A DNA stretch of 49,797 nt from Prevotella sp. (GTDB lineage Bacteria; Bacteroidota; Bacteroidia; Bacteroidales; Bacteroidaceae), in contig JAFTGH010000009.1 in assembly GCA_017458005.1 (NCBI GenBank), forward strand, positions 1 through 49,797. Direction: 5' to 3'. The position numbers and the translations under genes are program-made. Below, piece after piece: positions 1 through 49,797 of the stretch. The notes beneath the pieces are model-generated. The model did not search any database, was not told the DNA's origin, and was given only the letters and a program-made list of their open reading frames with translations. How positions within the stretch are numbered: the first letter of the stretch is position 1; every line of letters starts with the position of its first letter.

Positions 1-184
1 CGACTCGGCAAAGTTCATGCAAGCATGACTCTGCACTCGCTGTTCCATCGGTTCCTCCCCTCAGGGAAGGAAAAAACTCGGAGTCGCAGAAGCCGCGACT
101 CCTCCTATGTTTTGGTATCGCGGGACGACGCGATGTTTTTTGACGCCGCCTACGCTAAACGCTGGTCGGCGATAGGGAGAGGAG

Positions 185-209
185 GGCGTAGCCTCCCTCG
201 AAAACATTC
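185..209 (+). repeat. 25-bp direct repeat, copy 1
   Basis: The 25 bases starting GGCGTAGCCTCCCTCG are repeated identically at 280-304, 95 bp apart. Both lie in non-coding sequence. Function is unknown; it may be part of a degenerate dispersed element. Confidence 0.85.
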
Positions 210-279
210 TTAAGACTCGCTTCGCTCATATAAGCGACTTCGTCGATGACCCCACTTCGTGCGTGAAGTTTCCTCGATC

Positions 280-304
280 GGCGTAGCCTCCCTCGAAAAC
301 ATTC
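280..304 (+). repeat. 25-bp direct repeat, copy 2
   Basis: Identical to 185-209. The segment between the copies is rich in short CTTCG/CGAAG words. Confidence 0.85.
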
Positions 305-325
305 CCGCACGAGGGGTGTTTACAG

Positions 326-443
326 TCTGTCCTATTTTCGGAATCTTCATTGAGTCTCAGGGTGCGGAGCAGCCTGAGCAACGAAATACGAGAAGCCGTT
401 GAAGCGGAGCGCGTTCTTCGAGTGATTACGAAAATCGGACAGA
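326..443. repeat. Imperfect inverted-repeat element of about 118 bp
   Basis: Outer arms 326-340 and 429-443 are inverted repeats with one mismatch in 15 bases (TCTGTCCTATTTTCG against the complement of CGAAAATCGGACAGA). Inside is a hairpin with 6-bp arms at 356-361 and 373-378. Size and shape resemble a MITE or an extended stem-loop RNA. No target-site duplication was confirmed. Confidence 0.5.
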
Positions 444-568
444 CGACCCCGAGCCCAGGACCGTTTTCGCACTCTTTCTTTTGTTTCGGTTTTCTTTCTG
501 GTGACAGAAAGAAAATGAAAGGAAACTTTTGGGCTGCACTTCAGCACTTCATGTGTCATGGTAGGTGT

Positions 569-597
569 GGGGTAGGTGTTGGAGCAACACCTACCCC
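569..597. repeat. Perfect 12-bp hairpin
   Basis: Arms 569-580 and 586-597 pair perfectly around a 5-nt loop. No T-run follows on either strand, so it is not a clear Rho-independent terminator. It sits in gene-free sequence. Confidence 0.65.
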
Positions 598-719
598 AGC
601 ACGAGCCCTGTATTTATCGGGGATTGAGGCTTGTTGGGTTAGGAGGTTAGGTGTTTTTCGATGTAAACTAAAATCAGTAGGTTGAAGGGTTGTCTTATTT
701 AAAATAAGACACTTACATT

Positions 720-773
720 CGAGGTGTTTGTGGCTTACAAACGGGTCGAATGTAAGCCACAAACAACCCGTTT
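720..773. repeat. 55-bp dispersed repeat with interleaved inverted arms, copy 1
   Basis: Arms 726-739 and 751-764 are a perfect 14-bp inverted repeat. A second pair, 739-746 and 766-773, is a perfect 8-bp inverted repeat. Its first arm lies in the loop of the first hairpin and its second arm downstream, which is the order of an H-type pseudoknot. A near-identical copy is at 1618-1671. Upstream, 712-722 can also pair with 746-756, giving a third alternative fold. Confidence 0.8.
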
Positions 774-780
774 GAAGGTT

Positions 781-816
781 TCCGATGACATTGGTATAAG
801 TGTAAGGGATGGCACC
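781..816 (-). pseudogene. 36-bp remnant of the EFR1 gene
   Basis: These 36 bases match 1937-1972, inside the EFR1 coding sequence, at 33 of 36 positions. They directly follow a copy of the 55-bp repeat, just as the intact EFR1 gene end directly follows the other copy. The simplest reading is a duplicated segment (repeat plus EFR1 3' part) that lost about 250 bp and decayed. It is too short to code for anything. Confidence 0.65.
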
Positions 817-838
817 ATTCTATAATTATTCGTAGAAA

Positions 839-1336
839 TCATAGCGGTTTGTTCGTTTGGAACAAAGCGATCTCGGCATCGAAGCGGCTGATGATTTCCT
901 CAAGATAAGGGTGCTGGCGTGGAACAATGATGGCTATGAAATTCTCTATCCCTTCGTCAACAATCAATGCTGTTTTGATGAAAAAAAGTTTGCTCTGCTC
1001 AGCACCCATAAACCAACGCAGGAACAGACGATTACGTTGTGCCTGCTGGTCGTTGGCACTATCGCACATATAGAGCATGATGTCTGGATTCACACGGAAG
1101 AACTCCACGATGACACGAATAACGGTCTCTCGGACTTTTGGGTCGTTGGGAGATGCCTTATGGCTCAGGTTTGTAAGGTCGAACCAATAGGCAGGTATTG
1201 GCGAGAAAGTTGACTCTTCTTTGAAGTCTATGGAATAGACAATGTCATTGTCGGTTCTGAAAGTATATTCATCGCCATCCTGTTTAACGGGATAGGGACA
1301 ACTAAGGAAGAGGCGTTCTGTATCAAGCGGATTCAT
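839..1336 (-). CDS. DUF6169-like protein
   Basis: A 165-aa cytosolic protein without signal peptide or membrane segment. The N-terminal part (about residues 20-40, YTFRTDNDIVYSIDF) and the general plan resemble DUF6169 proteins, small proteins of unknown function common in Prevotella and Bacteroides; this is from memory of the family. Its ATG overlaps the stop of the upstream small gene in the ATGA arrangement, so the two are probably translationally coupled and may act together. The gene ends at the boundary of the repeat-rich left edge. No catalytic motif is visible and I do not assign a function. Confidence 0.7.
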   Translation of the reverse strand: MNPLDTERLFLSCPYPVKQDGDEYTFRTDNDIVYSIDFKEESTFSPIPAYWFDLTNLSHKASPNDPKVRETVIRVIVEFFRVNPDIMLYMCDSANDQQAQRNRLFLRWFMGAEQSKLFFIKTALIVDEGIENFIAIIVPRQHPYLEEIISRFDAEIALFQTNKPL

Positions 1337-1515
1337 ACTGCTTCTACTTTATAGAACGGGTCGGCTTTAGCCTGTTGTATTTCTTCCTCCATCTTTGCCA
1401 GTTTCTTTTCCATCTTGGCTCTCCACTCCTTTTTGTATTCACGGTAAGCCCTGACAGACTCCCTGAAAGTACCAACGGGGTGGCTGAATTGCAATTTGCC
1501 TGTTTCCATAATCAT
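1333..1515 (-). CDS. Small charged protein paired with the DUF6169-like gene
   Basis: About 58-60 aa, Lys/Glu/Arg-rich, with a predicted helical centre (REYKKEWRAKMEKKLAKMEE) that could form a short coiled coil. An ATG at 1578 is open, but a good promoter (1537-1567) lies inside that extension, so the start is more likely ATG 1515 or ATG 1509, giving MIMETGKLQFSH or METGKLQFSH. It overlaps the DUF6169-like gene by 4 nt (ATGA). The pair has the size and coupling of a small two-gene module such as toxin-antitoxin, but no sequence motif supports that. Unknown function. Confidence 0.6.
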   Translation of the reverse strand: MIMETGKLQFSHPVGTFRESVRAYREYKKEWRAKMEKKLAKMEEEIQQAKADPFYKVEAV

Positions 1516-1536
1516 CTTATTTATTGATTTCGGGGA

Positions 1537-1567
1537 CAAAAATACACAATTCCCATGAGAAAAACAA
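1537..1567 (-). promoter_or_regulatory. Bacteroidota promoter for the small gene/DUF6169 pair
   Basis: On the minus strand TTG (1567-1565) is followed after exactly 20 nt by TATTTTTG (1544-1537), matching the -33/-7 pattern. Transcription would start near 1530, downstream of the ATG at 1578, which decides in favour of the shorter gene. Confidence 0.7.
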
Positions 1568-1617
1568 GTATTTCCCAAAATATCCTTTGTTTTTATGGAA
1601 TTGCTGGTGGGAGACTT

Positions 1618-1671
1618 GAGGGTGTTTGTGGCTTACAAACGGGTCGAATGTAAGCCACAAACGACCCGTTT
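1618..1671. repeat. 55-bp dispersed repeat with interleaved inverted arms, copy 2
   Basis: Near-identical to 720-773. Perfect 14-bp arms are at 1624-1637 and 1649-1662, and 8-bp arms at 1637-1644 and 1664-1671, again interleaved. It lies immediately after the 3' end of the EFR1 gene, so it could act as a 3' RNA structure of that transcript. Confidence 0.8.
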
Positions 1672-1678
1672 GAAGGCT

Positions 1679-2458
1679 TCATTTGGTTTTCGAAAGAGAA
1701 TTCGAGATAGATAGGACATACTGCCCTCGCTTCATCTTTCCCCAATGGATGGCGTGCTTCGGGCAATGATGGTAGCAGGCGAGGCAGTTGGTGCAGGAAC
1801 CGTTGTGCCTCCATTGGGGTGGGGCGCCCTCGATATCATTGACAGGGCAGAGTCTGGCGCATAAGCCACACAGAATACAAGCATCCTCGTCCACCCAGAA
1901 ATGCTTATCGGTTATCAGGTGCTTGTTATAGTAGCCTCCGATGACATAGGTGTATGTGTAAGGGATGGCACCCTTCACCAAATCCTCTATACCTCTCTGT
2001 TTCTGGTTGACAACCTCACAGATATGACGTATCTGCTCCTGAGCCGCAGCGATTTTCTGTCGCTCCCGCTCTGGGGTGTCCAAATGTAGGAAAGAGAAAC
2101 AGACATTCGACTCTGGCATCACCACGGCGAAGGCGGCATCTGTATGCAACCCCTGTTTTCCTAACTCCTTGTTGAGGATGCGCATGGCATGACCCATATT
2201 GTCGCCACAGGTAGTCAGGGCATAGAGATAGGAAACAGAGTGAAAAGTCGCTTTGCGGATAAACTCACGTACAATACGGGGAGGTTGCCATCCATGTGTG
2301 GGAAAGCAGAATCCCAGTCGCTCACCCTCCTGTAGCGAATACTCCAGTTCTCCCTTTGCTAACTCCTCTGGGATATAGCGCAACACATCACCTGTCGACA
2401 GAGCCAGTTGCTCTGCCGCCCATTTGGTGTTGCCTGTTCCGGAAAAATAGAATATCAT
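1679..2458 (-). CDS. EFR1-family flavodoxin/ferredoxin fusion protein
   Basis: 259 aa. Residues 1-160 form a flavodoxin-like domain starting FYFSGTGNTKWAA, the FMN phosphate-binding loop. Residues about 190-235 carry two Cys motifs (CILCGLCARLCP and CTNCLACYHHCP) for two 4Fe-4S clusters. This is the EFR1 (EF-hand-like/flavodoxin ferredoxin) family layout, a cytosolic electron-transfer protein whose partner is unknown. The ATG overlaps the stop of the upstream histidine kinase gene (ATGA), so the two are co-translated and a signalling link is possible. A copy of the 55-bp repeat follows its stop, and a 36-bp piece of this gene recurs at 781-816. Confidence 0.85.
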   Translation of the reverse strand: MIFYFSGTGNTKWAAEQLALSTGDVLRYIPEELAKGELEYSLQEGERLGFCFPTHGWQPPRIVREFIRKATFHSVSYLYALTTCGDNMGHAMRILNKELGKQGLHTDAAFAVVMPESNVCFSFLHLDTPERERQKIAAAQEQIRHICEVVNQKQRGIEDLVKGAIPYTYTYVIGGYYNKHLITDKHFWVDEDACILCGLCARLCPVNDIEGAPPQWRHNGSCTNCLACYHHCPKHAIHWGKMKRGQYVLSISNSLSKTK

Positions 2459-3942
2459 GAGTGCAAGTCGAGCACAAAGCGTGTTCCCTTCGTGAACTCA
2501 GGATCAATCTCGAGGTCGCCATTCATCTTCAGCGCCATCTGTTTACAGATAGGCAGTCCCAGTCCGTCACCTTTCGTCAGGTCTCTGATCTCAAGGAAGG
2601 GCTTGAACACATCCTCCCGTTTCTCCTCAGGAATGCCACAACCTGTATCAGATACAAGGAACTGGTGCGTATGGGCGCTACGTTTCTTGTACTCCAACCA
2701 GATTGTTCCACCCTCTGGAGTATACTCTGCGGCGTTATTCAACAGATGGAGCAGGATATGGGACACGTATTCCTTGTTCATGTCAATGGTCATCTTCGGC
2801 GCATTGATCTTCAGTGTCACATCACGCTTCACTTTGTCACGAATCTGGTCCATCAGACTCTCACAGAATGGAGGAATCTGTGTCTCCTCCAACTCAATCT
2901 CATCCGTGGAGTTCTCCAATTCAGATAACGTCTGAATATGTTGTGAGAAGTCGAGTAATGCTTTCACCTCAGGTTTACTGCTGTCGAGTTTCTGCAAGGT
3001 GGGATCCAACTGTGCGGAGATATTGCTGATGAACTTTGCTTTCAGGGCATTGTTGTCTTTCTCCAGATTGATAATCTTCTTCTGCTTGCGAGTCTGGAGA
3101 ATGAAGCGGAGCAGGATAATAGCACCGACCACCAAGGCGGCTGCAAGGGCACCGGCAAGAATCAGGAGTCCGACGATGATTACCCAACGGGTGGTCAATG
3201 AACTGTCTTTGTCGGCTATAGAAGCCTCGTTGTCAGCAATCTGCTTCTTCAGGGCAGCGATCTCGTCGGCATGTTTCAGGGCATTGGTGGAGTCTTTCCA
3301 TGCGAGATAGTTGCTATACGACTGTGCCACCATGCTGGCATTGTTGCTCTTTCTGCCATTGGCAATCAGTTGCTTGTAGACCTCATCCACTTTGTCATAC
3401 TCCTTGGAGGCAGTCAGTTTGTTAGCCATCTCCTTAAAGACAGCGTCACCCTGTGCGTTCAGTCCGAAAGAATAGTAATAGATAGCCTTGCTATAGAGTA
3501 AGTCGTTTTTCACTTTCTCATCGTTAGAGGCATTAGCCTGTGCCTCCATGATTTTCAACTGTTCCTTGGCACTGTCGGGCTTGCGGAACTTCATATACAT
3601 CTGCAAGCGTTCCTTGGTGACCAAATAGTGCAGTCCGGCACTGTTGGCTCCCCCTTTGGCGTTAATGGTCTGGTCGATATTTCGCAGAAGTTCGAAAGCC
3701 TCTTTGTGGAGTCCGTCCTTGGAATAAAGCGAGGCTGCTTTCGTACCGCACTCGATACCTTGCTGCATCTGTCCCTTGTTAACGTAGTCCTCGTAAGCAC
3801 GGATATAGTTATAGCGGGCTGCAGGAATCGTCTGTGCGGCTTCCGCTGTTTGCTGTAATTCACTCTTCTTAGTATCCTGGGCATTCAACGTTGCACAGGA
3901 AATGGTTAATCCCAAAAGTAAGGTAAGTACTTTTCTGTTCAT
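2455..3942 (-). CDS. TPR-containing membrane histidine-kinase-like protein with degenerate H-box
   Basis: 495 aa. A signal peptide (residues 1-21) precedes an Ala/Lys-rich helical periplasmic region with TPR-like repeats (about 40-245), one membrane segment (253-281) and a cytoplasmic HATPase domain. N-box (HLLNNAAEY, 399-407), G1 (DTGCGIP, 432-438) and G2 (GDGLGLP, 458-464) are intact, so ATP binding is expected. The dimerisation helix reads FISNISAQLDPTL where active kinases have N-[IM]-S-H-E-[IL]-R-T-P-L, so the phospho-acceptor His is replaced by Ala310 and the next Glu by Gln. No response regulator is adjacent. It has its own promoter (3978-4008), divergent from leuA, and is followed with a 4-nt overlap by EFR1. 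It could be a pseudokinase or signal through a different residue. Confidence 0.85.
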   Translation of the reverse strand: MNRKVLTLLLGLTISCATLNAQDTKKSELQQTAEAAQTIPAARYNYIRAYEDYVNKGQMQQGIECGTKAASLYSKDGLHKEAFELLRNIDQTINAKGGANSAGLHYLVTKERLQMYMKFRKPDSAKEQLKIMEAQANASNDEKVKNDLLYSKAIYYYSFGLNAQGDAVFKEMANKLTASKEYDKVDEVYKQLIANGRKSNNASMVAQSYSNYLAWKDSTNALKHADEIAALKKQIADNEASIADKDSSLTTRWVIIVGLLILAGALAAALVVGAIILLRFILQTRKQKKIINLEKDNNALKAKFISNISAQLDPTLQKLDSSKPEVKALLDFSQHIQTLSELENSTDEIELEETQIPPFCESLMDQIRDKVKRDVTLKINAPKMTIDMNKEYVSHILLHLLNNAAEYTPEGGTIWLEYKKRSAHTHQFLVSDTGCGIPEEKREDVFKPFLEIRDLTKGDGLGLPICKQMALKMNGDLEIDPEFTKGTRFVLDLHS

Positions 3943-3977
3943 AGTATATTTATGATATGTTGTTTCAAATTTGAATG

Positions 3978-4008
3978 CAAAAGTATGAAATTATTTCATT
4001 TCCTCCAA
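3978..4008 (-). promoter_or_regulatory. Promoter of the histidine-kinase/EFR1 operon
   Basis: Minus-strand TTG (4008-4006), 20 nt, then TACTTTTG (3985-3978). It is divergent from, and only 17 bp away from, the leuA promoter, so one regulator bound between them could affect both. Confidence 0.75.
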
Positions 4009-4025
4009 ATAAAGTAACAATTTAT

Positions 4026-4056
4026 TTGGTAGTTGGGTGAAAATAGTGTAATTTTG
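4026..4056 (+). promoter_or_regulatory. Promoter of the leu operon
   Basis: TTG (4026-4028), 20 nt, TAATTTTG (4049-4056). The predicted leader is about 40 nt and too short for a T-box or leader-peptide attenuator; I see no such structure. Confidence 0.75.
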
Positions 4057-4104
4057 CAACCAATTTTAGGAAAAGAAATATAATAAGAAAGAAAAAGATA
4101 GATT

Positions 4105-5601
4105 ATGAGTGACAGATTATTTATCTTCGACACGACACTCCGCGACGGCGAACAAGTGCCAGGATGTCAGTTGAACACCGTGGAGAAGATTCAAGTGGCA
4201 AAGGCTCTCGAGCAGTTGGGCGTTGATGTCATTGAGGCAGGATTTCCCATCAGTAGTCCTGGTGACTTCAATTCCGTGATAGAGATATCGAAGGCTGTGA
4301 CGTGGCCTACTATCTGTGCGCTGACCCGTGCGGTGCAGAAAGACATTGACGTGGCCGCCGAGGCTTTGCAGTATGCCAAGCACAAGCGTATCCATACAGG
4401 TATCGGAACGAGCGACTCCCATATCAAATATAAGTTCAACTCCAACCGTGAGGAGATTATTGAGCGTGGTGTCGCCGCCGTCAAATATGCTAAGAAGTTC
4501 GTAGAGGACGTGGAGTTCTACTGTGAGGATGCCGGACGTACGGAGAATGAGTATCTTGCCCGTGTGGTGGAGGCTGTCATCAAGGCTGGTGCCACCGTTG
4601 TCAATATTCCAGATACTACTGGTTACTGTCTGCCTCAGGAGTATTACGAGAAGATCAAGTATCTGAAAGAGCATGTGGATGGTATCGACAAGGCGATTAT
4701 CTCCACGCACTGTCATAACGACCTTGGCATGGCTACCGCTAACACTTTTAATGGTGTGATGGGTGGTGCTCGTCAGGTGGAGGTGACCATCAATGGTATT
4801 GGTGAGCGTGCTGGTAACACCTCATTGGAGGAGATTGCCATGATTTTGAAATGCCACAAAGGATTGGGCATCGACACGAATATCAACACGCAGAAGATAT
4901 ATCCGACCAGTCGTATGGTGTCGAGTCTGATGAATATGCCTGTGCAGCCTAATAAGGCTATTGTGGGACGTAACGCTTTTGCTCACTCCTCTGGTATCCA
5001 TCAGGATGGTGTGCTGAAGAATGTGCAGACCTACGAGATTATGGATCCGAAGGATGTGGGTATCGACGATAACAGCATCGTACTGACAGCACGTAGTGGT
5101 CGTGCCGCTCTGAAGCATCGCCTGAGTGTGAATGGCGTGGATGTCAGTGACGAGAAACTCGATAAGATTTACGAGAAGTTCCTGCAACTTGCCGACCAGA
5201 AGAAAGAGGTGAACGATGCCGATGTGCTGATGCTGGCTGGTGCCGACACCGCTGAGGCTCATGCCGTGAAACTCGACTTCCTGCAGGTTACTACAGGTAA
5301 AGGCGTGAAGAGCGTTGCCTCCATCGGACTGGATATCAGCGGTCAGAAGTTCGAGGCTGCCGCCTCTGGTAATGGTCCTGTCGATGCTGCTATCAAGGCA
5401 TTGAAGAAGATTATCATGAAGCAGATGACGCTGAAGGAGTTCACCATCCAGGCTATCTCCAAAGGCTCTGACGATGTGGGTAAGGTACACATGCAGGTGG
5501 AGTATGATGGCAGCATCTACTATGGCTTTGGTGCCAATACCGATATCGTTACCGCATCAGTGGAAGCATATATTGACTGTATCAATAAGTTTAAGAAGTA
5601 G
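4105..5601 (+). CDS. leuA: 2-isopropylmalate synthase
   Basis: 498 aa, the normal length. It condenses acetyl-CoA with 2-ketoisovalerate, the first committed step of leucine synthesis. The N-terminal HMGL-like TIM barrel has the signature [12 protein letters not shown] (residues 9-20) and the metal-binding HCHND (H202, H204). The C-terminal third (after about 390) is the LeuA allosteric domain ([15 protein letters not shown] and following), so leucine feedback inhibition is expected. First gene of a plus-strand operon with leuC 26 bp downstream. The gap to leuC holds an octamer repeat beginning at the stop codon and ends in an AAGGAG just before the leuC ATG, an unusually good Shine-Dalgarno site for this phylum. 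Confidence 0.95.
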
Positions 5602-5624
5602 TTAAGTAGTTAAGAAGTTAAGGA
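5601..5624 (+). repeat. Octamer repeat GTTAAGNN directly after the leuA stop
   Basis: GTTAAG recurs at 5601, 5609 and 5617, an exact 8-bp period, starting within the TAG stop of leuA. Similar stop-adjacent octamers follow uxuA (20480-20521) and the phosphatase-like gene (28464-28490). Confidence 0.7.
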
Positions 5625-5627
5625 GAA

Positions 5628-7004
5628 ATGAATACACTATTCGACAAGATATGGGACAAGCATGTCGTCCAGAAAGTGGATGACGGACCCACCCAGTTGT
5701 ATATCGACCGTCTGTATTGCCATGAGGTGACATCGCCGCAGGCATTTGACGGCATGAGGGCTCGTGGACTGAAGTGTTTCCGTCCCGACCATATTTACTG
5801 TATGCCCGACCATAACACCCCGACACACGATCAGGACAAACCTATTGAGGACCCTGTATCGGCAAAACAGGTGTCAACACTGGCTAAGAACGCGAAGGAC
5901 TTCGGACTGACTCACTATGGAATGATGGACCAGTCGAATGGTATCATCCATGTGGTGGGACCAGAGAAGGGACTGTCATTACCGGGTATGACAATCGTCT
6001 GTGGTGACTCCCATACCTCTACGCATGGAGCGATGGGTGCCGTTGCCTTTGGAATCGGTACCAGTGAGGTGGAGATGGTGATGGCGTCGCAGTGTATCCT
6101 CCAGCAGAAGCCTAAGTCGATGCGCATCAGTATCAACGGAAAATTGGGAAAAGGCGTGACGGCGAAAGACGTGGCACTCTACCTGATGTCGCAACTGACA
6201 ACCTCTGGTGCTACAGGTTATTTCGTGGAATACAGTGGCGACGTGGTGAAGGACATGTCGATGGAAGGTCGCCTGACCCTCTGTAATCTGTCTATCGAGA
6301 TGGGTGCCCGTGGTGGCTTTGTCGCTCCCGACGAGACCACCTTTAATTATATAAAAGGTAAGGAGTTCGCTCCTAAGGGTGCTGACTGGGACAAGGCTGT
6401 TGCCTATTGGAAGACTTTGAAGAGCGGGGATGATGCCGTATTCGACAAAGAATTATCCTTTGACGCTAAAGATATAGAGCCTCGTGTGACCTATGGTACG
6501 AATCCTGGAATGGGTATCGGTATCACGGAGGCTATTCCTACTGAGGGTGGCGTGGGCTTTGAGAAGGCTCTCAATTACATGGGCTTTCAGCCAGGCGAGA
6601 AATTGCTGGGTAAGAAGATTGACTATGTATTCTTAGGTGCTTGCACCAATGGACGTATCGAGGACTTCCGTGCCTTTGCCGCTATTGCCAAAGGACGTAA
6701 AAAGGCTGACAACGTCATCGCCTGGCTGGTACCAGGCTCCTGGGCTGTCGATCGCCAGATTCGTGAGGAAGGTCTTGACAAGGTGTTGGAGGCTGCAGGC
6801 TTTGAGATTCGTCAACCAGGCTGTTCCGCTTGTCTTGCTATGAACGATGACAAGATACCCGCAGGAAAGTATTCCGTATCGACAAGTAACCGTAACTTCG
6901 AGGGTCGTCAAGGACCAGGCGCACGTACCATCCTTGCCTCTCCTTTAGTAGCCGCCGCTGCTGCCGTCACAGGTGTAATCACTGATCCAAGAGAACTATT
7001 ATGA
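5628..7004 (+). CDS. leuC: 3-isopropylmalate dehydratase large subunit
   Basis: 458 aa, full length for the family. With LeuD it isomerises 2-isopropylmalate to 3-isopropylmalate using a 4Fe-4S cluster. Aconitase-type motifs are clear: DKIWDKHVV near the N-terminus, [11 protein letters not shown] in the first third, and the cluster cysteines in [11 protein letters not shown] and [11 protein letters not shown]. It overlaps leuD by ATGA, consistent with stoichiometric translation of the heterodimer. Nothing is missing or odd. Confidence 0.96.
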
Positions 7005-7597
7005 AACAGAAATTCAACGTTATAACATCCACTTGTGTGCCCCTTCCTTTGGAGAATGTGGACACCGACCAGATTATTCCAGCCCGTTTCTTGAAGGCTA
7101 CTACCCGTGAGGAGAGTTTCTTTGGTGACAACCTCTTCCGTGACTGGCGTTATAATGCCGATGGGACTGTCAATAAGAACTTTGTGTTGAATGACCCTAC
7201 CTATGGTGGTTGTATCCTTGTGGCAGGTAAGAACTTCGGATCAGGTTCCAGTCGCGAGCATGCCGCATGGGCTATCGCTGGTTATGGATTCCGTGTGGTT
7301 ATCAGCAGTTTCTTCGCAGATATTCATAAGAATAACGAGTTAAACAACTTCGTGTTGCCAGTAGTGGTTAGTGAGCAATTCCTTGCAGAACTTTTCGAGA
7401 GCATCAAGCAGAATCCGAAGATGGAGGTTGAGGTTGATCTTCCTAACCAGACGGTTACAAACAAGGCAACAGGGAAACAGGAGAAGTTTGAGATTAACGG
7501 TTATAAGAAACACTGTCTGATTAACGGATTAGATGATATCGATTTCCTGATTCAGAATAAGGATAAAATCGAGCAATGGGAACAGCAGAACGCATAA
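7001..7597 (+). CDS. leuD: 3-isopropylmalate dehydratase small subunit
   Basis: 198 aa swivel-domain subunit of isopropylmalate isomerase. It shows the typical start ([19 protein letters not shown]) and the substrate-recognition loop region [16 protein letters not shown]. Its ATG overlaps the leuC stop and its 3' end overlaps the next gene by 22 nt, so leuCD and the following synthase form one tightly packed transcript. Confidence 0.96.
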
Positions 7598-9144
7598 ACG
7601 CTTCGCAACGCACTCTTCCTTATGTTGAGATTATGGACTCGACACTCCGTGATGGTGAACAAACCAACGGTGTGTCGTTTCTTCCTCATGAGAAGTTGAT
7701 GATAGCACGTATGCTGCTTCGTGATGTCAACGTGGATCGCATAGAGGTGGCATCCGCTCGTGTCAGTGAGGGCGAGAAAGAGGCGGTCAGGATGATCTGC
7801 CGCTATGCTGCGCAAATAGATAAACTGGACAGGGTGGAGGTGCTTGGCTTCGTTGACGGAAAACAGTCTGTTGACTGGATTCATGATAGTGGTGGAAAGG
7901 TCATCAACCTACTTGCTAAAGGTTCGCTGAAGCATTGTACCATGCAGTTGCATAAGACACCAGAAGAGCATATCGCTGATATCAAGGAAACGGTGGAATA
8001 TGCGGCAAAGAAAGGATTTACCGTAAACCTTTATTTAGAGGATTGGTCGAATGGCATGAAGGACTCTCCTGAGTACGTCTATCAGGTGATGGACGCATTG
8101 GTAGAGGGTTCTGTCAGACGTTTCATGCTCCCTGATACGTTGGGTGTGATGAATCCCTTGCAGGTCATTGAGTATTTCCGAAAGATGATCAAGCGTTATC
8201 CGCAGGTGCATTTCGATTTCCATGCCCATAATGACTATGACCTAGCCGTCAGCAACTCGTTGGCTGCCGTGCTGAGTGGTGCTAAGGGACTGCATGTCAC
8301 GGTCAATGGACTTGGTGAGCGATGTGGTAATGCGCCGATGGCAAGTGTTCAGGCGATACTGAAAGACCAGTTTCATGCCAAGACTGGACTGGTGGAAGAT
8401 AAGTTGAATGGCATTAGTAGGTTAGTCGAGGGATATAGTGGTATCGCCGTAGCCCCTAATCAGCCTATCGTTGGAGAGAATGTCTTCACCCAAGTGGCTG
8501 GTGTCCATGCGGATGGTGACTCCAAGGACAAACTCTATTATAATGAACTGATCCCAGAGCGTTTCGGACGTAAACGGGAATATGCCTTAGGTAAGAATAG
8601 TGGCAAGGCGAATATCGCCAAGAACTTAGAGGAACTGGGATTGGAACTGACACCCGAGCAGACCAAGCGTGTCACACAGCGTATCACCGAACTGGGTGAT
8701 AAGAAGGAGATTGTGACGCAAGAGGACTTGCCGTATATTGTCAGCGATGTGTTAAAACATGACGCTCCAGAGGATAAGGTTAAACTGGTCAGTTATGTGG
8801 TGTCAACAGCCTATGGATTGAAACCAGGAGCCAATATCAAGGTGGAGATTAATGGTAAGCAATATGAGGGAAGTGCTGTGGGAGATGGTCAGTATGATGC
8901 TTTCGTGAAGGCATTGCGCTATATCTATAAGAAGTATCTTGATCGTACTTTCCCCATTCTTGCCAACTACCAAGTCTCTATCCCTCCTGGAGGTCGTACA
9001 GATGCCCTTGTACAGACGGTGATCACATGGCATTATAATGACGGGTTGCTCCGTACTCGTGGACTGGATGCCGACCAGACAGAAGCCGCCATCAAAGCGA
9101 CCTTCAAGATGCTGAATATCATTGAGAGCAATCTAAAAGGTTGA
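7576..9144 (+). CDS. LeuA paralogue, probable citramalate synthase
   Basis: 522 aa, HMGL-like barrel plus LeuA regulatory domain. The motif MDSTLRDGEQTNGVSF (residues 20-35), the HAHND metal site and VNGLGERCGNAP are intact, and the last ~130 residues form an allosteric dimer domain. Its divergence from the first LeuA suggests a different 2-keto acid substrate. Condensing pyruvate with acetyl-CoA to citramalate, which would start isoleucine synthesis using the same LeuCD isomerase, fits the context; a second isopropylmalate synthase is the alternative. The start overlapping leuD by 22 nt is the first ATG of the frame; conserved sequence begins about 15 residues in. Confidence 0.85.
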   Translation: MGTAERINASQRTLPYVEIMDSTLRDGEQTNGVSFLPHEKLMIARMLLRDVNVDRIEVASARVSEGEKEAVRMICRYAAQIDKLDRVEVLGFVDGKQSVDWIHDSGGKVINLLAKGSLKHCTMQLHKTPEEHIADIKETVEYAAKKGFTVNLYLEDWSNGMKDSPEYVYQVMDALVEGSVRRFMLPDTLGVMNPLQVIEYFRKMIKRYPQVHFDFHAHNDYDLAVSNSLAAVLSGAKGLHVTVNGLGERCGNAPMASVQAILKDQFHAKTGLVEDKLNGISRLVEGYSGIAVAPNQPIVGENVFTQVAGVHADGDSKDKLYYNELIPERFGRKREYALGKNSGKANIAKNLEELGLELTPEQTKRVTQRITELGDKKEIVTQEDLPYIVSDVLKHDAPEDKVKLVSYVVSTAYGLKPGANIKVEINGKQYEGSAVGDGQYDAFVKALRYIYKKYLDRTFPILANYQVSIPPGGRTDALVQTVITWHYNDGLLRTRGLDADQTEAAIKATFKMLNIIESNLKG

Positions 9145-9160
9145 TTTTAAGAACAAAGAT

Positions 9161-9856
9161 ATGGATAGTAAGAAGATATTAGACTTCCTGCGGGAGGTGA
9201 TGATGAACAATAATCGTCCTTGGTTTCAAGAGCATAAGGAGGATTATCTGGAGGCAAAGAAAGAGTTTGAGGAGGGTATTGCCAAAGCGATAACGAGAAT
9301 TACTGCGTTTGACGAGTCGATAGCCCATGTCACCGTGAAGGATGCCACCTATCGATTCTATCGTGACACCCGTTTCTCTCCAGACAAGTCACCTTACAAG
9401 AATCATTTCGGGGCGTATATCAATGCGCATGGAAAGAAAGCCTTGCGTGGGGGCTATTACATCCATTTGGAGCCAGACCATTGTCTGCTCGCTGTGGGTA
9501 ACTATTGGTTGCCTACTAACATCCTTACTTCCTGCCGTAATGAGATCATGGCGAATGAGGAGGAATGGCTGCGTTGTGTGGAGTCTAAAGCGTTCAAGAA
9601 ATACTATGGGGCTCCTGAGGATGCTAACTGGGAGAGCCCGCAAGGTTTTGGACTGGAGAAACTGAAGAGTTGTCCTGCAGGCTTTCCTCGTGACTATCCT
9701 TATTTGAACTACCTGCGACTGAAGGACTATTGTGCCTGGCACCACGTCAGTGAGGATTTCTTTGAGGGTGACCAATGGCTTGATGAGATGGAGAGATTGT
9801 TTAAGGCAGCCAAACCTCAGATGGATTTTATGAACGCAGTGATTGACGACTACTAG
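9161..9856 (+). CDS. DUF2461 domain protein
   Basis: 231 aa, matching the DUF2461/TIGR02453 family in length and motifs (NNRPWFQEHKEDY at 17-29, YRFYRDTRFSPDKSPYKNHFGAYI around 64-87, and GGYYIHLEPD). Function in the family is unknown and no signal or membrane segment is visible. It lies 16 bp after the citramalate synthase gene, the position where leuB often sits in related operons, so it may be co-transcribed. It ends 6 bp from the convergent glycosyltransferase gene. Confidence 0.9.
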   Translation: MDSKKILDFLREVMMNNNRPWFQEHKEDYLEAKKEFEEGIAKAITRITAFDESIAHVTVKDATYRFYRDTRFSPDKSPYKNHFGAYINAHGKKALRGGYYIHLEPDHCLLAVGNYWLPTNILTSCRNEIMANEEEWLRCVESKAFKKYYGAPEDANWESPQGFGLEKLKSCPAGFPRDYPYLNYLRLKDYCAWHHVSEDFFEGDQWLDEMERLFKAAKPQMDFMNAVIDDY

Positions 9857-9862
9857 TAGGGG

Positions 9863-10744
9863 CTATTCTTCTTTGGAATAGTTTAGGTAATAGCCTATTT
9901 TATAGATATTGAAAAGGCTAAGCCAAGGATGATTACCTGTGAGTTGCCGACGCTCCCATGTGCCAAAGAGACGATGCCATAAGCGTATTAGCCAGATGGC
10001 GGGGCAGGGGAGTGAATTGATAGTCAGCAATAGACGTGAGTAGTCTTGAAGTTCTTCATGAAACTCATAGAGCGTGCGAAGTCCCTCTTCTGTTTTCTCG
10101 ATGAAGTGATAGTTGTCTTCCAGTCCCTCCATCCATATCGGATTGTCTATATGCAGAATGGGTATGTTGTTTTCATGCAGTACTTTTCCAAAGGCAACGT
10201 CTTCATAGCCGTAATATCTGTATCTCTCATCAAAAGGATGTTCTATCATGATTGTTCTTTTAATCATGAAATTAGTTGTACGGAAGTGCTGATAGGGTCT
10301 TGATTGTCGTCTGTTCGCAGTGTGGTTTCCTTTGTTGGCAAACTCATAATGGTATCGTAAGTTGTGTTTCATGGAATCGTTATAGTCGATAGTCACTCCA
10401 CCGTCAATAATAGGTGAGTCGTACTTTAGATAGGTACTCACAAAGTCCTTGCGACAAATTTTTGCATCGCTGTCAAGATATAACAGTCTTTCGTATCTTG
10501 CCTGTTGGGAAAGGAAATTTCTTATGGAGGCTCTTCCTATATTCTGCTCTCTTGGAATGAATACGCAATGAGTCATCAGGTTGATGGCGTTGTTCTCTTG
10601 AAGAGTGTCTTTGTCTGTGGAACCGTCATCCGCAACGATAATCTCGAAATCCAGTCCAATAAGGATAAGTTGTTCATGTAATTCACGAACAAGTTCCACA
10701 CAACAATAGTTATAGGTGGGAATAAGAACTGACATGCCATCCAT
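9863..10744 (-). CDS. GT2 family glycosyltransferase
   Basis: 293 aa with a GT-A fold. N-terminal SVLIPTYNY, nucleotide-binding DDGSTD (about 40-45) and the metal-binding LDSDA motif are present, and a C-terminal half typical of polysaccharide transferases follows. It should transfer a sugar from a nucleotide-sugar donor in the cytoplasm; donor and acceptor cannot be told. The start could be Met1 (10744) or Met4 (10735). A TACTTTTG box (10759-10752) lies only a few bases upstream, implying a very short leader. Part of a loose surface-polysaccharide group with the genes at 11547-16354. Confidence 0.88.
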   Translation of the reverse strand: MDGMSVLIPTYNYCCVELVRELHEQLILIGLDFEIIVADDGSTDKDTLQENNAINLMTHCVFIPREQNIGRASIRNFLSQQARYERLLYLDSDAKICRKDFVSTYLKYDSPIIDGGVTIDYNDSMKHNLRYHYEFANKGNHTANRRQSRPYQHFRTTNFMIKRTIMIEHPFDERYRYYGYEDVAFGKVLHENNIPILHIDNPIWMEGLEDNYHFIEKTEEGLRTLYEFHEELQDYSRLLLTINSLPCPAIWLIRLWHRLFGTWERRQLTGNHPWLSLFNIYKIGYYLNYSKEE

Positions 10745-10799
10745 ATGAGTGCAAAAGTACTCAAAAAAAATAATAAAGCGAAATTATATGCCCTTTTAT

Positions 10800-10830
10800 T
10801 TGTTTTTTTGCTCAATTCTTCGTACCTTTG
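10800..10830 (+). promoter_or_regulatory. rpsP promoter
   Basis: TTG (10800-10802), 20 nt, TACCTTTG (10823-10830), a textbook Bacteroidota promoter, with a leader of about 55 nt before rpsP. Confidence 0.8.
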
Positions 10831-10893
10831 CAGCCGCTATTACGAGATAATGGCATGAGATTCAAATTCAAATAATTAATTAAACAAACAAAA

Positions 10894-11475
10894 ATGGCAA
10901 CAAAAATCAGATTGCAGCGCGGCGGTCGTAAGAACTATGCTTTCTACAGCATCGTTATCGCTGACGCAAGAGCACCACGTGATGGTAAATTTACTGAGAA
11001 GATTGGTACTTACAATCCTAACACCAATCCTGCCACAGTAGATTTGAATTTCGAGCGTGCACTTTACTGGGTAGAGACAGGCGCACAGCCTACTGACACT
11101 GTTCGTAACATCCTCAGTCGTGAGGGCGTTTACTTGATGAAGCACCTCCGTGGTGGTGTGAAGAAGGGCGCTTTCGATGAGGCTGCTGCTCAGAAGAAGT
11201 TCGACGCATGGAAGGCAGATAAGCAGAAGGGTCTTGAGAAGGTCGCTGCTGACGATGCAAAGGCTAAGAAGGACGCTGCCGCTGCTCAGTTGAAAGCAGA
11301 GAAGGCTCAGAACGAAGAGCAGGCTAAGAAGGTAGCAGAGAAGAAAGCCGCTGCTGAGGCTGCAAAAGCAGAGGAAGAGGCAGCAAAGGCTGCAGAGGAG
11401 GCTGCTGCTGAGGCTCCCGCAGAGGAGGCTCCTGCCGCAGAAGAGACTGCTGCTGAGGCACCTGCTGCAGAGTAA
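10894..11475 (+). CDS. rpsP: 30S ribosomal protein S16
   Basis: 193 aa. Residues 1-80 are a canonical S16 ([40 protein letters not shown]). Residues about 95-193 are a low-complexity Lys/Ala/Glu extension that turns strongly acidic at the end ([17 protein letters not shown]). E. coli S16 is about 82 aa; a long tail is usual in Bacteroidetes and its role is unknown. Monocistronic: own promoter upstream and a terminator at 11501-11535. Confidence 0.96.
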
Positions 11476-11500
11476 GCAAATCTTCTTTGACTTATTGATT

Positions 11501-11535
11501 ATAGGGATGGATAACGATATCCGTCCCTATTTTAT
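11501..11535 (+). terminator. Rho-independent terminator of rpsP
   Basis: A 10-bp stem (11501-11510 with 11521-11530, one G-T pair) with a 10-nt loop is followed by a T-rich tract, 25 bp after the rpsP stop and just before the next gene. Confidence 0.75.
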
Positions 11536-11546
11536 TCTAAAGAATT

Positions 11547-12698
11547 ATGCATATACTGGAGATACCTTCTTTTTTCTATCCTTATGGTGGCTTGTTCTGT
11601 TTGGATCAGGCAAAGGCACTATCGGCTTTGGGACATGAAGTGCGCATATTAAGTAATGTGCAATTGGGTGTCACGATAGGTTGGAAAGATTTTCTGGCAT
11701 TGCCATGGAGACGTTATGAACATGTGATGGATGGAATTACAGTGTATCAGTCATATCAACGTGGAATACCCAGAGTTATTCGTCCCAATGTCAATCGCTG
11801 GGTGTCAATAGTACGTTCAATGTATGAAGACTATGTGGCGAAATACGGCACTCCAGATATTCTTCACGCCCATTGTGCCAAATGGGCAGGCTATGCTGCG
11901 ATGAAAATTAGTGAGGACTATCATATTCCATACGTCATTACGGAGCATCTCTCTCTCCTTATTTTTGAAGGGGAGTTCGGACCGGTACCCAGTAAGGCAT
12001 GGCAGATTCCGTTATTGAAGAAAGCATATAATAAAGCAAATTTGGTTGTTCCTGTATCTAAAGAATTGGTTGGAAGTCTTTCTTGTTATTTTGGAACAGA
12101 CTATCGTTGGCAGGCAATCTCCAATATAATAAACACGGACTTTTTCCATTATCAACAACGTCCATCAATTCAGAATCGCTCATTTCGTTTCTGTTGCCTT
12201 GCTAATTATTGGTCACTCAAAGGATATGATATTCTGTTTGACGCTTTTAGAAGATTACGTACTATGGGCGTGAAAGCAGAATTGCATATAGCGGGAAGGG
12301 GTACGGATTCCCCAGCATGCCGTCAACAACTCTCAGAGGGAATGTTCACTCATGGATTGTTGGATAAGTCAGGAGTTAGGAATCTGTTATATCAGTGTGA
12401 CGCATTGGTACTCGCCAGTAGGAGCGAGGTACAACCGTTGGTGTTGTTGGAGGCTATGTCGACAGGCATTCCTGTCATATCTACAGAGTGTATTCCTCAG
12501 AATCTTCGAATAAAAGACGGCTGTCATATTGTTCCCATAGATGATGCGAATGCGCTTGCTTTAGCAATGGAGAATATGATTAACAATCCAATGCCAGATG
12601 GGGAATCTTTGTCGGCTGAAGTTAGGCAGATGGCATCTCCACAAGTTATAGGGAAACAACTGGAGAATGTCTTTAACGACATACTCGCTTCAAGGTAA
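11547..12698 (+). CDS. GT4-type glycosyltransferase (GT-B fold)
   Basis: 383 aa. The N-terminal domain starts HILEIPSFFYPYGG and contains AHCAKWAGYAA. The C-terminal Glycos_transf_1 domain has CCLANYWSLKGYDILF (about 220), ELHIAGRG and the donor-binding SRSEVQPLVLLEAMSTGIPVI (about 290-310). It is an exopolysaccharide or O-antigen-type retaining transferase. Its last 26 bp overlap the 3' end of the convergent GT2 gene, so the transcripts are antisense there. The leader after the rpsP terminator is very short and no clear promoter is seen in it. Confidence 0.9.
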   Translation: MHILEIPSFFYPYGGLFCLDQAKALSALGHEVRILSNVQLGVTIGWKDFLALPWRRYEHVMDGITVYQSYQRGIPRVIRPNVNRWVSIVRSMYEDYVAKYGTPDILHAHCAKWAGYAAMKISEDYHIPYVITEHLSLLIFEGEFGPVPSKAWQIPLLKKAYNKANLVVPVSKELVGSLSCYFGTDYRWQAISNIINTDFFHYQQRPSIQNRSFRFCCLANYWSLKGYDILFDAFRRLRTMGVKAELHIAGRGTDSPACRQQLSEGMFTHGLLDKSGVRNLLYQCDALVLASRSEVQPLVLLEAMSTGIPVISTECIPQNLRIKDGCHIVPIDDANALALAMENMINNPMPDGESLSAEVRQMASPQVIGKQLENVFNDILASR

Positions 12699-13677
12699 CG
12701 AATACTTTTCGTGCCAGCAAACCAATGCCCCATAGCCAATCATGGTGCATAACCAGAAACAGACAACTATTCTTTAGTGTGCGTTGTACTTTCCATGCTT
12801 TCTCACATTCTAACACTTCATGATACAAGTCGGCATCATGTGATCGGAAGGCATGCATGCCGAGCGCAAAGATGCGATAGCGAAAATAGTCTTCCACCTT
12901 TGTGCTGTTTATGTCATATTTCTGAGATAGGTAATAACTTAAATCAGAAACACGACGCACAAATCGGAATTGTTTCTTGTCGTCTTTTGAGGTAGAGACA
13001 GTATCCTTCCCTTGGCTATAATTTAAAGTGGCATCAGGTATGTAGGCAATTTTTCCGTGTAGTGCCATGATAAAAACAATCTGGACATCCTCACATCCGA
13101 AATCCTTGTTGCGGAACAGATACTCGTCTTCCTCTAAAGCCTTATGGATGATGTCTGTACGGTATAAGGATGTACAGAGATGGACAACAGGTATGGAGGT
13201 TTGAGTGATAATAGCCTCCAACATCTGTTTTCCGTCTGTCATGCTGTCTGTGAAAGGCTTCCTCGCACTTGCTGTGGCAATCTGAGTGCTCTCGTCATAC
13301 TTATTCCAATCAGTGTGAACGAGTGTTACCTCCGGATGGTTTTCAAGGATACAGACCTCTTTCTTTAGTTTAAGTGGGTCGATCCAGAAATCGTCACCAG
13401 CGCAGTCGGCTATATACTTACCTCTGGCGGCAAGGATGCAATCGAAATAGTTATTTATAAACCCCTTGTTCTCTTCATTGGCAATTAAGCGGATGACATT
13501 TGGGTGCTTCTCCGCATATCCCCTACATATAGATAAGGTGGAGTCTGTAGAGCAGTCCTCTCCTATGATGATCTCATAGGGAACGTGACATTGTTGCATG
13601 AGGATGGAGTCAAGGGTCCTGCCGATGGTGTCCTCTTGATTGTATGTCACTACAACGACTGAAATCATGTTCTCCAT
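12673..13677 (-). CDS. GT2 family glycosyltransferase
   Basis: 334 aa from ATG 13677. The frame is open further upstream, but the conserved start ENMISVVVVTYNQEDTIGRTL and the TAATG overlap with the upstream gene's stop favour this ATG. GT-A motifs are GEDCSTDSTL and CAGDDFW (DxD-like). It belongs to the family of capsule and O-antigen transferases with a short C-terminal helical region. Translationally coupled to the GT2 gene at 13677-14657, and convergent with, overlapping by 26 bp, the GT4 gene. Confidence 0.9.
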   Translation of the reverse strand: MENMISVVVVTYNQEDTIGRTLDSILMQQCHVPYEIIIGEDCSTDSTLSICRGYAEKHPNVIRLIANEENKGFINNYFDCILAARGKYIADCAGDDFWIDPLKLKKEVCILENHPEVTLVHTDWNKYDESTQIATASARKPFTDSMTDGKQMLEAIITQTSIPVVHLCTSLYRTDIIHKALEEDEYLFRNKDFGCEDVQIVFIMALHGKIAYIPDATLNYSQGKDTVSTSKDDKKQFRFVRRVSDLSYYLSQKYDINSTKVEDYFRYRIFALGMHAFRSHDADLYHEVLECEKAWKVQRTLKNSCLFLVMHHDWLWGIGLLARKVFVTLKRVCR

Positions 13678-14657
13678 TATCTTTCTTTCTTTAATAATGG
13701 TAATGAGTGTAATAGAATTGCTCTTCCGATATTGCTGTTTGCCATCCTTCTGAACCAAGTGTATTTCTTAGTATAGCCTTTATCAGGCAAAGGGAACAGC
13801 CCCTTGTCTCTTAGAACACTTAGGGCATTGTCTAAGGCTTTTTGTGAATGGAGAAGCATGATAGTGTTGTATATGTAGTCCATTGTTAGTTGGGCTATTC
13901 GACGTTGTAATGCCAGCCTTTCGTTGACAGGTAGTTTGTCACTTAGTTGGTGAAGATGCAGAATGACATTCAAACTGTCCTCAAGTCGTTTTTGCTTATT
14001 CTCTTCATCATGTTGATGAATGGCGGACGTGTTATGTTGTCGATAGAAATAGGCTCTAGCAGTTGTGTGATATACAGTCTCTGCTCTTAACAGTAGTTGT
14101 GGAGTAAATTCTTCGTCTTCTCCATAACAGATATTTGGAGTAAAGTTCAGAGCACCTCTGGTAGATTGACGGAACAGAAGACAGCATACAGACCCATGCA
14201 AATTGTTGTTGCGCATCAGATTTACACCGCTAGTCTTAATATGTTGACTAATGGCATGTTTCGTTTTGAAATAGTCCTTCGCAAAATCAAACATAACTAT
14301 ATCTGCATCTTCATTATATCTAATGATGTCCAGACATTCTTCATATGGCGCTTGGATCAGATAATCATCACCATCCATAAACTGAATGTATTGCCCTTTG
14401 GCGATTTGCATCCCTTTATTTCGAGCGACACTGACACCTCCGTTCTTCTGTCGGACATAGATAATATCATCTCCATATTTCATGAGGTCATTGATCGGAC
14501 TCTGGTCGGAGCCGTCATCAATCACGATAATCTCACGTTCGAAGGGACGCAGGGAGAGGGCAAGGATGCTATCGATACATTCCTGTAGCATCTGCACGGG
14601 TAGATTATAGTAGGTAATGATAAAACTTACCAAAGGCTTGTATTCTCTGATGTTCAT
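13677..14657 (-). CDS. GT2 family glycosyltransferase
   Basis: 326 aa. Motifs are VSFIITYYNLPVQML at the N-terminus, DDGSDQSP (about 47-54), GGVSVARNKGM and the metal-binding MDGDDYL. The C-terminal ~100 residues are helical with no membrane segment. First gene of a two-gene minus-strand operon with its own promoter (14663-14693) and a leader of only a few nucleotides. Substrates unknown. It faces the Wzx-like flippase across the palindrome array. Confidence 0.9.
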   Translation of the reverse strand: MNIREYKPLVSFIITYYNLPVQMLQECIDSILALSLRPFEREIIVIDDGSDQSPINDLMKYGDDIIYVRQKNGGVSVARNKGMQIAKGQYIQFMDGDDYLIQAPYEECLDIIRYNEDADIVMFDFAKDYFKTKHAISQHIKTSGVNLMRNNNLHGSVCCLLFRQSTRGALNFTPNICYGEDEEFTPQLLLRAETVYHTTARAYFYRQHNTSAIHQHDEENKQKRLEDSLNVILHLHQLSDKLPVNERLALQRRIAQLTMDYIYNTIMLLHSQKALDNALSVLRDKGLFPLPDKGYTKKYTWFRRMANSNIGRAILLHSLPLLKKER

Positions 14658-14662
14658 GTTTG

Positions 14663-14693
14663 CAAAGGTACAATTTAATGATTAGAAAACCAA
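14663..14693 (-). promoter_or_regulatory. Promoter of the GT2 pair
   Basis: Minus-strand TTG (14693-14691), 20 nt, TACCTTTG (14670-14663). Divergent from the flippase promoter, with the palindrome array between them. Confidence 0.75.
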
Positions 14694-14736
14694 ACTAAAA
14701 TGCCTTTTTTATATGTTGGGTATCATCTTTATGATT

Positions 14737-14824
14737 GCAATTTAATCTAAATTGTTTTGCAATCTAATCTAAATTGCTTTACAATTTAATCTAAATTACT
14801 TAGCAATTTAAGTTAAATTGCAAT
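14737..14824. repeat. Four tandem 22-bp palindromic units
   Basis: Units at 14737-14758, 14759-14780, 14781-14802 and 14803-14824, each close to GCAATTTAATCTAAATTGTT. Every unit contains a dyad CAATTTA-3 nt-TAAATTG with small changes. The 22-bp period is about two helical turns, placing all dyads on one face of the DNA. It lies between two divergent promoters, next to a plus-strand -7 box that lacks a -33 box. It looks like a multi-site operator, but the regulator is unknown. Confidence 0.75.
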
Positions 14825-14853
14825 TAAATACATGGGAATAAGAATAAATAGGG

Positions 14854-14861
14854 TACTTTTG
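14854..14861 (+). promoter_or_regulatory. Weak promoter of the flippase gene (-7 box only)
   Basis: TACTTTTG fits the -7 consensus, but the position 20 nt upstream reads CAT rather than TTG. The palindrome array ends 30 bp upstream, so activation by a protein bound there is plausible. Confidence 0.5.
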
Positions 14862-14875
14862 CGTTTATTATAATA

Positions 14876-16354
14876 GTGTTAGAGGATAAAAATAACAGTT
14901 ATCAGCATATACTGAAGTACACCAGTATCTTTGGCGGTGTGCAGGGCTTTGTCATTCTGATAGGTCTTGTGCGCAGTAAATTCATGGCACTGTTGTTAGG
15001 GGCAGGCGGTATGGGCTTTAACTCTTTGTTGACCTCTGTGCAGAACTTTGCGTCGCAATGTACCAATTTAGGAATCTCCTTTGGTGCTGTCCCTAAACTT
15101 TCTGACTATTATGAGAAACAACGTCAGGATCTGTTGGCATACTATATACAGGTGATTCGTTTGTGGAGCCTGATTGCTTCCTTGTTGGGCTTTGTGTTCT
15201 GTGTCGTTATTAGTCCGTTGATGAACGACCTGTCGTTCACGTGGGGAAATCATACGCTTCACTATGCTATATTAGGATTGGCGGTGGCTATGCTTGCCAT
15301 TACTGGTGGTGAGACGGCAATTCTAAAGGCAACAAGACGCTTAGGTGCTCTGGCACGGATACAGGTGTATACGGCTATCATCTCTGTGTTTCTCTCGATA
15401 CCGTTGTATTACTACTTCGGACACTCTGGAGTTGTTCCTGCTATAGTGTTGATTGCAGGTGTGGGCATGTTGACGACAATAGTCTATTCATACCGATGTT
15501 ATCCGTTACGCCTGCGTTTCGATCGTAGTCAACTCAAGGATGGTGCGGGTATGATCAAGTTGGGCTTGGCATTCGTGTTGGCTGCTGCTATCGGTAGTGC
15601 GGCGGAAATGATGATACGGGCTTTTCTGAATGTGGAAGGCAGTCTGGATGACGTTGGACTCTATAACGTTGGTTATATGTTGACTATTACTTATGCGGGA
15701 ATGGTATTCTCATCGATGGAGACAGATTATTTCCCACGTTTGTCTGCCGTCAGCAAAGACATAGCGAAAACCAACGAGATGGTGAATAAGCAGATGGAAG
15801 TATCACTGCTATTACTGTCGCCTTTGTTAGTTGCATTACTGACGGCATTGCCTATTCTGGTACCCTTGTTGTTCAGTAGAGAGTTCCTGCCTGTGGTTAC
15901 CATGGCTCAGGTCGCAGTACTTGCGATGTATTTTAAAGTGTTGTCTTTGCCGATAGCATATATCACACTGGCACGAAGTTACTCATTGTCATATTTGTTA
16001 TTGGAGACATCCTATTTCATCGTCTTAGTGGCAGCCATTGTCGTCGGCTATCGTACTTGGGGTATCTGGGGAACTGGTGTTGCTATCGTTATTGCGCATA
16101 TGGCGGAATTGTTGATAGTTGGATGCTACTCCTATTGGAAATATTACTATCGTTGTACGTGGACAATCGTCCGTTATGCGATGGTACAGATGCTGATAGG
16201 ATTCACAGTCTATGCGGTTTCTTGTCTGACTGACGGTTGGTATTACTGGATAGCAGAAGCCGCACTGACATTCATCAGTACGGCTTATTCTATTCATATC
16301 TTGCGTCAGAAGACGCACTTGTGGGAGGCATTGACTAGGAAGTTCAGAACCTGA
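14876..16354 (+). CDS. Wzx-like polysaccharide flippase (MOP superfamily)
   Basis: 492 aa from GTG at 14876; no closer ATG fits. Twelve or more hydrophobic segments span the protein, starting with TSIFGGVQGFVILIGLVRSKFMALLLG in pieces. It belongs to the oligosaccharide flippase/O-antigen translocase family, which moves lipid-linked glycan units across the inner membrane. It is the natural partner of the nearby GT2 and GT4 enzymes, although no polymerase or ligase gene is visible here. Its 3' end overlaps the convergent porin gene by 11 bp. Confidence 0.88.
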   Translation: MLEDKNNSYQHILKYTSIFGGVQGFVILIGLVRSKFMALLLGAGGMGFNSLLTSVQNFASQCTNLGISFGAVPKLSDYYEKQRQDLLAYYIQVIRLWSLIASLLGFVFCVVISPLMNDLSFTWGNHTLHYAILGLAVAMLAITGGETAILKATRRLGALARIQVYTAIISVFLSIPLYYYFGHSGVVPAIVLIAGVGMLTTIVYSYRCYPLRLRFDRSQLKDGAGMIKLGLAFVLAAAIGSAAEMMIRAFLNVEGSLDDVGLYNVGYMLTITYAGMVFSSMETDYFPRLSAVSKDIAKTNEMVNKQMEVSLLLLSPLLVALLTALPILVPLLFSREFLPVVTMAQVAVLAMYFKVLSLPIAYITLARSYSLSYLLLETSYFIVLVAAIVVGYRTWGIWGTGVAIVIAHMAELLIVGCYSYWKYYYRCTWTIVRYAMVQMLIGFTVYAVSCLTDGWYYWIAEAALTFISTAYSIHILRQKTHLWEALTRKFRT

Positions 16355-17450
16355 AGTCAAACTGCACGTCTACGAAGTTATAATTGTGCTTGTCAGGATT
16401 GACAATGCTACGGTCGTTGACTAATGCGTATTCTGCGTTAATCTGCAGTCTCTTGTTGAAGAAATAGTTGAGACCAACCTCATACATGGTTTTTGAGTTA
16501 CCCCATGTCTTGTCTTTGCGATACAGGTTGTAACGTGCCTTTGCATGCAGTTTAGACTTGATGACAGGAACGATGCCGAATGCATAGAATCCATCAGCCT
16601 TGTCGCCTAACGATCTGTCCGCTCCATAACCTTGGCTGTGGATGTACTCTGCACGGAAAGTATACTCGTTCTTGTCATACTCGGCAGATAGGGCATAACG
16701 GTTTTTCTCGCCAATGCCAGCCTTACTACCAGTCCATCCAAAGGCTCCGACACGAACTCCGTCAAAAGGCATGACCCATAGTCCCCCAATGATGTCCTTT
16801 CGATTGTCCTTGTCTTTGGAGTTGATACCTTCACCATTATAGACTCCGATCTGATAGTGTAACAAGCGGCGACCGTTGGTGTTGGGGAAGAGGTCACCTT
16901 GAATCTGAATACCGATGTCACGGCCTCCGGAAGATTTCTCTCCAGTACGGTCGCCAAAACCAACGAGGTTGTTGATGACCATCGCATAGGAGTACCAGCC
17001 TTGTGTGATGGGGTGGGTGGGATTCTCAAACGAGAAGGCACGCTTAAACTGACCTGCTTTTACCCTGAACTCCTTGTATTTTACCCATTCCGCATAGAGA
17101 TCTACAAGGTAGAACGTAGATGCACCAGGACCAGACCCTAACGAACCTTGCGCTTGGGCGCGCCAGTCGAAATCGCCGATTTTACCGTCCAAGATCAGAC
17201 GCATGAGTCGCAGGTTAAAAGCATTCTCATGATTCTTGGAGGCAATGACCTCCTTCTCTCCTTCCTCATTGGTAATCGTTTCGTTGGAGTATTTATCATC
17301 GCCTTGGTATTGAAGCATTCCATAACCGCTAATCTTAATGTTCTTGACCCATTGGGGCAGTTCAATAACGGTCTTCTTTTCACTTTCTTGTGCATTGGAA
17401 GCCAATGCGAAACCCATCATTGCGAGGGTTAGGATCATTAGTTTCTTCAT
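16344..17450 (-). CDS. Phosphate-selective porin O/P-type outer-membrane protein
   Basis: 368 aa with a cleavable signal peptide (MKKLMILTLAMMGFALASNAQ). The body alternates polar and hydrophobic residues and ends in an aromatic strand (FVDVQFDFRF), as expected for a beta-barrel. Stretches such as NLRLMRLILDGKIGDFDWRAQ and FRVKAGQFKRAFSFENP match the OprO/OprP-like family of Bacteroidetes. The solute is unknown. It lies 5 bp after rlmD in the same orientation, so it is probably read from the upstream operon. Confidence 0.85.
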   Translation of the reverse strand: MKKLMILTLAMMGFALASNAQESEKKTVIELPQWVKNIKISGYGMLQYQGDDKYSNETITNEEGEKEVIASKNHENAFNLRLMRLILDGKIGDFDWRAQAQGSLGSGPGASTFYLVDLYAEWVKYKEFRVKAGQFKRAFSFENPTHPITQGWYSYAMVINNLVGFGDRTGEKSSGGRDIGIQIQGDLFPNTNGRRLLHYQIGVYNGEGINSKDKDNRKDIIGGLWVMPFDGVRVGAFGWTGSKAGIGEKNRYALSAEYDKNEYTFRAEYIHSQGYGADRSLGDKADGFYAFGIVPVIKSKLHAKARYNLYRKDKTWGNSKTMYEVGLNYFFNKRLQINAEYALVNDRSIVNPDKHNYNFVDVQFDFRF

Positions 17451-17455
17451 AATAA

Positions 17456-18889
17456 TTATCTTTTGGTTAATAATACTACATTCTCTACATGTGGGGTATG
17501 TGGGAACATATCTACAGGCTGTACTTCTGCTACTCGATAGGCAATATCCAAGTCCTGCAAGTCACGAGCCTGCGTGGCAGGATTGCATGAGACATAGACA
17601 ATACGCTGTGGAGCCGCTCTGAGGATAGTCTTCACGACATCGGGGTGCATCCCGGCACGAGGAGGGTCTGTGATAATCACATCAGGTCGTCCGTGTTCGG
17701 CAATAAAGTCGTCAGTCAGGATGTCCTTCATGTCACCAGCATAAAACAGCGTGTTGTCAATATGGTTCTCCAGTGAGTTGATTTTGGCGTCCTCTATCGC
17801 CTCTGGCACATACTCGATGCCAATCACTTTCCGTGCCTTCTTCGCCACGAAATTGGCAATAGTACCCGTACCTGTATAGAGGTCGTAAACCAAATCCTCA
17901 CCAGTCAGTCCTGCGAACTCCCTCGCCACTGAGTACAGATGGTACGCCTGCTCGGTATTGGTCTGGTAGAACGACTTAGGACCCACCTTGAAGCGCAAAT
18001 CCTCCATGGTCTCGTAGATATGGTCATTGCCTTTGAAAGTCAATATGTCCTGATCGCCAATGGTGTCATTACACTTCTGGTTATTGAGATACATCAGTGA
18101 CGTAATCTGTGGAAACTTATCGGCAAGATGCTGAAGCAGTCCCTTTGCCTTTTGCTCATCGCCCTCCTCATCGTAATGGAATTGGACGATGAGCATCCAT
18201 TCGCCAGTGTTGGAGTTACGGATAATGACATCACGCAGGAGTCCAATCTGTTGACGGAGGTCGAAGAAGGTCAGTCTGTGTGCCATCGCATAGTCACGTA
18301 CCTCATTACGGATTTGGTTATGCAGGTCGTCCATTAGCCAGCATTTCTCGATAGGTAGAATCTTGTCAAAGGCTCCTGTGATATGGAACCCGATGGCGGG
18401 CTGGTCTTTTAGACTTTGTGTCTCATCATGGGGTAGGGATGCAATCTCCTCACTGGTCAGGTAGCGCTTGTTGGCACATCCGAAATCCAGTTTGTTACGA
18501 TACTCCTGCGTCCTCACACTTCCAAGAATAGGGCGGAATGTTGGCAACTCCACTTTTCCGATGCGCGTCAATTGGTCGAACACCTGTTGCTGTTTCATCT
18601 TCAACTGCTCCTCATAGGGGAGTTGCTGCCATTTGCATCCTCCACAGGTTCCGAAGTGTTGACAGAACGGTTGGGAACGTCGGGGACTCATGCTATGATA
18701 TTGGATGACCTCTGCCTCCATGAACGAGTGTTTTTTTCGGTGTACCTGCAAGTCGCAGACATCACCAGGCACAGCCCATGGTACAAAGACAACCATATCA
18801 TCTACACGAGCCAGAGACTTTCCCTCTGCCGCATAGTCTGTGATAGTGATATGTTCTAAGATAGGTAGTGGCTTCTTCTTTCTTGCCAT
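17456..18889 (-). CDS. rlmD: 23S rRNA (uracil-C5)-methyltransferase, RlmD/RumA type
   Basis: 477 aa. An N-terminal TRAM domain (about 10-65) is followed by the 4Fe-4S cysteine motif CQHFGTCGGCKW (C76, C82, C85) with a probable fourth ligand near C183. The C-terminal SAM-dependent methyltransferase domain has DLYTGTGTIANF, TDPPRAGMHP and the catalytic YVSCNPATQARDL. It methylates a uridine of 23S rRNA; the exact site (U1939-like or U747-like) is not certain from sequence. It sits 2 nt after the uxuB-like gene and 5 bp before the porin. Confidence 0.9.
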   Translation of the reverse strand: MARKKKPLPILEHITITDYAAEGKSLARVDDMVVFVPWAVPGDVCDLQVHRKKHSFMEAEVIQYHSMSPRRSQPFCQHFGTCGGCKWQQLPYEEQLKMKQQQVFDQLTRIGKVELPTFRPILGSVRTQEYRNKLDFGCANKRYLTSEEIASLPHDETQSLKDQPAIGFHITGAFDKILPIEKCWLMDDLHNQIRNEVRDYAMAHRLTFFDLRQQIGLLRDVIIRNSNTGEWMLIVQFHYDEEGDEQKAKGLLQHLADKFPQITSLMYLNNQKCNDTIGDQDILTFKGNDHIYETMEDLRFKVGPKSFYQTNTEQAYHLYSVAREFAGLTGEDLVYDLYTGTGTIANFVAKKARKVIGIEYVPEAIEDAKINSLENHIDNTLFYAGDMKDILTDDFIAEHGRPDVIITDPPRAGMHPDVVKTILRAAPQRIVYVSCNPATQARDLQDLDIAYRVAEVQPVDMFPHTPHVENVVLLTKR

Positions 18890-18891
18890 GC

Positions 18892-20478
18892 TTATCTTGC
18901 CATTACATATTTGTGTAGGGTCTTGCGGACTGCGCCATTACCTGCGTACAGTTCCTTGACCATCCCTTCTATCTGCTCACCCAGCCCAGCCTCATAGAGG
19001 TCGAGACCGAACACGTCCTTCCTGCTGTAAAGACTCCTCAGGCACGAGAAATCCTGACCGGTCTTGCCAATCTCCAGCGGAGCAACGATTGCCTGCAACT
19101 CCTCCAACATTGGGTCTGGTGACGGCTCGAATGGTGTGCCGTCATCCTTGATGCCCTTCAGATAGCGGGCATAGCCAGCCAGTGTCAGCGGGATGAGAAC
19201 GAGGTTCTGCATGTCCAGTCCACGGGCGATGTACTTCTTGATAGTCTCACCAAAGCGGATAGGCAGTTTCTGTGAGGTGTCCATGGCGATACGCTGTGGG
19301 GCGTCTGGCATGAAGGGGTTAGGCAGACGGCGGTTGATAACCGCGCCGATGAACTCGTATGGGTTCAGCACGCCGGGATCTGTCACCACGGGCATCGCCT
19401 CCATATAGCCGATCTTCTGGATGAACGGACGCAGGTCCTCGTCAGCCATCTCCGCGGAGATAAGGGTATAGCCCAGCATACAGCCGTAGATGGACATGGC
19501 GGTATGAAGCGGGTTCAGGCAGGTCGTCACCTTCATGGTCTCCACCTGGTCCACCGTCTCACGGGTGGTATAGAGCGCGCCGCCTAAATCAAGCGGAGGA
19601 CGACCGTTGGTGTAATGGTCCTCGATGACCAGATACTGCACCTCCTCTGCGTTCACGAAAGGAGCGGTGAAGGTATGCTTCTCCGTCTCAATATAGTTGT
19701 TGTCCTCAAAACCGTCCTGCGCCAGCAGTTCCTTCACCTTCTCATGGGGACGAGGGGTGATTTTGTCAATCATCGACCAGGGGAAGGTAATCCTCGTCTC
19801 GTCCCTCAGGTAGTCGAGGAAAGCCTGTGGTGCCAGTCCGTCGCCCACCCAGCGCTCCGCATAGGCGAAGACACCAGCCTTCACCTTGTCACCATTGTGT
19901 GAGCAGTTGTCCATCGACTGTACTGTCAGGGGCAGCCTGCCTGCCTGATAGCGCTCCAACAGCAGGGCAGCGACCTTACCCATGGCGAGGACGGGCTTCA
20001 GTCCTCGTGCGAGGTCAGCGTCATTATAACTGTATCCCTTCTCCGTGATAGTGAAGGATATCATCTGCAAAGAGGGATTGCGGAAGATCTCCACTAGGCG
20101 GTCCCAGTCGCAGAACTGGTAGTCTGCCTTCAGCGCCTCAGTGACGGAGGCGATGACCTTCTTCTCAATGTTGCCGTCACTTTGCAGTGAGACGAGCAGC
20201 GACAGGTTATTATATGGGGAGTATGCCTTGTCGACGACCTCGAAGTCAAAGGTCTCGGCGACGATGACACCCCGGTCGTATTTGCCTGTGTTCAGCGCGT
20301 CGTTAAGGATCGCGGCAGGGAAGGCACGGAAGATGTTGCCTCCTCCGAAATGTACCCACGTGGGCTCCTTTGCCGTCTTCTCACGTATGGTCTTGATGTC
20401 AAACTTTGGGAGTTGGTAGCCTTTCGCCTCCCATTCCGCGGCATTGAAATTGCCGCTCATGATATCATTCAGTCTCAT
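18892..20478 (-). CDS. uxuB: Mannitol-dehydrogenase-family oxidoreductase, probable fructuronate reductase
   Basis: 528 aa. The N-terminal NAD-binding half contains THFGGGNIFR-like VHFGGGNIFRAFPAAIL; the C-terminal half has the helical mannitol dehydrogenase domain (CLNPLHTAMSIYGCMLG). Beside uxuA it most likely converts between D-mannonate and D-fructuronate in hexuronate breakdown. The protein is somewhat longer than E. coli UxuB (about 486 aa). An octamer repeat fills the short gap to uxuA upstream; rlmD follows after 2 nt. Confidence 0.87.
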   Translation of the reverse strand: MRLNDIMSGNFNAAEWEAKGYQLPKFDIKTIREKTAKEPTWVHFGGGNIFRAFPAAILNDALNTGKYDRGVIVAETFDFEVVDKAYSPYNNLSLLVSLQSDGNIEKKVIASVTEALKADYQFCDWDRLVEIFRNPSLQMISFTITEKGYSYNDADLARGLKPVLAMGKVAALLLERYQAGRLPLTVQSMDNCSHNGDKVKAGVFAYAERWVGDGLAPQAFLDYLRDETRITFPWSMIDKITPRPHEKVKELLAQDGFEDNNYIETEKHTFTAPFVNAEEVQYLVIEDHYTNGRPPLDLGGALYTTRETVDQVETMKVTTCLNPLHTAMSIYGCMLGYTLISAEMADEDLRPFIQKIGYMEAMPVVTDPGVLNPYEFIGAVINRRLPNPFMPDAPQRIAMDTSQKLPIRFGETIKKYIARGLDMQNLVLIPLTLAGYARYLKGIKDDGTPFEPSPDPMLEELQAIVAPLEIGKTGQDFSCLRSLYSRKDVFGLDLYEAGLGEQIEGMVKELYAGNGAVRKTLHKYVMAR

Positions 20479-20479
20479 C

Positions 20480-20521
20480 TTCTTTACTCTTTTACTTTTT
20501 TACCCTTTTACCCTTTTACCT
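20480..20521 (-). repeat. Octamer repeat GTAAAANN directly after the uxuA stop
   Basis: In the mRNA sense of uxuA, GTAAAA-type units recur with an exact 8-bp period (plus-strand AC at 20486, 20494, 20502, 20510 and 20518), starting next to the TAA stop. The tract is purely purine on the coding strand apart from the T of each unit. Confidence 0.75.
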
Positions 20522-21859
20522 TTAATCAAAGAATCCCGGTTGCTTATACTCAATACCCAACTCACGGTCGACGGTGGCGAGGATGCCCTGCACCTGTCCC
20601 AAGGCGAACATGCGCCCGAGGAGCGTGTATCCAGCGTTATGTCCGTGGCTGGACTCGTCGAGGATACCGCCAGGCTCGTCCGTGAAGGTCATGCCATGGT
20701 CGACACGCATCGGCAGTTGCGGGTTTTCTTTCTCAAAGATACGGGCAAGTTCTATAATGTCGGCACGACCGCCTAAGTGGCTTGCCTCCGTGAAGTCGCC
20801 GTTGGGGAAGATATGGCAGGAGCGGAGGTGTACGAAATGGGTGCGGTCGGCAAACTGCCTAGCGAGTTCCACCACGTTATTGTAGGCACCTGCGGAGAGT
20901 GACCCGGCGCAGAACGTCAGTCCGTTGTGCTTGTTGGGCACGGCGTCGAGGAACCACTGGATATCCTCCTGTGTGCGGACGATACGGGGCAGTCCGAGAA
21001 TCTCGATGGGGGGATCGTCGGGATGCACACACATGTTCATGTCATATTCCTCGCAGGTAGGCATGATAGCCTCCAGGAAGTACTTCATGTTGGCACGGAG
21101 TTGCGCCTTGTCGATACCCTTGTAGAGGTCGAGGAACTCACGGAACTTCTGCACGGGAGCCTCGTCGTTCTCGGAGAAGTTGCCGCTGACGAAGCCCTGC
21201 GTCTTGATGACGATGTTCTCCACCAGTTTGTGGTCTTTCTCGGGAGTCATCGCCTTGGCGAGTTCGTCGCACTCCGCCAGTACGTTTCTCGTAGGTGCGG
21301 GGGTGCGGAGTTGCGGAGGTACGAGATTTCTTTCGGTTGCTGGGGCATTCTCGCACCCCCGTGCCCCCGTACCTTCATACCCCCGAACTTCCGGCAAGCG
21401 GAACTGTTCCCATTCCTCACGGGCGCCCTCACGCTTCAGGATATAGATGTCGAAATAGGCGAACTCCGCATAGTTGAAATACAGGTTCGTGGCACCGTTG
21501 GGGTTGTTGTGGAACAGGTCGGTGCGCGCCCAGTCAAGGACGGGCATGAAGTTGTAGCAGATCGTGTGGATGCCCTCCGCCGACAGGTTGCGCAAAGACT
21601 CCTTGTAGACCTCGATCTGCTCGTCACGGTCAGGACCGCCGTACTTGATGGTCTCCACTACGGGCAGGCTCTCCACCACGCTCCAGCGCATCCCATAACT
21701 CTCGATATACTCACGAAGGTCACGGATTTTTTCCCGTGTCCATACTTGTCCCAGGGGAACGTCATGCAGTGCGGTGACGATACCCTCCACTCCGATTTGT
21801 CTCAGCATGGCAAGCGTGATCTTGTCCTTCTTGCCAAACCATCTCCATGTTCTTTCCAT
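20522..21859 (-). CDS. uxuA: Mannonate dehydratase with an inserted low-complexity loop
   Basis: 445 aa; E. coli UxuA has 394. It dehydrates D-mannonate to 2-keto-3-deoxygluconate. Conserved parts include MERTWRWFGKKD, CYNFMPVLDWARTDL (101-115), MCVHPDDPPIEILGLPRIV, CAGSLSAG and the C-terminal DHG region. Residues about 152-192 are an extra segment rich in Gly, Pro and Arg, encoded by 21284-21406. It has no counterpart in the E. coli enzyme and carries a GC-rich imperfect inverted repeat. The reading frame is preserved. Followed by the uxuB-like gene. Confidence 0.93.
   Translation of the reverse strand: MERTWRWFGKKDKITLAMLRQIGVEGIVTALHDVPLGQVWTREKIRDLREYIESYGMRWSVVESLPVVETIKYGGPDRDEQIEVYKESLRNLSAEGIHTICYNFMPVLDWARTDLFHNNPNGATNLYFNYAEFAYFDIYILKREGAREEWEQFRLPEVRGYEGTGARGCENAPATERNLVPPQLRTPAPTRNVLAECDELAKAMTPEKDHKLVENIVIKTQGFVSGNFSENDEAPVQKFREFLDLYKGIDKAQLRANMKYFLEAIMPTCEEYDMNMCVHPDDPPIEILGLPRIVRTQEDIQWFLDAVPNKHNGLTFCAGSLSAGAYNNVVELARQFADRTHFVHLRSCHIFPNGDFTEASHLGGRADIIELARIFEKENPQLPMRVDHGMTFTDEPGGILDESSHGHNAGYTLLGRMFALGQVQGILATVDRELGIEYKQPGFFD
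21294..21373. repeat. GC-rich inverted repeat inside uxuA
   Basis: Arms 21294-21308 and 21359-21373 are inverted copies matching at 12 of 15 positions (GGTRCGGGGGYRCGG). Base composition differs from the flanking uxuA code. It looks like a small palindromic element that inserted in frame. Confidence 0.55.
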
Positions 21860-21871
21860 AATATATTAGGT

Positions 21872-22360
21872 TTATCTGTTTTTCTCCATTTTCTTTTGAA
21901 TGATCTCATAGGCTTTCTCCCAGTCAGTGTCCAAAGAGAAGCGTGTGATACTCTCACCATTGTTGTAGTAACTAAGCACTAACTCCTTGTCTTTATCTTT
22001 GAAAAGGGGACAGTCTTTACTTGTTTCCATGAAGATCTTTGTCATTTCCTCTTGCAATGCTTGTGGCATCTCGTTGTATTGTACAAGTTTTTGGATATAG
22101 AATGTCACATATTGGTTCATGGCAAAAGCCTGTCGATCGAGGAAATAGACAGAAGAGTCAGGCATTTCCTCCTGCATTTTGATAGCAAGATAGTTGAGGG
22201 CGTCAACTTTAAACTGACTGATACTACGAACCAGTCCATGTGTCTGTGGATTCTCAACGAGTTGCTTGTTTTTCGTACGCAACTCATTGTATACCTCTTG
22301 TGCTTGAGCATTCATGCCGATGAAGAGCATGAGAACTAACAGAATCTTTTTCATTGTCAT
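21872..22360 (-). CDS. Secreted hypothetical protein
   Basis: 162 aa with a signal peptide (MTMKKILLVLMLFIGMNAQAQ; start could be Met3). The mature part is helical and charged, with ISQFKVDALNYLAIKM in the middle and no cysteine pair or lipobox. I recognise it only as a Bacteroidetes conserved secreted protein type; function unknown. It sits 1 nt after the ABC ATPase gene and 12 bp before uxuA, within a long minus-strand gene run. Confidence 0.75.
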   Translation of the reverse strand: MTMKKILLVLMLFIGMNAQAQEVYNELRTKNKQLVENPQTHGLVRSISQFKVDALNYLAIKMQEEMPDSSVYFLDRQAFAMNQYVTFYIQKLVQYNEMPQALQEEMTKIFMETSKDCPLFKDKDKELVLSYYNNGESITRFSLDTDWEKAYEIIQKKMEKNR

Positions 22361-22361
22361 T

Positions 22362-23708
22362 CTATTTTAGTATTGTTAGATATTTCTTATGAGTGATGAC
22401 GTTGGGTAGTTCCTCTTCATAATGAGTCACCATGACCATAGTCTTGTTACGTCGTTGACAGAAAGTCTCAATGACATCTTTCACCAGTCGGCGGTTCCAT
22501 AGGTCGAGCCCATGCAAAGGTTCGTCGAGTATCAGGAGTTGTGGGTCTTTGACAAAAGCACGAGCCAGAAGAACCAGTCGTTGCTCACCACTTGAAAGTT
22601 TCATGAATGAATTGTTGTATTTCCCTTCCATCCCGAAAATGTCAAGCCACCACTTGCAGATGGCATATTCCTCTTCGTTGGGCTTCACATAGAGTCCGAC
22701 AGAGTCTTTCAGACCACTTGCCACAATTCTGATGGCAGGCAAGTCACGTTGGTAGGAGCGGTGCATCTCAGGTGACACATAGCCAATGTGTTTTTTGATA
22801 TCCCAGATACTCTCCCCAGTACCACGTTGATGGTCGAAGAGTGTGATGTCACAGGCGTAACTCTGAGGATTGTCCGCACAGACGAGGGAGAGTAGGGTAG
22901 ACTTGCCACTACCGTTCTGTCCTGACAAAGCCCATCGCTCTCCGTTGAGCACGGTCCAGTTGACATCTTTTAAAATAGTGCGGTCACCATATCGGATGTT
23001 TACATTTCTCATCTTGATGACCTCGTCGGTGTCATAGTCATTGTCCTTGTACGGCAGATTGAGGATCGCTTCTGTTTTCTCCTTGCTTAATACGTGCTCA
23101 GGAACATCTCTCTGTCTGAAGAGGAACTCCTCTCTGGTACATGGTGGCATCACATGTCCGTCTCTTATTTCTATCACCTCCGAGACGGATGTTGGAATAT
23201 CATCCGTCTTAGAGAGTACCAGCATGATGTCTATCTCGTGTTTGTCAACCAACAACTGCAACAACTCCTTTAACTGGTCGCGTGTCTCTGCGTCAAGTCC
23301 GATAAACGGATTCTCCATGATGAGAAGTTTGGGGTTGGCAAAGAGCATCTTGGTAAGTTGAAACTTACGGAGTTCACCACTTGACAAAGTGATGACATAC
23401 TTGTCAAGTAGGGGCTCCATGTGGAATAGGTCATACAAGTGCTGTTGCAGTTTTCGACGTTCCTCCGTGTCCTCTCCGGCTAAGTTGTATGCTCGCTCTA
23501 GCAGTTCCCTGACATTAGGGGTCTCTGGGTCAATGTCGTGCTGGTTCCAACGCAGTTGTAAGTAGTATGACTTATCGACAGCAGGACCGTAAGAGTCGCT
23601 GAAAGCGATATAGCGTAGGCGGTCACTCGCCATTTGCTTACGCAGTGCCTCTATGTACTGCGTCTTTCCGCTTCCGTTACGTCCTACAATTGCCGTTATT
23701 TTTTGCAT
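22362..23708 (-). CDS. Twin-domain ABC ATPase (ModF-like), first site degenerate
   Basis: 448 aa, two nucleotide-binding domains and no membrane segment. NBD1 has Walker A GRNGSGKT (9-16) and signature LSSGE (108-112), but its Walker B reads LLIMENPF: Asp is Glu132 and the catalytic Glu is Asn133. NBD2 is canonical ([28 protein letters not shown]). This layout resembles ModF/PhrA-type soluble ABC proteins of unclear role rather than a transporter subunit. It overlaps ruvC by 13 nt. One active and one degenerate site suggests regulated or structural ATP use. Confidence 0.85.
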
Positions 23709-24262
23709 ACCTTGCTAACCTTTTCTTGATTCTTATTCACAAAGTCTTTCCATCCTCTGTAGTGTGCCTGTGACTCGGGACGGTTCATCTGCATGAAATG
23801 GCAGTATGCCGCCCCCAAGGCATCCGTGGCATCCATGAATTTAACCATGGCATCCTCGTCAAACTTCAGGAGTCGTTGCAGCATACCCGCGACTTGCTCC
23901 TTTGAAGCGGCGCCGTTACCTGTGATTGCCATCTTAATCTTCAGTGGCGCGTATTCGTGGATTGGCACACCATGATGGATAGCGGCAGCGATAGCGGTGC
24001 CCTGTGCCCTTCCGAGTTTTAGCATCGACTGTACGTTCTTGCCAAAGAAAGGCGCCTCAATAGCCATCTCATCAGGCAGGTAGGCATCGATAATACCCGT
24101 CACTCGCTCGAAGATATGTCCAAGTTTCAAGTAGGCATCCCCAAACTTTCTCAGGTCGATGACGCCCATTGTCACCATCTCAGCCTTGCCGTCCTTTACC
24201 TTCAAGACGCCATAGCCCATGATGTTTGTTCCGGGGTCGATGCCCAATATGACCTTTTCCAT
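23696..24262 (-). CDS. ruvC: Holliday junction endodeoxyribonuclease RuvC
   Basis: 188 aa. The catalytic acidic residues are recognisable: D9 (GIDPGTN), E69 ([10 protein letters not shown]), D144 and D147 ([13 protein letters not shown]). It resolves Holliday junctions with RuvAB, whose genes are not in this window. A -7 box TATCTTTG (24278-24271) lies just upstream, implying a near-leaderless transcript that may also serve the downstream ABC, hypothetical and uxu genes. Confidence 0.96.
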
Positions 24263-24270
24263 ATCGTGTA

Positions 24271-24278
24271 CAAAGATA
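24271..24278 (-). promoter_or_regulatory. Probable ruvC promoter (-7 box)
   Basis: TATCTTTG on the minus strand; 20 nt upstream the sequence is ATG instead of TTG, so the -33 element is one base off. Predicted start is next to the ruvC ATG. Confidence 0.5.
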
Positions 24279-24315
24279 CGAATAAAATCTGATACTTACA
24301 TCATTCTTACCTTAT

Positions 24316-25017
24316 TTAACAACCTCCAAAATACGCTTCCAGTTCGTTGTTGGCACTTCCTTCTTGGTTGGGCAGGTCACGGATAATGACACCATGCTCT
24401 AAGAGTGCTATACGTGTGGAGATGTCCACCGTGTGCTGCAGGTTATGACTGGAAATCAGCAGGGTGGCTCCTGTCTCCTTGGCATAACCAGTTAGCACAT
24501 GCTTAAGGATGAGTTGACTTGACGGGTCAAGGAAATTGAACGGCTCGTCAAGGATCACAATCTGGGGACGGCGGAAAAGGGCGGAGATGATTCCCACCTT
24601 TTGCTTGTTACCGGCAGAGAGGTTGCGGATGAGTTTCTTCTGTCCGAAAACCTCGCCGGCGGCAAACTGCTCAAAGTCCTTCAGTCGCTCGTCAACCTGC
24701 TGTTGTGCCATTCCCGATACTTTACCCAGAAAGGCAAAATACTCCTCAGGGGTGAGGAAGTCGATCAGGAATCCCTCATCAATATATGCTCCCACCTGTT
24801 GCTTCCAAGCCTCGCTCTCTGCAGGATTGATGTCGTTGATGGCAACAGTCCCCTCGTCGGCTTTCAACAAGTCGAGAAGCATGCGGAATAGCGTAGTCTT
24901 ACCCGCCCCGTTGTTGCCGACGAGTCCAAGAATGTCACCATCGTTGATAGTGAATTGCTCGATGTTACATGCGACAGTGTCGCCAAACTGTTTCTTTAAA
25001 TGTTGAATCGTAATCAT
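24316..25017 (-). CDS. ABC transporter ATP-binding protein
   Basis: 233 aa, single NBD: Walker [12 protein letters not shown] (about 34-44), signature LSAGNKQKV, Walker [15 protein letters not shown] and the H-loop ([11 protein letters not shown]). It resembles the ATPase of ABC-2 type exporters, but no permease gene is adjacent. The ATG overlaps the secA stop (ATGA), so expression is coupled to secA. The transported substrate cannot be inferred. Confidence 0.88.
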
Positions 25018-28000
25018 ACTAAGCCTCTACCGTGACAAACTTTGAATTTCTTACCAGAACCACAAGGACAGGGATCGTTACGTCCAGGGAGTTTGTCCTT
25101 GACAATCGGGGTACGTGGCTGCTGGGCACGTGTGTCATGGGCTGCGGCGGCTGCTTGGTTGGGATCCGTCATCTGCTCTTCCGACAGGTTCTGCTTGCTC
25201 TCCGTGTACTGCTGACGTTGGGTGCGCTGCTCTGGGGCAGCCTCACGGACATCCTGTTGCTGCATCTCAGGGATAGCGCCACGCATAAGGATGCTGACGA
25301 TACGGTTGTTCATCTCATTAATCATGGTGTCCCACACCTTGGCGCTCTCCAGTTTGAAGATCAGGAGCGGGTCTTTCTGCTCGTAACTGGCATTCTGTAC
25401 GGAGTGGCGCAACTCATCCAGTTCACGCAGGTTCTCTTTCCACGACTCGTCGATGATATGTAGCAGCATCTGTTTTTCGAACTCCTTGACAATCGACTTG
25501 CTCTCGGTGTCGTAAGCCTCTTTCAAGTTACAAGGGATGTTGTACATCTTACGTCCGTCCGTCAGGGGTACCATGATGCGCTCATACATCTGTCCCTGTT
25601 GCTCATAGACCTGTTTGATGATAGGTTTTGCCACCTCACGGATACGCTCTGTCTTACGGGTGAAAGTATCCATCACCTGCTGGAAGGCGTTCTCCTCCAG
25701 TTGCTCACGCTGTTCGTTGAGGAACTGCTCGTTGGTAAATGGTACCTCCATGGCGAAGATATGCAGGAACTCCTCCTTACAACCCTCGTAGTCATTATTC
25801 TCAATGATGTTCACCACGCGGTCCCACATCATATTGGAGATATCCATACCAATACGCTCACCCATCAAGGCATGACGACGTTTCTCATAGATAACGGTAC
25901 GTTGTTTGTTCATCACGTCATCATATTCCAACAGACGCTTACGGATACCGAAGTTGTTCTCCTCGACTTTCTTCTGGGCACGCTCAATCTGGCGACTGAT
26001 CATAGGACTCTCGATCATCTCACCCTCCTTGAAACCGAGACGGTCCATCACAGTGGCGATACGCTCAGAACCGAACAGACGCATCAGTTTATCTTCAAGG
26101 GATACGAAGAACAAAGAACTACCCGGGTCACCCTGACGACCAGAACGACCACGCAACTGACGGTCGACACGACGGCTCTCATGACGCTCTGTACCAATGA
26201 TGGCAAGACCGCCAGCCTCTTTTACCTCTGGTGATAACTTGATATCGGTACCACGACCAGCCATGTTGGTGGCAATGGTCACGGCACCCAGTCCGTTGGT
26301 TGACTGTCCTGCAAGTGCCACGATGTCTGCCTCCTTCTGGTGGAGTTTGGCATTCAGTACCTGATGGGGAATACCCTCTCGCTTGCCCGTCTCAGGGTTG
26401 ACATACATATCGAGCATACGGCTCAGCAACTCGGAGATCTCCACGGAGGTCGTACCAATCAGAGTAGGACGTCCAGCCTTGCGTAGGCGAACCACTTCCT
26501 CGATGACGGCACGGTACTTCTCACGGGCGGTCTTATAGACACGGTCGTCCATGTCGTCACGGATGACGGGCTTGTTGGTGGGAATCTCCACCACGTCGAG
26601 TTTGTAGATATCCCAGAACTCACCAGCCTCGGTTGAGGCGGTACCCGTCATACCCGCCAGTTTGTGGTACATACGGAAGTAGTTCTGGAGGGTGATAGTG
26701 GCAAAGGTCTGTGTGGCAGCCTCCACCTTTACATGCTCCTTCGCTTCGACAGCCTGGTGCAGACCGTCAGACCAGCGACGTCCTTCCATGATACGACCTG
26801 TCTGCTCATCGACAATCTTCACCTCGCCGTCGATAACGACATACTCGTCATCCTTATTGAACATGGTGTATGCTTTCAGCAACTGCTGGATGGTATGCAC
26901 ACGCTCGCTCTGTACGGCGTAGTGATTGAGCATCTCGTCTTTCTTGTTCAGACGCTCCTCGTCGGAGAGTCCTGTCTCGTTCTCCAAGGCAGACAGTTGC
27001 GCTGCGATATCAGGCAGCACGAAGAGTTCTGCGTCATTGACCTGTTTGGCAAGCCATGCCGTACCCTTATCGGTGAGGTCGCAGGAGTTCAGTTTCTCAT
27101 CGACCACGAAATATAGTGGCTCGACAGCCTCAGGCATACGACGGTTGTTGTTCTCCATATAGGTGTTCTCCGTGTTCTGCATGCCCGACTTGATACCATC
27201 CTCAGAGAGGAACTTGATCAATGGCTTGTTCTTCGGCAGTGACTTATGGGAGCGGAAGAGGGCAAGGAAACCTTCCTCCTCCAGTTTCTTGTCATTCTTC
27301 TCACGTCCTTCGGCAATCTTCTGCTTTGCCTCAGCAAGGTACTGGGTAGCAAGTTGGCGTTGAACACCTACGAGTTTCTCCACCAGAGGCTGATATTCCT
27401 CAAACATCTGGTCGTCGCCTTTTGGCACGGGACCAGAGATGATTAATGGGGTACGTGCGTCATCAATCAGCACGGAGTCAACCTCGTCGACAATGGCATA
27501 GTTATGGGCTCGCTGCACCAGGTCTTGTGGCGAAATCGCCATGTTGTCACGCAGGTAGTCGAAACCGAACTCGTTGTTCGTACCAAAGGTGATGTCACAC
27601 TGGTATGCCTTACGACGAGCCTCGGAGTTTGGCTGGTGCTTGTCGATACAATCGACGGACAGTCCGTGGAACATATACAGCGGACCCATCCACTCGGAGT
27701 CACGCTTGGCAAGGTAGTCGTTGACCGTTACGACATGTACGCCATTACCTGTCAGCGCATTCAGAAAGACGGGTAGGGTGGCGACAAGGGTCTTACCCTC
27801 ACCAGTAGCCATCTCGGCAATCTTTCCCTGATGCAGCACCGTACCGCCAAAGAGTTGCACGTCATAATGCACCATCTCCCATTTCAGGTCGTTACCTCCC
27901 GCAGTCCAGTGGTTATGGTAGATAGCCTTGTCACCGTCAATGGTGATGAAGTCTTTCTTCGGGTCGCCAGCCAACTCACGGTCGAAATCCGTTGCGGTCA

Positions 28001-28385
28001 CAATGGTCTCCTCATTCTCGGCGAAGCGGCGTGCCGTCTCCTTGACGATGCTGAAGACCTCAGGCATCACCTCGTTCAAGGCACCCTCGTAAATCTCCAG
28101 TGCTTCCTTCTCAAGTTTATCAATCTGGGCAAAGATCTCAGCACGCTCGTCAATGGGCGTGTCCTCAATGGTGCCCTTTAAGCGTTCAATCTCCTCTTTC
28201 TGCGTCTTTGCCGATTCCTGCACCTGACGCTGTATCTCCTTTGTACGCTGACGCAGTTGGTCGTTGTCGAGTTTCTGAATCTCCGGGTAGACGGCTTTCA
28301 CTTTCTCTACCAGAGGCTGAATCAGTTTCATGTCACGGGTGGACTTGTTGCCAAACAACGATGTCAAAATCTTAGTTAAATTCAT
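25014..28385 (-). CDS. secA: Preprotein translocase ATPase SecA
   Basis: 1123 aa, longer than E. coli SecA (901) because of Bacteroidetes-type insertions (about 330-420 and the region after 1000). The DEAD motor has Walker [15 protein letters not shown] (192-205) and [16 protein letters not shown]; then come the preprotein cross-linking domain, the second motor half ([26 protein letters not shown]) and the C-terminal zinc motif [13 protein letters not shown] (C1106, C1108, C1117, H1118). It drives Sec-dependent export at the inner membrane. A TACCTTTG box is at 28437-28430 upstream. Confidence 0.98.
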
Positions 28386-28429
28386 ATCTTATTATTTTGT
28401 TTTTACCTTATTAATATATTAAACGGATG

Positions 28430-28437
28430 CAAAGGTA
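28430..28437 (-). promoter_or_regulatory. Probable secA promoter (-7 box)
   Basis: TACCTTTG on the minus strand, about 45 nt before the ATG, without a clear TTG upstream. With TACTTTTG on the opposite strand at 28452-28459 it forms a near-palindrome, so a second, plus-strand start toward the phosphatase-like gene is conceivable. Confidence 0.5.
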
Positions 28438-28463
28438 CGAATTAATTTCCGTACTTTTGCTTG

Positions 28464-28490
28464 CCTTTTTACTTTTTTACCTTTTTACTT
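28464..28490 (-). repeat. Octamer repeat GTAAAANN directly after a stop codon
   Basis: In the sense of the upstream phosphatase-like gene, GTAAAAAG/GTAAAAAA/GTAAAAAG follow its TAG with an exact 8-bp period. Same plan as 5601-5624 and 20480-20521. Confidence 0.72.
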
Positions 28491-29864
28491 CTAAAAAAGT
28501 GGTTCTGCCACACAAGCGTTGGGAGCACGGATACGAATAGCACGTGCTATAGCAGGTGCTATGCGATCTACTGTGACGGGGGTCTGTATGCGTTCCGCTT
28601 TTGTTCCTGCTCCATAGATAATGATGGGGAATGGAACATGAGCCGAACGTGTTGACGATTGCTCGGAAGTGTCTTCGTTGATGAGTTTCCAACCCGGGGC
28701 GATGTCGATAATCAGGTCACCGCATTTCTCCACGTTGAAGCCATTGCGGATGCTTTCAAGTAAATAACTATCACTTGTTAGTAACTGATTGGCTGTGTAA
28801 ACGTTACGAACTCCAGATATTTGTAGTAAGAACTCCTGTGAGCGACTGGATATCTCACCCAGATGGATGTTCTTCTGGCGCAGTAACTGGTGGTTGAAAT
28901 AGAGGTGGTTCTTATGGCAGAACTCGACGTATTTGGCGGAACCGAAGATGGCTCCCAGGTACATGTTCAGCAGATTTGCTGTACGGTTGATATAGAAGGT
29001 ACCTGTGGGAATACGGTAGCGCTCCTGATTACCTTCCTCCTCTTCCTCCCGACTTGTCGTGCCAGTGATGACGAAAAGCACACGGTCTCTGGGTATCTGG
29101 TGCTCAATACCATTCAGCAATTGGGCTATCTGGCGGTCGAGTGCCACATACGACTCCATCTGTTGTCCAGCCTCGTAGGTCAGACTGATCATGTCTGTCT
29201 TGTCGTCATTGCCGATACCAGCCTGCTCGATGCATTTCAGCGTAGCGTCTGTCACGCTCTTGTTGCTGTCGGCATCTGGTTGGTACAGACGTGTATAGCC
29301 GCTAAGCCACTGGTTCAAGGGACGGTAGTATGTCGTAGTGCCCCATTTCCCGTTTATCATCCATGCGGCACCATCGGCGGCATGTCCTGCCGACAAAATG
29401 GCAGCATCGGCGGTGGGAGCGAAGGCAAACACCTTTGCGATCCCGTTGGTAGCCATCTTCAACTCATCGCTGATCGTTGAGGTGGCAAGGAACTGCGGGG
29501 AATATCCTATCTTCTGGTCTCTCACGCAGTTCTGCGGACGCAGTGTCTCTTTGTCGAGCCACTCCTCGGCAGTGATGCCATGATAATAGGGAGAGGTTCC
29601 CGTATATAGTGAGGCGATGGCTGAGGCACGGTCGACAGGCGTGAAGTTATAGGCGCCATTGGTAAATACCTTTCCCTCTGTCAGTAGTCGCCTCAGTCCG
29701 TCAGTGCCGTAGAGTGGGGCGTAAGTCTCCAGATAGTCCGTACGCAACTGGTCGATAGTAATGGTGACTACCAGTCGCGGTGTCTGTGCTATCAGTTGTT
29801 CCTGAGCCTCGGCATTGAGTCCCAAGATACTGAGCAGGGTGATATAAAGGTATTTATTTCTCAT
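28491..29864 (-). CDS. Alkaline-phosphatase-superfamily protein, probably inactive
   Basis: 457 aa with a signal peptide (to about residue 20). The superfamily fold is clear: VVTITIDQLRTDYL (D38 is the first metal ligand), SLYTGTSPYYHGI, GHAADGAAWMINGKWGTTTYY, and a final His before PIIIYGAG. However, the nucleophile position before SLYTGT has Asp-Arg (78-79) instead of Thr, and the strand that normally ends in Asp-His reads FVITGTTS (264-271), replacing both ligands. It is therefore likely a periplasmic pseudo-phosphatase. ATGA overlap with the DUF4105 gene upstream suggests a paired role at the membrane. Confidence 0.82.
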   Translation of the reverse strand: MRNKYLYITLLSILGLNAEAQEQLIAQTPRLVVTITIDQLRTDYLETYAPLYGTDGLRRLLTEGKVFTNGAYNFTPVDRASAIASLYTGTSPYYHGITAEEWLDKETLRPQNCVRDQKIGYSPQFLATSTISDELKMATNGIAKVFAFAPTADAAILSAGHAADGAAWMINGKWGTTTYYRPLNQWLSGYTRLYQPDADSNKSVTDATLKCIEQAGIGNDDKTDMISLTYEAGQQMESYVALDRQIAQLLNGIEHQIPRDRVLFVITGTTSREEEEEGNQERYRIPTGTFYINRTANLLNMYLGAIFGSAKYVEFCHKNHLYFNHQLLRQKNIHLGEISSRSQEFLLQISGVRNVYTANQLLTSDSYLLESIRNGFNVEKCGDLIIDIAPGWKLINEDTSEQSSTRSAHVPFPIIIYGAGTKAERIQTPVTVDRIAPAIARAIRIRAPNACVAEPLF

Positions 29865-31048
29865 TTCGTTCCAATCTTTTTAAGATGGAGGTAACATTGT
29901 AACAGCAAACATAATGCCAGACTCCAGATGCCCTCGGCATAGCATTGGAAGAGTCCTCCAATCAGGAAGAGGACTGCCAGTATCGCCGTGATGAGCCAAT
30001 AGCGTGTCTGTTTTCCCTTGATGACCTGCCAGAGAAAGAACCAGGGCAGTGGGTTCAGCAACAGGAACTGTAAGTTGATGCTCACTGTCGGATGTTGGGA
30101 GAAGAGCATCAGGAACAGGAGAATGCCAATGACGCCAGTGACAACCATCAGCAGGACCTCCCAGAGGATAAAGATACGCTGTTGCCTCCATTCTATGAGG
30201 AACAGAAGTAGTCCGATGCCCAGCAGGATAATGCCGCATGCCAGTGGTGATAGCGGGAAACCGCTTCTCACCACCTGTACCCCTGCTGGTACGGGAATTC
30301 TGCGCTCTTTCACCAGTGGACGGTATTCCCCGTAAAGGTATATCTCCGCATGGTCGAAGTCGTACATCAGATTATGGGGCAGGAACTCCTGTTGCTGCCG
30401 GTCGGTCTTCTGGTCGGCTAAGATGCCCAGCAGAAGGTCGTTGCCAAAGGCTGCCCATGGATTCTTCTGGGTCATCTCATGCACCATCTCCCGATAGGTC
30501 GGTGCATAGTCGTCCCGTTGCTCATAGTTCACCTTCCCCACAATACTCTTCTCGATGATATCCCGTGCCTTTGTCGTGCAGTTGCTATAGAAATAGTTAT
30601 AGCGGTAGACACGGTTCTCCTCTTGCATGTTGATGGCGAGAGCCTGTTGCAGGGCTGCTTTCTCCTCACTGGTTAGGTTAAGCACTTGCTCCGTCACCAT
30701 ACTGCCAAAACGTCTGTATTCTTCCTGGAAAAGGCGGAAGGGGTAGGCTCCCAGTTCATAGTCGGTGAGTCCGAACACGAAACGGAGGGCAAAGAACGGC
30801 TTTCGCCAGTCGAAGACTCCATAGTTAAAGGCGATGTCCAGTCCGCCCTTACGTAAATCGTGGTAGCGGATGGCGGTATGCCCATACAGACTGTATATCT
30901 CGTCATGCGGTTGACAGGTGAGCAGACTGATCTCCACGGAGTCCATCCGCAGGGAGTCCTGTTGCGCTTCTGCTGCTGTCGCAGTGAGTAGAAAGACCCC
31001 GAGGAAGGCACCTTTCAGAGCATTAAAAATGATTTCTAAATGTTTCAC
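29861..31048 (-). CDS. DUF4105/Lnb-type membrane protein
   Basis: 395 aa. A signal-like N-terminus (1-29) precedes a periplasmic domain with GHTAIRYHD (H57) and NYFYSNCTTKARD (C157), a His/Cys pair as in the DUF4105 family, and then about five membrane helices (from about 258 to the end). Pfam has renamed this domain after Lnb, a lipoprotein N-acyltransferase described in Bacteroides; this is from memory, so lipoprotein N-acylation is a reasonable but unproven role. A TAATTTTG box (31060-31053) sits almost on the ATG, suggesting little or no leader. Co-translated with the phosphatase-like gene. Confidence 0.82.
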   Translation of the reverse strand: MKHLEIIFNALKGAFLGVFLLTATAAEAQQDSLRMDSVEISLLTCQPHDEIYSLYGHTAIRYHDLRKGGLDIAFNYGVFDWRKPFFALRFVFGLTDYELGAYPFRLFQEEYRRFGSMVTEQVLNLTSEEKAALQQALAINMQEENRVYRYNYFYSNCTTKARDIIEKSIVGKVNYEQRDDYAPTYREMVHEMTQKNPWAAFGNDLLLGILADQKTDRQQQEFLPHNLMYDFDHAEIYLYGEYRPLVKERRIPVPAGVQVVRSGFPLSPLACGIILLGIGLLLFLIEWRQQRIFILWEVLLMVVTGVIGILLFLMLFSQHPTVSINLQFLLLNPLPWFFLWQVIKGKQTRYWLITAILAVLFLIGGLFQCYAEGIWSLALCLLLQCYLHLKKIGTK

Positions 31049-31105
31049 GATGCAAAATTAACCTATATTTTCCACTTAACGTTCGATTATTTCGTTTTTT
31101 TTCAA

Positions 31106-31113
31106 TAATTTTG
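31106..31113 (+). promoter_or_regulatory. Promoter of the OMP-lptC-CNNM operon (-7 box)
   Basis: TAATTTTG. It overlaps a possible upstream start codon of the OMP gene, which rules that start out and favours ATG 31147. The -33 region is weak. Confidence 0.6.
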
Positions 31114-31146
31114 CAGTCGATTTTTGAGAATAAAGAAGAAGAGTTC

Positions 31147-32439
31147 ATGAAGAAATTCCTTTTAAGTAGCATTCTGCTGGGCTTCGGCACGTTGTCGATG
31201 GTAGCCCAGAGTGGTACAAAATCACCATATAGCCAGTATGGGTTAGGTGTCCTTTCCGATCAGTCGCAGGGCTTCAATCGGGGTATGAGTGGCTTGTTCC
31301 AGGGCTTCCGCAGTGGGAGTCAGGTGAACATGCAGAACCCTGCCTCCTACTCAGCGGTCGACTCGTTGAGCATGATCTTCGATGTCGGTGTGGCAGGACA
31401 GTTCACGAATTTCAAGGAGGGTGGTGCGAAGGTCAACGCCAAGACGGCAAACTTCGAGTATGCCACGGCATTGTTCCGTGTGTTCCCTAAGTTCGGTGTC
31501 AGCATTGGTGTCGTTCCTTTCTCTAATGTGGGCTATTCCTATTCCACCCAACAGAATGTGGGTACCTCTACGACCACGACGACGATGGGCTTCTCTGGCG
31601 AGGGAGGACTGCATCAGGCGTATATTGGTCTGGGCTATGAGTTCTTCAAAGGTTTCTCTCTGGGTGTCAACGCCTCCTATCTATGGGGTAGTTATGAACG
31701 TAACATCGTCGTGTCGAGCAGCGATGCCTATGTGAATACCCTTTCGAAGGTCTATGGTGCCGAGGTGAGCAATTATAAGTTGGACTTTGGCGCACAGTAT
31801 CAGCAGCAGTTGTCGAAGAAGGATGTGCTGACCATTGGCGCGACATTCGGGTTGGGACACAAGATCGGTGCCGACCCCTATCTGCTGGTGACGAACCTGG
31901 ATACTCAGACGGGAACACTGACAGCCACGGGTGATACTATCTCCAACGGATTGTCTATCCCCATGACGATTGGTGCAGGTATCGCCTATTCCCACAACAG
32001 GTCGTTGACAGTAGGTGTCGACTACCTGTTGCAACGCTGGGGCTCAGAGTCGTTCCCTGTCGTTAATGAGTTGACGAACAAGTATCAGTTGTCAAGCGAT
32101 TACTATATGGATCGCCATAAGTTCACCGTTGGTGCCGACTGGATTCCCAGTCCTCTTCCGACCACCCGTAATCTGTTCAAGCGAATCCACTACCGTGTAG
32201 GAGCATCCTATGCTACACCTTATTATAAAATAAATGGGCAGGACGGTCCCAAGGAGATGACGGTGAGTGCTGGTTTCGGTATTCCACTGACCAATGCCTG
32301 GAACAACCGTTCTGTGCTGAATGTCAGTTTCCAGTGGGTCAACCAGTCTGCTAAGAACCTGATCACGGAGAACTCTTTCCGTGTGACCTTAGGCTTGACC
32401 TTCAACGAACGCTGGTTTGCTAAATGGAAAGTCGACTGA
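31147..32439 (+). CDS. Outer-membrane beta-barrel protein (OmpP1/FadL-like)
   Basis: 430 aa from ATG 31147. The choice is supported by the signal peptide MKKFLLSSILLGFGTLSMVAQ and by the promoter overlapping the longer start. The mature start SGTKSPYSQYGLGVLSDQSQ and repeated Gly/aromatic strands resemble Bacteroidetes OmpP1/FadL/TodX-like barrels found before lptC. Cargo unknown. The last 16 nt overlap lptC, and a heptamer repeat begins right after its stop codon. Confidence 0.82.
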   Translation: MKKFLLSSILLGFGTLSMVAQSGTKSPYSQYGLGVLSDQSQGFNRGMSGLFQGFRSGSQVNMQNPASYSAVDSLSMIFDVGVAGQFTNFKEGGAKVNAKTANFEYATALFRVFPKFGVSIGVVPFSNVGYSYSTQQNVGTSTTTTTMGFSGEGGLHQAYIGLGYEFFKGFSLGVNASYLWGSYERNIVVSSSDAYVNTLSKVYGAEVSNYKLDFGAQYQQQLSKKDVLTIGATFGLGHKIGADPYLLVTNLDTQTGTLTATGDTISNGLSIPMTIGAGIAYSHNRSLTVGVDYLLQRWGSESFPVVNELTNKYQLSSDYYMDRHKFTVGADWIPSPLPTTRNLFKRIHYRVGASYATPYYKINGQDGPKEMTVSAGFGIPLTNAWNNRSVLNVSFQWVNQSAKNLITENSFRVTLGLTFNERWFAKWKVD

Positions 32440-33098
32440 TTCGCTTTTGGCTTTTGGCTTTTGGCTTTTGGCTTCTGGTCATCTCGTGTGAGCAACCACG
32501 AGAGCATATCGCCGCTGCCATCAACGATCGTGACTCCGTGTCGATGATGACGACCTACGGAGTCAATACGCTGATATCCGACTCTGGTGTCATCAAGTAC
32601 CGCATCGTGACGGAGCGATGGGACGTGAACACCATCAAGCAACCGACTCGCTGGACTTTCGAGCGAGGCATCTTCCTCGAGCAGTTTGACGAGAAATTCC
32701 AGATAGCGGGTTATATCTTCGCTGACACGGCATGGTATTATGACCAGTTGAAACTCTGGGAACTCCGTGGCAGGGTGCGTATCCGTAACGCTAACGGCTT
32801 GGTTTTCAGAAGTGAGGAACTTTTCTGGGACGGTATCAAGCATGAGTTCTATTCTCATAAATATTCCCGTGTGGTAACTCCGGAGCGAGAACTGGAGGGC
32901 ACCTATTTCCGCAGCGACGAGCGAATGCGCCATTACGAGGTGACCAACAGCACTGGCTCTTTCCAGTCGGAAGACTTGGAGCCTGAGGAGGAAGAGCCGG
33001 CAAAGAACAAGACTGCCTCCGATACGGCAAAGCAGGAGAAGCCGATGCGCCCCGCAGCCGTCAAGCATAAATCGACCACTAAATCAGTACGCCCATGA
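32424..33098 (+). CDS. lptC: LPS export periplasmic protein LptC, lipoprotein form
   Basis: 224 aa. Signal peptide ends in LLVISC, a lipobox, so it is probably a lipoprotein. The body has the LptC beta-jellyroll signature: TYGVNTLISDSGVIKYRI, FLEQFDEKFQIAGYIFADTA and LWELRGRVRIRNANG. It bridges LptB2FG to LptA in LPS transport. The C-terminal 45 residues are a charged Glu/Lys tail. Codons 7-18 are made from a heptamer tandem repeat (32443-32477), so loss or gain of one unit would shift the frame. It overlaps the OMP gene by 16 nt and the CNNM gene by 4 nt. Confidence 0.9.
   Translation: MESRLIRFWLLAFGFWLLVISCEQPREHIAAAINDRDSVSMMTTYGVNTLISDSGVIKYRIVTERWDVNTIKQPTRWTFERGIFLEQFDEKFQIAGYIFADTAWYYDQLKLWELRGRVRIRNANGLVFRSEELFWDGIKHEFYSHKYSRVVTPERELEGTYFRSDERMRHYEVTNSTGSFQSEDLEPEEEEPAKNKTASDTAKQEKPMRPAAVKHKSTTKSVRP
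32443..32477 (+). repeat. Heptamer tandem repeat (GCTTTTG) in lptC signal codons
   Basis: Four perfect units at 32443-32449, 32450-32456, 32457-32463 and 32464-32470, plus one with a single change (GCTTCTG, 32471-32477). Not a multiple of three and inside the coding region, encoding the repeated WLLAFGFWLL-type hydrophobic stretch. Confidence 0.9.
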
Positions 33099-34375
33099 CG
33101 AATCTCATCATAGGACTTATCATCACGATGATCTTCTCCGCCTTTTTCTCTGGCATGGAGATCGCCTTCATATCGAGCAATCGTCTGAGAGCGGAGATGG
33201 AGCGTGAGAAGAACGGACTCTCTCAGCGTGCCATCGCTTATTTCTATCAGCATCCCAACAATTTTGTGAGTACGATGCTGGTGGGTAATAATATCGCGCT
33301 GGTGGTCTATGGCATCCTCTTCGCCCGTATCTTTGACGCCACACTTTTCCATGAGTTAAGCGACGGATTCCGTGTGACTGCCGATACCCTGCTGTCTACC
33401 TTCGTCGTCCTCTTTACGGGGGAGTTCCTGCCCAAGACTATCTTCAAGGCGAGCCCCAATGCGATGCTGACATTCTTCGCCATCCCCGCATGGATTTGTT
33501 ATGTGTTGCTCTATCCCATCTCCCGTTTCGCCACGCTGCTGTCCAGAGGACTGTTGCGCATCGTCGGTGTACGGATTCCCAAGGAGGAGCAGGACAAGGA
33601 GTTCTCCAAAGTAGACCTCGACTACCTCGTGCAGTCGAGCATCGATAATGCGGAGAGTGAGGACGAGATAGAGGATGAGGTGAAGATATTCCATAATGCC
33701 CTCGACTTCACGGAGACGAAGGTGCGTGACTGTATGGTGCCTCGCACGGAGATAGAGGCGGTGGACATCGAGGACTGTACGATGGAGCAGTTGCAGAACC
33801 GCTTTGTGGAGAGTGGACATTCCAAGATCGTGGTCTATCGTGACGATATCGACCATATCATTGGCTACATCCATTCCTCCGACCTCTTCCGACTCCATAG
33901 CGAGAACGCTAAACCCTTAACGCTCAACGCTCAACTGATTCGTGAGATGCCCTATGTCCCAGAGACGATGGCGGCAAGTAAGTTGATGCACACCTTCTTG
34001 CAGCAGAAGAAGTCGCTCGCCGTCGTCATCGACGAGTTTGGAGGCACCAGTGGACTGGTGTCACTGGAGGATATCGTGGAGGAGATCTTCGGCGATATCG
34101 AGGACGAGCACGACAATACGAAGTATGTGGCTCGTGACTTGGGCGACGGCGAGTATATGCTCTCTGCCCGTCTGGAGATCGAGAAGGTCAACGAACTCTT
34201 CGATATCGACCTGCCCGAGAGCGACGACTATATGACCGTCGGTGGTCTCATCCTGCATGAGTATCAGAGTTTCCCTAAACTCAACGAGGTGGTCAAGATT
34301 GGACGATTTGAGTTCAAGATTATCAAAAATACGATGACAAAAATCGAGTTAGTACGGCTAAAAGTGACGCAATAA
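33095..34375 (+). CDS. CNNM/CorC (hemolysin-family) transporter protein
   Basis: 426 aa. The N-terminal CNNM domain has about four membrane segments (LIIGLIITMIFSAFFSGMEIAF at the start; LVGNNIALVVYGIL), followed by two CBS domains (about 205-330, starting VRDCMVPRTEIEAVD) and a C-terminal CorC_HlyC domain (VGGLILHEYQSFPKLNEV). The family is linked to magnesium and cobalt transport or tolerance; the name hemolysin is historical. ATGA overlap with lptC, and followed by ppiD with its own promoter. Confidence 0.92.
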   Translation: MTNLIIGLIITMIFSAFFSGMEIAFISSNRLRAEMEREKNGLSQRAIAYFYQHPNNFVSTMLVGNNIALVVYGILFARIFDATLFHELSDGFRVTADTLLSTFVVLFTGEFLPKTIFKASPNAMLTFFAIPAWICYVLLYPISRFATLLSRGLLRIVGVRIPKEEQDKEFSKVDLDYLVQSSIDNAESEDEIEDEVKIFHNALDFTETKVRDCMVPRTEIEAVDIEDCTMEQLQNRFVESGHSKIVVYRDDIDHIIGYIHSSDLFRLHSENAKPLTLNAQLIREMPYVPETMAASKLMHTFLQQKKSLAVVIDEFGGTSGLVSLEDIVEEIFGDIEDEHDNTKYVARDLGDGEYMLSARLEIEKVNELFDIDLPESDDYMTVGGLILHEYQSFPKLNEVVKIGRFEFKIIKNTMTKIELVRLKVTQ

Positions 34376-34411
34376 GGTAAATTTTTCGGTTTATCTTTCG
34401 CCGTTTGATAT

Positions 34412-34427
34412 TATTTTTGTAATTTTG
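34412..34427 (+). promoter_or_regulatory. Tandem -7 boxes upstream of ppiD
   Basis: TATTTTTG (34412-34419) abuts TAATTTTG (34420-34427). Neither has a perfect TTG 20 nt upstream. Leader about 45 nt. Confidence 0.5.
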
Positions 34428-34479
34428 TCGGCTGAATTTGAAAAATAGAAAAAGAATATAAAATAAATAAAAGCATAAA

Positions 34480-36624
34480 ATGGCAGCAATTGGAAAAATT
34501 AGAAGTTGGGGTCCCGTTCTCGCTACTGTGATCGGTCTCGCCCTGTTTGCATTCATTGCCGAGGAAATGTTCCGCTCTTGTGAGGCTACAAGCAACGAGA
34601 AGCGTCAGCAGGTCGGCGAGGTGTTAGGTAAGAAAATCTCCGTACAGGATTTCCAGTCTCTGGTCGACGAGTATCAGTCAGTCATCAAGATGACCCAGGG
34701 ACGTGACAACCTGTCTGAGGAGGAGTTGAACCAGATCAAGGATCAGGTTTGGCAGCAGTATGTCAACAATACCATCATGGAGACGGAGGCGAAGAAACTC
34801 GGCTTGACCGTCACTGATGAGGAACTTCAGAACATTCTGAAGACGGGTACCAACCCCATGCTGATGCAGACTCCTTTTGTCAATCAGCAGACTGGTCGTT
34901 TCGACGTGACACAACTCACGAAGTTCCTTGCCGACTATAAGAAGATGCAGGAGCAGCCACAGCAGGCACAGGTCGCTGAGCAGTACAAGCAGATCTACGA
35001 CTACTGGAAGTTCATCGAGAAGCAACTTCGTCAGAACACGCTGGGTATGAAGTACCAGACACTGCTCGCTCAGTGCTTGATCTCTAACCCCGTTTCCGCT
35101 AAGATGGCTTTCGATGCCCAGAACCAGGAGAGCGACATCCAACTCGCCACCCTTCCTTACTCTGCTATCAAGGATAGCGACGTAGAGGTAAGCGAGGCAG
35201 ACCTGAAGGCTAAGTACAACGAGGAGAAGGAGATGTTCAAGCAGTATGTAGAGAGCCGCGACATCAAGTATGTCGACTTCCAGGTTCTTCCTTCTACAGC
35301 CGACCGTACCGCTCTGATGAAGACCATCAACGATGCTCGTCAGAAGTTGGAGAGCGGCGCAGCCCCCGCTGAGGTTGTTCGCAAGGCTCAGTCGCAGATT
35401 GCCTATACGGGTATCGCAGCCACCAAGCGTGCTTTCGCTTCTGATATCGCTGTGAAACTCGACTCTATGCAGATTGGTCAGGTCAGTGCTCCTTTCGAGA
35501 CTGCCTACGACAATACCGTGAATGTAGTGAAACTGATCAACAAGATTCAGGCTCCCGACTCTGTCGAGTATCGTCAGATTCAGGTAGGCGGCGCTACTGC
35601 TGAGGCTGCTCACAAGACTGCCGACAGCATCTTCACCGCTCTGAAGGGTGGTGCCGACTTCGAGGCTATCGCCAAGAAGTATGGTCAGGATGGCACCAAG
35701 CAGTGGCTGACATCCTCGATGTATGAGAACGCACCTTCTATCGATGCTGACACCAAGGCTTATATCACCGCACTCACTACACTGGCTCCTAACGAGTTGA
35801 AGAACGTGGAGTTCACTCAGGGCAACATCATCGTACAGGTCACCAACCGCAAGGCAATGGTCACCAAGTATGACGCTGCCGTCATCAAGCATACCATCGA
35901 CTTCTCGAAGGACACCTATTCACAGGCTTACAATAAGTTCAGCCAGTATGTCAGCGAGAACAAGACCCTTGAGGATTTGGAGAAGAACGCCCAGAAGTTC
36001 GGTTTCAAGGTGCAGGAGCGTAAGGATATCTTCAACTCTGAGCACAACATTGCCGGTCTGCGCTCTACTCGCGACGCTATGAAGTGGATCTTCGATGCCA
36101 AGGCAGGTGATGTGTCTCCGCTCTATGAGTGTGGCAACAACGACCATCTGTTGGTCATCGCCCTCACCAAGGTCAACAAGGCAGGTTATCGTGACCTCGC
36201 CGCTGTGGAGGATCAGTTGAAGCAGGAGGTTCTTCGCGACAAGAAGTTCGCCAAGGCTACTGAGATGCTGAAGGGCGTCAACAGCCTCGATGCTGCCAAG
36301 CAGAAGGGCGCTGTTGTCGATAGTGTTCGTCAGATCACCTTCTCTGCTCCTGTCTTCGTACAGGCTACAGGTACCAGTGAGCCCGCTCTGAGTGGTGCTG
36401 TCGCTGTTGCCAAGGCTGGTCAGTTCTGCGCAGCCCCCATCAAGGGTAATGGTGGTGCCTTCCTCTTCAAGGTCATCCAGAAGAAGCAGCGTGAGAACGC
36501 TAAGTTCGATGCCAAGACGCAGCAGGCTCAGTTGAAGCAGCAGGCTCTTCAGGCAGCAAGCCGTTTCATGAATGAACTCTACCTGAAGGCTAACGTAGTT
36601 GACAACCGCTATCTGTTCTTCTAA
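34480..36624 (+). CDS. ppiD: Periplasmic folding factor PpiD/SurA-like peptidyl-prolyl isomerase
   Basis: 714 aa. One N-terminal membrane anchor (residues about 10-30, GPVLATVIGLALFAFIAEE), a SurA-N-like chaperone region (about 40-260), a parvulin domain (about 360-450, SVEYRQIQVGG ... GGADFEAIAKKYGQDG) and a C-terminal chaperone-like half. It probably assists outer-membrane protein folding from the periplasmic face of the inner membrane. Catalytic competence of the parvulin domain is uncertain, as in other PpiD proteins. Ends the envelope operon; terminator at 36649-36680. Confidence 0.9.
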   Translation: MAAIGKIRSWGPVLATVIGLALFAFIAEEMFRSCEATSNEKRQQVGEVLGKKISVQDFQSLVDEYQSVIKMTQGRDNLSEEELNQIKDQVWQQYVNNTIMETEAKKLGLTVTDEELQNILKTGTNPMLMQTPFVNQQTGRFDVTQLTKFLADYKKMQEQPQQAQVAEQYKQIYDYWKFIEKQLRQNTLGMKYQTLLAQCLISNPVSAKMAFDAQNQESDIQLATLPYSAIKDSDVEVSEADLKAKYNEEKEMFKQYVESRDIKYVDFQVLPSTADRTALMKTINDARQKLESGAAPAEVVRKAQSQIAYTGIAATKRAFASDIAVKLDSMQIGQVSAPFETAYDNTVNVVKLINKIQAPDSVEYRQIQVGGATAEAAHKTADSIFTALKGGADFEAIAKKYGQDGTKQWLTSSMYENAPSIDADTKAYITALTTLAPNELKNVEFTQGNIIVQVTNRKAMVTKYDAAVIKHTIDFSKDTYSQAYNKFSQYVSENKTLEDLEKNAQKFGFKVQERKDIFNSEHNIAGLRSTRDAMKWIFDAKAGDVSPLYECGNNDHLLVIALTKVNKAGYRDLAAVEDQLKQEVLRDKKFAKATEMLKGVNSLDAAKQKGAVVDSVRQITFSAPVFVQATGTSEPALSGAVAVAKAGQFCAAPIKGNGGAFLFKVIQKKQRENAKFDAKTQQAQLKQQALQAASRFMNELYLKANVVDNRYLFF

Positions 36625-36648
36625 GAACATTCTTTATTAAGATAGAGT

Positions 36649-36680
36649 GAGAGGCATTCCCTAACGAATGCCTCTCTTAC
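36649..36680 (+). terminator. Terminator after ppiD
   Basis: Perfect 11-bp stem (36649-36659 with 36666-36676), 6-nt loop, then a short TTACTT tract, 25 bp after the stop. Confidence 0.7.
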
Positions 36681-37059
36681 TTCCTCACGAAAAATACCAG
36701 GCTCCCCACGTAAAATAGTAGCCTTTATGACAACACAATTCGTCGAAGATACCTGCTGACTTAGAGTCAACCAATCAGTTGACTTAGAGTCGGCAACCCT
36801 GTCGACTGGAGTCAGCAGACCTGTCGACTGGAGTCGACAACCGATTAGGATACTTCCAACAACTGATTACAACGGCACTTCACATCGAATACATAGGGAT
36901 TAACAAACGCAAAGGATGGCATTTGCAATTTCTGAAGTGGATCACCAGTCATCGACAAAGTCGCTTGCCAAAGCAAGAACCGTCCCGCTGTTTTGCGCGG
37001 TTTTTCCTTCTCCATTTCTGGTCCTATTCGCCTGTCCCCAAGATTATAGGTTTGTAATT
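36681..37059. other. Intergenic region between ppiD and the RiPP cluster
   Basis: Holds a four-unit palindrome array (36758-36835) and, near 36980-37010, a weak GC hairpin followed by T-rich sequence on the plus strand. A 57-codon open frame from 36916 has no recognisable features and I do not call it a gene. No RNA gene seen. Confidence 0.5.
36758..36835. repeat. Four palindromes GACT-N2/3-AGTC spaced 22-23 bp
   Basis: Dyads at 36758-36768, 36781-36791 (both GACTTAGAGTC), 36804-36813 and 36826-36835 (both GACTGGAGTC). Start-to-start distances are 23, 23 and 22 bp, close to two helical turns. Flanks are partly conserved within each pair (TCGAC before units 3 and 4). It lies downstream of both ppiD and the RiPP cluster, so an operator role is not obvious. 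Confidence 0.75.
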
Positions 37060-37719
37060 CTAAAGTTTTACCTCTTTATCACATAACTCCCCGACAACAG
37101 AACGATGGGTAATAATAAGAATCGTTTTCTGCGGAAAGGCAGCAAAAAGTCGCCGATAAAGTTCTTGCTCTGTCTCTTCGTCAAGGCTGCTGCTGATTTC
37201 GTCAAGCAGGAGGATGTCGCCACCGTGGAGCAGTCCACGGGCGATGGCAATACGCTGGGCCTGTCCCTCGCTGAGTCCGCTGCCACGCTCACCAAGTTCG
37301 GTGCCGATGTCCTCGGGCAGGGTGTCAGTCGTGACCTTAATCACCTGCTCTATGTCCTTGGCCAGTCGCGAGGACACGTCACCCGAGTGAAGTTCGTCGC
37401 CCGTGAACAACTGTCTGCGAAACAGGCTGCCGAAGATGCGCAGGCGCAGGGCGTTCGACTGTCGGACACTCGCTGAGGTCGTCAGCCAATAGCCCACCTG
37501 TCTCAATAACACACCGCCCACAACAGTCAGCACCATCAGTTCTACCATCCGCAGCACGTCGTCAGCCGTGCCCGTGCGGATGGTCTCGTCGATGAACCGT
37601 TTGCTGAGCCACACCGTCAGCAGGCCAAGCACCACCTGGCCGGTGCCTGCCACGATGCGCACTACCGCATTCCAGCGGATGCCGCATGAGTTATGCCACA
37701 GCCAACTTAAATAATTCAT
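37060..37719 (-). pseudogene. Internally deleted ABC exporter of the RiPP cluster
   Basis: 219 aa where the family has about 550-600. Residues 1-134 are the start of an ABC transmembrane domain (WLSKRFIDETIR, LLRQVGYWLTTSASVRQSN, GDVSSRLAKDIEQV). From residue about 135 the sequence continues as the end of a nucleotide-binding domain: LPEDIGTELGERGSGLSEGQAQR, Walker B ILLLDEISSSLD and the H-loop THR. The rest of the membrane domain, Walker A and Q-loop are missing, about 330 residues, in frame. The product cannot bind ATP normally. It overlaps the PqqD-like gene by ATGA, showing that it was the exporter of this operon. Confidence 0.85.
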
Positions 37720-38000
37720 TTTTCTGGCTGATTCAGAATCACTCCTTCTTTCTCCAGTTTTTCTATGAGTTCCGTCACACTGGAGCGGGCCTCGTCCGCC
37801 ATCACGTCGTATTCCTCGCAGAGTCTGGCAGTCAGTGATTCCACCGTGAAGTCACCCTGCGCTTTCGCTTCGTTCCACAGCCACACGGCGCTTTCGTTCA
37901 AAGTGATTACCTTTCCAAAGTTGATGGATTTGATACCCTCACAGAAAATCACATTCTCTCCGCACACCTCGCGCAGCACAAAGTCGTTCTTTATCTTCAT
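37716..38000 (-). CDS. PqqD-like peptide-recognition protein (second copy)
   Basis: 94 aa, winged-helix PqqD/RRE family: beta-rich start VLREVCGENVIFCEG, then GKVITLNESAVWLWNEAKA and a helical C-terminus. Such proteins bind the leader of a precursor peptide and present it to the modifying enzyme. It lies between the HprK-like gene and the exporter remnant, while another PqqD-like protein lies next to the maturase. The two share the fold and the LNE-A motif but differ clearly in sequence, so they may serve different enzymes. Confidence 0.88.
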   Translation of the reverse strand: MKIKNDFVLREVCGENVIFCEGIKSINFGKVITLNESAVWLWNEAKAQGDFTVESLTARLCEEYDVMADEARSSVTELIEKLEKEGVILNQPEK

Positions 38001-38006
38001 ATTCTT

Positions 38007-38849
38007 CTACTTATTATTCTTGATGGTTTCATGGCACAGTCTTGCCGCCTCTTTGTCGGGCAGGCACTCCAGATGCCACAACGGTATGGTGGATGCCAGT
38101 CTGTTCTCCGTCTGATACAGGCACTCGGCGATACGGCTGTCCCATAGTTTGCCGCCGACGCTCTCCACCATCGCCAAATAAGCGTGGATGCCTCTAAGCC
38201 GCAGGATCTTGTTATGGGAGGCCTGGCTCAGCATGACAATGCCGCCAATGGGTACACTGACATTCCTGTAGCACGGCGTCTTGCCACTCCAGGGAGAGCC
38301 ATAGACTATGCCGTCTCTTACCACCGGATTGTCATCGTTGACCAACTCCGTCCCCCCGATATGCTTTATCCACAATTGGGCGTGCGTGCTTTTCCCCGTG
38401 CCGCTGGGGCCGAGGAACAGGTAGCCCTTGCCTTCACTGCTCACCACGGCGGCATGGAAGAGCAGCGTGTTCTTTCCCGCCGTCGCCAGGGCAAACATAA
38501 TCATCAGAGAATTATCAATAACCATTTTAGAAATGCGTCTCGTCATGATGATCTGTCCCTCTCGGTAGTCCTTGGAACATAATAGACAACCCCATGTTTT
38601 ACTTTTCCCCGCAAACTCAAACAGGTCGTTTCCCGATGCGGTATGACCGCAGATGATATCCGCATCGTCCTCCTTCTGCCGATGCACTTCCGTATATTCG
38701 GGCACTTCTCCACCTTCTGCTGTCAAAGCAAACAGCGGCTCACCGCCTTCGCATTCAAACGGCTCATAGTTTCTCATCTTCTCAAAGACTTCGCCCTCGC
38801 CGCTGACGGAAAACGTATGTCCTGCCACCTTGTAATATCTCGTCGTCAT
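38007..38849 (-). CDS. HPr-kinase-like P-loop protein of the RiPP cluster
   Basis: 280 aa from ATG 38849, 1 nt after the stop of the upstream PqqD gene; an ATG at 38864 is possible. The C-terminal half has FHAAVV, Walker A FLGPSGTGKSTHA (about 145-157), LVNDDNP (about 170) and GSPWSGKTP, the pattern of HPr kinase/phosphorylase-related proteins found beside PqqD in peptide-modification loci. The N-terminal 110 residues are unrelated to classical HprK. It could phosphorylate the peptide or a partner protein; no substrate is known. Confidence 0.82.
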   Translation of the reverse strand: MTTRYYKVAGHTFSVSGEGEVFEKMRNYEPFECEGGEPLFALTAEGGEVPEYTEVHRQKEDDADIICGHTASGNDLFEFAGKSKTWGCLLCSKDYREGQIIMTRRISKMVIDNSLMIMFALATAGKNTLLFHAAVVSSEGKGYLFLGPSGTGKSTHAQLWIKHIGGTELVNDDNPVVRDGIVYGSPWSGKTPCYRNVSVPIGGIVMLSQASHNKILRLRGIHAYLAMVESVGGKLWDSRIAECLYQTENRLASTIPLWHLECLPDKEAARLCHETIKNNK

Positions 38850-38850
38850 G

Positions 38851-39111
38851 CTATGCAATACCATTTTCAGTCAGCATATTGATGAAGGCGTTCACCTCGG
38901 CTTCGGCTTCCTGCGGTGTCACGTCATATTCCGCCAGCAGTTGGCTGACGATGGCTTGGGTGTTGGCACCGCCTGTCAAGGCCCGCAGGATGATGGCGCC
39001 CGTCTCGTTCAGGGTGAACACCTTTTCCACTTCTTCCGTCTCGCCGTTCTTTGCCAAGGCCACGAACTTGTCTGCCACCTCATGGATGGCTATGTCATAT
39101 TTCAGTTTCAT
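38851..39111 (-). CDS. PqqD-like peptide-recognition protein (next to maturase)
   Basis: 86 aa from ATG 39111 (MKLKYDIAIHEVADKF); an upstream extension in the maturase overlap is open but does not look like PqqD. Typical fold features: DKFVALAKNG, then KVFTLNETGAIILRALTGG and a C-terminal helix pair (LAEYDVTPQEAEAEVNAFI). Expected to bind the leader of the small precursor and hand it to the radical SAM enzyme, with which it overlaps by 17 nt. Confidence 0.88.
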   Translation of the reverse strand: MKLKYDIAIHEVADKFVALAKNGETEEVEKVFTLNETGAIILRALTGGANTQAIVSQLLAEYDVTPQEAEAEVNAFINMLTENGIA

Positions 39112-40426
39112 AGTCTTGCTTATTGTCGTTCTCGCGCAGATAGCGCTCGTATTCATATTTCATGCTCTCCTTCGTCTTGTATAGATGCTCCTTCTGGTCT
39201 CCCGACGTACAACCGAAAATATTCGGACACGCCACACGGTTACATTGTGGATAGTAGAAGCAGGTGGCGCAGGCATCCACGTCGGCTGTACGCTCCTTGA
39301 ACTTGCGGATGATGGCGTTGTCGCACTCCTCGCTGTCGATGTGGCCGAAGAACTCGCTGTCGGTGTAGTGCTCGCATTTGCCAAGGTGACCATCTGGAAC
39401 AATCACCACGCTTCCGTCGTGGTCGGCCAGACACATATGCAGTTTGATGTCCTTCTGCAATTTCCGCTTATGGTCGTAGCCACACGCCGCTATCTGCCGC
39501 ATCAACTGCATCCGCAGAGCAGAGATGGCCGTAGCGTCTTCTGGTGTGCGCTCAACACACAGTTCATGGGGATAGATGGTGAGATGCTTGTTGGTGCCGA
39601 ATCGCTGGTGCAGCAGTTCTATCAATTCTGCCAAATCCCTGATGTTGTATTGGTCGAAGTTCAGGCGAATGGACACATGAATACCTGCTGTGGTCAGCAG
39701 GCAGATGTTCTCCAGCACACGCTCGAAGGCATTCACGCCCCGATAGACGTAGGCCTTCACGCGGTTGTAGGTCTGCTCCGTGCCGTCGAGGGTAATCTGC
39801 ACCCGTTGCAATTGCCACAAATCCTTGGCGCGCTGCACATTGTCGGTATCGAACAGATAGCCGTTGCTTATCATGGTCGATTTGAAGGGTACGCCGAGGT
39901 CACTGAGTTCCGTGCATACCTGGTCGATAATCTTGGCGTTGACCAACGGCTCGCCGCCGAACCATCTAAGTTTGACTTTCTCATTCCCACGATGTCTCGC
40001 GATGTATCGCACCACCTTGCCGGCCGTCTCAGCGGTCATGGTGACGGGCTTCGTACCTTGCTGGTAGCAGTAGAAGCAGCGGGCGTTGCAGCCGGTAGTG
40101 GTGAGGATGGTGTAACTGCTGATAGCCTTGATTGCGGGCTTAGTGAGCGCTGCCATTAGGCGAATCTGTCGGCACAGTTTCTGGTCGTCGTGTTCTTGTG
40201 GCACCAGAAACCAGCGTTCTATCAGTTCCTTCTGCACCGGGATATCGGTGGCTTCATCGGGCGTCAGCAGCACCAGCGAGCAGGTCAGCGTGTTGTATAG
40301 CAGCAGACCGTCGGCTACGGGCTGCTGCACCACGTAGGTCATCAGGCGGTAGCGCTGACCGTCAGCGCGCTTCTGCTGCCCTACAATTTGTTCAACCAAT
40401 GAGGTTGTTGGGATAATGATTTGCAT
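39095..40426 (-). CDS. Radical SAM/SPASM peptide maturase
   Basis: 443 aa. The SAM-binding 4Fe-4S motif is C113-x3-C117-x2-C120 (CNARCFYC), followed by the GGEP motif (157-160). The C-terminal SPASM region carries C332, C351, C386, C389, C395, C400 and C406 for auxiliary clusters. The first ~100 residues resemble a leader-handling N-terminal domain of Bacteroidetes peptide maturases. It should modify the Cys-containing precursor encoded just upstream, for example by thioether or C-C crosslinks; which one cannot be told from sequence. Confidence 0.93.
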   Translation of the reverse strand: MQIIIPTTSLVEQIVGQQKRADGQRYRLMTYVVQQPVADGLLLYNTLTCSLVLLTPDEATDIPVQKELIERWFLVPQEHDDQKLCRQIRLMAALTKPAIKAISSYTILTTTGCNARCFYCYQQGTKPVTMTAETAGKVVRYIARHRGNEKVKLRWFGGEPLVNAKIIDQVCTELSDLGVPFKSTMISNGYLFDTDNVQRAKDLWQLQRVQITLDGTEQTYNRVKAYVYRGVNAFERVLENICLLTTAGIHVSIRLNFDQYNIRDLAELIELLHQRFGTNKHLTIYPHELCVERTPEDATAISALRMQLMRQIAACGYDHKRKLQKDIKLHMCLADHDGSVVIVPDGHLGKCEHYTDSEFFGHIDSEECDNAIIRKFKERTADVDACATCFYYPQCNRVACPNIFGCTSGDQKEHLYKTKESMKYEYERYLRENDNKQDYETEI

Positions 40427-40590
40427 TGTTCTCTATGTTTCATCAAACATATCAGCCACTGGAGGAGTCGTGCTCGGGTTTTGCTCACATGCGGAGTTCT
40501 ACGGAGTAAGAACCTCCGGTGGCCGATGCTAAGTTTTAGCCTCAACGCATGGGAAGAATCCCGATGCATCAGGCTATGCACATTTCATGA
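40427..40590. other. Spacer between precursor gene and maturase
   Basis: About 164 bp with an imperfect hairpin around 40490-40517 (arms GGAGTTCT and AGAACCTCC) that could reduce read-through from the precursor to the maturase gene, a common way to make more precursor than enzyme. The frame open across it has no recognisable features. Confidence 0.4.
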
Positions 40591-40705
40591 TTAGTCCCAC
40601 TCATCTTCTTCACAGTGTGCCGTGCAACTCGAGCAGATCCATACCAGTTGTCTTCAACTCTACCACCTGCATTTCAGGTTTCTCAAATTTCATTTTTACT
40701 TCCAT
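40591..40705 (-). pseudogene. Frameshifted second copy of the RiPP precursor gene
   Basis: From ATG 40705 the peptide reads MEVKMKFEKPEMQVVELKTT then GMDLLELHGTL and stops at 40610, because of one extra base relative to the intact copy (GATCC against GATC near 40637-40640, plus strand). If that base is removed, the frame gives ICSSCTAHCEEDEWD and ends at TAA 40591-40593 (37 aa). The restored core differs from the intact copy only at the C-terminus (EEDEWD against NEDEV). A real inactivating mutation, a sequencing error, or a population variant are the options. Confidence 0.8.
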
Positions 40706-40728
40706 TTTTGTAAAAGTTTAAATTGTTA
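40612..40728 (-). repeat. 117-bp tandem duplication, copy 1
   Basis: Matches 40747-40863 with no substitution and two single-base indels: one in the coding part, causing the frameshift, and one in a T-run upstream of the ATG. It covers the 5' region, leader and most of the core. The duplication is therefore recent. Confidence 0.9.
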
Positions 40729-40839
40729 TTAGACTTCATCTTCATTACAGTGTGCCGTGCAACTCGAGCAGATCATACCAGTTGTCTTCAACTCTACCAC
40801 CTGCATTTCAGGTTTCTCAAATTTCATTTTTACTTCCAT
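40729..40839 (-). CDS. RiPP precursor peptide, intact copy
   Basis: 36 aa: leader MEVKMKFEKPEMQVVELKTT, then GM and the C-terminal ICSSCTAHCNEDEV. The leader style (KFEKPEMQVVELKT) is typical of small Bacteroidetes peptides that pair with radical SAM maturases. The core has Cys24, Cys27 and Cys31 (C-x2-C-x3-C) with Ser, Thr and His between and an acidic tail, good acceptors for thioether or other crosslinks. No GG cleavage site is visible; GM at 21-22 may be the processing area. It is first in the minus-strand operon with the maturase genes and is too short for usual gene finders. Confidence 0.85.
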   Translation of the reverse strand: MEVKMKFEKPEMQVVELKTTGMICSSCTAHCNEDEV

Positions 40840-40863
40840 TTTTTGTAAAAGTTTAAATTGTTA
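40747..40863 (-). repeat. 117-bp tandem duplication, copy 2
   Basis: Partner of 40612-40728; contains the intact precursor's 5' region and core. Confidence 0.9.
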
Positions 40864-41392
40864 ATAAAAAAGGGTTGTAATTAAATTCGTCCCGACGGGG
40901 ACAAAAAAGTAAGCCGACTTCTCTTGCACGGAAGCAAAAAAAGCCGTATATTAACGCGGGCGACCCGCGCGTATAATAAAAGGTTGTGTTACATTTCAAA
41001 TAGTCGCACAAAAAAATTGCCCGCCACGAAAGATTTTTAAAATTTTTAAAGTATTTTTGTAAATTCTGAAAGTCTGGCTCCACTTTCCAGACACAAAAAC
41101 TGATGGATAACCATTGGGAAATCACAATTACAGGTTTGGCTCCTGCATAACTTTTCTAAAACAAAAAAGAGGAAATATTTGGAGACATATAAAAATCTTC
41201 TATTTACTGATTACTGATAATCCGTAAAAAAGAGGCAAAAAGTTTGCATTATTCGGAAAAAAGACTTATCTTTAAGGACTAAAAGCCCTTGAAGATAGGC
41301 GGCATCTCAAAAAAACTCAAATAATATTTGGTTTTTTGTTCGATTTGAATAAATTTTTCACGCTCAAGAAAGCAAATTTATTCGCTTTCTCT
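40864..41392. other. AT-rich region upstream of the RiPP precursors, with hairpins
   Basis: No gene supported. It contains a GTCCC/GGGAC hairpin (40889-40902), a CGCGGG/CCCGCG hairpin (40955-40969), an imperfect hairpin around 41270-41297 and a 10-bp inverted repeat (41347-41356 with 41374-41383). I could not find a clean minus-strand TTG-N20-TAnnTTTG promoter for the precursor genes. The GC-rich hairpins may form the 5' leader of that transcript. Confidence 0.45.
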
Positions 41393-41422
41393 TTGCTTAT
41401 TCAAAATTTTGCACTATCTTTG
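41393..41422 (+). promoter_or_regulatory. Promoter for a short RNA
   Basis: TTG (41393-41395), 19 nt, TATCTTTG (41415-41422) on the plus strand. No protein-coding gene follows in this direction; a terminator occurs 75 bp on. Confidence 0.65.
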
Positions 41423-41428
41423 CAATGT

Positions 41429-41527
41429 CAAAACAATGTTTTGGCTATCCGGGTAGAATCCCGCGAGGGGTAAGCCTTCACCGACACTGCCCATTTAAAA
41501 GAGTTGCCATGCAACTCTTTTATTTTG
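41429..41527 (+). ncRNA. Candidate small RNA of about 100 nt
   Basis: Starts where the promoter at 41393-41422 predicts. Hairpin 1 is CAAAAC-AAT-GTTTTG (41429-41443). A central GC-rich region (41443-41476) can close with GGCT/AGCC around a CGGG/CCCG stem. It ends in a strong terminator (41497-41521 plus T-rich tail). No start codon with a useful frame. I do not recognise the family. Confidence 0.55.
41497..41527. terminator. Bidirectional terminator
   Basis: Perfect 11-bp stem (41497-41507 with 41511-41521), 3-nt loop, with T-rich sequence on the plus-strand side and A-run symmetry giving T on the other side. Serves the small RNA and the convergent nuclease-like gene, whose stop codon lies in the stem. 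Confidence 0.75.
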
Positions 41528-42062
41528 TATATCTCTTCATGAATATTTTGTAAAACGAGACACTTCTTGACAATTCTCGCGATACAGAAATCGTTTTCTT
41601 TCCCTTGAATATCAAAACCTCCAATGCGTCCGTATTTCGTTCAAAATAATGTTTTATATTTCTTGCCATAGAACTTGGACTATAGTCTGTTGTAATATTC
41701 AACAGAATACGATTACTTTGTCCTATTGATTCCAATAGTCTATTAAGGGCTGAGGCTTTCCCATAAACGGTTTTTAAATCATAGACTCTATATGTTCCTT
41801 TGCGTTCAAAAATGAAATCAGCAGTGCGGACACTTTTAGGATTTGGTAATATAAATACACGGAAGCCATGGGATACTGCCTTTCGGGCTGCATTAAGGAG
41901 ATTCTCGAAATCATCATGCTGCTCTCCTCCTGCAATATAAATGTTTGTTTCATCTGCAAGAGGATAGAAGACACTCATCTTAGCAATACGTTCCACCTGC
42001 CGAGAGAAATCTGCTCCCGTCAACACATGCAATTTTGCTAGTTCTTTGGCTATATCGTCCAT
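41520..42062 (-). CDS. Nuclease-like protein (CdiA-CT/PD-(D/E)XK type, tentative)
   Basis: 180 aa, no signal peptide. The central part reads KSVRTADFIFERKGTYRVYDL and then KTVYGKASALNRLLESIGQSN; the pattern D-x(n)-(Y)DLKT with downstream S-x-GQSNRILLN resembles PD-(D/E)XK-type tRNase or DNase domains found at the C-termini of CdiA-like toxins and in phage and mobile-element proteins. The first 80 residues are not toxin-delivery domains, so it is a stand-alone cytosolic protein. No immunity gene is adjacent. A hairpin (CAACTT/AAGTTG near 42104-42120) lies in its leader, and a -7 box TATCTTTG is at 42136-42129. Confidence 0.5.
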   Translation of the reverse strand: MDDIAKELAKLHVLTGADFSRQVERIAKMSVFYPLADETNIYIAGGEQHDDFENLLNAARKAVSHGFRVFILPNPKSVRTADFIFERKGTYRVYDLKTVYGKASALNRLLESIGQSNRILLNITTDYSPSSMARNIKHYFERNTDALEVLIFKGKKTISVSRELSRSVSFYKIFMKRYTK

Positions 42063-42128
42063 TTTTATTTGAGTCTGAATAGTTGGTAACTATTTTTTCT
42101 CTTGTCAACTTTTTGCAAGTTGGCACTG

Positions 42129-42136
42129 CAAAGATA
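42129..42136 (-). promoter_or_regulatory. Probable promoter of the nuclease-like gene (-7 box)
   Basis: TATCTTTG on the minus strand; the nearest TTG is only 16 nt upstream. Leader about 65 nt including a small hairpin. Confidence 0.45.
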
Positions 42137-42197
42137 GGAATTATTTCTGAAACAAAGAAGAAAAAGGGGGAAATATTTGGAGGTGATAATAAATAAA

Positions 42198-42230
42198 AAC
42201 CGACTGCGACACAGAATGAGGCAGTCGGTT
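42198..42230 (-). terminator. Terminator of the tolC-macAB operon
   Basis: Perfect 10-bp stem (42198-42207 with 42221-42230) followed on the minus strand by TTTTTATTTATT, 20 bp after the permease stop. Confidence 0.85.
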
Positions 42231-42250
42231 GTCTTTTTCGTGTAAATTTC

Positions 42251-43468
42251 TTACTCGTGGCGAATAGCCTCGATGGGATCCATGTTGGCTGCCTTCTGGG
42301 CAGGGATGTAGCCGAAGAGGACTCCAATGCAGACGCAGACGAAGAAGGATACGTAGATAGACCAGGCTGGTACGCTCGACGGCATGCCGACAATACCAAG
42401 GCAGGCACTCGCGGAGCAGCCTACCAGAATACCTAGTAATCCTCCCGTGACGGAGATAAGTACCGACTCTATCAGGAACTGCAATGAGATGACGGGTCCT
42501 GTGGCACCTACCGCCATGCGAAGACCAATCTCTTTGGTGCGCTCTGTCACAGACACCAGCATGATGTTCATGATGCCGATACCAGCGACAAGCAACGAGA
42601 ATGCGGCTGCCACAACAAGGATGATGGTGACGGTATCCATCGTCGACGACATTGTCTCCATCATCTCCGCCTGTGAGCGGATGGTGAAGTCATCGTCAGC
42701 ACCCTCCTTCAGTTTGTGATTGTCACGGAGTATCTGGGTGAGTTCCTCGATGGCGGCGTCAGACAATTCCTCAGTGACTGCCGAGCAGACGATGCTGGAG
42801 AAGAAAGTCTGGGCTGCTATACGTTTCATGACGGTAGTGTAGGGGGCTATCATCACATTGTCCTGGTCCATACCCCAACTGTTATAGCCCTTCGACTTGA
42901 GGACTCCGACAATGCGCATGGGAATGGACTTGAAGCGGATGGTCTTGCCGATGGGGTCGACATTATCGCCAAACAACTCTGTGACGATGGTCTTGCCCAC
43001 AACGACGACCTTTGCCGCCTTCTTGATATCCTCTTCCGTGAAGCAGTCGCCGTCCTCTACTTCCCACTGTTTGATGTCGAGATACTCAGGGCTCTCACCA
43101 TAGACACTGGTATTGGTGTTGTTATTACCGTAGATGACCTGACCGCTTGCCGTCACCTCTGGCGACACCTTCGTGACAAATTTCTTCTCACGGAGGATGC
43201 GCTCATAGTCAGCCATCTTCAGGGTCTGCATACTGGACGGATCCTGGCGGACACCACCACGCATGTCGGCTCCAGGTCGGATTGTCAGCAGGTTGGTTCC
43301 CATCGTCGACAACTCTTGTCGGATGCTTTCCTTCGAGCCTTGTCCGATAGCCATCATGATAATGACGGCTGCCACACCGATAATGATACCCAGCATGGAG
43401 AGGAAAGAGCGCATCTTATTGTTCGCCACGGCTCTCAGACTGACTTTGAAAAGATTCAGTATATTCAT
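42251..43468 (-). CDS. MacB-type ABC permease
   Basis: 405 aa. The N-terminal segment (VANNKMRSFLSMLGIIIGVAAVIIMMAIGQG) contains the first membrane helix. A large periplasmic MacB_PCD domain (about 50-280) and three C-terminal helices of the FtsX fold follow (MDTVTIILVVAAAFSLLVAGIGIMNIMLV in pieces; VTERTKEIGLRMAVGA). It is the mechanotransmission permease of a MacAB-TolC type pump. In E. coli MacB the ATPase is fused to the permease; here they are separate genes 3 bp apart. Confidence 0.92.
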   Translation of the reverse strand: MNILNLFKVSLRAVANNKMRSFLSMLGIIIGVAAVIIMMAIGQGSKESIRQELSTMGTNLLTIRPGADMRGGVRQDPSSMQTLKMADYERILREKKFVTKVSPEVTASGQVIYGNNNTNTSVYGESPEYLDIKQWEVEDGDCFTEEDIKKAAKVVVVGKTIVTELFGDNVDPIGKTIRFKSIPMRIVGVLKSKGYNSWGMDQDNVMIAPYTTVMKRIAAQTFFSSIVCSAVTEELSDAAIEELTQILRDNHKLKEGADDDFTIRSQAEMMETMSSTMDTVTIILVVAAAFSLLVAGIGIMNIMLVSVTERTKEIGLRMAVGATGPVISLQFLIESVLISVTGGLLGILVGCSASACLGIVGMPSSVPAWSIYVSFFVCVCIGVLFGYIPAQKAANMDPIEAIRHE

Positions 43469-43471
43469 TGT

Positions 43472-44230
43472 TTAATCGTCTTGCGGTTTGGGCAGGGCGG
43501 CAAGTGCCTCGGCTGCCGACTTGATATTCGTATTAATCGTGTCCTCGCGGATCTTGCCGTCACGGAGGTTGATATTCCGACTACTGTATTCTGCAATCTC
43601 GGGGTTATGGGTCACGAAGATGATGGTATGCCCTTGCTTGTAGAGTTCCTGAAAGAGAACGAGCATCTCAAAGGAGGTGCGGGTGTCGAGGTTACCTGTC
43701 GCCTCGTCGGCAAGGAGCACGGCGGGATCGTTGACCAAGGCACGGGCAATAGCGACACGCTGCATCTGTCCTCCAGACATCTGGTTGGACTTGTGCTCCA
43801 GTCGGTCGCCCAGTCCTACCGCCTCCAAAGCCTTGACGGCTGCGGCACGGCGTTGTTTGGCGTCATACTTGTTGTTATACATCAACGGCAGTTCCACGTT
43901 CTCCACCGCAGTGGTCTTCGCCAGCAGGTTGTAGTTCTGGAACACGAAACCGATCTTCTGATTACGCAGATGGGCACGCTGGGTCTTCGACATCGTGCGG
44001 ACTGACACACCATCAAGGTAATACTCTCCACTGGTAGGTGTGTCAAGACAGCCCAACTGGTTGAGAAGGGTAGACTTGCCCGATCCGGAGGTGCCTTGAA
44101 TGGTGACAAACTCGCCCTCGTAGATCTTGAACGAGACACCACGCAATGCCTTCACCGTCTCGCTGCCCACCTGGAAGTAACGCTTCACGTTTTGCAGTTC
44201 GATGACGACTTTTCGATTATCTTCAGCCAT
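43472..44230 (-). CDS. MacB-type ABC ATPase
   Basis: 252 aa from ATG 44230 ([20 protein letters not shown]). The frame is open further, but that would overlap macA and the extra residues do not resemble the family. Walker [19 protein letters not shown], signature [19 protein letters not shown], Walker [13 protein letters not shown] and the H-loop VTHNPEIA are complete, as in LolD/MacB ATPases. It powers the permease encoded 3 bp downstream. Confidence 0.94.
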
Positions 44231-44231
44231 A

Positions 44232-45431
44232 TTACTGTTTCTTCTGACCTTGGTTGTTCTTGTTGTTATTGTTTCGTGGACGAGGCATGAAGGGGTTGCT
44301 TGCCTGCTGCTCACCGCCAGCGACTTCGCCACCCGAGATGTTGAAGTCTGTCAGGATCTCGGTACCCTCTTTGATACCGCTCACAATCTCTGTCAGTAAA
44401 CCATTGGTAGTACCAATCTCCACTTTGTATGCCTTAAAGGTGTTTCCTTCCTTCGTCCATATCTTGTGGTCGCCCTCGCAGTCGTCAATCTTCTCCCCTT
44501 TGTTTAGGAACGCCTCGTTGGGTGTGAAGCGCAAGGCTTTGGAGGGAACTGCGAGTACGTCGTTCTTCTCCAAGGTGAAGATGGTGACATTTGCCGTCAG
44601 TCCTGGTTTGAGTTTCAGGTCCTTGTTTGGAGCGGAGATCACCACTTCGTAGGTCACCACATTACTCTCTGTAGTAGCCTGTTGGCGAACTTGTGTGACG
44701 GCTCCCTCAAAAGAATCGTCAGGGAAGGCGTCGACAGTGAAAGAGACACGCTGTCCTTCCTTCACACCGCCAATGTCTGCCTCGTCGATGTCCGCAATGA
44801 CACGCATGTCTGTCAAGTCCTGGGCAATGGTGAAAAGTTCCGGGGTATTGAACGAGGCGGCAACGGTCTGTCCTTCCTCTACTGATTTCGACAGCACCAC
44901 ACCATCTATTGGCGAGGTGATCGTGGCATAGCCGAGGTTGGTCTGTGCTTTCTGTACACTCTCACGAGAGGAGTTGACAGACTGACGTGCTTTCTCGTAA
45001 GTGAGTTTGGCATTCTCATAGTCGTCGGCACTGACCAGTCCCTTGTCGAAAAGGGTCTTGTAGCGGTTGTAGTTAGCAAGTTCATAGTTCAGGGTGCTCT
45101 GTGCACTCGACAGGTTTGCCTTTGCCGTGTTCAACTCACTGATGAGGTTGGTCTTGTCGAGTTCGGCGATCACCTGTCCTTTTCTGACCACACTGTTGTA
45201 GTCAACATAGAGTTTCGACACGATACCGCTGACCTGTGTACCTACTGTGACGGAGGTGACAGGCTCGATGGTTCCTGTGGCGGTGATAGAGGTGTGGATA
45301 TCCTGTTTCTCTACCTTTGCCGTCTCGAACGACACTTTCTCGTCTTTCTTTCCGCCTGACAACAGCCAGACGATGAGGGCTATCACGACGATTGCGCCTA
45401 TGATGAGCCATAATTTCTTGTTCTTGAGCAT
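44232..45431 (-). CDS. MacA-like periplasmic adaptor protein
   Basis: 399 aa from ATG 45431 (MLKNKKLWLIIGAIVVIALIVWLLS), which places the membrane anchor at the N-terminus; the longer start adds a charged unsupported stretch. The adaptor architecture is clear: barrel-sandwich start (SITATGTIEPVTSVTVGTQVSG), a helical hairpin (about 95-165), the return lipoyl half (ATITSPIDGVVLSKSVEEGQTV) and beta-barrel domains. The C-terminus is Asn/Gln/Lys-rich. It links the MacB pump to the TolC channel and sits 1 nt from the ATPase gene. Confidence 0.93.
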   Translation of the reverse strand: MLKNKKLWLIIGAIVVIALIVWLLSGGKKDEKVSFETAKVEKQDIHTSITATGTIEPVTSVTVGTQVSGIVSKLYVDYNSVVRKGQVIAELDKTNLISELNTAKANLSSAQSTLNYELANYNRYKTLFDKGLVSADDYENAKLTYEKARQSVNSSRESVQKAQTNLGYATITSPIDGVVLSKSVEEGQTVAASFNTPELFTIAQDLTDMRVIADIDEADIGGVKEGQRVSFTVDAFPDDSFEGAVTQVRQQATTESNVVTYEVVISAPNKDLKLKPGLTANVTIFTLEKNDVLAVPSKALRFTPNEAFLNKGEKIDDCEGDHKIWTKEGNTFKAYKVEIGTTNGLLTEIVSGIKEGTEILTDFNISGGEVAGGEQQASNPFMPRPRNNNNKNNQGQKKQ

Positions 45432-45447
45432 ATCTTTTCTTTTTTTA

Positions 45448-46785
45448 TTATATTCGCATGGTCTCACCCTGATAGAAACGTAGCAGTTGCTGGCTCAGGA
45501 TAGTGGTATATTTCGCCTGCAGACGGTTCTGCTGGGCGAGGATGAGTTTGTCTTTCCCTGTCATCAGTTCCACGATGTTCTTTAGCCCGAGGTGGAACTG
45601 CTCTGACAGCAGGTCATAGGATGCCTGCTCACTCTCCACGGTAGTAGTGGCGGCACGGAACTTCTGTTGGTTGTTCAGTGCGTCGAGCCAATAGCCCTCG
45701 ATAGTCGAGTAGAGTTGCTTTTGCTGGTCAAGGAGGTCGAGTTCCGCTTGCTCATGGGCAATCTTTGCCCTGTTGACTGCGGTCTTTGTCTTACGACCGT
45801 CAATGATGGGGACATTCACGCCTACACCTGCCGATGCGTCGAAGTTGGTCTTCATCTGTGATCCCCAGGTGTTAGACGACATGGAATTGGTGGAGGTGCC
45901 CACTCCTGCCGTCATATTGATGGTAGGCAGCCATCCTGCCTTGGCAATCTTCAGTTGCAGGTCGCTCGACTCAATACCTAATTTGGCGTTCTGAATCTCA
46001 GGGCGTTGTGCAAGGGCTGCCTCATAGACACTCTGTAGCGAGGGAATGTCGGCAAGAGCCTGCTCGTCGGTGGTCGCTGGTATGGCGACATCGAAATCAC
46101 TGCCGTCTGTAATCTCCAGCAACTGACGGAGTTGGAGTTTGTACTCAGCCAACTGTGTCTGAGCCTGTACGATGTCATATTCATCGGTAGCACGTTGGGC
46201 AGTCAGTTGAGCCAAGTCGGCTTTAGACATCTTGCCGACCTCCACCATCTGCTGACCACGCTCTTCGTTCTTCTTACTTGTCTCCAAGTTCTGACGCTCT
46301 ACCTCTACGGACTCTGCCACGTAAAGGATCTGGACATACAACTGGGCAATACGCTCCTGAATGGAGTTGGCTGTCTCTGCGACAGACAGGTCTGCCTGTT
46401 GCTCACTCAGTCGGTCCATCTTCAGTTGGTTGGTGTTCTGACCGCCGTTCCATACAGTCCAAGAGGCATTCAGACCATAGGAGCCGTTATAGTAGGTCTT
46501 GGTTACATCCGTACTTACCGTTCCGTTGGTGACAGTCATCGTGCCAGACTCTGTCCACGGGCGGTAGCCCACACTTTGATTGGTGGATGCCGATAGGGTG
46601 GGGAATAATGCTGCGGATGATTGCTTGCGGGTCTCTGTGGCTGACTGCTTCTGCAATCGTGCCTGTTGTAGCGTGATATTGTTCTCAATAGCATACTGGA
46701 TGCAGTCCTCTAATGTCCACTTCTTCTGTCCAAAAGCACATAGGACGAGAGTAGACATTAACATCGTCATTATCCTTTTTTTCAT
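45448..46785 (-). CDS. TolC-family outer-membrane efflux channel
   Basis: 445 aa with signal peptide (MKKRIMTMLMSTLVLCAFG), then WTLEDCIQYAIENNITLQQA, the typical first repeat of outer-membrane efflux proteins, and two internally repeated long-helix regions (second near AALAQRPEIQNAKLGIESSD). First gene of the tolC-macA-macB operon. A TACTTTTG box (46838-46831) lies about 45 nt upstream. The pump could export a peptide, antibiotic or lipid; being about 6 kb from the RiPP cluster and in the same orientation, it is a possible peptide exporter. Confidence 0.93.
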   Translation of the reverse strand: MKKRIMTMLMSTLVLCAFGQKKWTLEDCIQYAIENNITLQQARLQKQSATETRKQSSAALFPTLSASTNQSVGYRPWTESGTMTVTNGTVSTDVTKTYYNGSYGLNASWTVWNGGQNTNQLKMDRLSEQQADLSVAETANSIQERIAQLYVQILYVAESVEVERQNLETSKKNEERGQQMVEVGKMSKADLAQLTAQRATDEYDIVQAQTQLAEYKLQLRQLLEITDGSDFDVAIPATTDEQALADIPSLQSVYEAALAQRPEIQNAKLGIESSDLQLKIAKAGWLPTINMTAGVGTSTNSMSSNTWGSQMKTNFDASAGVGVNVPIIDGRKTKTAVNRAKIAHEQAELDLLDQQKQLYSTIEGYWLDALNNQQKFRAATTTVESEQASYDLLSEQFHLGLKNIVELMTGKDKLILAQQNRLQAKYTTILSQQLLRFYQGETMRI

Positions 46786-46830
46786 ATCAATTGTTTTGTT
46801 TTTGTATCTTTTTGTTCATTTAAACCACTG

Positions 46831-46838
46831 CAAAAGTA
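46831..46838 (-). promoter_or_regulatory. Probable promoter of tolC-macAB (-7 box)
   Basis: TACTTTTG on the minus strand, divergent from the PBP1A promoter; no perfect -33 TTG. Confidence 0.5.
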
Positions 46839-46952
46839 TAAAGAAAATATTAATATATAGATAATAAGGTTTGAGGGTTTAACAATTATTTGACTTTTTT
46901 GCGCTTTTGGTTGAAAATATAGCAAAAATTTCCATATCTCAACAAAAAACCG

Positions 46953-46960
46953 TATATTTG
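46953..46960 (+). promoter_or_regulatory. Probable promoter of the PBP1A gene (-7 box)
   Basis: TATATTTG, 26 bp before the ATG; -33 region weak. Confidence 0.5.
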
Positions 46961-46986
46961 CATCGCCGATTAATAACAAGTCGAAG

Positions 46987-49308
46987 ATGAAAAAGGTAAT
47001 CGTACGTGTTCTATGGGCTCTGCTGGGTGCTTCTGTACTGACAGCAGCATTCGCTTTTTATGCCATTAATAATGGATGGATAGGATATATGCCACCTATC
47101 GAGGAGTTGCAGAACCCCATCAATAGATATGCGACACAGGTCTATAGTGCTGATGGCAAAATCATGGGAACTTGGAACTATAACAGGGAGAACCGTGTCC
47201 TGGTGGACTACTCCCAGTTGTCGCCTGCTCTCATACAAGCATTGGTGGCTACGGAGGACGTGCGTTTCTACGACCATTCGGGAATCGATTTCATCGCTTT
47301 AGGACGTGCCATCGTCAAGAGAGGAATGCTTCGACAGAAGAGTGCGGGCGGTGGTTCTACGATAACACAGCAGTTGGCAAAGCAACTTTATTCTGGAACG
47401 GCACATAGCGTGATGGAGCGCTTGTTGCAAAAACCAATCGAGTGGGTGATTGCCGTGCAGTTGGAGCGTAACTATACCAAGGATGAGATCATCGCTATGT
47501 ATCTCAACTATTTCGATTTCCTTCATAATGCGGTGGGAATCAAGACAGCCTCGAATACGTATTTCGGAAAGGAGCCGAAAGACTTGACAGTCAATGAGGC
47601 TGCGACCCTGATAGGTTTGTGTAAGAATCCCTCCTATTTCAATCCTGTGCGTTACAAGGAGAGGAGTCAGGAGCGTCGTAATGTGGTACTTGGACAGATG
47701 GTGAAGGCAGGCTACTTGACGGATGCCCAGTATGAGCAGTATTCCGCAGAGCCACTGAAACTGAACTTTCACGTGTCTGACCATAAGGATGGCGTGGCTG
47801 TCTATTTCCGTGATTTCCTGCGCCGATACATGATGGCGAAGAAACCTGAACGGTCGGAGTATCCTTCATGGAATATGGTGAAGTATCATCAAGACTCTAT
47901 CAACTGGGAGACAGATCCACTATATGGCTGGTGTAATAAGAACCGTAAGCGCAATGGCGATAACTATAATGTGTACACGGATGGATTGAAAGTGTATACC
48001 ACCATCGATTCCCGTATGCAGGAATACGCAGAACAGGCTGCACGTGAGCATATCGTCAAATATCTGCAACCTGCTTTTGACAAGGAGAATCGTGGTCGTA
48101 AGAGTGCTCCCTACTCTGGTAATCTGTCGGCGGAGCAGGTCAATAAGATTCTGATGCGCTCTGTCCGCCAGTGTGAGCGCTATAGGGTACTGAAAGAGTC
48201 TGGGGCTTCCGAGGAGGAGATCAAACGCTCGTTCAATACGAAGACGGAGATGTCGGTGTTCACCTATCATGGGGAGAAAGACACGATTATGACACCACTG
48301 GACTCTATCCGCTATTATAAGTCATTCCTCCGTTGTGGCTTTATGAGTATGTGCCCGCAAAATGGACATGTGAAGGCGTATGTGGGAGGTCTTGATTTTA
48401 TGCACTTCGCTTACGATATGTGTATGGAAGGTCGTCGTCAGGTGGGTTCTACCATCAAGCCATTCCTCTATTCCCTTGCTATGGAGAATGGCTTCTCGCC
48501 TTGTGACGTGGCTCCAAATGTTCAAGAGACTTATATTGTCGGAGGACGTGCATGGACTCCCCGAAATGGAAGCCGTGCCCGTTATGGCGAGATGGTGACG
48601 CTGAAGTGGGGACTGCAGCAGTCGAACAACTGGATATCTGCCTATCTGATGAGTAAACTGAATCCGCAGGCTTTCGTGACTTTGCTCCGTGAATATGGTA
48701 TCAACAACCCGGAGATCCACCCGTCAATGGCTCTCTGCCTAGGACCGTGTGATATCACGGTAGGGGAGATGGTTAGTGCCTATACTACTTTTGCCAATCA
48801 TGGTATTCGTACTTCTCCTATGTTCGTGACTAAGATTGCGGACAATGAGGGTAATGTCCTTGCGGAGTTCCAACCTTGTATGAATGAGGTCATCAGTGAG
48901 GAAAGTGCCCATAAGATGCTATATATGCTGAAGGCTGTCGTAGAGGGCGGTACCGCAGGTCGTTTACGTTATAAGTACAATATCCCTGGCGACATTGCCG
49001 GCAAGACTGGTACGACCAATAACAATAGTGACGCATGGTTTATGGGTATCACACCCACACTGGTCAGCGGCTGCTGGGTAGGCGGCGAGGATCGTGATAT
49101 ACACTTCACCATGACGAGCATGGGACAGGGTGCCGCAGGCGCTTTGCCTGTTTGGGCATATTATATGCGACGTGTCTATGCGGACAAACGACTGGGATAT
49201 AATGAGAATGCAATTTTCGATTTGCCCCCAGGATATAATCCTTGCCAGTTTGATGATTCTGGACTGGAAGAGGCTTCCGAGGATGATATGGGAGAAATAT
49301 TTGAGTAG
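46987..49308 (+). CDS. Penicillin-binding protein 1A, bifunctional
   Basis: 773 aa. One N-terminal membrane anchor (about 7-27), a GT51 glycosyltransferase domain (catalytic E90 in ATEDVRFYDHSGID; AGGGSTITQQLAKQL) and a transpeptidase domain with the nucleophile motif S488-T-I-K491, S546-N-N and K673-T-G-T. It polymerises and crosslinks peptidoglycan. The Asp/Glu-rich C-terminus (EEASEDDMGEIFE) is short. Transcribed alone, with a terminator at 49336-49371 and the rRNA operon next. Confidence 0.94.
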   Translation: MKKVIVRVLWALLGASVLTAAFAFYAINNGWIGYMPPIEELQNPINRYATQVYSADGKIMGTWNYNRENRVLVDYSQLSPALIQALVATEDVRFYDHSGIDFIALGRAIVKRGMLRQKSAGGGSTITQQLAKQLYSGTAHSVMERLLQKPIEWVIAVQLERNYTKDEIIAMYLNYFDFLHNAVGIKTASNTYFGKEPKDLTVNEAATLIGLCKNPSYFNPVRYKERSQERRNVVLGQMVKAGYLTDAQYEQYSAEPLKLNFHVSDHKDGVAVYFRDFLRRYMMAKKPERSEYPSWNMVKYHQDSINWETDPLYGWCNKNRKRNGDNYNVYTDGLKVYTTIDSRMQEYAEQAAREHIVKYLQPAFDKENRGRKSAPYSGNLSAEQVNKILMRSVRQCERYRVLKESGASEEEIKRSFNTKTEMSVFTYHGEKDTIMTPLDSIRYYKSFLRCGFMSMCPQNGHVKAYVGGLDFMHFAYDMCMEGRRQVGSTIKPFLYSLAMENGFSPCDVAPNVQETYIVGGRAWTPRNGSRARYGEMVTLKWGLQQSNNWISAYLMSKLNPQAFVTLLREYGINNPEIHPSMALCLGPCDITVGEMVSAYTTFANHGIRTSPMFVTKIADNEGNVLAEFQPCMNEVISEESAHKMLYMLKAVVEGGTAGRLRYKYNIPGDIAGKTGTTNNNSDAWFMGITPTLVSGCWVGGEDRDIHFTMTSMGQGAAGALPVWAYYMRRVYADKRLGYNENAIFDLPPGYNPCQFDDSGLEEASEDDMGEIFE

Positions 49309-49335
49309 CCTATATATAATATAATAAGGTGTAAG

Positions 49336-49371
49336 GTTTTCGCTTTTTGTTATGAAAAGCGAAAACTTTTT
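49336..49371 (+). terminator. Terminator after PBP1A
   Basis: Perfect 12-bp stem (49336-49347 with 49355-49366), 7-nt loop, followed by TTTTTG. Confidence 0.85.
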
Positions 49372-49401
49372 GTTTTGTAGAAAAAAAAGTTGTAGAAAAG
49401 T

Positions 49402-49432
49402 TTGGTGGGTTTTGAAAATAGTTGTACCTTTG
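49402..49432 (+). promoter_or_regulatory. rRNA operon promoter
   Basis: TTG (49402-49404), 20 nt, TACCTTTG (49425-49432), an optimal Bacteroidota promoter as expected for rRNA. Confidence 0.8.
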
Positions 49433-49700
49433 CATCCGCTTTCGCCTAAAAACTTAGGTGTTGGCGAATTTGGAGAAGAGATCTTTGAGATAATTACATA
49501 AAACAGAGAAGAAGTAGTACAAGAAGCAAGTGCTTTTCCTTCTTGGAAATGTACTTGGGTATAGTAATGTAGACGAACCGTCAATAATGACGACAGGTGT
49601 TTTACAATAAATCCATTTTGTTCTACCGGATAACGATTGAAGAGATGCGCTCATCAAAGCACAGAGAACGGATCCTTTGTTGGATTTAATGATATTTTAT
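49433..49700 (+). other. 16S rRNA leader
   Basis: About 268 nt between the rRNA promoter and the mature 16S 5' end. No protein-coding gene is supported. It should contain anti-termination and processing signals; I could not identify individual boxes with confidence. Confidence 0.6.

Positions 49701-49797
<97 letters not shown>

Follow-up and report, generated by a model that had tools for sequence, protein, structure and literature searches.

The SynChlorMet cassette combines an HprK-like protein (ScmC), a PqqD-like protein (ScmD) and radical SAM (rSAM) proteins. Genes for an HPr-kinase homologue, PqqD and a nucleotidyltransferase are frequent in lasso peptide clusters of ruminal bacteria, according to the accessible part of PMC7533575. 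The ranthipeptide maturase CteB carries an RRE at its own N-terminus (PMC8326336, available portion). Nine rSAM RiPP clusters have been selected in Bacteroidales, mostly with GG-type leaders and C39-peptidase exporters (PMC10352776, available portion).

We analyzed a 49,797-nt stretch of DNA (hereafter, the window) from Prevotella sp. (GCA_017458005.1, contig JAFTGH010000009.1, positions 1 to 49,797). It almost certainly contains a radical SAM RiPP operon, as rSAM and SPASM cysteines, a precursor with a conserved leader and a variable core, and RRE/PqqD proteins are all present. The overall explanation that we prefer, with a probability of roughly 0.7, is that this operon acts on a Cys peptide that is then passed to a module shared by a whole peptide family. 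The cluster probably builds a sulfur-crosslinked mini-peptide.

Gene content and state of the cluster

All genes of the cluster are on the minus strand. The intact precursor gene (40729..40839) encodes a 36-aa peptide, MEVKMKFEKPEMQVVELKTTGMICSSCTAHCNEDEV, with a KP...LLAGS-family leader and a Cys core. A tandem duplicate of this gene (40610..40705; 97% over 120 nt) forms a 31-aa ORF in which the frame breaks just past the leader through a 1-nt length difference. The gene for the 443-aa rSAM/SPASM maturase (39095..40426; Pfam Radical_SAM, E = 9e-18) overlaps that for PqqD1 (38851..39111; Pfam PqqD, 1e-16), the RRE partner of the maturase, and this gene overlaps that for an HprK-like P-loop protein (38007..38864). 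After a gap of 6 nt comes the gene for a second RRE, PqqD2 (37716..38000; Pfam PqqD, 6e-14), with a 4-nt overlap to the gene for an MsbA-like ABC exporter that carries a large in-frame internal deletion (37060..37719). This gene set, its strand and its overlaps and gaps agree with the original prediction. Of the two short precursor genes that it proposed, the 36-aa one stands and the 31-aa one is a frameshifted copy. It had also named an exporter remnant, and alignment to an intact 540-aa paralogue in the same genome (G000:C46) bears this out: its residues 1-136 and final ~83 align with the paralogue, and about 320 residues are gone from the middle. As we read the alignment, the exporter appears to have kept its membrane-region start and ATPase end and to have lost the Walker A region.

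An S26 peptidase gene lies between the genes for HprK and PqqD2 in three related loci (L018, L060 and L061) and is missing from the cluster in the window. The module copy in the window is decayed, with the peptidase gone, the exporter truncated and the second precursor frameshifted. Because this last module is degenerate, the cluster may no longer yield its product. The same losses are consistent with the window cluster being a remnant without a product, which we consider rather doubtful. The frames of the precursor, rSAM, PqqD1, HprK and PqqD2 are open over their full length, a full-length-frame HprK-S26-PqqD-ABC set is encoded elsewhere in the genome (at G000:C46), and the frameshift of the second precursor could be an assembly error.

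Precursors are linked to the maturase

Of 26 related loci, 25 encode a same-type precursor next to the maturase; it is upstream on the same strand in 20, divergent in 2 and convergent in 3. The remaining locus, L066, has no KP peptide; a GG-type leader peptide is on the opposite strand. Nine weaker maturase matches (L006-L014, 25-31% identity; L024-L028 are five of their regions) are outside the 26 loci, and L058 and L059 were dropped because they repeat the contigs of L016 and L017, with identical lengths and matches. The leader profile is passed at E <= 0.02 by 23 of the 25 linked precursors; those of L070 and L072 fail it (E 0.14 and 1.2) and were recognized by motif only, and five linked peptides score weakly (E 2e-3 to 8e-3). 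Three peptides, those of L065, L067 and L068, lie convergent to the maturase and pair with a tailed protein (see below); their assignment as maturase substrates rests on proximity.

The window leader is KMKFEKPEMQVVELKTTG-MICSS, and the family leader consensus is MKKxYxxPxMxVVxLxxxxLLAGS. In a search of its own genome, the window precursor matched the A6 leader profile with E = 8e-12 (the profile has 34 rows, the window leader among them). The leader is under purifying selection (dN/dS 0.18; 45 pairs among 10 close-clade precursors). Over 21 pairs, mean identity is 93.7% for the leader, 41.3% for the hypervariable core and 85.4% for the maturase. The recurrence beside the maturase and the leader dN/dS indicate that the precursor is not a chance ORF. 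Thus, the expectations that a Cys precursor of varying core would recur beside the maturase and that the 36-aa frame would be conserved as protein both proved correct. The precursor is below every NCBIfam and Pfam cut-off. MerTP was rejected as an annotation (E = 0.0035, 17 bits against a cut-off of 180), and DUF5972 (E = 0.12), DUF5646 (E = 0.042) and further noise-level annotations were discarded.

The predicted CX3CX2C motif of the maturase (C113, C117 and C120) is invariant across 11 aligned maturases, as are cysteines 332, 351, 386, 389, 395, 400 and 406 of the SPASM region, with GX4C spacing at 346-351. Of the 24 loci in which the following stretch can be seen, 22 encode PqqD directly after the rSAM gene or fused to it; in the other two (L063 and L075) it heads the operon. 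We assign PqqD1 to the rSAM enzyme because the two are fused in L020.

A long imperfect hairpin is present in the precursor-maturase spacer of the transcript (40451..40528, minus strand), and its sequence is common to 8 close-clade loci. Three of the eight sequences were folded, with z of -2.8 (window), -4.2 (L018) and -5.3 (L015). It matches no Rfam family, and its covariation is not above that of shuffles (281/500). The hairpin occurs in 4 of 10 genomes searched and at precursor-maturase loci only, apart from reverse-strand self-matches and a 36-nt piece that precedes the second maturase of G434. As L064 and L074 lack it (their gaps measure 9-12 nt) and L062 has no recognizable copy, we claim no RNA function for it. 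An ORF of 43-71 aa crosses the hairpin spacer in the window and in several relatives.

Core cysteines and the predicted modification

All 25 maturase-linked cores contain Cys; of 48 family members sampled away from the maturase, 2 do (Fisher p = 1.5e-17). By a rule-of-thumb core boundary (misplaced for L023 and L061, with their Cys counts unaffected), 20 of the 25 have at least two Cys and five have one. An earlier generalization, that every linked core has at least two, was ruled out when the profile search added precursors with one core Cys. With a looser boundary, Cys occurs in 8 of 38 unlinked peptides and two Cys in none; these 38 are the best-scoring among the matches listed, a non-random set in which some are near-copies of one another. 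Of 40 stretches taken for peptides, two, L206 and L226 (the latter a filler region), yielded none.

Because Cys is present in every linked core and in so few of the others, the rSAM/SPASM enzyme probably acts on Cys, a prediction from sequence that we hold with high confidence. PqqD1 would bind the leader and present the precursor to this enzyme, which would join core Cys sulfurs to carbons of other residues, forming thioethers like those of sactipeptides or ranthipeptides. Possible acceptors include Ser, Thr, Asp and Glu. Such putative thioether crosslinks in the core seem to us fairly probable.

Alternatively, the Cys core could bind metal or form disulfides, the rSAM enzyme making another change (epimerization, or a C-C or ether bond). 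Very Cys-rich cores exist (10 Cys in L073), and the chemistry of rSAM/SPASM enzymes is versatile (PMC8326336, available portion). However, the peptides of L023, L065 and L068 have a single Cys each, so no internal disulfide is possible, and those of L070 and L072 each have one Cys within the core and another immediately ahead of it. The tracking of Cys with the maturase also speaks against this alternative, and we regard it as unlikely.

The HprK-like protein and a shared module

The HprK-like protein matches Pfam Hpr_kinase_C with an E-value of only 0.0056, and its profile matches the HPr kinase structure 1ko7 (E = 1.4e-6). It is below the cut-off of the HPr kinase/phosphorylase model TIGR00679 (18 bits against 240). 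Residues H137, G157-K158-S159 and D178 are invariant in 12 rows and in register with 1ko7, with T160 completing the conserved P-loop; of the DD pair, the first Asp is variable.

The original prediction had two tailoring steps devoted to one product, possibly rSAM crosslinking and HprK-type phosphorylation, each with its own PqqD. The HprK-like gene is indeed in the same gene run in 10 of 11 close-clade maturase loci with enough sequence, the catalytic-type His, P-loop and Asp are conserved, and lasso peptides are phosphorylated by HPr-kinase homologues (PMC7533575, accessible part). However, 216 of 249 genus genomes carry this gene, and most of these lack a window-type maturase, which was found in 19/398. 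Thus, the HprK-like protein is not specific to the window product. Distant maturase loci have no HprK in the stretch examined, except for L023. The one near-invariant core Ser, which would be the obvious residue to accept a phosphate, lies within the leader-end (A)GS motif that is common to the whole family, including clusters without a neighbouring HprK. Both S26 and PqqD genes are in the HprK gene run in 15 of 16 hand-picked loci. The pairing of PqqD1 with the rSAM enzyme is retained and the dedicated HprK/PqqD2 step is not: HprK and PqqD2 belong to a shared HprK-S24/S26 peptidase-PqqD(-ABC) module. We consider the two-step product improbable, and a role of the HprK-like protein as a putative kinase of the peptide doubtful.

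In the shared-module reading, which we prefer, PqqD2 would pass the peptide to the HprK-like protein, S24-S26 peptidase and ABC exporter, which would cut the leader near its small-residue LLAGS end and export the product. The module would serve the whole KP...LLAGS family, and the intact G000:C46 copy may act in trans. In L232, a family peptide is encoded directly upstream of HprK-S26-PqqD-nucleotidyltransferase-ABC. Ten further ORFs near HprK genes gave no rSAM, PqqD, HprK, S26 or ABC profile match. That the module processes or exports this family is predicted from gene context and is, in our view, somewhat likely.

A peptide family common in Prevotella

The window peptide looks like a Cys-bearing offshoot of a large KP...LLAGS family that is common in Prevotella, with peptides in 225 of 249 genus genomes. 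Among 107 good genomes, 90 have both HprK and the peptide family, 9 neither, 6 HprK only and 2 the peptide only (p = 7e-8; counts uncorrected for descent). The peptide was undetected in 10 of 216 HprK genomes and is present in 19 of 33 HprK-less genomes, 17 of these 19 being less than 90% complete. Across the order, with the window's genome excluded, HprK is present in 9 of 9 peptide-bearing genomes (E <= 0.03) compared to 22 of 148 overall (p = 7e-9); the cut-off was picked post hoc, and at 0.05 there are four peptide-only genomes (E 0.04-0.05; p = 7e-7).

Most family peptides are encoded immediately after a large secreted-type protein that ends in a conserved tail of ~30 residues (YDLxGRxVxxPxKGLYIxNGKKVIIK). 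This was the case for 13 of 16 in the window's genome and, by profile, for 41 of 48 sampled members; counting by eye gave 40 and missed L223, which carries a repeat-like insertion close to the end. Even at E <= 10, the tails of three such proteins gave no match to a T9SS sorting family. Tentatively, we envisage a three-part system in Prevotella and some other Bacteroidales: tailed secreted-type proteins, many followed by their own KP...LLAGS peptide gene, and a shared HprK-like/S24-S26/PqqD/ABC module that would process and export the peptides, perhaps joining or maturing the tailed protein at the surface. The window cluster would be a branch with a Cys companion peptide that is crosslinked first. 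Our searches of open-licence literature showed no paper on this peptide family, on a connection between it and the HprK module, or on the tail, which is weak evidence of absence.

Within Bacteroidales, the locus offers a small, clean system for testing how rSAM enzymes act on Cys, with 94%-alike leaders, diverse cores, single-Cys relatives and a discrete PqqD. A small-peptide family of about nine in ten sampled genus genomes that matches no NCBIfam or Pfam model is now exposed. Should the peptide/module system prove real, abundant gut and rumen bacteria would have a common and so far unstudied peptide pathway, in which the function of HprK-like proteins could be tested directly.

Comparison with known systems

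The cluster shares its parts list with SynChlorMet, and ScmC is the best NCBIfam match of the HprK-like protein (E = 3e-6). However, this match scores 27 bits against a cut-off of 125, and the window has one rSAM enzyme. The SynChlorMet precursor and peptidase also appear to differ. The lasso accessory set resembles the window in HprK and PqqD, and an NTP_transf_5 protein is encoded beside HprK in L141, L232 and L233. Unlike that set, the module includes an S24/S26-type peptidase and the window cluster an rSAM maturase. The Bacteroidales clusters of PMC10352776 are rSAM RiPP clusters, as here, but the available portion of that report describes no HprK/S26 module.

The two best NCBIfam matches of the maturase are TIGR04463 (E = 2e-35, 122 bits; cut-off 525) and CefB (E = 7e-32, 111 bits; cut-off 600), both far below cut-off. 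By name, both models mature Cys-rich peptides, as proposed here. The maturase is also below the cut-off of the PapB model NF047865 (E = 3e-22, 79 bits against 340), and the window peptide lacks the regular CX3D pattern of the PapB motif (PMC9413430, available portion). Among solved structures, the maturase profile is nearest to CteB (5wgg, E = 1.5e-16), then to SkfB and 8vpo. Unlike in CteB, a separate PqqD protein supplies the RRE, which in a relative is fused to the C-terminus of the maturase, and the leader differs. The window nonetheless resembles the ranthipeptides (CteB/SCIFF and PapB/PapA; see also PMC13289728, available portion) in its rSAM/SPASM maturase, its Cys-rich core and its acidic residues as possible acceptors.

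Gene content of the cluster

The window corresponds to contig C43 in a draft genome of 3.05 Mb. On its minus strand, a 36-aa precursor gene (40729-40839) is followed by a near-identical duplicate (40610-40705), a radical SAM/SPASM enzyme (the maturase, 39095-40426), PqqD1 (38851-39111), an HprK-like P-loop protein (38007-38864), PqqD2 (37716-38000) and an ABC exporter without its middle (37060-37719). The original prediction had two very short precursor genes; the first is intact, and the second loses its frame directly after the leader. We read the pair as a recent tandem duplication with frame loss in one copy, which could be biological in origin or an assembly artefact. The exporter was correctly called a remnant: relative to a 540-aa paralogue of the same genome, only residues 1-136 and the last ~83 are kept. 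The copy of the putative processing and export machinery inside the window is decayed in this strain. A full-length-frame copy (HprK; S26, an S24/S26-type peptidase; PqqD; ABC exporter) was identified on contig C46 of the same genome.

A strong predicted hairpin (40451-40528, minus strand) occupies the precursor-maturase spacer, and is also present in L015-L019, L060 and L061, all loci from related genomes. Folding of three sequences gave z down to -5.3. The hairpin matched no Rfam family, and its covariation does not exceed that of shuffles.

Maturase loci and their precursors

Relatives of the maturase came from three sources: a contig scan of genomes gave 5 loci; 399 family genomes gave 14 with E<=1e-30, of which 5, counting the window's own, have at least 32% identity; and 398 genus genomes gave 19 with E<=1e-60, again counting the window's own. 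Removal of contigs seen twice and of nine weak family-scan matches left 26 loci, including the window. The co-occurrence of precursor and maturase that the original prediction proposed to check is found in 25 of the 26, where a peptide of the same KP type adjoins the maturase. In 20 loci this linked peptide precedes the maturase on the same strand or stands at the operon head; it is divergent in L021 and L071 and convergent in L065, L067 and L068. For L065 and L068 the link rests on proximity, given the convergent orientation. The leader profile is passed at E<=0.02 by 23 linked peptides, several of which are rows of that profile; those of L070 and L072 fail it and were recognised by motif. 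L066 is without a KP peptide. At L066:7200-7790 its maturase instead has a GG-type leader peptide on the opposite, divergent strand, LSEDDLDEVSGG, with Cys in the core, a possible leader swap.

The core variation anticipated was also found. Within the close clade (21 pairs, 7 loci), mean identity is 93.7% for the leader, 85.4% for the maturase and 41.3% for the core. Leader dN/dS is 0.18 (45 pairs of 10 precursors), indicating purifying selection. The 36-aa frame is thus a gene, whose variable part is the core, as in RiPPs. Precursor C-termini are often aromatic-acidic (WDD, WED, WDGDW, IFED, WDR; L017, L018, L019, L060, L064, L070, L072, L073), a tendency shared by many unlinked peptides. The L064 precursor retains the SREFED motif known from Cys-free peptides.

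Of the 24 loci in which the adjacent stretch can be seen, 22 have a PqqD after the maturase or, in L020, fused to it (530 aa); this PqqD is reduced to 45 aa in L019. In L063 and L075 PqqD is instead at the operon head. L016 encodes a second maturase, then HprK. Of the 11 close-clade loci with sufficient sequence, 10 have HprK in the same gene run, the exception being L064. In the maturase tree ten maturase rows with HprK fall inside one clade of 14 (100/99) that includes L064 and also L019, L066 and L074, in which HprK is not visible; L023 is distant on a long branch. Between HprK and PqqD2, L018, L060 and L061 encode an S24/S26-type peptidase that the window lacks. It matches signal peptidase (NCBIfam, 7e-4) and S24 (Pfam, 1e-3), both below cut-off, and by our reading its motifs GxSMxP and HRI resemble those of a Ser-His signal peptidase.

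Tandem duplications within clusters include two HprK genes (L015:1965-3648), two maturases (L016:4332-8737) and the region of the shortened PqqD (L019:3505-5404). Divergent from the maturase, L068:6119-7102 (minus) encodes a protein of 327 aa. It ends in a PqqD domain that shares 50% identity with PqqD1 and has, close to the N-terminus, a TGGLDST motif (QueC match only at E=0.17). A second, different radical SAM protein (~360 aa; L063:10419-11504, L075:465-1544, L138:2976-3965, start of L137) lies upstream of KP/EP precursor, PqqD, S26 and HprK-like genes.

The wider peptide family

Many small peptides can be aligned, column for column, with the leader of the window precursor (consensus MKKxYxxPxMxVVxLxxxxxLAGS). 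None of 19 scanned passed an NCBIfam or Pfam cut-off. At E<=0.05 the leader profile finds the family in 225 of 249 genus genomes, with up to 27 peptides per genome and 16 in the window's genome. Cys follows the LLAGS motif in all 25 linked peptides versus 2 of 48 unlinked ones (p=1.5e-17; 38 top-scoring matches from genomes without the maturase at E<=1e-60, and 10 from the window's genome). With a looser core boundary, one Cys occurs in 8 of the 38 and two Cys in none. The linked peptides of L023, L065 and L068 have a single Cys in the whole peptide, an argument for Cys-to-carbon bonds rather than internal disulfides.

The HprK-S26-PqqD-ABC module

Compared with HPr kinase 1ko7, the profile of the HprK-like protein scores E=1.4e-6, and its His, P-loop and Asp line up with those of the kinase. 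Of the 249 genus genomes, 216 carry the gene. At 16 hand-picked HprK loci the same gene run contains PqqD (16/16) and S26 (15/16), and an adjoining exporter was recognised in 6. Cross-tabulated by hand, with 17 unlisted genomes scored from absence and without correction for descent, the genus has 206 genomes with both HprK and peptide, 10 with HprK only, 19 with peptide only and 14 with neither (p=2.6e-8). The counts for the 107 good genomes (>=90% complete, <=5% contaminated) are 90, 6, 2 and 9 (p=7e-8, kinship ignored). Across the order (149 genomes from 133 genera), peptides occur in 14, HprK in 23 and both in 10 (p=7e-7, kinship ignored); thus, the co-distribution extends beyond one genus. 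At E<=0.03, a cut-off chosen after the data were seen, HprK is in 9/9 peptide genomes outside the window genome (p=7e-9, kinship ignored).

Tailed proteins

Most peptide genes lie directly behind large secreted-type proteins with a conserved ~30-residue C-terminal tail (YDLxGRxVxxPxKGLYIxNGKKVIIK or a close variant). By profile, such a frame ends directly before 41 of 48 family peptides with flanking DNA (40 by eye). The window's genome has 46 such tails; 13 of its 16 peptides follow one at a distance of 16-87 nt between the two profile matches (chance ~0.002 per peptide). The three without a tail include both window copies, and 33 tails have no such peptide behind. The 13 paired genes are on C3, C17, C52, C5, C44, C15, C51, C58 and C61; ten are covered by L228-L231, L168, L177 and L179. 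In G887, from another family, 15 of 17 peptides are behind a tail, one barely inside the 250-nt limit; no tail was found in G832.

By our own reading, eight tailed proteins have a signal-peptide-like stretch at or near the start. Domain scans of tailed proteins found, among others, BspA-type leucine-rich repeats (L020), Ig-like domains and a GH81 domain. In L020 a tailed protein stands in one row with its peptide and the maturase; the protein-peptide pair is convergent to the maturase in L065, L067 and L068. The tail matched no known sorting family.

Proposed mechanism

Most likely, judging from association and homology, PqqD1 would present the leader to the radical SAM/SPASM enzyme, which would form bonds between Cys of the core and other residues. 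The HprK-S26-PqqD-ABC machinery common to the whole peptide family would then process and export the product, the most likely role from gene order and co-occurrence. The HprK-like protein may phosphorylate the peptide, use ATP otherwise or act on the tailed protein.

Comparison with known systems

An NTP_transf_5 nucleotidyltransferase lies beside the module in three loci (L141:7420-8523, L232:3122-4228, L233:5996-7111); the scan covered ten ORFs neighbouring the module, five of which proved to be sigma factors. This resembles the lasso-cluster gene set of ruminal bacteria, in which, according to PMC7533575, HprK, PqqD and nucleotidyltransferase genes are frequent. The solved structures nearest to the maturase are CteB and SkfB, described in PMC8326336 as ranthi- and sactisynthases, followed by 8vpo.

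We found no description of the wider peptide, tail and module system in the open-licence literature searched, and consider it more surprising than the radical SAM cluster. We take the cluster itself as a new form of radical SAM/SPASM RiPP cluster, marked by a separate PqqD, a leader family without a library model, a hypervariable core and, in relatives, an S24/S26-type peptidase. A predicted precedent for the combination of radical SAM, PqqD and HprK-like proteins is the SynChlorMet cassette (by NCBIfam names).
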